Origin: Akkermansia muciniphila | GTDB taxonomy: Bacteria > Verrucomicrobiota > Verrucomicrobiia > Opitutales > UBA953 | Direction of reading: 5' to 3' | Assembly: GCA_943331445.1 (NCBI GenBank) | Contig: CALQLO010000019.1 | Coordinates: 1-36,573, forward strand | Length of the DNA stretch: 36,573 nt | Shown here: piece after piece, positions 1 through 36,573 of the stretch | Numbering within the stretch: the first letter of the stretch is position 1 | Layout of the letters: the number at the start of each line of letters is the position of its first letter | Made by a program: the position numbers and the translations under genes | The notes under the pieces: model-generated | The model's database searches: none | Seen by the model: the letters and a program-made list of their open reading frames with translations, nothing else | Told to the model about the DNA's origin: nothing

Positions 1-1860
1 CGAGAGGGTTACGCCCGCTTCGATGCTGACACGCTTGGTGCAGGCGGCTGGCAGGACTTCTTCCTGATAGGCTTTGGGTTGGCGGGCAAAGATCTCCATG
101 GAAGGCATGGACACCACGCGGACGCCGGCGCCCAGTTCCTCGCCAGCGGCGAGAGCGAGCGAGAGTTCGCTGCCCGTGCCGATGATGATGTGGGTGAGGG
201 TGGCGTTTTCTTTGCGCAGGATGTAGGCTCCTTTGAGTGCGCCTTGGCGGCGGGTGGCGACTGATACGCTATCGAGCGAAGGGACGTTCTGGCGGGAGAG
301 GATCAGGGCCACGGGGCCGTCTTTACGGGCGACCGCATGGGCGAAGGCCGCCGCGGTTTCTTCGGCGTCGCCCGGGCGGACCACGTCGAGGTTCGGGATG
401 CAACGCAGGGCGCTGACGGTTTCCACTGGCTGGTGCGTCGGGCCGTCTTCGCCGACACCGACGGAATCGTGCGTGAAGATGTAGAAGACCTGCAGCTTGG
501 CCAGCGAGGCCACGCGGATGGAAGGGCGGAGGTAGTCGGAGAACGTCAGGAACGTCGCGCCCGAGCCCTTGAAGATACCATGGTAGGCCATGCCGTTGAG
601 GATAGCGCCCATGCCGTGTTCGCGGATGCCGAAGTAGAGGTTGCGGCCAGCCGGGGTCGCGATGTCGAAGTCGCCCACGTCCTTGATATAATTCTTGGTG
701 GAGCCGTGGAGGTCAGCGGAGCCAGAGAGCACGAGCGGTGAAGCCTTGGCGACGGCGTTGATGCAGGTTTCGCCCGAGACGCGGGTGGCGAGGGAGTTTT
801 TGCCGAACTCGGGGATCGCCGAGAGCAGGGACTGTACATCGCCATGATCGCCTTGTTGGGCCTTGGCGAGGAGGGTGGCTTTTTCGGGATTGGCCTTAGC
901 CCAAGCGCTGAAAGTTTGCTGCCATGCAGCGTGGGCGGCGGCCTGTTGTACCTTGCGGGCGGCGAAGTAAGCACGGGTCTCTGGCGAGACATAGAATTTC
1001 TCTTCCGGCAGGCCGAGGGCCTTGCGGGAAGCATCGACGAATTTGACGCCCGCTTCACCGTGGCCCTTTGAGGTGCCTTGGACTTCGGCGATACCTTTAC
1101 CAATGATCGTTTTGCAGATGATCAGCTTCGGTTTTCCGTTCTTGCTCGCGCGGGCCTTGTCGAGGGCTTCAGCGATGGGGTCGAGTTCGTTGCCCTGTTT
1201 GACGGTGAAGACTTCCCAGTTGGCGGCCTCATAGCGCTTGGCGGTGTCTTCGTTCTGCGTCTTCGAGGCCATGGCGTCGAGGGTGACGTCATTGGAGTCG
1301 TAAAGCATGATGAGGTTATCGAGGCCGAACCGTCCGGCGAAAGAAGCGGCTTCCTGGGAGATGCCTTCCTGCAGGCAACCATCCCCGGCGAGGCCAACGA
1401 CGATATGGTCGAAGATCTTGTGCTCAGCGGTGTTGAAGTGCGCGGCGGCCATCTTGGCGGCCACGGCCATGCCGACGATATTACCTGTGCCCTGACCGAG
1501 GGGCCCCGTGGTCGCTTCGACGCCGACGGTTTCGCCGAACTCCGGGTGACCAGGGGTCTTGGAGTGCAGCTTGCGGAAATTCTTCACCTCTTGGAGGGGA
1601 AGGTCGAAGCCGGCGAGATGTACCCAGGCGTAGACGAACATCGAGCCATGGCCGGCGGAGAGTACGAAGCGGTCACGGTTGATCCACTGTGGGGCGGCCG
1701 GGTCGTGGCGGAGGAAGTTACCGTAGAGAACGGAGCCGATTTCCGCGGCACCTAGAGGCAGGCCGAGGTGGCCGGAATGGCAAGCGGCGACGGCGTCCAT
1801 GGCCAGCCCGCGGGCTTCCGTGGCGGCGCGGGAAAGGTCGGCGGAATGATTGAGCGACAT
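1..1860 (-). CDS. tkt: Transketolase, C-terminus cut by window edge
   Basis: Thiamine-diphosphate enzyme of the non-oxidative pentose phosphate pathway that moves two-carbon ketol units between sugar phosphates in the cytosol. The frame is open from the ATG at 1860 to base 1, giving 620 residues; the family usually has about 660, so roughly the last 40 are outside the window. Visible motifs are SGHLGLPLG (residues 29-37, with Leu where most members have Pro), SAGHGS (68-73), TPGHPE (102-107), the ThDP/Mg motif beginning GDG at 159-161 and closing near Asn190, and [10 protein letters not shown], which carries the catalytic glutamate of the pyrimidine-binding domain. His28, His71 and His105 match the substrate-contacting histidines of the family. 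The gene diverges from the hisI-like gene across about 60 bp. Function is secure; only the 3' end is missing. Confidence 0.96.
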
Positions 1861-1921
1861 AGGATGTATCCGTAAGGGATAAGTGGGTAGGGATTCCAGC
1901 CTTGAATGAGCCCAGCAACCC

Positions 1922-2344
1922 ATGCCAAATGGGTTCATGTCTGACAAGGAACTCGAAGAAGGCCTAGCCCTGCGTCTCGACTTTGGAAAACTGCGAAAAA
2001 TCGCTTCCGGGACGGCCGATGTCATCCCCGCTGTTGCGCAAGACGCGCAGACGGGTGAAGTCCTCATTCTCGGTTATGTCAACGAGCTGGCCTTGCAGAC
2101 CGCACTCCGTGAAAAGAAGGCGACCTTCTGGAGTACCTCTCGTAACGAGCTTTGGATCAAGGGACTCACCTCTGGAGATTTTCTCGAGCTCCTTGAGGTG
2201 CGGGTGAATTGCGAGCAGAACTCAATTCTCTACAAGGTGCGTCCGGCGGGACAGGGTGCCTGCCATACTAAGGAGAACGGCAAGGCGCGCTCCGGTTGCT
2301 ACTATCGTCGCCTGCGCGCCGATGGTACGTTGGAGAAGGCCTGA
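1922..2344 (+). CDS. hisI: HisI-type phosphoribosyl-AMP cyclohydrolase with altered metal site
   Basis: Resembles the monofunctional cyclohydrolase that opens the purine ring of phosphoribosyl-AMP in histidine biosynthesis. The 140 residues show the family blocks [20 protein letters not shown] (35-54), [15 protein letters not shown] (67-81) and LTSGD (82-86), and the three zinc cysteines at 97, 114 (in ACHT) and 126. The usual DCDxD magnesium motif reads NCEQN (96-100), so the three aspartates are Asn, Glu and Asn. No hisE domain is fused and no other his gene is nearby. Two starts are possible: ATG 1922, which sits inside a small CCCAT/ATGGG hairpin (1919-1933), or ATG 1937; neither has a clear ribosome binding site. 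It may be a known sub-type of HisI or a paralogue with another substrate. Confidence 0.8.
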
Positions 2345-2352
2345 CCAGCGGC

Positions 2353-3360
2353 TTACTTGGCGGCGTGTGCCTTGGGCTTTTCCTTCTGCGCCTTCTCGAT
2401 CGCGTGCACGATCGCCTTCGCGGATTTCTCTGCCGAAAAATCGAGGTCGAGGGTGGCTCGGTTGGCTTCGCCGCCTACCCGAATCTTCTGAATGAGTTCC
2501 GCAAGCGTCTGCAGGTCCTCTTTTTCGGCGGGGGTCTTGCCGTCATCATTCATCAATCCGATCATGGCGAACGCCTGTAATCCCTTGGCCTGCTTGCGGA
2601 TGCTCGTTGCTTTTTCCGCAGTGATAAAGTTGGCCGCGATGCTGAGTTGCAAATCGGAGGCGTTTTCACCGAGCACGAACGTGAGTTCATTGATGCCCGA
2701 GGAGTCATCCTTCATCTTCGCCCGGGTGGCATCGGCGTAGAGGAAAACCCAACCTTTGGTGGCGGCATTAAATTTGGTGCGCACCTCGTTTGGCAATAGT
2801 TCGGCCTTGGTGTTTTTCTCCAAGGCTGTGAGCGCCCGGTCGAGGAAGTCCTTGCTGGCGATGGCAATCAGGTCGGCAGAATAGACGACGAGGTAGGCCT
2901 CGCCATTGTCGCCCTTGGGCCTTGGGCCGAAGATCGCGTCAAAGAAAGCCCGGGCTTCCCAGGCTTGGTATTTGCCGGCGGGCGTGGACGGCACCTTGGC
3001 GTCCTTGGCGGCCGCATTGATTTTGGCGGGGTCGAATTTACCGCGGACTAGAATGACGCCTTGGGCGTTTTTCTCCGATAACTTGCCGTCCGCGCCTGGA
3101 TAGACGCCGAGGACGACGGCGTGGATGTCTTTCTGGGTATCAATCCCGAGTTTATCTTTCGCGGATTTAGAATCGGTGCTGTTGCCGGTATTAATCGGGC
3201 CAGCCTTCATGACTGCCTGTCCGAGCTGGGTGGTGTAAAAGGCCGCGAGGTCAAAGCCGGCGATCACCGCCGCCCCGGCGGGCAGCCCGTCGGTGTTGAG
3301 GGCGCCGCGGGCCGGGACTAACGCCAAGGCGAGGAGCAGGATGCTGGTGAGGCGCTTCAT
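2353..3360 (-). CDS. Secreted protein of unknown function
   Basis: I do not recognise this 335-residue protein. It opens with a clear signal peptide: Lys-Arg at 2-3, a leucine/alanine-rich core, and a likely cleavage near residue 19 after an ARG motif, so it is probably periplasmic. The mature part is soluble, rich in Ala, Lys and Asp, with no cysteine and no second membrane segment. It ends in a lysine/alanine-rich tail (EKAQKEKPKAHAAK). Blocks such as AAVIAGFDLAAFY (30-42) and LTFVLGENASDLQLSIAANF in the second half suggest a repeated alpha/beta fold, but that is only an impression. It converges with hisI (8 bp between stops) and lies downstream of the RNA-binding protein gene, separated from it by that gene's terminator, so it is probably transcribed alone. 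No Shine-Dalgarno sequence is visible. Confidence 0.75.
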   Translation of the reverse strand: MKRLTSILLLALALVPARGALNTDGLPAGAAVIAGFDLAAFYTTQLGQAVMKAGPINTGNSTDSKSAKDKLGIDTQKDIHAVVLGVYPGADGKLSEKNAQGVILVRGKFDPAKINAAAKDAKVPSTPAGKYQAWEARAFFDAIFGPRPKGDNGEAYLVVYSADLIAIASKDFLDRALTALEKNTKAELLPNEVRTKFNAATKGWVFLYADATRAKMKDDSSGINELTFVLGENASDLQLSIAANFITAEKATSIRKQAKGLQAFAMIGLMNDDGKTPAEKEDLQTLAELIQKIRVGGEANRATLDLDFSAEKSAKAIVHAIEKAQKEKPKAHAAK

Positions 3361-3430
3361 GGGGGCATACTGGTAGGAGGCTGGTGAGCGACGGACAAGC
3401 GGATTAGGCCTATTTTAGGGATATAGGCAC

Positions 3431-3456
3431 AAAAAAGGGCGCCGTAAGGCGCCCTT
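3431..3456 (-). terminator. Rho-independent terminator of the RNA-binding protein gene
   Basis: On the minus strand, GGGCGCC, a 4-nt loop and GGCGCCC form a perfect 7-bp GC stem, extended by two A-T pairs, followed at once by six T. It lies 22 bp past the stop codon at 3479. Stem arms are at 3437-3443 and 3448-3454. Confidence 0.85.
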
Positions 3457-3478
3457 AGGGAGGGAGTTAATCCGAGGA

Positions 3479-3943
3479 TTAGTATCCGCCACGGTCGCCG
3501 CCGCCGAAGCCGCCGGAGCGACGTTCGCCGCCGCCGAAGCCGCCGCGAGAGCCACCACCGCCGCCGCCGAAGCCGCCGCGAGAGCCGCCGCCGCCGAAGC
3601 CGCCGCGATCTCCACCGCCGAAGCCGCCGGAACGAGGACGGTCGCCACCGAAGCCGCCGGAGCGGGGACGGTCACCACCGAAGGACGGACGTTCTTCGCG
3701 AGGACGGGCAACATTGACCTTCAGGGGGCGACCCATGAAATCGATGTTTTCAGTCTTAGCGATCGCATCCTGAGCAGCCTGAGCATTGGCCATGGTCACG
3801 AAGGCGAAGCCACGAGGACGACCCGTGAACTTGTCCATCATAACTTCCACGGAGACCACTTCGCCGCCTTGGGAGAAGTGAGCGCGGATGTCGGATTCGG
3901 TTGCGGCCCAGGGCAGATTGCCCACGAACAGTTTGTTTTCCAT
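3479..3943 (-). CDS. Glycine-rich RRM RNA-binding protein
   Basis: Small RNA-binding protein of the bacterial single-RRM type, comparable in layout to the cold-responsive Rbp proteins of cyanobacteria. Of 154 residues, 1-80 form one RRM with RNP2 LFVGNL (5-10) and RNP1 RGFAFVTM (44-51). Residues 85-154 are an arginine/glycine-rich low-complexity tail built on SGGFGG and SRGGFGGGG units. The ATG at 3943 places RNP2 at the usual distance from the N-terminus; the frame stays open for 29 more codons upstream, but these look like leader sequence. The leader between this gene and the next start (3944-4186) is AT-richer than the surroundings and could hold a promoter or a temperature-responsive leader, which is inference only. 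The tail predicts phase separation or RNA-chaperone behaviour. A strong terminator follows. Confidence 0.92.
   Translation of the reverse strand: MENKLFVGNLPWAATESDIRAHFSQGGEVVSVEVMMDKFTGRPRGFAFVTMANAQAAQDAIAKTENIDFMGRPLKVNVARPREERPSFGGDRPRSGGFGGDRPRSGGFGGGDRGGFGGGGSRGGFGGGGGGSRGGFGGGERRSGGFGGGDRGGY
3481..3680 (-). repeat. Imperfect tandem repeat encoding the Gly-rich tail
   Basis: The DNA for the RNA-binding protein's tail is a degenerate repeat of (GGA/GGC)(TTC)(GGC)n blocks, most regular around 3530-3610, where units encoding SRGGFGGGG recur. Such tracts change length easily by slippage. The repeat stays in frame throughout. Confidence 0.7.
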
Positions 3944-4186
3944 ATTATCTTTTGTTTTGCTTGGTTTACCTACACCGCATTGCCCGTTTCCGACCTTCGG
4001 ATTTCGATTTGCCGTCTTAACGACCGTCAACTCACCGGATTATTGCGGGGCTTGTCTCTTACTTTGGTTATTTTCCGAGACAAACCTGACCGCCGTTAAG
4101 TCAGTTTAATTGGGCTTCGGCAAGTTTATTCACAATAGGGGTCAACTCCTAGCCCTGCGTTGACACCGATAAAGGGGGTAAAGAAG

Positions 4187-4486
4187 ATGATTTTCATGCG
4201 CCAACCCTTGGAGACCTTTCAGATCCAAGCAGCTTTAACTGGGCTGGATGGGTGGACCCTTGATAACGGTAAGTTGTTGAAGGTCTATGTATTTATAGAT
4301 TTCAAGGCCGCGCTTGTTTTTATTAACCAATTGGGCGACGTGTCCGAAAAGCTCAACCACCACCCGGAAATCCTCAATATTTGGAATAAAGTAACCCTGA
4401 GGCTAAGTACCCATGATGCGGGCAACCAAGTCACCGAGAAAGATTTGACCCTGGCCCGTGCCATCCAATCCCTTGCCCTGTCGTGA
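4187..4486 (+). CDS. phhB: Pterin-4a-carbinolamine dehydratase (PCD/DCoH family)
   Basis: Small enzyme of the PCD/DCoH fold that dehydrates 4a-hydroxytetrahydropterin and helps recycle the pterin cofactor; in bacteria lacking phenylalanine hydroxylase its role is often unclear. The 99 residues contain the family signature EKLNHHPE (54-61) with the catalytic histidine pair 58/59 and the third histidine at 76. The ATG at 4187 is preferred because AGGGGG (4173-4178) lies 8 nt upstream; a TTG at 4160 in the same frame would run through that site. The stop TGA overlaps the GTG start of the next gene (GTGA), indicating translational coupling with the uracil-DNA-glycosylase-fold gene. No phhA is visible in the window. 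Confidence 0.88.
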   Translation: MIFMRQPLETFQIQAALTGLDGWTLDNGKLLKVYVFIDFKAALVFINQLGDVSEKLNHHPEILNIWNKVTLRLSTHDAGNQVTEKDLTLARAIQSLALS

Positions 4487-5379
4487 TTGACCCCGTTGAA
4501 GCCCTTGATGCCCTGCTGGAGGAGCTGAAGCGCCAAAAGGCGGAGGGGGTTCGTCGGGTGAGCGTTTCGGATGCCTCCCTGGTCGCATTGAAAGCCCTCG
4601 TCGGCCAGCCCGCCTCTGCCGCCCCGGTGGCCTCCGTCGCCCCTGCGGCGACGTCGGTCGCCTCCGCCCGCCCGACCTTCCAAGCGGCAGTCGCCCGGCC
4701 CGTCGCCGTGGCCCCCGCGGTGGTCATCGCAGACCCGCCGGTGTTTACTTTGCCGGCTGGCACGAAGTCGGAACGGATGCAGGCTCTCGCTCAACTGATC
4801 GATGCCTGCCCGGAGACTAAGAAGCATCTTATAGACAAGCATCGCCCGCTGCTTGGCCACGGCTCCTTGGACGCCAAGGTCGTGCTGGTCGGCGAAGCCC
4901 CCACGCTCGAGGAGATGGAATTCGGCAAGGCTTTTGCCGGCGCGGCGGGCGAGATCCTGCAGAAAATCCTCGCCGCCGCCGTGCTCACGTCGGCCGAATG
5001 TTATCTGCTGCCCTCGATGGTCTGGCGACCGGAAGCGCCCACGGTCTATGGTAAGCGACCACCCACGGCCCGCGAACTTGCTTTCAATCTCCCTTACCTC
5101 CGCGCCCAGATTGATATCATCCAGCCGAAGGTCGTCGTCGCCCTCGGAGCTCAGGCCTTCCAATCCCTGCACGGCATCAATCCCTCCATTACCGACGCCC
5201 GCGGTCATTGGTTCGATCTCGGAGGCGTGCCACTGATGGCGACCTATCACCCGAACTACCTGCTGCACAATTCCAGCAACACGGTGAAGCGGGTGTTCTG
5301 GGAAGATTTCCTGCTGGTACTGGAGAAAGCCGGCCTGCCGATCAGCGAGAAGCAGCGCGGATTCTTCACCGCCAAATAG
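4483..5379 (+). CDS. Uracil-DNA glycosylase superfamily protein lacking Fe-S cysteines
   Basis: Belongs to the uracil-DNA glycosylase fold, closest in layout to family 4/5 enzymes that remove uracil from DNA. The 298 residues comprise a short helical N-terminus, an Ala/Pro/Val-rich linker (about 42-85), and a catalytic domain with motif A GEAPTLEEMEFG (137-148) and motif B HPNYLL (256-261), plus the core block VVVALGAQA (217-225). Family 4 enzymes normally hold a 4Fe-4S cluster with four cysteines. Here only Cys109 and Cys173 exist, and the usual KCRPP position reads MVWRPEAP (179-186), so no cluster is expected. The start is GTG at 4483, overlapping the phhB stop. It converges with argA, 3 bp between stops. 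Glycosylase activity is likely but not certain given the changes in motif A (T for G after GEAP). Confidence 0.85.
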   Translation: MIDPVEALDALLEELKRQKAEGVRRVSVSDASLVALKALVGQPASAAPVASVAPAATSVASARPTFQAAVARPVAVAPAVVIADPPVFTLPAGTKSERMQALAQLIDACPETKKHLIDKHRPLLGHGSLDAKVVLVGEAPTLEEMEFGKAFAGAAGEILQKILAAAVLTSAECYLLPSMVWRPEAPTVYGKRPPTARELAFNLPYLRAQIDIIQPKVVVALGAQAFQSLHGINPSITDARGHWFDLGGVPLMATYHPNYLLHNSSNTVKRVFWEDFLLVLEKAGLPISEKQRGFFTAK

Positions 5380-5382
5380 GCC

Positions 5383-6708
5383 TCAGCGCACGGAGTCGCT
5401 CAGCCGGCTTAGCGAAAAGGCGAGGACCTGAGAATTACGTCCGCTGGCCTTCAGGGCTTGGCGGCGCTCGGCGGGCAAGTCCGCTAACGTCGCGGCGGTA
5501 AAGCCACAGGCCGATTGGAAGAAGCCCTGCGTCTGGGTGGTCAGCGCCATCAATTTCTTCGCCCCGAGTTGCTTGGCGCGCCGTTTGGCGAATTCGACTA
5601 ATTTCCGGCCGACGCCGCGGCCGTGGTAGAAGGGTTGGACGTAGACCGCGCCGAGTTCCATGACTTTGCCGCCCGGGTAGGGACGGAGCGCCGCGCAACC
5701 GATGATGCTATCATCGATTTCGTAGACAAAAAATTCCCCGTAGGTCTGGTCAATTTGCTGGCGAGTGCGGGAGACGAGCGCCTCGGTCTTTGCGCCGTGT
5801 TTAGCGAGGTTGTAGAGGGCTTGGGCATCCTTCTTCTTAGCCTGGCGAATCCGATCGTAGTCATTGGCGTGCACCATCGTGCCGAGGCCGACCTTGTCAA
5901 AAATCTCGGTCAGCAGGCCGCCGAAGACGCGCCCGTCGAGGATGTGTGCCCGCGGGACGTCCTCATCCAGCGCCTTGGCCGCCTGCACCGCTTTGCTGCG
6001 GATGCGCGGATCAAGTTTCGCGGTCTTGTCGTTGAGAAGCTTCTTGAGCTCATCCTCGGGGAGGTTGAGCTGTACGACGCCATCGACCTGCAATCCGCTG
6101 AAAGGGGTGAGGTAAATTAACTTCGAGGCGCCGAGCGCCACCGCGAGTTCCATGGCGAGGTGGTCGCTGTTGACGCGCAGGGATTGGCCTTCGCGGTCGC
6201 AGACGATGGGCGTGACGAGCGGGAGGATGTCCTGCGCGAGCATCGACTTGAGAATCGCGGCATCGACTTTCTCGACCTTGCCGGTGAACAGATGGTCGCG
6301 TCCCCGGATCCGCCCAATCTTGGTCGATCGGACGGCGTTGGTGATCGCGCAGCGGAGTCCGGCTTGCGAGAGGTTCTCGAGTACGGATTGGGAGACGAGT
6401 GCCGAAGCCTCGCGTGCGAGCGACATGGTGGCCGCATCGGTGGGGCCTTCGCCTTGGATATCTGACAGCGCGATGTTGTGCTCGCCGGCCAAGCCGACGA
6501 GTTGCTGGCCGATGCCATGCACGAGCACGACCTTGATCGATAGGCTGCGCAGCACCGCGATATCGGTCACGATATTCGGGAAATTTTCGTGGCTGATGAT
6601 TGAGCCGTCGACGGCGATGACGAAGACGTGGTCACGAAACATCGGGACATAGCGGAGGATTCCCCGGAGGTCGGTCGGCTTCATGGCGCGCTCACGCTGG
6701 CTGGACAT
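5383..6708 (-). CDS. argA: Amino-acid N-acetyltransferase (N-acetylglutamate synthase)
   Basis: Makes N-acetylglutamate from glutamate and acetyl-CoA, the first step of arginine synthesis. The 441 residues have the classical two-domain layout: an amino-acid-kinase-like domain (about 20-290), which in this family binds the feedback inhibitor arginine, and a C-terminal GNAT acetyltransferase domain (about 340-430). The kinase part shows KVVLVHGIGQQL; the GNAT part shows the acetyl-CoA loop block VQPFYHGRGVGRKLVEFAKR. The ATG at 6708 has AAGGA about 7 nt upstream; a TTG two codons earlier is in the same frame but overlaps that spacer. It diverges from the xer gene with only 48 bp between starts, so both promoters must be compact or overlapping. 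No other arg gene is in the window. Confidence 0.93.
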   Translation of the reverse strand: MSSQRERAMKPTDLRGILRYVPMFRDHVFVIAVDGSIISHENFPNIVTDIAVLRSLSIKVVLVHGIGQQLVGLAGEHNIALSDIQGEGPTDAATMSLAREASALVSQSVLENLSQAGLRCAITNAVRSTKIGRIRGRDHLFTGKVEKVDAAILKSMLAQDILPLVTPIVCDREGQSLRVNSDHLAMELAVALGASKLIYLTPFSGLQVDGVVQLNLPEDELKKLLNDKTAKLDPRIRSKAVQAAKALDEDVPRAHILDGRVFGGLLTEIFDKVGLGTMVHANDYDRIRQAKKKDAQALYNLAKHGAKTEALVSRTRQQIDQTYGEFFVYEIDDSIIGCAALRPYPGGKVMELGAVYVQPFYHGRGVGRKLVEFAKRRAKQLGAKKLMALTTQTQGFFQSACGFTAATLADLPAERRQALKASGRNSQVLAFSLSRLSDSVR

Positions 6709-6756
6709 GCTCAATCCTTATGGACTCCTCGGCGGTCGGGGCAATACTGATGAAGC

Positions 6757-7704
6757 ATGTCCAAGAAGCCCCGAGCCCGCCGCGACGAGGTGCCGCCCGA
6801 TCTGCAGGAGGCGGTGGATGCTTTCTTGGCTCACCTGTCGTTGGAGCGGGGTGCGGCCAAGCTCACGACGGAGGCTTATGAATCGGACCTGGTCCGGTTC
6901 TCCGCCCATTGTGGCCGGGCGGGCCGGACGAACTGGTCGGAGGTCGGTTTGGCGGAGGTGGATTCCTGGGTGCGCGCCTTGGATCGCAAGGGGCATGCGG
7001 CGGCCTCGCTCGCCCGCCGGCTTTCCGCCGTGCGCTCCTTCTCTGCCCATCTCGTCCGGGTCGGCCTGCGCCGTGATGATTTCACCGAACTCGCCCACGG
7101 GCCCAAGCTCCGCCGCAAGCTTCCTGGGATGATCAGTGCCGCCGAAGCGGCCAAGGTCGTTTCCGCTCCAGACACTTCGACGCCACAGGGATTGCGGGAT
7201 CGGGCGATGCTCGAACTGATGTATGGCTCGGGCTTGCGCATCTCGGAACTTTGCAGTCTCGAAATCCAGGCGGTCGATGCGGAGTCGGGCCTCGTGCGGG
7301 TGACCGGTAAAGGCTCCAAGGATCGCATCGTGCCCGTCGGCGAGACGTCGCTCGTCGCCCTGCAAGTTTACCTGTCGCACGGCCGGCCCAAGCTTGTCCG
7401 ACCCAAGACTGGCAGCGCTTTATTTCTCAGTGCTCGGGGTGTCGCGATTTCCCGGAAAACTTTCTGGCTCGGGGTGAAGCAGGCGGCGCGACGCGCGGGG
7501 GTAAGTGTTCCGGTTAAACCTCATCTGCTCAGGCACGCCTTCGCGACGCACCTCTTGGAAGGCGGCGCGGACCTGCGCTCGATTCAGGAGATGCTCGGTC
7601 ATGCCGATATCGCGACGACCCAGATTTACACTTCCGTCGATCGGACGGCGCTCTCAGCCGCCCATCGCAAGCACCACCCCCGCGGTCGCGGTAAGGGGCT
7701 TTAG
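6757..7704 (+). CDS. xerD: Tyrosine recombinase of the XerC/XerD type
   Basis: Site-specific recombinase that, with a partner Xer protein, resolves chromosome dimers at dif. At 315 residues it matches the length of XerC/XerD. Residues 15-105 form the SAM-like core-binding domain; the catalytic domain has Arg161 (GSGLRISEL), Lys185 (TGKGSKDR), His256 and Arg259 (HLLRHAFATH), His282 (GHADI) and nucleophile Tyr291 (IYTSVD). All six catalytic residues are present. It stands alone among housekeeping genes with no att-like repeats or phage genes, which favours a Xer role over a mobile-element integrase. XerC and XerD cannot be told apart by eye. Its stop codon overlaps the nuoN stop on the other strand by 3 bp. 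Confidence 0.92.
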   Translation: MSKKPRARRDEVPPDLQEAVDAFLAHLSLERGAAKLTTEAYESDLVRFSAHCGRAGRTNWSEVGLAEVDSWVRALDRKGHAAASLARRLSAVRSFSAHLVRVGLRRDDFTELAHGPKLRRKLPGMISAAEAAKVVSAPDTSTPQGLRDRAMLELMYGSGLRISELCSLEIQAVDAESGLVRVTGKGSKDRIVPVGETSLVALQVYLSHGRPKLVRPKTGSALFLSARGVAISRKTFWLGVKQAARRAGVSVPVKPHLLRHAFATHLLEGGADLRSIQEMLGHADIATTQIYTSVDRTALSAAHRKHHPRGRGKGL

Positions 7705-9230
7705 TTTAGGATCAGTAGTCCGCCGAGAATCGTCGCGGCCGCGAGGGCTCCGATGAGGAAGCGCGCGCCGAAGGAGATCTCCAACGGGGCGAGTTCGGTG
7801 TTATCTTCCGTCGGGCGGACCACCGCTTCCCGGAGGATGCAGAAATAGTAGTGGATGCTGATGGCGACGCAGACGAGGGCGACACCGAGGACCCACCAGA
7901 GTTTGGCCTTTACCAGTAGGGCGAGGACGAGGAGCTTGGCGATGAAGCCAACCGAAGGCGGAACCCCAGCCAGTGAGCCAATGCCGAAGCCCAAGGCTGC
8001 GGCAAGCGACGGCGAGCGGCGGAGGAGCCCGCGTAGGGCCAGGTGAGGGCGGAGGTGGTCCGCGGCGGCGGGCAGCGAAACCAGCGCTTGGCTGGCGAGG
8101 AAGGTACCCACGAGGTAGGCGAGTAAGTACAAGACGACGACTTGTTCCGCAGTGTAGCCGTAAGCGGTAGCCTCTGGTGCGATGACCGCGACGGTCACGG
8201 CAGCCAGGATGAAGCCCGCGTGGGAAACGCCGGAAAGGGCGAGCGTGCGCTTTACGTCCGTGGCCGACAGGGCGCCGAGATTGCCGGCCAGCAGCGTCAG
8301 CACGGCCGCGATAGCCAGTACTGGGGCAAGTTTCGGTGCCAGCGCCGCGAAGGGGCCGGTCACGAGCACGAGTAGGGTGAAGGCACCGGCTGCTTTGGAC
8401 GCGGTCGCGAGAAACGCGGTCGTGGGCGTCGGGGCTCCTTGGTAGACGTCGGGAATCCACGCGTGGAACGGGAAGGCGCCGAGCTTGAAGGCGACGCCGC
8501 CGAGAATCAGAGCGATCCCCACGAGGGTGAGCGGAGAGATGCCGGTCGGTGTCAGCACCTGCGCGCTGAGGGCTTTGCCGATTTGCGTGAAGTTGAGCGA
8601 GTCGGTGATGCCCGCGACCGAGCCGAGCGCGCCGTAGACGAGCACGATGCCCATCAGGAGTAGAGCGGAACTGAGGCCACCGGCGACGAGGTATTTCACG
8701 CCGGCTTCGAGGGAGGCTTCGCTGCGGCGCAGGTAGCCGACGAGTACGTAGAGGCCGACGGCGGCCGTCTCGAGCGCGAGGAAGAAGGTGACGAAGTGGT
8801 TCGACTGCGCGAGCAGCATGAACGCGGCGGTTACCACCAGGAGGACGTGGTGATAGTCGGCGATCGCCGCGCCACGTTCACGTAGGAAGCGCGCAGCGAG
8901 CAGGCTGGTGAGGAGTGCCGAAGCAAGGAAGACCAAGCGGACGCCTGCGAACGGGAGGTCCTGTCGGAGTAATCCCGCAAAGGATTCCACATCGTTCTTC
9001 GGCGCCCACGGACCCGCAGTGGTGTAAGCCATCGCGATGACCAGAACTAAACCCGTGCGAGCGGTCGCGGGGATGAGCCAGCGCAGTGGCTTTGGCAGTA
9101 GGATGGCTTGTACCAGGCAGACGAGCGCAAGGGCAGCGACCGCGATTTCAGGCAGAATGGTCAGCCAGTCTGCTGTCCGAGGTGCCAGGACCTTGAAAGC
9201 TGGGACGATGTTGGCGAGAAAAGGAATCAT
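7701..9230 (-). CDS. nuoN: NADH-quinone oxidoreductase subunit N
   Basis: Antiporter-like membrane subunit of respiratory complex I, one of the three proton-channel homologues. The 509 residues are almost entirely transmembrane helices, about 14 by eye. The conserved channel block reads FKLGAFPFHAWIPDVYQG followed by APTPTTAFLATASKAAGAF, which includes the lysine (SKA) expected in the broken helix 8 region. It is the last gene of a nuoJKLMN operon, with 10 bp after nuoM and its 3' end overlapping xerD tail to tail, leaving no room for a terminator of its own. Confidence 0.95.
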   Translation of the reverse strand: MIPFLANIVPAFKVLAPRTADWLTILPEIAVAALALVCLVQAILLPKPLRWLIPATARTGLVLVIAMAYTTAGPWAPKNDVESFAGLLRQDLPFAGVRLVFLASALLTSLLAARFLRERGAAIADYHHVLLVVTAAFMLLAQSNHFVTFFLALETAAVGLYVLVGYLRRSEASLEAGVKYLVAGGLSSALLLMGIVLVYGALGSVAGITDSLNFTQIGKALSAQVLTPTGISPLTLVGIALILGGVAFKLGAFPFHAWIPDVYQGAPTPTTAFLATASKAAGAFTLLVLVTGPFAALAPKLAPVLAIAAVLTLLAGNLGALSATDVKRTLALSGVSHAGFILAAVTVAVIAPEATAYGYTAEQVVVLYLLAYLVGTFLASQALVSLPAAADHLRPHLALRGLLRRSPSLAAALGFGIGSLAGVPPSVGFIAKLLVLALLVKAKLWWVLGVALVCVAISIHYYFCILREAVVRPTEDNTELAPLEISFGARFLIGALAAATILGGLLILN

Positions 9231-9240
9231 CGGTCGAAAA

Positions 9241-10788
9241 TTAGCGTTTCACAGGCTGCGCAGGCACAGCCTTGACGGGTGCCTTGGCGTTATGTTGCGA
9301 GTAGGTGGTGACGAGTTTGGTGACTTCGTTGGTGGACTTCGTGACCAGCGCGGGCTTGAAGCCGATGGCCATGGAAGCGAGCAGTAGCAGGCCAACAGCC
9401 GTGCGTTCAGCCCAGCCGAGATCGCCGAAGGGCGCCGAAGCAAAGCGTTTCTCGAGCGACTCAGAAGCCGGCCCGAAGAATGTCGCCGCCACCGCGCGCA
9501 GGGCGTACACGGCAGAAATGACGACAGACGAGGCGATGATGGCCTGCAACCAGAGTGACTGATCGCGCAGGGAGAGGAAGACGCCGATTTCGCCCCAGAA
9601 GTTACCGAAGCCAGGCAAGCCGATCGAGGCCATCGTGGCAGCGATGAAGAGTGCGGCGAGAATCGGGGCGCGGGAAGCCATGCCGCCTAACGCATCAAGT
9701 CGATAGGTACCCGCGCGCGTCCGCACGGCATTGGCCAGCAGGAAGAGGGCCGCACAGGAGAGGCCGTGCGCGACCATCAGGAAGGCGGCTGCGTCGAGCC
9801 CATCGGCTTTACCCGATTTGCCGCAGACCCAGATACCGAGGAAGACCGGCCCCATGTGGGCGACAGAACTCCAAGAGACCAGTTGCTTGAGATCGCGTTG
9901 CGCGATGCAGATGAAACCCACGATGACGACGTTGGCGACGGCCATCCAGAGGAACCAATCGCCGAGCCTCCCGCCGGTGATGTCGAGGCTACTGAGGCCG
10001 ACGAGGATGATGCCGTAGAGGCCAAACTTTTTCAACGCACCGGCATGAATCATGGAGACGGGCGTTGGTGCCGCCGAGTAACCCGGGGCAGCCCAAGAAT
10101 GGAAGGGGAAGAGCGACGCGAGTGTGCCGAGACCGAAGAGCACGAGCGCACCGACGGCGGCGGGGAGGTGGTTGGCACTCTGTAGGCCATGCGCGACGTC
10201 GCCGAAGTTGGCCTGAGCGAAGCCCATGCCCGAGGCTTCAATGGCGATGAGGATACCGGCAAGTGAGGCCATGGCCCCGACCGTCAGGTAGATGGCCATC
10301 TGCATGGCAGCCGGGCGACGGCCTTCGCCACCCCAGAAGAGCGTCAGGATGAAGGTCGGGATCAGCGCGAACTCGTGGAAGAAGTAAAAACCGATGAGGT
10401 GATTAGTGCCGAAGACGCCGAGCGTGCCGCCGAGCATGAACAGAATGAGGCCGAGGTAAGTGTTACGCGATTCCACTTCCTGCGTGAGGGCCTTGATGCC
10501 CGCGGCGAGTCCTACAATCGCAGTCATCGCCAGCAAGGGTGCACTCAAGCCGTTCAGGCCGAAATTAAATCCCCAGAGGCCCGTGGACTGAAATTGGCCG
10601 ACCGTGGTGTTCTCACTCGACCAGAGCACCAATAACCAAGGTGCGAGTGCCGCTGGGAGGGCGAAGCCGCCGAGGGCGAAGCCGGAGGCGAAGCTGCGAG
10701 GCAGGGAGCGACCAGCAATCAGCACCAGGCCGATCAGGATCGGCGCCGTGACGGTGATCTGCAGGAGGGTGGCAGGAAAAGTGTCCAT
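9241..10788 (-). CDS. nuoM: NADH-quinone oxidoreductase subunit M
   Basis: Second antiporter-like membrane subunit of complex I, 515 residues with about 14 helices. It carries the family block FPFHSWAAPGY followed by AAPTPVSMIHAGALKKFGLY, with the conserved channel lysines, and the HEFALIPTFIL segment near residue 140 with the glutamate of helix 5. It sits between nuoL (3 bp) and nuoN (10 bp) and is surely co-transcribed. The C-terminus ends in an Ala/Pro/Lys-rich soluble tail (about 20 residues: HNAKAPVKAVPAQPVKR) that most NuoM proteins lack; its role is unknown. Confidence 0.95.
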   Translation of the reverse strand: MDTFPATLLQITVTAPILIGLVLIAGRSLPRSFASGFALGGFALPAALAPWLLVLWSSENTTVGQFQSTGLWGFNFGLNGLSAPLLAMTAIVGLAAGIKALTQEVESRNTYLGLILFMLGGTLGVFGTNHLIGFYFFHEFALIPTFILTLFWGGEGRRPAAMQMAIYLTVGAMASLAGILIAIEASGMGFAQANFGDVAHGLQSANHLPAAVGALVLFGLGTLASLFPFHSWAAPGYSAAPTPVSMIHAGALKKFGLYGIILVGLSSLDITGGRLGDWFLWMAVANVVIVGFICIAQRDLKQLVSWSSVAHMGPVFLGIWVCGKSGKADGLDAAAFLMVAHGLSCAALFLLANAVRTRAGTYRLDALGGMASRAPILAALFIAATMASIGLPGFGNFWGEIGVFLSLRDQSLWLQAIIASSVVISAVYALRAVAATFFGPASESLEKRFASAPFGDLGWAERTAVGLLLLASMAIGFKPALVTKSTNEVTKLVTTYSQHNAKAPVKAVPAQPVKR

Positions 10789-10791
10789 GGG

Positions 10792-12636
10792 TTAGCGGGC
10801 GAGGAGGAACCAAACCAGAAAGAGTGAGCCGAGCACAATCCAGAGCGCGTAGCCCCGGGTTTGGCCGCGGTGGAAGGTGCGACCAGTGAGATAGCCGAGC
10901 ACGGCGGGAATGCCGCCACCCAACCAGCGCACGGCGAATCCGTTGATTACCAGTAAGTCGAGGAAGGCGATGGACTCAGCCAGGCGACGCTGCACGGAGT
11001 CGATGTACCAGCGGTAGGCGCCATCCATCCAGCGGTGTTCGAGGAGGTGATACGTGCGTGGCGAGAGGGCTTGGAGCGCATCCGCCCCGCGGACGGTCCC
11101 GTAGAACTTAAGTGCCCCGAAGAAACCGAGGACCAAAGAAAGCAGGCCGACGATGGTCGAGGGGGCGGCCAAGTGGAACGACACTTCACCGAGAGCGTGC
11201 TCAATCGGCTGAAGTGAACTCGCCGGGATGAGGACATGCGCCGCGAAGCCCCCGCCGACGGAGAAGACCAGGCCGAGCACGACGAGAGGTAGGGTCATCG
11301 TCCAAGGGGACTCATGGGCATGCGACGCGTCTTCGGAGTTCGCTTCACCGAGGAAGACCAAGCGGATCATGCGGCCGCTGTAGAGGCACGTGGCGAGCGC
11401 CGCGAGCGCGAGGAATGCAAAGATGGCGAATTTCCCGTCGTGGAACGAGGCTTCGATGATGGCGTCCTTGGAATACCAGCCAGCGAGGAACGGCACGGCA
11501 CAATTGGAAAGGGTCGCGGCGATGAACGTCGCGGCGGTAACCGGCATCTTCTTTAGCAGGCCGCCCATCTTGAGCATGTCCTGCTCGTGGTGGCAGCCGT
11601 GGATGACGGAGCCGGCACCGAGGAAGAGCGTGGCCTTGAAGAAGGCGTGCGTGGCCATGTGCATCAGTGCGAGCGCGGGATGGCCGAGGCCGATGGCGCA
11701 ACCCATGATGCCGAGGTGGGCGAGGGTGGAATAGGCTAGCGACTTCTTGATGTCCGTCTGGGCGAGGGCACAGAGGCCGGCGAGGGCGGCCATGCCGGCA
11801 CCGGAGATTGCGATGAAGCTCAGGACTTCAGGGGCGAGCAGGAAGCTCACCCGGGCCATGAAATAGACACCCGCAGCTACCATCGTCGCGGCGTGGATGA
11901 GCGCGGAGACGGGCGTGGGGCCGGCCATCGCGTCGGTGAGCCAAACGTGGAGCGGGAACTGGGCGGACTTACCGAGGAAGCCGCACATGAGCAGCGCACC
12001 TACGGCGACGGGGATCGTCTTGGCGGCGGCGGCGTGGGACTGCAGCTTGTCGAAATCGAGCGTGCCGTAAAGGGAAAGGCACATCGCGATACCGAGGATG
12101 AAACCAAGGTCACCGATGCGGTTAGTGATAAAAGCTTTCTTCGAGGCCGCCGCGGCGAAATCTTTGTCGAAGTAATGTGCAATCAGCATGTACGAGCTGA
12201 AGCCCACGAGCTCCCAGAAGATGAACGTCATGAGCAGGTTGTCGGCGACAACAATGCCCAGAATGGAGAACATGAAAATCGAGAGACCGGCGAAGAAACG
12301 GCCGCGGGCCGCATCTTCCTTCATGTAGCCCACGGAGAAGAGGTGAATCCAGGCGGCGACGAATGACACCACGAAGAGCATCAGGCGCGCATTGGCGTCG
12401 ATGAGGTAGCCGAAGCCGAGGCTGATGCCGCCAAACTTTGCGAGTTCGGTGTGCCAAGTGACAATGCCGTCTTGGCTGAGGAGTTTCAGCGAAAGGCCGG
12501 CGATGGCGAAGGCCGTCCCCGTGGAAAGCCAAGCGGCGAGGGTGCCCTGTTTACGCAGGAACAGCGCCGAAATCGCGGCGGCTCCGAGTGGCAGGAAGAG
12601 AATCCAGTGAACCAAGGACGAAAGGTCGGAAGGCAT
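10792..12636 (-). CDS. nuoL: NADH-quinone oxidoreductase subunit L
   Basis: Largest antiporter-like subunit of complex I (614 residues), at the distal end of the membrane arm. The channel region is visible as FLGKSAQFPLHVWLTDAM followed by AGPTPVSALIHAATMVAAG, with the glutamate of helix 5 in FWELVGFSSYMLI. After the 14-helix core the protein continues into the long lateral amphipathic helix and a final anchor helix, ending WIVLGSLFLVWFLLAR, as expected for NuoL. It is third in nuoJKLMN, 7 bp after nuoK and 3 bp before nuoM. The ATG at 12636 fits the start of the first helix. Confidence 0.96.
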   Translation of the reverse strand: MPSDLSSLVHWILFLPLGAAAISALFLRKQGTLAAWLSTGTAFAIAGLSLKLLSQDGIVTWHTELAKFGGISLGFGYLIDANARLMLFVVSFVAAWIHLFSVGYMKEDAARGRFFAGLSIFMFSILGIVVADNLLMTFIFWELVGFSSYMLIAHYFDKDFAAAASKKAFITNRIGDLGFILGIAMCLSLYGTLDFDKLQSHAAAAKTIPVAVGALLMCGFLGKSAQFPLHVWLTDAMAGPTPVSALIHAATMVAAGVYFMARVSFLLAPEVLSFIAISGAGMAALAGLCALAQTDIKKSLAYSTLAHLGIMGCAIGLGHPALALMHMATHAFFKATLFLGAGSVIHGCHHEQDMLKMGGLLKKMPVTAATFIAATLSNCAVPFLAGWYSKDAIIEASFHDGKFAIFAFLALAALATCLYSGRMIRLVFLGEANSEDASHAHESPWTMTLPLVVLGLVFSVGGGFAAHVLIPASSLQPIEHALGEVSFHLAAPSTIVGLLSLVLGFFGALKFYGTVRGADALQALSPRTYHLLEHRWMDGAYRWYIDSVQRRLAESIAFLDLLVINGFAVRWLGGGIPAVLGYLTGRTFHRGQTRGYALWIVLGSLFLVWFLLAR

Positions 12637-12643
12637 CGGAAAA

Positions 12644-12952
12644 TTAGTCGCGAAGGGTGGTCAGGGCGTCGGACTGCACGGAGCCGCGCTTGCGGAATAG
12701 CGCGACGATGAGGGCGAGGCCCACGGCGACCTCGGCAGCTGCGACGGTAATGACGAAGAAGACGAGGACCGCGCCATCCATGGTGCGGTTGAAGCGCGAG
12801 AAAGCGACGAGCGCGAGCGTGGCGGCAGCGAGCATGAGCTCGAGACACATGTAGACGACGAGTAGGTTGCGGCGGACAAGCACGCCGGTGAGCCCGAGGG
12901 CGAACAACAGGCCCGCCAAGATCAGGTGGTGGGCGAGAGAGGTGTGTTCCAT
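12644..12952 (-). CDS. nuoK: NADH-quinone oxidoreductase subunit K
   Basis: Small three-helix membrane subunit of complex I, 102 residues as is typical. The two membrane-buried glutamates of the proton path are present: Glu38 in MCLELML and Glu74 in [10 protein letters not shown]. It follows nuoJ by 10 bp and precedes nuoL by 7 bp. The last 15 residues form a short soluble tail. Confidence 0.95.
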
Positions 12953-12962
12953 GTCGGGAAAA

Positions 12963-13496
12963 TCAGGCGTTTTCTTCGGCCGAATCCTTGCTCAACGATA
13001 CGACGCCGACGAGCGCGACGAGCAGGAGGAAGCCAGCGACCTCCAAAGGAAGGAGGTACTTGGTGTAGAGCAGGCGACCGAAAGATTTAGCCGAAGTGGT
13101 GAACACTGCAGGGAGGTCGGAAAGCTCGGGTGGAGTCGCTCCGGCTGGCGTGCTGGCGACGGCGCCCGACCAATGGAAGAGCCAGAGCACGCCGGCACCT
13201 AAGAGGAAGAAAACCGCCAGGCCGAGCGCGGCGGCTTTCCAAGGGTAGGCGCCCTCGGGATCGTCCGTGTTCAGGAGCATGATAATGAACAGGAAGAGCA
13301 CCATGACCGCGCCGGCGTAGACCAAGACTTGCAGCACGCCCAAGAAGTAGGCGTCTAGAAGGAAGAAATCGGCCGCGACCCCGACCAAGGCCAGAATCAT
13401 CCCCATGGCCGAGGTCACTGCATTGCGACTTGCGACCAGCAAACAGGCAGCTCCGAGAGTCAGTGCTGCGAAGAAGATAAACAGGCCGTCTGGCAT
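12963..13496 (-). CDS. nuoJ: NADH-quinone oxidoreductase subunit J
   Basis: Five-helix membrane subunit of complex I, 177 residues. The block [20 protein letters not shown] (57-76) is the family's most conserved helix, containing the pi-bulge region that moves during coupling. A soluble loop rich in Pro/Ala (about 115-135) precedes the last helix. It is the first gene of the operon: the 123 bp upstream (13497-13619) separate it from the end of folA, and no nuoI or other hydrophilic-arm gene is adjacent. The ATG at 13496 has no visible Shine-Dalgarno sequence. Confidence 0.94.
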
Positions 13497-13608
13497 GAGG
13501 GGGACGGTAGGGCGGGGGGAGTCATTGGAAAGGAGAAAACGCCCCTAAATGCCCTTTTTTGGCACTTTATGGGGGTCATTAGCCCCTCCCACCTCTTCTA
13601 GGGCTAAA

Positions 13609-13628
13609 TTTGCCTAAAATTAGGCAAA
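13609..13628 (-). terminator. Hairpin spanning the folA stop codon
   Basis: TTTGCCTA (13609-13616) and TAGGCAAA (13621-13628) are perfect inverted repeats around a 4-nt centre. On the minus strand the folA stop TAA sits at the inner edge of the stem, and AAATTT follows. The T-tract is weak, so termination strength is uncertain. Confidence 0.5.
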
Positions 13629-14102
13629 ACCGAGTTTAGGGAGGTGGCGCCGCATCACACAGGTGGGATGGGTGGCGAGGACTTCCCCCGCATCAAAACG
13701 CCCCGTCCAATCCGGGAAAAAGGCATCCGCCTCCGGCTCTAGGTCCACATGGGTCAGGATTAGCTCACTGCACCAAGGCAAAGCTTCGGCGTAAAGGGCG
13801 GCCCCGCCGGCGAGAAAGAGGGTCTTGGTCGGCTCGACCTGGGCCGCTTCCTGCCAATCGCGCGCGACGATGATGCCGGGTGCAGAAAATCCGGAGCGGC
13901 TGAGCACGACGGTGGTGCGGCCAGGCAAGGGACGGCCGATCGACTCATAGGTCTTGCGGCCCATGAGCAGAACCTGACCCATCGTCGTCGCCTTGAAGAA
14001 CGCGAAGTCCTCCGGAATACGCCAAGGTAATTTATTATTCAAACCGATGCCGCGGTTACGTGCGACCGCGGCAATAGCGATGAGCGGTCGTCCGAACTCC
14101 AC
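13620..14102 (-). CDS. folA: Dihydrofolate reductase
   Basis: Reduces dihydrofolate with NADPH to restore the tetrahydrofolate consumed by thymidylate synthase. The 160 residues match the family length. Visible blocks are IAAVARNRGIGLNNKLPW (Met20-type loop), RIPEDFAFFK with the active-site acid, the NADPH-binding stretch MGRKTYESIGRPLPGRTTVV, and FLAGGAALYAEAL. The start is GTG at 14102, 4 bp after the thyA stop, so the two genes form an operon with linked functions. The stop codon is embedded in a hairpin. Confidence 0.95.
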   Translation of the reverse strand: MEFGRPLIAIAAVARNRGIGLNNKLPWRIPEDFAFFKATTMGQVLLMGRKTYESIGRPLPGRTTVVLSRSGFSAPGIIVARDWQEAAQVEPTKTLFLAGGAALYAEALPWCSELILTHVDLEPEADAFFPDWTGRFDAGEVLATHPTCVMRRHLPKLGFA

Positions 14103-14106
14103 GAGA

Positions 14107-14952
14107 TCAGATGGCCACCGGCGCTTTGATCGCCGGATGTGGGTCGTAGCCTTCGATGGAGATGTCTTCGAACTTGAAGGCGAAGAGGTCTTTCACTTCG
14201 GGGTTGAGGACGAGGCGGGGCAGGGCGCGCGTCTCGCGGGAGAGTTGCAATTCGACCTGCTCCGCATGGTTGGAATAGATGTGCGCGTCCCCGAAGGTGT
14301 GCACGAAATGCCCTGGTTTCAGGCCGGTGACCTGCGCAATCATGTGCGTCAGCATGGCGTAACTCGCAATGTTGAAAGGCACGCCGAGGAACAGGTCGGC
14401 GCTGCGTTGGTAGAGCTGGCAGCTGAGGCGACCGTCGGTCGAGATGTGGAACTGAAAGAGGGTGTGGCACGGCGGCAACGCGACGTTGTCTGCTTCCTGC
14501 GGATTCCAGCCGGTGACGATGAGTCGGCGGCTGGAGGGGTTGCGCTTGATCTCATCAATGACGCGTTTGATTTGGTCGACGCCATCTTCGGCGTAGGTGC
14601 CATCGGGGCGCTTGGTCGCTCCGAAGCGGCGCCATTGGTGTCCGTAGACCGGACCGAGATCACCTTCGGCGCGGCCGAACTTGGCGCACTGCTCGGCGGT
14701 GGCCCATTCGTTCCAAATCGAAATGCCTCGCTCCGTCAGCCAGGCGTTTTGCGTGCTCCCGGAAAGAAACCACAGTAACTCATGCGTGATCGACTTCATG
14801 TGCACCTTCTTGGTCGTCAACAAGGGGAAGCCTTCAGCTAAGTCGAAGCGCAGTTGGGCACCGAAAATGCCAATCGTCCCCGTACCGGTGCGGTCGCTCC
14901 GGATTTCTCCGTGCTGCCGGACATGGCGAAGCAGGTCGAGATACGCCTTCAT
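14107..14952 (-). CDS. thyA: Thymidylate synthase
   Basis: Converts dUMP to dTMP using methylenetetrahydrofolate as donor and reductant, producing the dihydrofolate that FolA recycles. The 281 residues show [14 protein letters not shown] near the N-terminus (phosphate-binding Arg), the catalytic cysteine in [29 protein letters not shown] for dUMP binding, and the C-terminal block ending in PAIKAPVAI. Length is slightly above the 264 of the E. coli enzyme. The gene heads a thyA-folA operon and diverges from lysS across 104 bp. GGAGA lies about 13 nt upstream of the ATG, farther than ideal. Confidence 0.97.
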
Positions 14953-15017
14953 GGGGTTCGGTTATTCTCCGTAAAGGTCCCGCCGCAACACGGAAAGCCG
15001 AACCTTTCGCCCTTGCC

Positions 15018-15056
15018 ACCCCGCCTGCTCGGAGGCACCCCTTTGGGGTAGCCAAC
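15018..15056 (+). promoter_or_regulatory. lysS leader with SD-to-start hairpin
   Basis: GGAGG (15031-15035) is 21 nt from the lysS ATG, too far for normal use. ACCCC (15037-15041), TTT and GGGGT (15045-15049) form a hairpin in between; if folded, the effective spacing becomes about 8 nt. A second ACCCC at 15018-15022 could compete for the same GGGGT. The pairings are visible; the effect on translation is inference. Confidence 0.35.
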
Positions 15057-16541
15057 ATGAGCGAAAAGCCCGACCTCAACGCCATCTCCCACGACCTCTT
15101 TGCGGTCCGAAACGAGAAACTCGCCCAACTCCGTGCCGCGGGTGAAGACCCCTTCCGTGCCAACTGGAATCAGACCCATGTTTCGACCGAATGCCCAGCC
15201 CTCCTCCCCGAAGGCGTCGAGGAAGGTCCGGAGGTCTCCGTCGCGGGCCGAATCGTCGCCCTGCGCGTCATGGGTAAGGCCAGCTTCGTCAAGATTCTCG
15301 ATCGTGGTGGCATCATTCAGACGTACTTCACGCGCGACGCCCTCGGCGAAGCCTACGACACCCATTTTAAGAAGATGCTCGATACCGGCGATTTCGTCGG
15401 CGTGCGTGGCAAGCTCTTCCGCACCAAGACCGGCGAGGTCACCGTGCGCACCGCGGAGTATCGCTTGGTCTCCAAGGCCCTGCGTCCGTTACCGGAGAAG
15501 TGGGCTGGCCTGACCGATGCCGAGAAAATCTATCGTCAGCGTTACCTTGATCTCGTCGTGAACGAGGAATCCCGCCGCCGCCTCCTTGTGCGTAGTCGCG
15601 TAGTCGAGGCCATCCGCCGTTTCCTGTGGAGCCGCGATTTCACCGAAGTCGAGACCCCCGCACTGCACGCCATCGCCGGTGGTGCCGCCGCCCGTCCGTT
15701 CGAGACGCACTCCAATGCGCTCGATTGCGATTTCTATCTCCGCATCGCCCTCGAGTTGCACCTCAAGCGTTGCTTGGTCGGCGGTCTGGATCGCGTCTTT
15801 GAAATCGGCCGCGTCTTCCGTAATGAAGGCGTCTCGGTCAAGCATAGCCCTGAGTTCACGATGCTGGAAGCCTATCAGGCTTACACGGATTACCGCGGCA
15901 TGATGGAGCTCGTTCGTTCGATGATCCAGAAAGTCTGCGCCGACGTCCTCGGCACGACGGTCGTCACCCGTCCGGATGGCGTGACCATCGAACTCGGCGG
16001 CGAATGGCGCGAGGCGAAATACAAAGACTTGATCGTGGAACGCACCGGCGATCCGCAGTGGTTCGCCCGGACTAAGGAAGAAAAGATTGCCGCCTGCAAA
16101 GCCCTCGGCCTACACGAGCCGCGCACCGATTGGGAAGACTTCGAAGTCACCAACGAGGTCTTCGGCAAACTCATCGAACCCGGCCTCATTCAGCCGACTT
16201 TCGTGACGCATATCCCAAAGGAGCTCTGCCCGCTCGCCAAGGTCACCGTCGGCGACGACACCACGATCGACGTCTTCGAGCTCTGCATCAACGGCCAGGA
16301 GATCGCTCCGGCCTACTCCGAGCAGAATGACCCCGGCGTGCAGCGCAAGATGCTGGAGATTCAGGCTGGCGCCGAGACGCAGAAGATCGACGAGGACTTC
16401 CTCCTCGCGCTCGAGCATGGCATGCCTCCCGCCGGCGGACTTGGGATTGGTATCGACCGATTGGTTATCCTCCTGACCGGAGCGGCCAATATCCGCGACG
16501 TCATCCTCTTCCCGACGCTTGCTCCGGAAGCCCAGGCCTGA
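15057..16541 (+). CDS. lysS: Lysine--tRNA ligase, class II
   Basis: Charges tRNA-Lys. The 494 residues have an N-terminal OB-fold anticodon-binding domain (about 55-160, with VSVAGRIVALRVMGKASF) and a class II catalytic domain. Motif 1 is in IYRQRYLDLVVNEESR, motif 2 is FEIGRVFRNEGVSVKHSPEF, and motif 3 is GLGIGIDRLVILLTGAANIR near the C-terminus. Class II LysRS usually has HHNALD; here THSNALDCDFY, with one histidine replaced by Ser. It leads a plus-strand run lysS-lolC-lolD-nitroreductase. The leader may use a hairpin to bring the GGAGG site close to the start. Confidence 0.96.
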   Translation: MSEKPDLNAISHDLFAVRNEKLAQLRAAGEDPFRANWNQTHVSTECPALLPEGVEEGPEVSVAGRIVALRVMGKASFVKILDRGGIIQTYFTRDALGEAYDTHFKKMLDTGDFVGVRGKLFRTKTGEVTVRTAEYRLVSKALRPLPEKWAGLTDAEKIYRQRYLDLVVNEESRRRLLVRSRVVEAIRRFLWSRDFTEVETPALHAIAGGAAARPFETHSNALDCDFYLRIALELHLKRCLVGGLDRVFEIGRVFRNEGVSVKHSPEFTMLEAYQAYTDYRGMMELVRSMIQKVCADVLGTTVVTRPDGVTIELGGEWREAKYKDLIVERTGDPQWFARTKEEKIAACKALGLHEPRTDWEDFEVTNEVFGKLIEPGLIQPTFVTHIPKELCPLAKVTVGDDTTIDVFELCINGQEIAPAYSEQNDPGVQRKMLEIQAGAETQKIDEDFLLALEHGMPPAGGLGIGIDRLVILLTGAANIRDVILFPTLAPEAQA

Positions 16542-16551
16542 GTCTTTCCCT

Positions 16552-17772
16552 TTGCCTTGGTTCCTCCATCTCGCCCTCCGTCAGCTCTTTCCTCCCGGTA
16601 AGCGCTTCCCGGCGTTCGCGACGGTGTCGATCCTCGGCGTCGGCCTCGGCGTGGCTTCGTTGCTCGTCGTGCAGACGGTGATGAATGGCTTCGGCGAAGA
16701 GCATCGGCTGCGGATTCGCGAATCCTTCGGCGACTGCGTGATCGTCGGCGCGGCCCCCATCGCCAATCCTGATGAACTGGTTGCGAAGCTGCGCTTGGAT
16801 AAGGAAGTCGATGGTGCCACGGCCTACGCTGAAGGACCGGGCTTACTTCGTCGCGGGGATTTCTCTGGAGTGGCCGGAGTGCGCGGCATCGATCCAGCGG
16901 ATAAGCGTCAGCCAGCCCGCCAATATGTCACCGCCGGAAAATTCGACGACCTCGACGACGGTCGCGTCATTCTTGGCTACGGTCTCGCCCGTAATCTGCG
17001 CGCACAAGTGGGCGACCGCATCGAGCTTTGGTCTCCGGCGATGGCCGAACGTGCCGAAAAAGGGAAGGCGCCGCTCCCGGCCGAGCTCGAGGTGTGTGCG
17101 ATTGTGCGGACGGGCTTCACCGAAGTGGATGATCGCGCGGCCTTGATTCCGCTCCGCCGTTTCCGCGAGATCTGGAGTCTCGGCCCGCGCGCCCATGGCG
17201 TGATCCTCCGCCTCAAGAACCCCGCGCAGGCCGCCGCCACTGCCGGGCGCTTGGGCGTCGGTCATCCGGACCTGCGCTTCGTGCCCTGGCAGGATATCAA
17301 GAAGAACTTCCTCGAGGCCATTCGCTTTGAGAAGACGATGCTCTTCTTCCTGATGTTCATCATCACCTTGGTCGCCTCGTTTTCCATCGGCAGCACGCTT
17401 TTCTCCGCGGTGATTCGGCGTTCGCGCGAAATCGGCGTCTTGGTTTCCTTGGGTTCCGGGCGCTGGCAATTAGTGGGTCTCTTCGGCGTCCAAGGGCTGC
17501 TGATCGGCGCCCTTGGCACGGCGTTGGGTTTTGTGCTCACCTGGGTTATGCTTTTCTTCCGGGAAAATATCCTCGGCAGTATTAATGCGGTCTTCGGCGA
17601 CGGCGACATGGTCGCGAATGTCTACCAATTCTCAAAAGTACCCCTGCATTACGACGTCTCGGATTTCGTCATCGCCGCGGCGTTTACCCTACTGACCACC
17701 ACCATTGCCGGACTGGTGCCCGCGCTCTGGGCGGCTGGCCGCAAACCTTCGGAGGCTATGCGCGATGCCTGA
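16552..17772 (+). CDS. lolC: LolC/LolE-family lipoprotein-releasing ABC transporter permease
   Basis: Inner-membrane permease of the MacB/FtsX/LolCE fold that, with LolD, extracts outer-membrane lipoproteins from the inner membrane. The layout is typical: one N-terminal helix (about 20-45, followed by QTVMNGFGEEHR), a long periplasmic domain (about 45-260), then three helices in the C-terminal third with the block SAVIRRSREIGVLVSLGSGR, the coupling-helix region that contacts the ATPase. The TTG at 16552 gives about 406 residues with a normal start; a TTG at 16519 in the same frame would overlap lysS by 23 bp. The 3' end overlaps lolD by 8 bp. Only one permease gene is seen, so it may act as a homodimer (LolF-like). 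Confidence 0.87.
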   Translation: MPWFLHLALRQLFPPGKRFPAFATVSILGVGLGVASLLVVQTVMNGFGEEHRLRIRESFGDCVIVGAAPIANPDELVAKLRLDKEVDGATAYAEGPGLLRRGDFSGVAGVRGIDPADKRQPARQYVTAGKFDDLDDGRVILGYGLARNLRAQVGDRIELWSPAMAERAEKGKAPLPAELEVCAIVRTGFTEVDDRAALIPLRRFREIWSLGPRAHGVILRLKNPAQAAATAGRLGVGHPDLRFVPWQDIKKNFLEAIRFEKTMLFFLMFIITLVASFSIGSTLFSAVIRRSREIGVLVSLGSGRWQLVGLFGVQGLLIGALGTALGFVLTWVMLFFRENILGSINAVFGDGDMVANVYQFSKVPLHYDVSDFVIAAAFTLLTTTIAGLVPALWAAGRKPSEAMRDA

Positions 17773-18436
17773 CGTCGTCCTCCAGGCTCGTGGCCTCGCC
17801 AAGGCTTTCGTCGCACCGGCAGGGCGCTTGCCCGTGCTCGTGGATATCTCGATCGAGGTATGTGCGGGTGAGTCCGTCTCGATTCGGGGATCTTCTGGCT
17901 CTGGTAAGACCACGCTCCTTCAGCAATTGGGCGGACTCGATGAACCCGATGCCGGCACGGTCGGTGTCTTTGCTCACGGGGGCGGGATGGTGCCTCCGCG
18001 GAAGACGCTTGGCCGTGGCATCGGCTTTGTCTTTCAGAATTATCAGCTGATGCCGGAATTGACGGCATTGGAGAACGTCGCCCTCGCGGCCCGCATTGCC
18101 GGGGTTGATGCCGGCCCAGCCGAATCCGCCGCCCGTGAACTGCTCGCGCAGGTAGGCCTCATCGATCGTCTCGATCATCTCCCTTCGCGTCTTTCAGGGG
18201 GCGAATGCCAGCGGGTCGCCATCGCCCGGGCTTTGGTTAATAAGCCATCGGTCATCCTCGCCGACGAGCCCACGGGAAATCTGGACGAGCGCACGGGCGT
18301 CGAAATTATGAACCTCTTGCTGGGTGTCGTCGCAGAGCGTGGGGCTGCCTTGGTACTGGTGACACATAGCCGCGAGTTTGCTGAACGCGCGACTCGTCGA
18401 TTCGTCTTGTCGGGTGGCGTGCTTTCACCCGCCTGA
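17765..18436 (+). CDS. lolD: LolD-family ABC transporter ATP-binding protein
   Basis: ATPase partner of the preceding permease, powering lipoprotein release at the cytoplasmic face. The 223 residues have Walker A GSSGSGKTT (42-50), Q-loop FQNYQLMPEL, signature LSGGECQR, Walker B VILADEPTGNLDERTG and switch histidine in LVTHS. This set and the length match the LolD/MacB-ATPase/FtsE group. The ATG at 17765 overlaps the end of the permease gene by 8 bp, a strong sign of stoichiometric co-expression. Residues 15-25 (FVAPAGRLPVL) sit where LolD proteins vary most. Confidence 0.92.
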   Translation: MPDVVLQARGLAKAFVAPAGRLPVLVDISIEVCAGESVSIRGSSGSGKTTLLQQLGGLDEPDAGTVGVFAHGGGMVPPRKTLGRGIGFVFQNYQLMPELTALENVALAARIAGVDAGPAESAARELLAQVGLIDRLDHLPSRLSGGECQRVAIARALVNKPSVILADEPTGNLDERTGVEIMNLLLGVVAERGAALVLVTHSREFAERATRRFVLSGGVLSPA

Positions 18437-18474
18437 TTTGACATCGGGGTAAGGTTGGGTTGGCTGGTGAGACG

Positions 18475-19125
18475 ATGAACGCCGCTCTGAACCCTTCTCA
18501 ACTGATTGCTTCCCTTGAGTGGCGCTACGCCACTAAGCTCTTCGACACCCGTAAATTGCCCGACGCGACCTGGGCTGCCCTCGAGGAGTCCCTCCGCCTT
18601 TCGCCTTCGTCCTACGGCCTCCAGCCTTGGAAGTTCTTCATCATCGCCGACCCAGTCGTCCGCGCCAAGCTCCGCCCCGTCTCTTGGAATCAATCGCAAG
18701 TCACGGATGCCTCGCATCTCGTCGTCTTCGCCCGTCGCACGGAAATCACCGAGCAGGACGTGAATGATTTCTTCAACCAGATGGTTTCCGAGCGCGGTGC
18801 CGATGCGACGAAGCTCGAACCCTACCGCCAGATGATGATCGGCGGTGTCGTGAATGGGAAGGACGCCGCGGGCCAGAAGGAATGGGCCGCCCGCCAACTT
18901 TATATTGCCCTGGGTCAACTCATGGGAGCGGCCGCCGCCCTCGCGGTCGATACTTGCGCACTCGAAGGCATCGATCCCGCGGCTTACACCGAAATCCTCG
19001 GCCTCAAGGGCTCGGGCTTCGAAGTCGTGGTCGCCTGCGCGGTCGGTTACCGTTCGACGGAAGATAAGTACGCCGCGTTCAAGAAGATCCGCTTCCCCGC
19101 CAGTCGCGTGATCGGTCGCGTCTAA
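18475..19125 (+). CDS. NAD(P)H-dependent nitroreductase family oxidoreductase
   Basis: FMN-dependent oxidoreductase of the NfsB/NfnB-like group, which reduces nitro compounds or quinones with NAD(P)H; the natural substrate is unknown. The 216 residues show the N-terminal FMN-contact block EWRYATKLFD, LRLSPSSYGLQPWKFFII, and the C-terminal block GLKGSGFEVVVACAVGYRST. Length and order are normal for a homodimeric enzyme. ATG 18475 has GGTGA 7-8 nt upstream and lies 38 bp after lolD, so it may be the last gene of the lysS run. Its stop codon abuts the stop of the helicase gene on the other strand with no base between. Confidence 0.88.
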   Translation: MNAALNPSQLIASLEWRYATKLFDTRKLPDATWAALEESLRLSPSSYGLQPWKFFIIADPVVRAKLRPVSWNQSQVTDASHLVVFARRTEITEQDVNDFFNQMVSERGADATKLEPYRQMMIGGVVNGKDAAGQKEWAARQLYIALGQLMGAAAALAVDTCALEGIDPAAYTEILGLKGSGFEVVVACAVGYRSTEDKYAAFKKIRFPASRVIGRV

Positions 19126-21420
19126 TTAACTTCGGGCAGACCAGCGCACGAAGTCATCGTCATTGGCGAGGACTTCAGGGTCGCCGTATTCGGTCGAAAG
19201 TAAGCTGCGGTAGGCTTCGTCCGCAAAACGTCGACAGTGCAGTAACACGCGAGCGGAGTGGCCAGGTGCGCGGACCAAACGGCCGAGGGCTTGGTTCACC
19301 TTGCGCATCCCCGGGCGGACATAAGCCAATGAGAACGCGTCCTCCGAGCCATCGTTGACGAACATTTTTCGGCGGGCTTCTTGCAGGGCATTAACCTCAG
19401 GGAGGGCGGGGCCGATGACCACGGCAGAACGAATGCGTCCGCCGAGCATGTCGACCCCTTCGCCGAGTGAACCTCCGAGGATGAGGCAGAGAATCGTGTA
19501 CCGGTTGAGCGAGTCTTCGACGAAGCGGGCGGTGCCATCTGGCCCGAGCCCACGGGGTTGCAGCGCCACGTCGGCTTTTGGGTCGAGGTCGCGCACTTCT
19601 TTCACGACCGCCTCGGCGTATTTATACGACGGGAAGAAGGCGGCGACGGCGCCTTCCTGAGAGAGGCGAAGCAGGGCAGCCGCGGTCTTGGGGAGATGTC
19701 CTTCTCGGGTTTTCAGCCGCGTATCGACGCGTCCATCGATGGCGACGGTGTAAGCGCCTTGGCGCCAAGGGGCGAGGGCGGCGACATTGACGAGGAGGTC
19801 GGAATCGAGTCCGCACTCGGCCGCAAGCGCGCCGCGGGGCCCGGGGGTGGCGGTCATCAAAAGCGAATGCCCAAAGGCTTTGATGCGTTCCCCGGTGGCT
19901 TTGGCCGCCGAGAGGCAATCGAGACTCAAGAGACCAGGGCGGGGCGACCAAAGTAGCCAACCGAGATCCGCGGCCTCCAGCCTCTCTGACCACGCCGCCG
20001 CATTCCACACGGCCTGCTTGGCTGCATCTGGCAAGTCGTCGGTGTTGAACGGGTGTTCGGCGGCGAGCACGGACATCCGTTCGGCGATGGCCATCGCTTC
20101 GACGCGATCATCGGGCGAGAGCGCATCCGCTTTGGGTAGGCGTTGAATAAAATCAGCCCACATCTGGGCGGTTTGAGCCCAAGCTTCTGGCGCGCGAAAG
20201 CGCGTGAGGGTGAAGGCGAAATCGGCGGCCGCTTCCGCTTCATCCCGCATCGAGAGGCATTCAGCCGCGCGGTCGGGCAGGTTGTGCGCTTCGTCGACGA
20301 TGAGCACCGTGTCATGCATGTCCCACCCGGGCACGGTTTCGAGGGCAGCCCGATTGCGCGGCGAGAAGACGTAGTTATAATCGCAGATGACCACATCCGC
20401 GTGGGCGAGCATGGCCTTGGTGATATCCCAAGGGGGGACGCCCGCGATACGCCCAATCTCGCGGATGCGCCGAAGGTCGGCGGCGTCTTCGAGGAGGGAT
20501 TGCGGGTCGATCTTGGCGTTGGCCCAATTCCGGCGAATCTGTTCCGGGTCATCGGTGAGTCCTTCGATTTCGTGTTCGGCGCGCGGACGTAGGAGCAGGG
20601 CGCGGAGTTCGCCGGGCTTCGCGAGTCGGCGGAGTTCCGCGAGCACCTGAAGCTGACCGGTGCCTTTGCCGGTGAGGTAAAGTAGGCGACCCGCGCGACC
20701 ACCACGTAGCAGCGCGAGGCCGTGCCGAAGAGCGGCGGAGGTTTTTCCGAAGCCCGTGGGGGCGACGAGCAGGCGGGTGGGGGAATCCAGGCCCGCTTGG
20801 TCCAAGTCGGCACAGCACTGCAGCCATTCGGGGCGGGGTTCTTTAAAAGGTAAGCGATCCGGGAGATTCAATAATCGGGCATGACTCGCCCGGCGGTTCT
20901 CCGCATGGAAAGCCACTGTCTCCGCTTGCGTGAGTAAATCGCCTTCCGCCGAAGATGGGAGTGCGACCGCTTGGCGGGTGCCGTCATTCGGATCGACGAA
21001 GATGACTTCGCCTTTCACGGCGCGCATGCCTGAGGTGAGTCGGGCCGCGTGACAGTAAGCTGCCAGTTGCAGGAAATGCTGCGGGTAGCGACCGGCGAGA
21101 AACTCAACCTTGCGCGGGAGTTTCAGGCTAATGGTTTTGATTTCGCGGATATGAATTTGATCCGCCGTTTCCAGCCATTGATCCGAGCGTCCCGTGATGG
21201 CGATGGTCCAGCCGAGTGCCCCGACCTCGCAGGCCACGGCCCTTTCAAATTGCCACCCCAGGCCTTCGGCTTCGGCGTCCTTGCGAAGGGTCTCATGCCA
21301 CTGGCGTCCGGCTTCAGCCCGCCAAGGTGCTCCGCCGGCTCCGGCGCCAGGCCCTGGGCGGAAGGTTGCGAATTCCTGCGCACTTAGCTCGACGCGCCTC
21401 GTCTTGATGTCGATGCGCAT
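19126..21420 (-). CDS. PD-(D/E)XK nuclease fused to a DinG/XPD-type helicase
   Basis: A 764-residue superfamily 2 DNA helicase of the DinG/XPD group with an N-terminal nuclease-like domain. Residues 70-125 hold a RecB/Cas4-like signature: Asp80 in GRSD, Glu93 and Lys95 in REIKT, and Gln118 with Tyr122 in QLAAY. The helicase core follows: Walker A PTGFGKT (221-227), DEAH box at 376-379, LLMTATPG in the second RecA domain and motif VI QALGRLVRAPGHSARV near the C-terminus. XPD-type helicases carry a four-cysteine Fe-S cluster between Walker A and DEAH; only Cys346 is present here, so the cluster is absent. The ATG overlaps the recO stop by one base, suggesting a joint repair role. By analogy it would unwind 5'-to-3' and resect DNA, but this is inference. 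Confidence 0.85.
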   Translation of the reverse strand: MRIDIKTRRVELSAQEFATFRPGPGAGAGGAPWRAEAGRQWHETLRKDAEAEGLGWQFERAVACEVGALGWTIAITGRSDQWLETADQIHIREIKTISLKLPRKVEFLAGRYPQHFLQLAAYCHAARLTSGMRAVKGEVIFVDPNDGTRQAVALPSSAEGDLLTQAETVAFHAENRRASHARLLNLPDRLPFKEPRPEWLQCCADLDQAGLDSPTRLLVAPTGFGKTSAALRHGLALLRGGRAGRLLYLTGKGTGQLQVLAELRRLAKPGELRALLLRPRAEHEIEGLTDDPEQIRRNWANAKIDPQSLLEDAADLRRIREIGRIAGVPPWDITKAMLAHADVVICDYNYVFSPRNRAALETVPGWDMHDTVLIVDEAHNLPDRAAECLSMRDEAEAAADFAFTLTRFRAPEAWAQTAQMWADFIQRLPKADALSPDDRVEAMAIAERMSVLAAEHPFNTDDLPDAAKQAVWNAAAWSERLEAADLGWLLWSPRPGLLSLDCLSAAKATGERIKAFGHSLLMTATPGPRGALAAECGLDSDLLVNVAALAPWRQGAYTVAIDGRVDTRLKTREGHLPKTAAALLRLSQEGAVAAFFPSYKYAEAVVKEVRDLDPKADVALQPRGLGPDGTARFVEDSLNRYTILCLILGGSLGEGVDMLGGRIRSAVVIGPALPEVNALQEARRKMFVNDGSEDAFSLAYVRPGMRKVNQALGRLVRAPGHSARVLLHCRRFADEAYRSLLSTEYGDPEVLANDDDFVRWSARS

Positions 21421-22022
21421 CAGGGGAGGATGAAGTGGGCTTCGCCCGCGGCCCAGCGTTCCAAGTCAGTCGCCAGTGTCGCGACGGTTTCTTCGTCCGT
21501 TGACTGGGCATCCAGCGGCTGCGTTAAGATTGCCGCGGCGTAACCTTGGCGGGCCCCCAGTCGGGTATACCACTGCTCGTGGACGCCCCAGCCGCCGTCT
21601 TTGAGCATGAGCCAGAGGCTTTTGAAATAGGCGCAATCCGCGCGGGGTCGCGCCGCCATGGCATCGAAACTTTCTAGGGCGATGCGGTAGCAAACTTCCG
21701 CGGATTCGGGCGGGGGCGGGTTTTTGCGAATCATCGCCGCGAGACGGCAGGCACGTTCCAAGGTGCGATGATCGCGGGCGACGCCAGCCCGGCGGGTGAG
21801 CAGGCGATAGTCGCGGGCGAAGCGCATGCCTCCGTCCTTAGCCCGTTCCAGGATGACTTCACCTTCGTCGAATAAATCGGGCAGGGTGGCATCCTTGCCG
21901 CGGCGCGTGCGAATGAGGCAACGGAGTAGGCCCTCCGCGGGCTCGAGCAGGGTCAGCAAAGAGTGCGACTCCCCTGAAGGATCGCAGCCTAGGACCAGGC
22001 AACGGAGGCTCGTGGTGGACAT
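21420..22022 (-). CDS. recO: RecO-like DNA repair protein, divergent and short
   Basis: Probably the recombination mediator RecO, which helps load RecA on SSB-coated DNA. The N-terminal 75 residues look like the RecO OB-fold: a CLVLGCDPSGESHSLLTLLE start, a basic segment RCLIRTRRGKDATLPDL and a beta-strand block RFARDYRLLTR. Residues 80-200 are helical. At 200 residues it is shorter than the usual 240 or so, and the C-terminal CxxC zinc motif of many RecO proteins is missing. It lies 6 bp after the DUF502 gene and overlaps the helicase start by one base. The assignment rests on the N-terminal pattern and context and could be wrong; a structure-based comparison would settle it. Confidence 0.6.
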   Translation of the reverse strand: MSTTSLRCLVLGCDPSGESHSLLTLLEPAEGLLRCLIRTRRGKDATLPDLFDEGEVILERAKDGGMRFARDYRLLTRRAGVARDHRTLERACRLAAMIRKNPPPPESAEVCYRIALESFDAMAARPRADCAYFKSLWLMLKDGGWGVHEQWYTRLGARQGYAAAILTQPLDAQSTDEETVATLATDLERWAAGEAHFILP

Positions 22023-22028
22023 TCCTGA

Positions 22029-22718
22029 CTATTCTTTTCTTCCGGACTTGGGAACCACCGACCCGAAACTCATCAATAAGCCGAGGGCTTCACCCACGGT
22101 CAGTTTCGTCTCGCGGACTTCTTCGGGGGCGAGGTGTAGGATGACGCCGGTGGTGGGAGCCGGTGCGGCCGGGATAAAGACGTTCACGACCTGTTTGCCG
22201 ATGGCTTCGCTGAAGACCGTGGGTTGCTCATGGGTCACGAAGGCGATGGTCCACATACCCGGGCGGGGGAACTCCACCATCACCACGCGCCGGAAGGTGT
22301 CCTTATTGCGACCGCTCAAGGCGTCGACCATCTGGCGAATTGTGCCGTAAAGCGCACCGAGTCCAGGTGTGCGTTCGAGCAAGGTGGCGAACCAGCGGTG
22401 CAGGAGTTTACCGAAGAGACGCTTGGAGAGAAATCCGACGACGATCAGCAGGATGATCATCGCGACGGCGGAGGTGAGGACGAGCAGCTGGCGGGGAAAC
22501 CCGAGATTGAAATCCGGTACGGGCATTTTGGCATTCACCCAAAACCACTGCAGTCCGATTTCGGCGGCGGGTTGGATGAACTTGCCCATCAGGTCGAGCA
22601 GGACGGAAACCACGTACAGGGTCAGGCCGACCGGAAGTAGGAGGAAGAGGCCGGTCAGGAAATTATGGCCGAGACGGGATCGGAACGTATTTTTTTCCGT
22701 CGGTTCTGGCAGGCTCAT
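22029..22718 (-). CDS. DUF502 family membrane protein
   Basis: Inner-membrane protein of the DUF502 family, whose function is not known. The 229 residues have two transmembrane segments: LTGLFLLLPVGLTLYVVSVL near residue 20-40 and VLTSAVAMIILLIVVGF near 80-96. A soluble domain follows with the family blocks TPGLGALYGTIRQMVDAL and FRRVVMVEFPRPGMWTIAFV, then a proline-rich NVFIPAAPAPTTG loop. The frame continues upstream to 22850, but the ATG at 22718 is chosen because the longer form would overlap the divergent SOUL gene and adds a non-membrane, basic extension. It is the first gene of a DUF502-recO-helicase operon. Confidence 0.88.
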   Translation of the reverse strand: MSLPEPTEKNTFRSRLGHNFLTGLFLLLPVGLTLYVVSVLLDLMGKFIQPAAEIGLQWFWVNAKMPVPDFNLGFPRQLLVLTSAVAMIILLIVVGFLSKRLFGKLLHRWFATLLERTPGLGALYGTIRQMVDALSGRNKDTFRRVVMVEFPRPGMWTIAFVTHEQPTVFSEAIGKQVVNVFIPAAPAPTTGVILHLAPEEVRETKLTVGEALGLLMSFGSVVPKSGRKE

Positions 22719-22809
22719 ACCACCAGCAAAATGGGGTCGACCCCTGCTGGCAAGGGCGGTCGGCGATTTCCGGAGTTGGCGGCCCGTCTGGAAGCGGTTT
22801 GCTGGGGGG

Positions 22810-23355
22810 ATGAAGTTTTCACTGTGGCTTGCCCTCGCCTTGGCTGCCATCCCCGGTAATCTGAGTGCCGTGTCCGAAGCCTATCCCCGCACCGCACCTG
22901 GCGACATTGAGCTCAAGACCTTACCAGCGGCTCGCTGGATGCGCACGGAGTCGGCCAAGGATTACTTCTCCGCCGACAACGGGCTTTTCATGAAGCTCTT
23001 CCGCTACATCGACTCGAACAAGATTCCGATGACTGCACCCGTCGAGGCCGGCATTACGCCGGGAACGATGGTCTTTTATATGGACGAGGCCTCGGCCAAG
23101 CGTGCCGACCTCGCCGAGACGCCGCTGGTGAAACTCTCGTCGGTGCCCGAGCGTCGGGTCGCCGCCATCGGCATTCGCGGTTCGTACAGCCGTGAGAATT
23201 ATGAGGAAGCCCTGGCCGAACTGCGGGCATGGCTCGCGAAGCGGACGGATGTGAAGCCGGCCGGCGAACCGTACGCGGTCTATTGGAACAGCCCGTTCGT
23301 GCCGTTCTTTTTCAAACAGTCCGAAGTGCACATCCTCGTCGCCCCGACGAAGTAA
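22810..23355 (+). CDS. Secreted SOUL/HEBP haem-binding family protein
   Basis: Member of the SOUL haem-binding family, exported by a signal peptide (MKFSLWLALALAAIPGNLSA, 1-20). The 181 residues carry the family hallmark NKIPMTAPVEAG near residue 75, the preceding block DNGLFMKLFRYI, and the C-terminal strand PYAVYWNSPFVPFFFKQSEV. In eukaryotes relatives bind haem or tetrapyrroles; the bacterial role is not established, and I see no specific haem-ligating motif. The frame is open far upstream, but ATG 22810 is the start that gives a proper signal peptide. It diverges from DUF502 (91 bp) and its stop directly abuts the pyrD stop. Confidence 0.9.
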   Translation: MKFSLWLALALAAIPGNLSAVSEAYPRTAPGDIELKTLPAARWMRTESAKDYFSADNGLFMKLFRYIDSNKIPMTAPVEAGITPGTMVFYMDEASAKRADLAETPLVKLSSVPERRVAAIGIRGSYSRENYEEALAELRAWLAKRTDVKPAGEPYAVYWNSPFVPFFFKQSEVHILVAPTK

Positions 23356-24411
23356 TCAGGCCCAGGGGCGCTGGCGCCAGGCGAGGCCTTCGGCGATTTC
23401 GCGGGCGAGTTCCGGGCCGCGGAAGATGAGGCCCGAGTAGACCTGCACCAGGCAAGCGCCTTCGTCCATGAAGCGCCCCGCGTCCTTCGCGGACAGGATA
23501 CCGCCGCAGCCGACAATCGGGATGCGCCCGTCGGCTTCCTTGGCCAGGAAACGCACGACCTGCAGGGAGCGTTCGAGCAGCGGGGCGCCGCTGAGGCCGC
23601 CGCGGCCGGGCGAGCACGCTTCGGTGCCGGGCGGGCGGGTGATCGTGGTGTTCGTGGCGATGATGCCGGCGAAGCCACATTCAGCGACGACGCTGACGAT
23701 GTCGGCGAGCTGGTTGGGATTAAGGTCCGGTGCGATTTTGAGGAGCAGCGGTACGGGGCCACCTGCGACAGAGTGATTTTCCTTTGCGAGCGTGGACAGC
23801 AACGTCACGAGCGGAGCACGATCCTGGAGGGCGCGGAGTCCGGTGGTGTTGGGGCTACTGATATTGACGACGACGTAATCGGCGAGCGGTGCGAGCAACT
23901 TGAAGCAGGTGAGGTAGTCTTCGTGGGCCTGCTCGTTGGCGGTAGACTTATTCTTACCGATGTTGATGCCAAGAGGGCAGACGCGCTTGCCGCGGCCGGG
24001 GTGCTTGCTCAGGCGATCGTGCAATGCTTGGGCTCCATTATTCGGGAAACCGTAGGCGTTCACCACGGCGTTGAGTTCAGGGTAGCGGAAGACGCGGGGC
24101 TTCTCGTTACCGGGTTGAGCCTTCGGGGTGACTGTGCCGACTTCGACGTGGCCGAAGCCAAGGGCCGCCGCGCCGCGCCAGCCGATGCCATCCTTATCAA
24201 AACCAGCGGCGAGGCCGATGTGGTTGGGGAACTTCAGGCCAAAGGCTTCAATCGGGCGGCCGCCCTTAGGGGTCAGCGATCGCTCCATCATCCAGCGGAG
24301 GGGGGCGCAGGCGCCTAGGAGTCCCATGCCCCGGAGTCCCACCTGGTGGGCCGTCTCCGGGTCCATCGAATAGAGGGCCTTGGAAATCACCTTCTCGTAC
24401 AGGAAAGACAT
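23356..24411 (-). CDS. pyrD: Dihydroorotate dehydrogenase (quinone), class 2
   Basis: Oxidises dihydroorotate to orotate in pyrimidine synthesis, passing electrons to membrane quinone. The 351 residues include the N-terminal helical extension of class 2 enzymes (1-45), which forms the membrane/quinone site. FMN-binding blocks are GLAAGFDKDG, EVGTVTPKAQPGN and NINIGKN-like LGINIGKNK (147-155); the catalytic serine lies in NISSPNTTGLR (183-193), and the C-terminal phosphate site in IPIVGCGGILSAKDA. The quinone-linked class fits the presence of complex I genes. It converges on the SOUL gene with no spacer and diverges from the unknown gene at 24523. Confidence 0.96.
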   Translation of the reverse strand: MSFLYEKVISKALYSMDPETAHQVGLRGMGLLGACAPLRWMMERSLTPKGGRPIEAFGLKFPNHIGLAAGFDKDGIGWRGAAALGFGHVEVGTVTPKAQPGNEKPRVFRYPELNAVVNAYGFPNNGAQALHDRLSKHPGRGKRVCPLGINIGKNKSTANEQAHEDYLTCFKLLAPLADYVVVNISSPNTTGLRALQDRAPLVTLLSTLAKENHSVAGGPVPLLLKIAPDLNPNQLADIVSVVAECGFAGIIATNTTITRPPGTEACSPGRGGLSGAPLLERSLQVVRFLAKEADGRIPIVGCGGILSAKDAGRFMDEGACLVQVYSGLIFRGPELAREIAEGLAWRQRPWA

Positions 24412-24522
24412 GACCTGCAGTTAAGGGAGGAACAGACGGAAGGAAAGCGGAGAAGCCACGCTTATGAGGCTGGGCACCGACCCCTCTTGACTCCCGCCCA
24501 GACTTGGGCAAACCACCCTCCC

Positions 24523-25281
24523 ATGGCCGTGACTACCTCCAAGCTCCTCTGGTGCACCATCCGCTTCAAAGAGAAAGAAGGAAGCTGGTGGGTGAAAGAG
24601 AACTCCGACCCTAAGCACTACGAGCCCGATGGGCTTGGTATCCTCGACCCCTTCCAGTTCCCTTGGGTGCTCGACATGATGGACCCCCTTCGTGAGTACG
24701 GGCTCTCCAATGAAATTCTGGAGGCGGCCTTCGTTCCGTTCCAGCCCCAGGAAATCGATAAGGACAAGGATCAGACGGTCCGCCTCGTGCGGGTCGCTGA
24801 ACATATCCTCGACTCCGAGGAGCAACTTTTCGCCCTGCCAAACGTCAAGGACGGTGACAAGGGTGCCTACGCCGACTTCCTTGAGCACATCATGCGCCTG
24901 CGCGTGAAGCTCATCAATGACACGATCAAGATGGAGCAGAAGCTCACGGTCGAAGACGTCGATGAACAGCTCAGCGAACTCCGTAACCAAGCGATGATCG
25001 AAGGCCGCGACATCCATCCCTTTGAAGAGATCACCGACATCCTCGAATTCGTGCCGCTCGGCCATGAGGTCCCCGGTGATGACGATGATGATGATAAGCC
25101 CGCCCGTGCTCAGTCGGCGGCCGAAGATATCGCCGACCTGCCCGACGTCGAAGAAGTCGACAAGGACATGGAAAAGAATCTCCGCTGGGATGACGAAGAA
25201 GAGCCGACGGAAGAAGGCGGCGAAGAAGGCGGCCCCGAAGGCGGCAAGGCTCCTGGCAAGACGCCTGGTCGCCGCCGCTAA
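24523..25281 (+). CDS. Unknown acidic cytoplasmic protein
   Basis: I do not recognise this 252-residue protein. It has no signal peptide or membrane segment. Residues 1-165 look like a folded domain with an aromatic-rich start (KLLWCTIRF, GSWWVKEN, DPFQFPW) followed by long charged helices, for example around YADFLEHIMRLRVKLINDT and LTVEDVDEQLSEL. After a run of six aspartates (GDDDDDDK, near 183-190) comes a strongly acidic low-complexity region, ending in a Gly/Lys/Arg tail (GKAPGKTPGRRR). Codon use and GC match the neighbours, so it appears to be a real, native gene. The ATG at 24523 is the first that gives a sensible N-terminus. A TTGACT box at 24487-24492 lies 30 bp upstream. It converges with the protease gene, 9 bp apart. 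Confidence 0.75.
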   Translation: MAVTTSKLLWCTIRFKEKEGSWWVKENSDPKHYEPDGLGILDPFQFPWVLDMMDPLREYGLSNEILEAAFVPFQPQEIDKDKDQTVRLVRVAEHILDSEEQLFALPNVKDGDKGAYADFLEHIMRLRVKLINDTIKMEQKLTVEDVDEQLSELRNQAMIEGRDIHPFEEITDILEFVPLGHEVPGDDDDDDKPARAQSAAEDIADLPDVEEVDKDMEKNLRWDDEEEPTEEGGEEGGPEGGKAPGKTPGRRR

Positions 25282-25283
25282 GG

Positions 25284-25304
25284 CTCCCCGTTATTTAGCG
25301 GGAG
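25284..25304. terminator. Possible bidirectional terminator between convergent genes
   Basis: CTCCCCG (25284-25290) and CGGGAG (25299-25304) pair with a one-base bulge around an 8-nt loop. The loop holds the stop codon of the protease gene. No clear T-tract on either side, so this is tentative. Confidence 0.35.
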
Positions 25305-26163
25305 TAGCTTCTTTGGCTTTCGGTGCCCCTTGTGGCTCGAACAGCCAGAGGCGTCGTGAGGCCATGTCCACCGCGATGGGGTGGGCCCGCAGAAAATCGT
25401 CGCCGAGCAGGTTATGCTCTTGGTCGCGGATAAATTCAACATTGGTCAGCGGGGCTCCGCCGATACGTAGCGACTTGATCTGGCAGACGTCCACGCGCGT
25501 GAGGCTCGTGCTGCGTACAGTCGCGACCGGAAGGAAGCCGCGAAACTCCGTGGTGCCGCGGAATTTCATCGAGCTCATGTAGGACTTCGAGGCACCAGAA
25601 TCGACAATCATCGGGACTTTCTGGCCTTCGACTTCGATGTTCACGCCGCAATGGCCACCCCGGCTGAAGCAGGGCACCTCGTGGGCGGAGGAGGTGTCGG
25701 GAATTTTGCCGAGGATCATGATTTTATTCGTCAGATCCATGTAGAACGGGCGTCCAAAAAGGAGGTCGGCGCCAAGCAAGCCGTCAATCTGCATGCCATC
25801 GAGCGGCATGATGGCCATATGGAAGTCTTTCCAGTTCACTTCGCCGGCTTCGAGTTTCTCAATCAGGGCGTAAGTGGATTCTTTGGCGCCAGAGTTGCCC
25901 ATGCTCGGCACCGTGAAGGCTGGCTCAAGGCCGCAGCGGGCCGCGGCCCGGGGCGTCAGCACGCCGCTGCCTTGGCAGCCGGTGTCGACGCCGAGGAGAA
26001 GGTCGACGCCGTTGATCTTCACCCGCAGCGTGGGAATGGATTTGATCCGCAGGCGGAAGCTCGCGGCACCATCCGCCGGGAATTCATCCTTGGCCTTCTT
26101 GATCTCTTGGGCGGGCAGGGTGAGGGCGAGACACAAGCCGAGACTGGCGAGCAGGGTTCTCAT
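25291..26163 (-). CDS. Secreted tandem retropepsin-like aspartyl protease
   Basis: An exported protein with two retropepsin-like half-domains in one chain. The signal peptide is residues 1-19 (MRTLLASLGLCLALTLPAQ). Unit 1 has the catalytic-type motif VDTG at 59-62 and the closing motif LLGADLL at 129-135. Unit 2 repeats this as VDSG at 187-190 and LLGDDFL at 252-258. In each the D[ST]G motif follows a beta-hairpin of VxI.G.....-type, and each closing motif is followed by a strand and a DL/DM turn. Retroviral-type proteases need two such units to form one active site, so this chain may be an internally paired single enzyme. Substrate is unknown. It lies 109 bp downstream of lnt on the same strand, with an inverted repeat (26206-26212/26235-26241) in the gap. 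Confidence 0.85.
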   Translation of the reverse strand: MRTLLASLGLCLALTLPAQEIKKAKDEFPADGAASFRLRIKSIPTLRVKINGVDLLLGVDTGCQGSGVLTPRAAARCGLEPAFTVPSMGNSGAKESTYALIEKLEAGEVNWKDFHMAIMPLDGMQIDGLLGADLLFGRPFYMDLTNKIMILGKIPDTSSAHEVPCFSRGGHCGVNIEVEGQKVPMIVDSGASKSYMSSMKFRGTTEFRGFLPVATVRSTSLTRVDVCQIKSLRIGGAPLTNVEFIRDQEHNLLGDDFLRAHPIAVDMASRRLWLFEPQGAPKAKEATPAK

Positions 26164-26272
26164 ATTCAGGCTTGGGTAAGCATCGGAGTGAAGCGGGAGT
26201 ATGCGCCTCGGGGTAGACTCACCTTGGCGTAAATCCCGAGGAGGTCGACAAGGACTTGCCGTTTTTATGAAC

Positions 26273-27895
26273 TCAGGCCGACCCCATCCGGCGGCGACGC
26301 CAAATATAGGTGAGGGCGAGGAACATGCCTCCCAGCCCGACCGCCCAATCGCCATGCCGCACCCAGAAAGTCGCAGGCTGATGCTCGCGGGGTAGGCTGA
26401 CGGGTACCGCCAATCGGCTCCCCCGGAAATAGATAGTCCCTTGCTCGGTGATGGGGTTGGCCCGACCGAGGCCATCAATGCTGCCGCTCCAACCGGCATT
26501 GCCACAACGGAGAATGGGCAGTCCCGTGGAGGCCGCCAGCAGGACCGAATGGGCGGCATGCTGATAAGCTCCCGCTTCGCGCCCATACCAGGCGTCATTG
26601 GTAATGACGATGAGCAGGTCGGCTCCCGCCAAGGCGTGTTCGCGGGCGAGTTCAGGGAAGACGTCCTCGTAGCAGATCAAGGCGCCGGCCAGGAAGTTGA
26701 AGCCACGTCGCGTGGTCAGGGGCAAGAGCGAGACTGACGTTCCGGCTACGCAGTCTTCCGCGATGGGCACGACTTTTCGCAAGGGCAGGAAATCCGCAAA
26801 GGGTACGTATTCGCCGAAGGGTACGAGGTGGCGCTTGGCGTAAATCGGTTTCTGCAGGCCGTCGGCGGTGATAATCGCGACACCATTAGCGTAGCCAGTC
26901 CCCCGCTGATCGAGGGCGCCGATGACCAGGGGTGTGTGGGTGGCTTTCGATAAAGCGGTGAGTCTCGCAAGGTACCCCTCGCTCTGGAGTGCCAGGGGGA
27001 GCGCGGCTTCCGGCCAGAGGATGAGGTCGGCTTTCTTTTCGGCGGCGACTTGCAGGGTGAGTCGCCCGACGGTTTCGATATGGCTCTGGAGGAGCGAAGC
27101 ATCCCATTTGGCATTGGGATCAAAATCCGTCTGCACGATGCCGGCAGTGACGGACTCCTGAACGATCGCTCTCCGCCCAGCATTGGCCACCAGGAGGGCG
27201 AGGAAGGCGAGGCCTACCGGCACGAGCCCGAGGTAGAGTTCTGGGGTGATGCGGCGAAGCCAGCCCGCGGGCCCGGTCGGTGCGAGGAGGGCTTCCTCGC
27301 GGTAAAAGCCGATCAGGCGAATGATCCAGCGCGCGAAGCCCAGGTTAAAGAGCACGAGGGCCATCGATAGGCCAATCGGGCCGACCCAGGCGCAAAGGCT
27401 GAGCATCACGGGATTGCCAACTTGCGACGCCGAGAGCGGCAGCCAGCCGAAACCGGAAGCGAAAGTTGAGCGCGTCCACTCCAATAAACCCCAGGCGCCC
27501 GCGAGGCCGAGCAGGGCGAGCAACCGTGCCGGGAGGGCCGCCGTGGAGCAGGCGGGGAAGATCCAGCGCAGCCCGAGCAGCCAGAGAAAGTGATAAAGGG
27601 AGCAGTAGATCGACAGCAGTACCAGGCCGAGCCAGCCCATCGGTGGGAAGACGAAGCGTAGCCAGATGAGGAGCGCAATCCACAGGATCCATCCGGTGAC
27701 GAAGCAGGCCCGTCGCCAGGTGCGCCCGTTGGGTTGAGCGGAAGCGGCTAAGGCCGCCGGCACGAGTGCGATGAAGGCCAGGAAGGGATGCCCAGTCGTT
27801 CCGAAGGAGAAGAATAGGAGCAGTGCGGTCAGCGAAGTGCCGAGCCAGGTCCCGCGGGCGCTGGCTCGTTCGCGGCTCGCTTCCTCCACCGTCAT
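26273..27895 (-). CDS. lnt: Apolipoprotein N-acyltransferase
   Basis: Adds the third acyl chain to the N-terminal cysteine of lipoproteins in the inner membrane, the last step before Lol sorting. The 540 residues comprise an N-terminal bundle of membrane helices (about 15-245), a nitrilase-fold periplasmic domain and a final C-terminal helix ending in RRRRMGSA. The catalytic triad is visible: Glu in ILWPEAALPL, Lys in the YAKRHLVPFGEYVPF block and Cys in GALICYEDVFPE. The ATG at 27895 overlaps the secA stop (ATGA), so lnt is translationally coupled to secA. Together with lolC/lolD in this window it indicates a complete lipoprotein route to an outer membrane. Confidence 0.94.
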   Translation of the reverse strand: MTVEEASRERASARGTWLGTSLTALLLFFSFGTTGHPFLAFIALVPAALAASAQPNGRTWRRACFVTGWILWIALLIWLRFVFPPMGWLGLVLLSIYCSLYHFLWLLGLRWIFPACSTAALPARLLALLGLAGAWGLLEWTRSTFASGFGWLPLSASQVGNPVMLSLCAWVGPIGLSMALVLFNLGFARWIIRLIGFYREEALLAPTGPAGWLRRITPELYLGLVPVGLAFLALLVANAGRRAIVQESVTAGIVQTDFDPNAKWDASLLQSHIETVGRLTLQVAAEKKADLILWPEAALPLALQSEGYLARLTALSKATHTPLVIGALDQRGTGYANGVAIITADGLQKPIYAKRHLVPFGEYVPFADFLPLRKVVPIAEDCVAGTSVSLLPLTTRRGFNFLAGALICYEDVFPELAREHALAGADLLIVITNDAWYGREAGAYQHAAHSVLLAASTGLPILRCGNAGWSGSIDGLGRANPITEQGTIYFRGSRLAVPVSLPREHQPATFWVRHGDWAVGLGGMFLALTYIWRRRRMGSA

Positions 27896-30888
27896 TCCGA
27901 AAGCACTTCGGCGATTTCCCAACCTTCGTCGCGGACCAAGGCTTCCGCTTTCTTCCATTTCAAATCCTGCGTCTCAGGGCCTTTGCGGATGCGCACGACC
28001 GCGTTGCGGCCAATCTTCGGGGTCAGGCGACGGAAAGGTTCGGGCTTCGGCGCGGGTGCGACGGGTGCTGCCTTAGATTCGTCACCCGTGCCAGGTTCGG
28101 CGGGGCCGACGGCCTTCGTCTGGCCTTGGGCGCGACGCATGAGGGCTTCGAGCGCCTCCATGGAAGAGGCGGTGCGGAAGAGGCCAGCACAGGCGTCACT
28201 CCGCAGCTGCTGCATGAGGCGCTCGAAGGCTTTGAAGGCCTCGGTCTTGTACTCGTTGAGCGGATCCTTCTGGGCGTAACTCCGGAGACCGACGCCGCGG
28301 CGCAGGTCTTCCATCTCGGTCAGGTGGTTCTGCCAATTGCGATCGATGGCGCGGAGGAGCACATTGCGCTCGAGGTACTGCAGGATCTCCGGCGACTCAT
28401 GTTGTTCGCGGCTGGCTTGCAGGGCTCGGACACGTTCGTGGGCCATCAAATGGACCTGCGTGCTGGTGCGGGCGAGGATCTCCTCGGCATCGATGCGCAT
28501 ATGGAATGCGGTGATGTACCAGTAAATGAACGCTTCGGCCCCACGCTTATCCGCCGGCCCTTGGGGGTCCGGGTACACCGTATTGAGGCGTTCTTCGATC
28601 TCGTCTTCGACGATGCCCATGATCGTCACGCGGGCGTCTTCAGCCTTGAGCGCGCGATTACGCAGGCCGTAAACAATCTGGCGCTGCTGATTTAGGACGT
28701 CGTCATACTGCAACAGACGCTTACGCATCGAATAATTCTGACCTTCGACGCGCTTCTGGGCCGTGCCGATTGAGTGGTTCAGGAATGGGTGCTCGAGGGG
28801 CTCGCCTTCTTTGAAGGATTTCTCGAGCATCGAGGAGATGACGCCGGCGTTGGCGAAGAGACGCATCAAGTCGTCTTCCAAGGAGACGAGGAAGCGGGAG
28901 CGACCGGGATCGCCTTGGCGCGAGCAACGGCCGCGGAGCTGGCGGTCAACGCGGCGGACTTCATGGCGTTCGGTCGCGAGGACGTAGAGGCCACCGAGTT
29001 CGCGGACGCCTTCGCCCAGCTTAATGTCGGTACCGCGCCCTGCCATATTGGTGGCGATCGTCACTGCGCCGAACTGGCCAGCCATTGAGACGATGTCGGC
29101 TTCGGATTCGTGGTGTTTGGCGTTCAGGACCTTGTGGGGCACCTTCGCCATGGTGAGTAGGCGGCTGAGGGTCTCGGAAGCTTCGACGGAGGCCGTGCCA
29201 ACGAGGACGGGCTGTCCACGCTTGTTGGCTTCGGTGACTTCCTTGATCGCAAACTGATATTTTTCCTTACGGGTCTTGAAGACGATGTCGTTGTCGTCGA
29301 CGCGGATGCACGGGCGATGCGTCGGGATGGCGACCACCGTCAGCCGATAGATATCATGGAATTCAGAAGCTTCGGTCTCGGCGGTGCCGGTCATGCCCGA
29401 GAGCTTCTGATACATGCGGAAGTAATTCTGAATCGTGACCGTCGCGTAGGTCTTATTTTCCTTTTCAAGGGCGACGCCTTCCTTGGCTTCCACGGCTTGG
29501 TGCAGGCCGTCGGACCAGCGGCGGCCTTCCATGATGCGGCCAGTGTTCTCGTCGACGATCTTCACTTTGCCGTCGTGGACGACGTATTGTTTGTCCTTTT
29601 CGTAAAGGGTATAGGCCTTGAGCAGCTGGCCGATGGCGTGGATATCTTCGGAGACGAGGGCGTAGGCGGTTTCGGCTTCGGTGCGGAGTTCGGCCCGGCG
29701 TTCTGGCGTCAATGACTCGTCGCGATCCAGCTCGACGTAGCGGGTGGGGAGATCCGGGAGCACGAAGGCATCCGGCTCGCCGGGGCGCAGGGTGTCGCGG
29801 CCCAGTTGGCTTAGGTCCGACTCGTGATTGCGCTCGCTGACGGCGAAGTAGAGGCGTTCCTTGAGGTGGAAGCGGCGGTCCTTTTCGATTTCGGAGGCGA
29901 GCACGCCTTCGTGCTTCTCCAGCAATTTACGCCAGCGACCGTTCTCCATCAGGCGGAGGAAGAGGCGATTGCGGGGCATGCCGTTGGCGGCGAGCCAGAG
30001 TTTGTCGAGCGCGTCCGCGGAGGGCTGCTTATCCTCGGTTAGTTTATCCAGTTCATCCCGGGCTTCTGTGATCAGGCGGGTCACCAGGCGAATCTGTAAT
30101 TCGACTAGGTTGGCGACCGGTTGGCGCAGACGCGGGAAGGCGGGTTCGCGTTCTTCGGCGACGGGTCCGGAGATGATGAGCGGCGTGCGGGCCTCGTCCA
30201 CGAGGATGGAGTCGAGTTCGTCGACGATGCAGAAGTAATGGTCGCGCTGTACCTGTTCGTCGGCGGAGAGGGCCATGCCGTTGTCGCGGAGGTAATCGAA
30301 GCCGAACTCGGAGGCGGTGCCGTAAGTGATGTCGCAGGCGTAGGCCGCTTTGCGGTCTTCGCTGGGCATCTGATTCTGGATGCAACCGACGGTCAGGCCG
30401 AGCCAGCGGTACAGGTGGCCCATCCACTCGGAGTCGCGGCGGGCGAGGTAGTCATTGACGGTCACCAGCTGGCAGTTCCGGCCGGTGAGTGCGTTCAGGT
30501 AGAGGGGGAGGGTAGCGACGAGGGTCTTGCCTTCGCCGGTGGCCATTTCAGCGATCTTGTTCTGATGGAGCGCCATGCCTCCGACCAATTGCACGTCGAA
30601 GTGGACCATTTCCCACGTGAGCTCATGCTCACAGACTACGGCCGTGGTGCCGCAGAGGCGGCGGGCGGCGTTTTTGACGACGGCAAAGGCCTCGGGGAGA
30701 AGGGTGTCCAGGGATTCACCCGCGGCGTGCCGGGCTTTGAACTCCGCTGTCTTGGCTCGGAGCTGGTCATCCGTGAGATTTTGGTACTCCAATTCGATGG
30801 AGTTGATGCGCTTGACGACGGGTGCGCACTTCCGGAGGAACCTCCGGTGGTGGTTGCCGATGAAGAGCTTGAGGATGCTGGAAAACAT
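27892..30888 (-). CDS. secA: Preprotein translocase ATPase SecA
   Basis: Motor ATPase that pushes unfolded preproteins through SecYEG. The ATG at 30888 gives 998 residues, about 100 more than E. coli. Walker A is MATGEGKT (115-122) and Walker B/DEAD is in [18 protein letters not shown]. The NBD2 motif includes [16 protein letters not shown], and the arginine finger region reads [16 protein letters not shown] 20-residue insert (near 80-98) precedes DVQLVGGM, and a larger one lies between DEARTP and the cross-linking domain. The C-terminus keeps KIGRN but lacks the CxCxSG...CH zinc motif, ending instead in [22 protein letters not shown]-like sequence similar to Bacteroidetes SecA tails as I recall them. 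It heads a secA-lnt operon. Confidence 0.97.
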
Positions 30889-31012
30889 GGGGCCGGGCGC
30901 GAGTGGTAGCAAACCCCGACCCCACCCCCCGGGGCAAGCCTTGACTCGGGTTGTTCACACTGGGTTTTCCGCCTTGCGGATGGCTTCCAGCCCTCAAGAT
31001 GGGTGCACGCCC

Positions 31013-31930
31013 ATGGCAGAAAACGTCCTTATCCTTGGAACCGGTTGCGCCGGCCTCACCGCCGCCATCTACGCCGCCCGTGCCGGCCTCTCGCCCTTAG
31101 TGCTCGAAGGCGGCCAACCAGGCGGCCAGCTGACCACGACCTCCGAGGTCGAGAACTTCCCGGGCTTCGTCCACGGCGTCGACGGCAACGAGCTCATCAC
31201 GAACATGAAGGGCCAGGCGGAACGCTTCGGTGCCAGGTTCGCCTGGGATCGCATCGACTCGGTCGATTTCTCCGGCCCCATTAAGAAACTCGTCGGCGGC
31301 GAAGCCACCTACGAGGCCTCGGCTGTCATTATCGCTACGGGCGCTTCGCCGCGCTTCTTGGGCATCCCTGGCGAAAAAGAATATTACGGCGGCAATGGCG
31401 TCACGACCTGTGCGACCTGCGATGGCGCTTTCTATCGCGACGTTCCCGTGGCGGTCGTCGGCGGCGGTGACTCGGCTTGCGAGGAAGCCCTCTTCCTCAC
31501 GCGCTTCGCCTCCAAGGTCTACCTCGTGCACCGTCGCGATTCTTTCCGCGCTTCCGAAATCATGGTGCAGCGCGTCAAGGCTCACCCGAAGATTGAGCTC
31601 GTGCTCAATGTCGTTCCGCTTGAGGTCGTTGGCGAAGGCAAAGTCCACACCCTGCGCGTGCAGGAGAAGTCTGGTGCCAAGCGCGATCTCGCCGTGAAGT
31701 GCGTCTTCGTTGCCATCGGCCACGTGCCCAATTCCCAAGCCTTCACGCCTGCTTTAGAGGTCGATGAAGGCGGCTATTTCATTGCCGGCGCGAACACCGT
31801 CAGCACCAAGATTCCCGGCGTCTTCGTCGCGGGTGATTGCTCTGATCATGTGTATCGCCAAGCGATCACCGCCGCTGGCATGGGTTGCCGCGCCGCGATT
31901 GAAGCGGAACGCTGGCTCGCCGGTCACTGA
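31013..31930 (+). CDS. trxB: Thioredoxin reductase
   Basis: FAD enzyme that uses NADPH to reduce thioredoxin. The 305 residues have the FAD-binding start [19 protein letters not shown] (7-25), the redox disulphide CATC (133-136, followed by DGAFY), the NADPH site [10 protein letters not shown] and HRRDSFRAS for the 2'-phosphate, and the C-terminal FAD block [10 protein letters not shown]. The first glycine motif is GTGCAG rather than the usual GSGPAG, placing an extra cysteine (Cys12) beside the FAD phosphate. The ATG at 31013 is preceded by a TTGACT box at 30941-30946 but no convincing -10. It diverges from secA (124 bp) and its 3' side opens into the hairpin-rich island. Confidence 0.95.
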
Positions 31931-31931
31931 G

Positions 31932-31952
31932 CGTCGCGGCTTAGCCGCGACG
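31932..31952. repeat. Perfect 9-bp hairpin just after trxB
   Basis: CGTCGCGGC, loop TTA, GCCGCGACG. It starts 2 bp after the trxB stop and could act as a terminator, but no T-tract follows on the plus strand. Its 9 + 3 + 9 geometry equals that of the REP-like hairpins, though its feet differ. Confidence 0.75.
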
Positions 31953-31957
31953 AGGGG

Positions 31958-31970
31958 CAGGTGGGCAAGG
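31958..31970 (-). repeat. 13-bp island repeat, inverted copy
   Basis: CAGGTGGGCAAGG matches, in inverse orientation and at 12 of 13 positions, the word CCTTGCCCACGTG found at 32346-32358 at the other end of the island. Confidence 0.55.
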
Positions 31971-31994
31971 GGTTTGAGCCCTGTCTTGAGGGTG

Positions 31995-32015
31995 GGGCGC
32001 CACGGCGTGGCGTCC
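31995..32015 (+). repeat. REP-like hairpin, copy 1
   Basis: Stem arms GGGCGCCAC and GTGGCGTCC with loop GGC; one G-T wobble. The 5' foot is GGTG (31991-31994, one base shorter than in the other copies) and the 3' foot GTTTG. Confidence 0.75.
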
Positions 32016-32086
32016 GTTTGAGGCCGAGGGTGCGGGTATGTTCGGATCTTAGTTAGGATCTCTTACTTCTGTGTGCGCTTGCGAAC

Positions 32087-32107
32087 GGACGCGACGCAGT
32101 CGCGCCC
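32087..32107 (-). repeat. REP-like hairpin, copy 2
   Basis: Read on the minus strand: arms GGGCGCGAC and GTCGCGTCC, loop TGC, one G-T wobble at the same place as in copy 1. The 5' foot is GGTAG and the 3' foot GTTCG. The CAC/GTG step of copy 1 is GAC/GTC here, a compensatory change. Confidence 0.78.
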
Positions 32108-32188
32108 CTACCCAAGGCAACCCCGTCACCCGAGAATGAATGTCATCATCCGGTTCCCGGCCCTCCTTTGGGTGCTGTCGTTAGGTAG

Positions 32189-32209
32189 GGACGGCTCTCT
32201 GAGCCGTCC
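32189..32209 (+). repeat. REP-like hairpin, copy 3
   Basis: Arms GGACGGCTC and GAGCCGTCC pair perfectly over 9 bp with loop TCT. The 5' foot is GGTAG (32184-32188) and the 3' foot GTTCG (32210-32214). Confidence 0.8.
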
Positions 32210-32246
32210 GTTCGCCGCGCGAGGTCCGGATGTCGTTCGGTTCAAC

Positions 32247-32267
32247 GGCGGGCTCGGAGAGCCCGCC
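32247..32267 (-). repeat. REP-like hairpin, copy 4
   Basis: Read on the minus strand: arms GGCGGGCTC and GAGCCCGCC, perfect over 9 bp, loop TCC. The 5' foot is GGTAG and the 3' foot GTTGA. Together with copy 3 it forms an inverted pair 37 bp apart. Confidence 0.8.
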
Positions 32268-32288
32268 CTACCTCTTGAATCCATGCAA

Positions 32289-32320
32289 AGCAGCAAGGGC
32301 GCTTGCGCGCCCCTGTTGCT
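32289..32320. repeat. Long 14-position hairpin of a different type
   Basis: Arms 32289-32302 and 32307-32320 pair at 13 of 14 positions (one A-C mismatch, one G-T wobble) around the loop TTGC. It lacks the GGTAG foot, so it is a second repeat class in the island. Confidence 0.7.
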
Positions 32321-32329
32321 TTCACTTCC

Positions 32330-32358
32330 CCTTGTCCACGTGTCACCTTGCCCACGTG
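32330..32358 (+). repeat. Two direct copies of a 13-bp word
   Basis: CCTTGTCCACGTG (32330-32342) and CCTTGCCCACGTG (32346-32358) differ at one base and are separated by TCA, a 16-bp period. The core CACGTG is itself palindromic. Confidence 0.65.
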
Positions 32359-32364
32359 CCCACT

Positions 32365-32391
32365 CGAAGTAATCGCTCCGCGATTACTTCG
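32365..32391 (-). terminator. Perfect 12-bp hairpin over the ilvB stop
   Basis: CGAAGTAATCGC and GCGATTACTTCG pair without mismatch around a 3-nt loop. The ilvB stop codon TAA (32386-32384) and the preceding Lys codon lie inside the stem. There is no T-tract, so it may protect the mRNA 3' end or be an inserted hairpin rather than a classical terminator. Confidence 0.6.
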
Positions 32392-34189
32392 TCAGAATCT
32401 CCATCGCCGACTTCTTCTGCGGTATGAAGGGCAGCACGTGCTCGGTGTAGGGCACGATGACGTCGAGCAGGTAAGGTCCCTCGTGGTCAAGCATCTCGCG
32501 CATGGCGGCGCGGAGGTCTTCGCGCTTCATGACCTGTCGGGCCTTGATGCCGAAGCCGTTGGCGATTTTGACGAAGTCAGGGTAGAGGCCGCCCGGGTTG
32601 TCGGGAGAGCCGATATTCTTGGCGTCGCCAAGGATCGTGTGGCCGCGGGTGCCGGCGTAGAAGCGGTCTTCCCACTGCACGACCATGCCGAGGTGCTGAT
32701 TGTTGAGGATAAGGATCTTGGCGTTGATCTTCTCGATCTTCATGCACGCGAGTTCCTGGATGTTCATCAGGAACGAGCCATCGCCATCGATGTCGATGAC
32801 CTGCGTGTTCGGGTTGGCGACCTTGGCGCCGATGGCGGCCGGGAGGCCGAAGCCCATGGTGCCTGCGCCGAGCGAGCTGATGAAGCGGCGCGGTTCGTTG
32901 AAGCGGTAGTACTGCGGGGCCCACATCTGGTGCTGGCCGACGCCGGTGGCGATGATGGCCTTGCCCTTGGTTTCTTCGAAGAGGACTTCGATGGCTTCCT
33001 GCGGGAGGATGTGCTTGGTCTTGCGCTCGTAGCTGAACGGATACGGGTGCTCCTTCTTCCAGCCGTTGATGGTCTCGTACCACTTCTTCAGGTCAGGCTT
33101 CTTGAAGCCCTTCTTGGCGAGCGCGACCATGCGGCCAAGCGCGTGCTTGATGTCGGAGTGGATCGGGTAGTCCGCGAACTTGTTCTTCTGGTGCTCGGAG
33201 CGGTCGATGTCGATGTGGACGATGGTGGCGTCGGGGGCGAACTTCTCGATGGCACCGGTGATGCGGTCGTCGAAACGCGCGCCCATGGTGATGAGCAGGT
33301 CGCTCTTACAGACGGCCCAGTTGCCGGCGACGGTGCCGTGCATGCCGTACCAGTAAAGGGATTGCGGATGGTCGCAGGGGAAGGCGCCGAGGCCCATCAG
33401 CGTGGACGCGACGGGGATGCCGGTGGCTTCGGCGAAGGCGCGGAGTTCCTTGTGGGCGTCGCCGGAAAGGATGCCGCCGCCGATGTAGAGCGCGGGCTGC
33501 TTGGACTTCTCGATGAGGCGCAGGACCTGCTCGAGTTCGCTGTCAGCGCACTTCGGAGGCGTCGGTAGGCCGGGGATGGAAACGTCGTCGGGATTCTTGG
33601 GGAAGACCGGGACCCACTCGTGCTGCTGGATGTCCTTCGGGATATCGATCACCACGGGGCCCGGACGGCCGGACGTGGCGATCTTGAAGGCCTTGTACAT
33701 GATGCTCGGCAGCTCGTTGTAATCGAGGACGAGGAAGGAGTGCTTCACGATCGGCAGGGTCATGCCGTAGAAGTCGGTTTCCTGGAAGGCGGCGCGACCG
33801 ATGAACTGCTGGTAGACTTGGCCGGTGATGCAGACCAGCGGGATGCTGTCCATGTGCGCATCGGCAATCGCGGTGACGAGGTTCGTGGCGCCAGGGCCGG
33901 AGGTCGCCATGCACACGCCGGGCTTGCCGGTCGAACGGGAATAGCCGTGCGCCATGAAGGCGCCGCCCTGTTCGTGGCGGGGCAGGATGGTGCGGATTTT
34001 CTTGGAGCGGATGAGCCCATGGTGGAGTTCCATTGAGGCGCCGCCCGGGTAAGCGAAGATTGTGTCGACGCCCAAGTTCTCGAGGCAGCGAACCATGACA
34101 TCGCAACCGCGCATTTTGACGCCGGTCTTGGCCGAGACGGCCGAGGGGGCGGTGGCGGTGGACTTCTTGGCGGCGTTCTTTTTGGGCAT
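32384..34189 (-). CDS. ilvB: Acetolactate synthase large (catalytic) subunit
   Basis: ThDP enzyme that condenses pyruvate to acetolactate, the common step of valine/leucine synthesis, or pyruvate with 2-oxobutyrate for isoleucine. The 601 residues open with a basic Lys/Ala/Thr-rich extension of about 24 residues. The catalytic glutamate is Glu73 in [13 protein letters not shown], the FAD-domain block is [13 protein letters not shown], and the ThDP/Mg motif starts [13 protein letters not shown] and closes at [10 protein letters not shown]. The C-terminal half ([15 protein letters not shown]) resembles plant and chloroplast enzymes. No regulatory-subunit gene (ilvH/ilvN) lies next to it. Upstream is an unusual 209-bp G/C-run region; downstream, the stop codon lies in a 12-bp hairpin facing the repeat island. 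Confidence 0.96.
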
Positions 34190-34278
34190 GGTCTTAGGGG
34201 GCAGGTCGAGCCTGCAGGGAATGGGTTAGAAAAGGAAGCGGGCTAACGGGGGCAAGTGTGAATAAGTGGCTTGAATTA

Positions 34279-34334
34279 GGGGTAGGGGTTGGGGTAGGAA
34301 AAGTCAAAGGGGTGGGGGTAGGGGTAGGGGCGGG
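34279..34334 (+). promoter_or_regulatory. G-run cluster, potential G-quadruplex upstream of ilvB
   Basis: Eight G-runs of 3-5 bases occur in 56 bp on the plus strand; 34309-34334 holds five runs separated by loops of 1-2 bases, an ideal G-quadruplex pattern. The plus strand is the template for ilvB, so the ilvB leader RNA would be C-rich here. The run pattern is seen directly; folding is inference. Confidence 0.55.
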
Positions 34335-34358
34335 AAAAGGAAGGAGAGAGCTCATTAT

Positions 34359-34374
34359 TGCTTAAATTTAAGCA
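34359..34374. promoter_or_regulatory. 16-bp perfect palindrome between thiD and ilvB
   Basis: TGCTTAAATTTAAGCA is a perfect, AT-rich palindrome in a very GC-rich region, 185-170 bp upstream of the ilvB start. Its symmetry fits a dimeric repressor site; it could equally form the apex of the long-range stem described under the findings. Confidence 0.45.
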
Positions 34375-34398
34375 GTTAAAGCCTACCCCTACCCCTTT

Positions 34399-35196
34399 TC
34401 AAAGGTGTCGGATGCAATTCAACCCAGCCACTTGGATCGGCCCATGGATCGCCCCCTGGAGGTAGGCGTGGGCGATGGACACGGCTTCGGTCAGGTTCTT
34501 CCCCTTCGCCAACTGCGCGGTAATGGCCGCCGAAAGGGTACAGCCGCTGCCGTGGGTATCCACCGCGGGGGCCCGTCGGGCGGTGAAGCTCTTGGTTTCA
34601 CCGGTGGGGGTGGCGAGGACGTCTACCAGTTCGTCGCCCTCCGCGTGCCCGCCTTTGAGCAGGAAGGGGACGTTGAAGATTCGGGCCAACTCCTGAGCCT
34701 CTTCGGCGCAGTGCAGGCCGCCGAGCGCTTTTCGGCCGAGGAGAATGGTCGCCTCATCGAGGTTTGGGGTCACGACGGCTGCCAGCGGGATGAGTTGCTT
34801 GCGCACGGCGTCGATGGCGTCCGGAGCAAGGAGCGTGGCGCCGCTGGTCGCCGCCATGACCGGATCAATGACGGCGGGAATGCCTGATGAGCGGATGAAC
34901 TCGGCCACCGCGCGGACGATTTCGGCATTGAGCAGCATGCCCGTCTTCAAGGCTTTGGGGTGAAAATGTTGGGCCACCTGCCGACACTGTTCTGTCACAA
35001 ATGAAGCCGTCGTGGCCTGGATGCCAGACACCCCGTGAGGGTTCTGCGCTGTCAGGCAGGTGATGGCCGTGGTGCCAAAGACGCCGTGGGCGGCGAAGGT
35101 CAGGAGGTCTGCTTGAATGCCCGCACCGGCACCGCTATCCGAGCCAGCGATGGAAAGAGCGACGGGGAGTTCGCGGCTATGGGTGGGATTGGTCAT
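34399..35196 (-). CDS. thiD: Hydroxymethylpyrimidine/phosphomethylpyrimidine kinase
   Basis: Phosphorylates the pyrimidine moiety of thiamine twice before coupling to the thiazole part. It is a ribokinase-fold enzyme of 265 residues, the normal length. The N-terminal substrate block is SIAGSDSGAGAGIQADL (15-31), the middle has VIDPVMAATSGATLL, and the C-terminal anion hole and catalytic base are in DTHGSGCTLSAAITA. Thiamine diphosphate is the cofactor of the downstream acetolactate synthase and of transketolase, so the neighbourhood makes metabolic sense, although the 209-bp gap argues against simple co-transcription. A good -10 box lies upstream; I see no TPP riboswitch. Confidence 0.95.
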   Translation of the reverse strand: MTNPTHSRELPVALSIAGSDSGAGAGIQADLLTFAAHGVFGTTAITCLTAQNPHGVSGIQATTASFVTEQCRQVAQHFHPKALKTGMLLNAEIVRAVAEFIRSSGIPAVIDPVMAATSGATLLAPDAIDAVRKQLIPLAAVVTPNLDEATILLGRKALGGLHCAEEAQELARIFNVPFLLKGGHAEGDELVDVLATPTGETKSFTARRAPAVDTHGSGCTLSAAITAQLAKGKNLTEAVSIAHAYLQGAIHGPIQVAGLNCIRHL

Positions 35197-35221
35197 CAGA
35201 AAGTTCGACGGTAATCTGAAG

Positions 35222-35227
35222 ATTATA
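35222..35227 (-). promoter_or_regulatory. TATAAT -10 box of thiD
   Basis: A perfect TATAAT on the minus strand, 26 nt upstream of the thiD start, would give a leader of roughly 18-20 nt. The -35 region at 17-18 bp spacing is poor. The short leader leaves no space for a riboswitch. Confidence 0.45.
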
Positions 35228-35299
35228 TTAGGGAAATGACGCGAGTATCGACTTGTCGCAAGGACTTACCGGGACGATAAATTAACTTAGTCAAAACCC

Positions 35300-35671
35300 T
35301 TGAGAGAGTCCTCGTCCCATCACCGTTCCGTCCAGGTTTCGCCCGATGCCATGCTGGCCCTCGAGCGACTCGTGGTGGGTCGTGAATGCAATGGTTTCGA
35401 CCGCCTCGTGCCTGCACGTAAGGCGAACGCCTACGCCGAACTGATTCGGCTGGGGCTGGCTTACGGTGCGGTCGAGCCTGTCGCCGGCCGCGATTACCCG
35501 AACGTCACCGTGCAGCGCGTGAGCTCGCGCGGCCGCCGTCTCCGCCGCGCCGCCGGTCACTCGCGCAAATCTTCTTCGCGTGGCGTCGGCAGTCGGACGC
35601 TGTGGGCGTTTCTGGGGATTGCCGCCGCTTTGCTCACGTGTCTATTCATCATGATGAGGTACGCCTCATAA
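35300..35671 (+). CDS. Small protein with C-terminal membrane anchor, unknown
   Basis: I do not recognise this protein. From the TTG at 35300 it has 123 residues; an in-frame ATG at 35351 would give 106. The N-terminal half looks like a small helical domain (DAMLALERLVV, ANAYAELIRLGLAYG). A strongly basic Arg/Ser stretch (about 75-98) leads into one transmembrane helix (LWAFLGIAAALLTCLFIMM, about 101-119) and a three-residue tail, which suggests a tail-anchored protein facing the cytoplasm. Codon use looks normal. It diverges from thiD and converges on the pyruvate phosphate dikinase gene, whose terminator it may share. It is probably a real gene, but the start is uncertain. Confidence 0.6.
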   Translation: MRESSSHHRSVQVSPDAMLALERLVVGRECNGFDRLVPARKANAYAELIRLGLAYGAVEPVAGRDYPNVTVQRVSSRGRRLRRAAGHSRKSSSRGVGSRTLWAFLGIAAALLTCLFIMMRYAS

Positions 35672-35694
35672 GGGGCGCATTTTAATCTAGGCGC

Positions 35695-35726
35695 AAAAAA
35701 GGGGCGTCCCTCGCGGGGCGCCCCTT
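35695..35726 (-). terminator. Strong Rho-independent terminator of ppdK
   Basis: Arms 35698-35710 and 35715-35727 form a 13-bp stem with one G-T wobble and a 4-nt loop TCGC. On the minus strand it is followed by T residues (A6 at 35695-35700 on the plus strand, partly in the stem). It lies 21 bp after the ppdK stop. The TTT on the plus-strand side may also help to end the small convergent gene. Confidence 0.82.
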
Positions 35727-35747
35727 TGCTTGGCCGTGTCGGCCGGC

Positions 35748-36573
35748 TTACTTCTTAGCGGCGCGCTTCTCTTCGATCGCAGCCTGAGCAGCGGCGAGGC
35801 GGGCGACCGGCACGCGGTAAGGCGAGCAGGAGACGTAGTTCAGACCCACGCGGTGGCAGAACTTGACGGACTCGGGTTCGCCGCCGTGTTCGCCGCAGAT
35901 GCCGAGCTTGATGTCGGGGCGGGTCTTGCGACCTTTCTCGATGGCCATCTGGATGAGCTGGCCGACGCCGGTCTGATCGAGCGTGGCGAACGGGTTCTTC
36001 TTGAAGATCTCGTTCTCGGTGTACGCGTTGAGGAAGTTACCCATATCGTCACGGGAAACGCCGAGCGCGGTCTGGGTGAGGTCGTTCGTGCCGAAGCTGA
36101 AGAACTCGGCGGTGTGCGCGATTTCGTCGGCGGTGAGGGCGCCGCGAGGGACTTCGATCATCGTGCCCACGGAGTAGGCGATCTTGACCTTCTGTTCCTT
36201 CTGCACTTCGGCGGCGACGCGGTGGATGACTTCGACCTGGAGGTCGAGCTCACGCTTGAAGCCGACGAGGGGCACCATGACTTCGGGCTTCACCTTGATG
36301 CCCTTCTTCTGGACCGCCGCAGCGGCTTCGAAGATGGCGCGAGCCTGGGTCTCGGTGATTTCCGGGTAAGCAATGCCGAGGCGGCAACCGCGGTGACCGA
36401 GCATCGGGTTGAACTCGTGCAGGGCGGCGACGCGGGCGATGACTTTCTCGGTCTTGATGCCGAGCTTCTTCGCGAGGGCGGCCTGGGACTTTTCGTCGTG
36501 CGGCACGAACTCGTGGAGGGGCGGGTCGAGGAGGCGGATCGTGGCGGGCAGGCCGTTGAGGGCCTTGAAGATA
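35748..36573 (-). CDS. ppdK: Pyruvate, phosphate dikinase, C-terminal part
   Basis: Interconverts pyruvate + ATP + phosphate with PEP + AMP + diphosphate. Only the last 275 codons are in the window; the frame is open to the right edge. They cover the PEP/pyruvate-binding TIM barrel: [15 protein letters not shown] at the start, [55 protein letters not shown] and the catalytic cysteine in [10 protein letters not shown]. The C-terminus [20 protein letters not shown] is typical, with a short basic tail (EEKRAAKK). Motifs distinguish it from PEP synthase and enzyme I. A strong terminator follows the stop. Confidence 0.96.

What the first reader, a model, noticed from the sequence alone, without database searches (positions are those of the whole stretch)
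31931..32391. REP/BIME-like hairpin island between trxB and ilvB
In a window where convergent genes otherwise touch, this 453-bp gap plus the ilvB end holds seven stable hairpins, six with exactly 3-nt loops. Such density is not expected by chance. Position between converging genes and alternating orientation match REP elements in BIME arrangement, which in other bacteria are moved by single-copy RAYT (Y1) transposases. No such transposase is in this window, so it would have to act from elsewhere. The sequence words do not match the enterobacterial REP words I know.
Basis: partly seen in the sequence, partly recalled or inferred. Interest (0 to 1): 0.75.

Follow-up and report, generated by a model that had tools for sequence, protein, structure and literature searches.

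The report
Mobile DNA hairpins between two genes
The gap between two genes of an uncultured Opitutae bacterium is filled by two pairs of small DNA hairpins that occur many times in its genome and belong with single-copy helper enzymes found in its close relatives; this is a new member of a known kind of selfish repeat (REP/REPIN), set between gene-end hairpins.

Summary
In detail: seven hairpins, six with 3-nt loops, fill the trxB/ilvB gap, far above chance. They are two things. Four (31991-32112, 32184-32272) form two inverted pairs of GTAG-type REPs, i.e. REPINs/BIMEs. The family is dispersed: 79 island matches in the own genome; a hairpin model hits 54 of 55 genomes of the genus. The same hairpins flank single-copy ~150-aa tyrosine transposases (RAYTs): 48 of 50 distinct RAYT frames have one within 300 nt. 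RAYT and stem sequences diverge together (Mantel 0.50, 0 of 5000 permutations). RAYTs cognate to both window types exist in sister genomes but were not found in this assembly; one expected place is a contig break, another is empty. At the same gap relatives carry other REP classes or none. The other three hairpins are gene-end structures: one after trxB's stop, one over ilvB's stop, and a probable ilvB terminator. The stop-codon hairpins belong to a genus-wide module (hairpin, about 9 nt, GTGGGCAAGGTGACACGTGG) that I matched to nothing known. The REP part is a new member of the known GTAG-REP/RAYT kind; Opitutus terrae is already reported as rich in GTAG repeats.

The parts
31932..31952 (+). 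Gene-end hairpin directly after the trxB stop codon (TGA 31928-31930); not a REP
   Evidence: 9-3-9 stem, -12.9 kcal/mol; kept in G001, G011 and G004, with three compensated pairs in G004
31953..31972 (+). Degenerate copy of the gene-end tail (AGGGGCAGGTGGGCAAGGGG)
   Evidence: Inverted match to 32346-32361, 94% (I5); similar tail after trxB in G001, G011, G004
31991..32112 (.). REPIN 1: inverted pair of REPs of the GCGCCAC/GCGCGAC type (class c10), feet outside
   Evidence: BLAST matches elsewhere in the genome; same stems flank RAYTs of G010 (L070) and G029 (L072)
31991..32018 (+). REP of REPIN 1, left; foot reads GGTGGGG where other c10 REPs have GGTAGGGG (the A is missing)
   Evidence: matches
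32085..32112 (-). REP of REPIN 1, right; foot GGTAG
   Evidence: Hit of model R1 at 3.7e-8
32184..32272 (.). REPIN 2: inverted pair of REPs of the ACGGCTC/CGGGCTC type (class c12), feet outside
   Evidence: Strongest repeats; same stems flank RAYTs of G002 (L099) and G056 (L071); 32181-32275 folds as one long hairpin, -30.8 kcal/mol against shuffles -19.4 +/- 2.4
32184..32211 (+). REP of REPIN 2, left
   Evidence: Hit of model R1 at 1.6e-8; it is one of the 27 sequences R1 was built from
32245..32272 (-). REP of REPIN 2, right
   Evidence: (I17)
32287..32322 (-). Probable intrinsic terminator of ilvB (GC-rich stem with A/T-rich ends)
   Evidence: Fold; one search lists one terminator-like site at 32297-32312 on the + strand, shuffles give 0.9; a similar hairpin lies downstream of ilvB in G001, G011, G004
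32328..32364 (-). Gene-end tail of ilvB (CACGTGGGCAAGGTGACACGTGGACAAGGGG)
   Evidence: Exact core match 32336-32355; 32 matches with <=3 mismatches in the genome, reversed control 0
32365..32391 (-). Gene-end hairpin over the ilvB stop codon (TAA 32384-32386); not a REP
   Evidence: 12-3-12 stem, z -7.7; three compensated pairs among G000, G001, G011; weakened in G004

Best explanation
The island is a gene-end spacer between converging genes into which two REPINs (inverted pairs of GTAG-footed REP hairpins of two classes, c10 and c12) have been inserted. REPs of this kind are substrates of RAYT (TnpA-REP), an HUH/Y1 single-strand transposase: it recognises the GTAG foot plus the folded hairpin on one strand, cuts nearby and joins the strand elsewhere, so that a single-copy chromosomal RAYT gene spreads non-autonomous hairpin pairs. 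Shown here: dispersion, pair geometry, RAYTs flanked by the same stems, RAYT/stem co-divergence, units present in one sister genome and absent in the other, conserved catalytic and foot-contact residues. Inferred: that these RAYTs actually move these REPs, and that G000 has or recently had the cognate RAYTs. The outer hairpins and tails are fixed gene-end features; I infer that the spacer tolerates REPs because it lies downstream of both genes.
For: Dispersion: 79 matches of the island in the own genome (40 of 115 first-look candidates scored, so a lower bound); model R1 has 159-169 hits in G000 and hits in 54 of 55 genus genomes at E<=0.1. In 154.7 kb of G000 (the window plus stretches chosen for REP matches): 117 GGTAGGG hairpins, 0 in Markov controls, 1 in reversed sequence; of 61 close neighbours 33 are pairs with feet outside, spacing peaks 88-91 and 107-126 nt. 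Twelve R1 hits in G000 share the top score; nine of these read letter for letter alike, the c12 REP. RAYTs: profile A1 finds two in G000 and strong matches in 28 of 55 genus genomes; of 50 distinct frames, 42 have a GGTAGG hairpin within 300 nt on both sides, 6 on one side, 2 on none; NCBIfam REP_Tyr_transpos is hit by 10 of 10 members of A1 at E<=0.001; PDB 4er8 TnpA-REP E 3.4e-18. Window stems flank RAYTs L070, L072 (c10) and L071, L099 (c12). Co-divergence: Mantel rho 0.497, 0 of 5000 permutations, 35 dereplicated RAYTs. Turnover at the orthologous gap in five genomes; 36-nt, 53-nt and 28-nt unit differences between G000 and G002, the first two abutting a GGTAGGG foot.
Against: No RAYT with the window's stem classes was found in G000. 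The place of G002's c12 RAYT falls between the end of G000 contig C40 and the start of C44, so it is undetermined; the C40 end carries another REP class. The place of G029's c10 RAYT is continuous and empty in G000. Three of the four RAYTs scanned score under NCBIfam's curated cut-off of 80 bits (63.8-77.4; one has 86.7). Some genus genomes have many REPs and no short RAYT found (G012: 136 hits, none), so copy number does not simply follow RAYT presence. The unit differences lie in spacers with other differences nearby, and at L109, L116 and L103 the scanned REPs are the same in both genomes. Movement was not observed; all genomes compared are assemblies, and short repeats invite misassembly.
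Confidence: 0.92

Rival explanations
1. The whole island is one structured functional RNA (for example a 3' UTR or a small RNA between the genes).
For: Stable hairpins, and the outer hairpins are kept with compensated changes.
Against: No Rfam family in the window at gathering scores. The inner part is replaced by other REP classes in G001 and G011 and has no GGTAGG hairpin in G004. The same inner units occur in many other places.
Confidence: 0.03
2. The pairs are ordinary MITEs: miniature DDE-type elements with GGTAGGG...CCCTACC terminal inverted repeats.
For: Pairs of preferred length (peaks at 88-91 and 107-126 nt) with inverted ends look like a MITE.
Against: Tandem and foot-inside neighbours are also common (18 and 10 of 61). 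Each end is itself a palindrome behind a constant foot. The stems match those flanking Y1/HUH transposases. I noticed no target duplication in the three unit differences apart from the foot itself. DDE genes were not searched for.
Confidence: 0.04
3. The window's REP classes are relics whose RAYTs were lost in this species; they spread before the loss and now only decay. (This is a variant of the best explanation and overlaps with it.)
For: No cognate RAYT found in G000; empty c10 RAYT place; one foot in the window has lost its A; many REPs in genomes without a short RAYT found.
Against: Unit-level presence/absence between G000 and its sister G002; nine of nine checked top-scoring c12 copies in G000 are identical over 28 nt, which does not look like long decay; the c12 RAYT place is unassembled in G000.
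Confidence: 0.3

Closest known systems
GTAG super-family of REPs in Opitutus terrae and other bacteria (Di Nocera et al. 2013, PMC3733652; passages seen)
   Same: GTAG at one end of a short palindrome; dimers with GTAG outside (their HH type) predominate; several families per genome; RAYT genes flanked by the repeats; O. terrae (Verrucomicrobia) named as highly enriched.
   Different: Here the foot is GGTAGGG in about 16 stem classes (my grouping) of one uncultured Opitutae genus; pair spacers are about 35-70 nt, whereas the paper gives 1-2 bp for O. terrae GTAG-17 and GTAG-19 dimers. Its consensus figures are not held, so identity with a numbered family was not tested.
REPINs of Pseudomonas fluorescens (PMC3116915, start of abstract in listing) and REP classes defined by RAYTs (PMC2817692 passages; PMC3686654 abstract)
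   Same: RAYT between two inverted REPs; REP and RAYT trees agree; classes defined by RAYT proximity; RAYT loss given as one cause of deviating REP numbers. That inverted REP pairs are the mobile unit (REPIN) is recalled.
   Different: Other phylum and other stem words; [quoted passage not shown]
Stenotrophomonas group 3 REPtron (TnpA-Sm; PMC8266576 passages)
   Same: Short perfect palindrome (8 bp, 3-nt loop) behind GTAG; close in form to the 9-3-9 hairpins here.
   Different: Group membership of these RAYTs was not tested by a tree with reference groups.
E. coli TnpA-REP (PDB 4er8) and its REP/BIME
   Same: Homologous protein over about 122 profile positions with H.H, WQ, Y and NP aligned.
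   Different: E. coli REPs have a bulge needed for activity (PMC8266576 passages); the hairpins here have none.

Membership tests
GTAG-type REP / BIME (REPIN) | Short palindrome with GTAG (or GTGG) at the 5' foot | tested here: met
   Three of four window REPs have GGTAG; the fourth reads GGTGGGG
GTAG-type REP / BIME (REPIN) | High copy number, dispersed | tested here: met
GTAG-type REP / BIME (REPIN) | Inverted pairs at preferred spacing | tested here: met
   33 of 61 close neighbours have feet outside; spacing peaks 88-91 and 107-126
GTAG-type REP / BIME (REPIN) | Extragenic position | tested here: inconclusive
   True for the four REPs of the window; not counted genome-wide (no gene calls)
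GTAG-type REP / BIME (REPIN) | Same stems flank a RAYT gene | tested here: met
   c10: L070, L072; c12: L071, L099; all four in other genomes of the genus
GTAG-type REP / BIME (REPIN) | Cognate RAYT in the same genome | tested here: inconclusive
   Not found in 2.41 Mb in 83 contigs; c12 place is a contig break; the place of the G029 c10 RAYT is empty
GTAG-type REP / BIME (REPIN) | Mobilised by the RAYT in vivo or cut in vitro | not testable with these tools
   Needs bench work; only presence/absence in assemblies was seen
RAYT (TnpA-REP) | HUH motif, catalytic Tyr, GTAG-contact residues | tested here: met
   H.H, WQ, FDHR.R, Y and NP invariant in the 18 rows of A2, aligned with 4er8; residue roles from PMC6006769 passages
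RAYT (TnpA-REP) | Flanked by two inverted REPs | tested here: met
   Hairpins on both sides in 42 of 50, one side in 6 (two of these at a contig start), none in 2 (L085, L087)
RAYT (TnpA-REP) | One copy per class and genome | tested here: inconclusive
   No class seen twice among the loci I classified; fragments at G050:C107, G040:C17 and G056:C129 were not classified
MITE of a DDE insertion sequence | Target duplications and a DDE parent | not tested
   No target duplication noticed; no search for DDE genes was made

The most novel reading that the evidence does not exclude
The fixed part of the island is itself an undescribed, genus-wide gene-end module: a hairpin at or just after the stop codon, whose sequence differs from gene to gene but covaries between species, then a spacer of about 9 nt and a G-rich tail of two 16-nt half-repeats (CACGTGGGCAAGGTGA / CACGTGGACAAGGGG). 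It would be either a lineage-specific 3'-end RNA signal or a second mobile repeat that homes to gene-end hairpins. REPINs then accumulate between two such facing modules.
Probability: 0.35. Interest if true: 0.6.

Novelty: new member of a known kind. Interest (0 to 1): 0.4.

Why it matters
It places REPIN/RAYT populations of great class diversity (about 16 stem classes behind one shared foot) in a compact, uncultured Opitutae lineage far from the gammaproteobacterial models. It offers natural experiments: stem change along with RAYT change, REP classes without a RAYT in sight, a RAYT of one class sitting at another's address. The gene-end module shows that part of such hairpin islands is not REP at all, and leaves a defined element with no function assigned.

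Tried and rejected
Rfam at gathering scores found nothing in the window. The Pfam Y1 model alone found in G000 only two long-type relatives and missed its two short RAYTs; a profile from short RAYTs of sister genomes was needed. The two long Y1 proteins of G000 were rejected as movers of the window's REPs: next to them lie GGGGTCAG palindromes; one GGTAGGG hairpin (a different class) lies about 240 nt from the end of the L009 gene, none near L010. Rejected: one structured RNA for the whole island. The terminator scan gives no significance (1 found, 0.9 in shuffles). The pairing percentage is biased because the hairpins were picked by a stem scan; I use from it only that stems are diverse. In one search the trxB query was translated out of frame and served only to locate; trxB ends in L013 and L017 were read from the DNA. 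In one search the 25 gene-end instances include orthologous copies of the same gene ends, so they are not independent; 8 of 25 lack a stem of 7 bp and 8 of 25 a long frame end. Model R1 also hits other genera of the order, so the foot-plus-hairpin plan is not genus-specific. Literature: one search lists the REP/RAYT papers; (repetitive extragenic palindrom + Verrucomicrobi) lists 4 papers, only PMC3733652 relevant by title; (REPIN, RAYT, vertical inheritance) adds none on Verrucomicrobia by title among the 12 of 31 shown; (Opitutus terrae + REP + palindrom) lists 5, none on these repeats by title; (Opitut + RAYT) lists 4, none on REPs by title; one search shows 8 of 12, none on the gene-end module by title. 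I saw listings, one abstract (PMC3686654) and passages (PMC3733652, PMC8266576, PMC2817692, PMC6006769), no whole paper.

Full report
OBSERVATION. The 453-nt gap between the converging trxB (stop ends 31930) and ilvB (stop begins 32384, - strand) holds seven hairpins, six with 3-nt loops. Four perfect stems of at least 8 bp lie in the 461-nt stretch against a mean of 0.043 in 300 Markov sequences (maximum 2); the rest of the window has two.

DISPERSION. Used as a query, the island has 79 matches in its own genome, itself included (G000, 2.41 Mb, 83 contigs; 40 of 115 first-look candidates were scored). In a sample of 19 genomes, all 13 of the genus (own included) match and none of the 6 of other families does. 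The matches fall into modules: query 251-343 (REPIN 2), about 60-190 (REPIN 1) and 391-436 (gene-end tail). A covariance model of the GGTAG-9-3-9 hairpin (27 sequences) hits 54 of 55 genus genomes and 19 of 52 genomes drawn from the order at E<=0.1, two of those 19 being of the own genus; so the plan is wider than the genus but patchy. In 154.7 kb of G000 (the window and 18 stretches chosen for matches) there are 117 GGTAGGG hairpins, 0 in Markov controls and 1 in the reversed sequence. Of 61 neighbours within 160 nt, 33 are pairs with the feet outside, 18 tandem, 10 feet inside; foot-outside spacings peak at 88-91 and 107-126 nt. Twelve model hits in G000 share the top score; nine of them, all that I hold, are the c12 REP letter for letter over 28 nt.

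TRANSPOSASE. The Pfam Y1 model finds 31 places in 20 of 41 genus genomes: long ~300-aa proteins and short ~150-aa ones. All 12 short ones among the loci scanned have GGTAGGG hairpins close by. A profile of ten short ones (A1) finds two in G000 (C40:7530-7976 and C32:16813-17247). In 55 genus genomes 35 match, 28 of them strongly (best E below 1e-40), seven only through the weak long relatives; 20 have none. After six-frame search of the held loci there are 64 frames, 50 distinct. 42 of the 50 have a GGTAGG hairpin within 300 nt on both sides, 6 on one side (two of these begin at a contig end), 2 on none (L085, L087). All ten A1 members hit NCBIfam REP_Tyr_transpos at E<=0.001; of four RAYTs scored against its cut-off of 80 bits one passes (86.7) and three do not (63.8-77.4). 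The profile A2 matches PDB 4er8, TnpA-REP, at 3.4e-18 with the H.H, WQ, Y and NP positions aligned.

PAIRING OF STEMS AND TRANSPOSASES. RAYTs carry class-specific stem words behind the same foot; I group them into about 16 classes. RAYT protein distance and stem edit distance correlate (Spearman 0.497, 35 dereplicated of 46 RAYTs, 0 of 5000 permutations reach it). The window's two types have RAYTs: c10 (GCGCCAC/GCGCGAC) in G010 and G029, c12 (ACGGCTC/CGGGCTC) in G002 and G056. G000's own two RAYTs carry other stems (ACAGCAC-cac; GGGCACGA-ctacgt with GGGCGGGGC-tac). In G000 the address of G002's c12 RAYT falls between the end of contig C40 and the start of C44, so its presence is open. The address of G029's c10 RAYT is continuous in G000, without RAYT and without GGTAGG hairpin.

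TURNOVER. At the trxB/ilvB gap, G002 shares REPIN 1 and the first hairpin of REPIN 2 (284 nt, 99%) and then leaves synteny inside the repeat; G001 has other classes (c8, and a c9-like/c1 pair); G011 has c2 and c4-like hairpins around a run of N; G004 has no GGTAGG hairpin. Between G000 and G002 at other shared places a 36-nt REP, a 53-nt REP and a 28-nt hairpin are present in one and absent in the other, the first two abutting a neighbouring GGTAGGG foot; these spacers differ in other ways too, and at L109, L116 and L103 the scanned REPs are the same in both. At one address G000 and, by the upstream flank, G022, G041, G004 and G011 carry a c3 RAYT, while G002 carries a c4 RAYT (53% identical to G000's) in the opposite orientation, with flanks 98.6% (276 nt) and 99.8% (942 nt) identical to G000. 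Otherwise most flank matches join RAYTs of one class, so classes tend to keep their addresses.

THE OTHER THREE HAIRPINS. The hairpins after the trxB stop and over the ilvB stop are kept in relatives with compensated changes, three pairs each (ilvB's is weakened in G004). They are followed by a tail of the form GGGGCACGTGGGCAAGGTGACACGTGGACAAGGGG (shortened after trxB in the window), then, for ilvB, by a GC-rich hairpin that I read as its terminator (no significance). The 20-mer core has 32 matches in G000 with up to 3 mismatches, reversed control 0. 50 of 55 genus genomes have matches (reversed control 2 of 55), against 3 of 30 others with one each (reversed control 5 of 30), so it is genus-specific in this sample. 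Of 25 distinct held instances, 17 have a stem of at least 7 bp in the 60 nt before (control 140 of 2000; 60 nt after: 6 of 25) and 17 follow the end of a long frame (control 182 of 2000); in 10 of the 17 the stem ends exactly 9 nt before the core. The instances are partly orthologous to each other.

MECHANISM. REPs of this form are substrates of TnpA-REP, which binds the foot and hairpin on one strand and cuts and rejoins single-stranded DNA (PMC8266576 passages). By homology the RAYTs here should do the same to their own class. That step is inferred; the differences are what it would leave behind. The spacer between two gene-end modules is, I infer, a place where insertions do little harm.

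HOST. Contig lengths tie genus members to public records: G022:C1 to BGOI01000001.1 (Opitutae bacterium BS6), G035:C149 to CAINMU010000149.1 and G052:C10 to CAIOAN010000010.1 (uncultured Opitutae). This is an inference from equal lengths and places; the window's own record was not named. Most titles name Verrucomicrobiota or Kiritimatiellota, a few others.

CHECK. 

VERDICT. New member of a known kind (GTAG REP/REPIN with RAYT), in a phylum where the kind was already reported. The unusual items are the number of classes behind one foot, the RAYT at another class's address, and the unexplained gene-end module.

Noticed in passing
G000 C5:110428-110706 (L009) and C8:340-564 (L010): Long-type Y1 proteins (303 aa; the second cut by the contig end) bordered by GGGGTCAG palindromes; they fit the TIRYT type with GGGGWSAS ends of PMC3733652 (passage).
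   Followed up: partly
window 31932-31972 and 32328-32391; 32 places in G000: Genus-wide gene-end module: stop codon, hairpin, about 9 nt, then a GTGGGCAAGGTGACACGTGG-like tail with 8/16-nt periodicity; no known family matched.
   Followed up: partly
G000 C40:7488-8035 against G002 C69 (L100, L210): RAYT of class c3 in G000 and, by the upstream flank, four relatives; class c4 in opposite orientation in G002 at the same address with nearly identical flanks: a RAYT module replacement.
   Followed up: partly
L051, L056, L055, L073, downstream end of the RAYT: The RAYT frame runs into the first two bases of the downstream REP foot, so the stop codon appears to be the TAG of GGTAG (offsets).
   Followed up: no
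window 34277-34330; L101 8176-8198; L203 about 2775-2915; L017 about 1700-1770: Spacers hold degenerate short-unit tandem arrays (TAGGGG hexamers; CGGTTAG/CCGCTAA heptamers in inverted halves; GGTAYM-like hexamers).
   Followed up: no
   Followed up: no
L011 from 1784 (G002 C204): G002 leaves the trxB/ilvB synteny right after the first hairpin of REPIN 2, inside a REPIN-like spacer: recombination at the repeat, or a chimeric contig.
   Followed up: no
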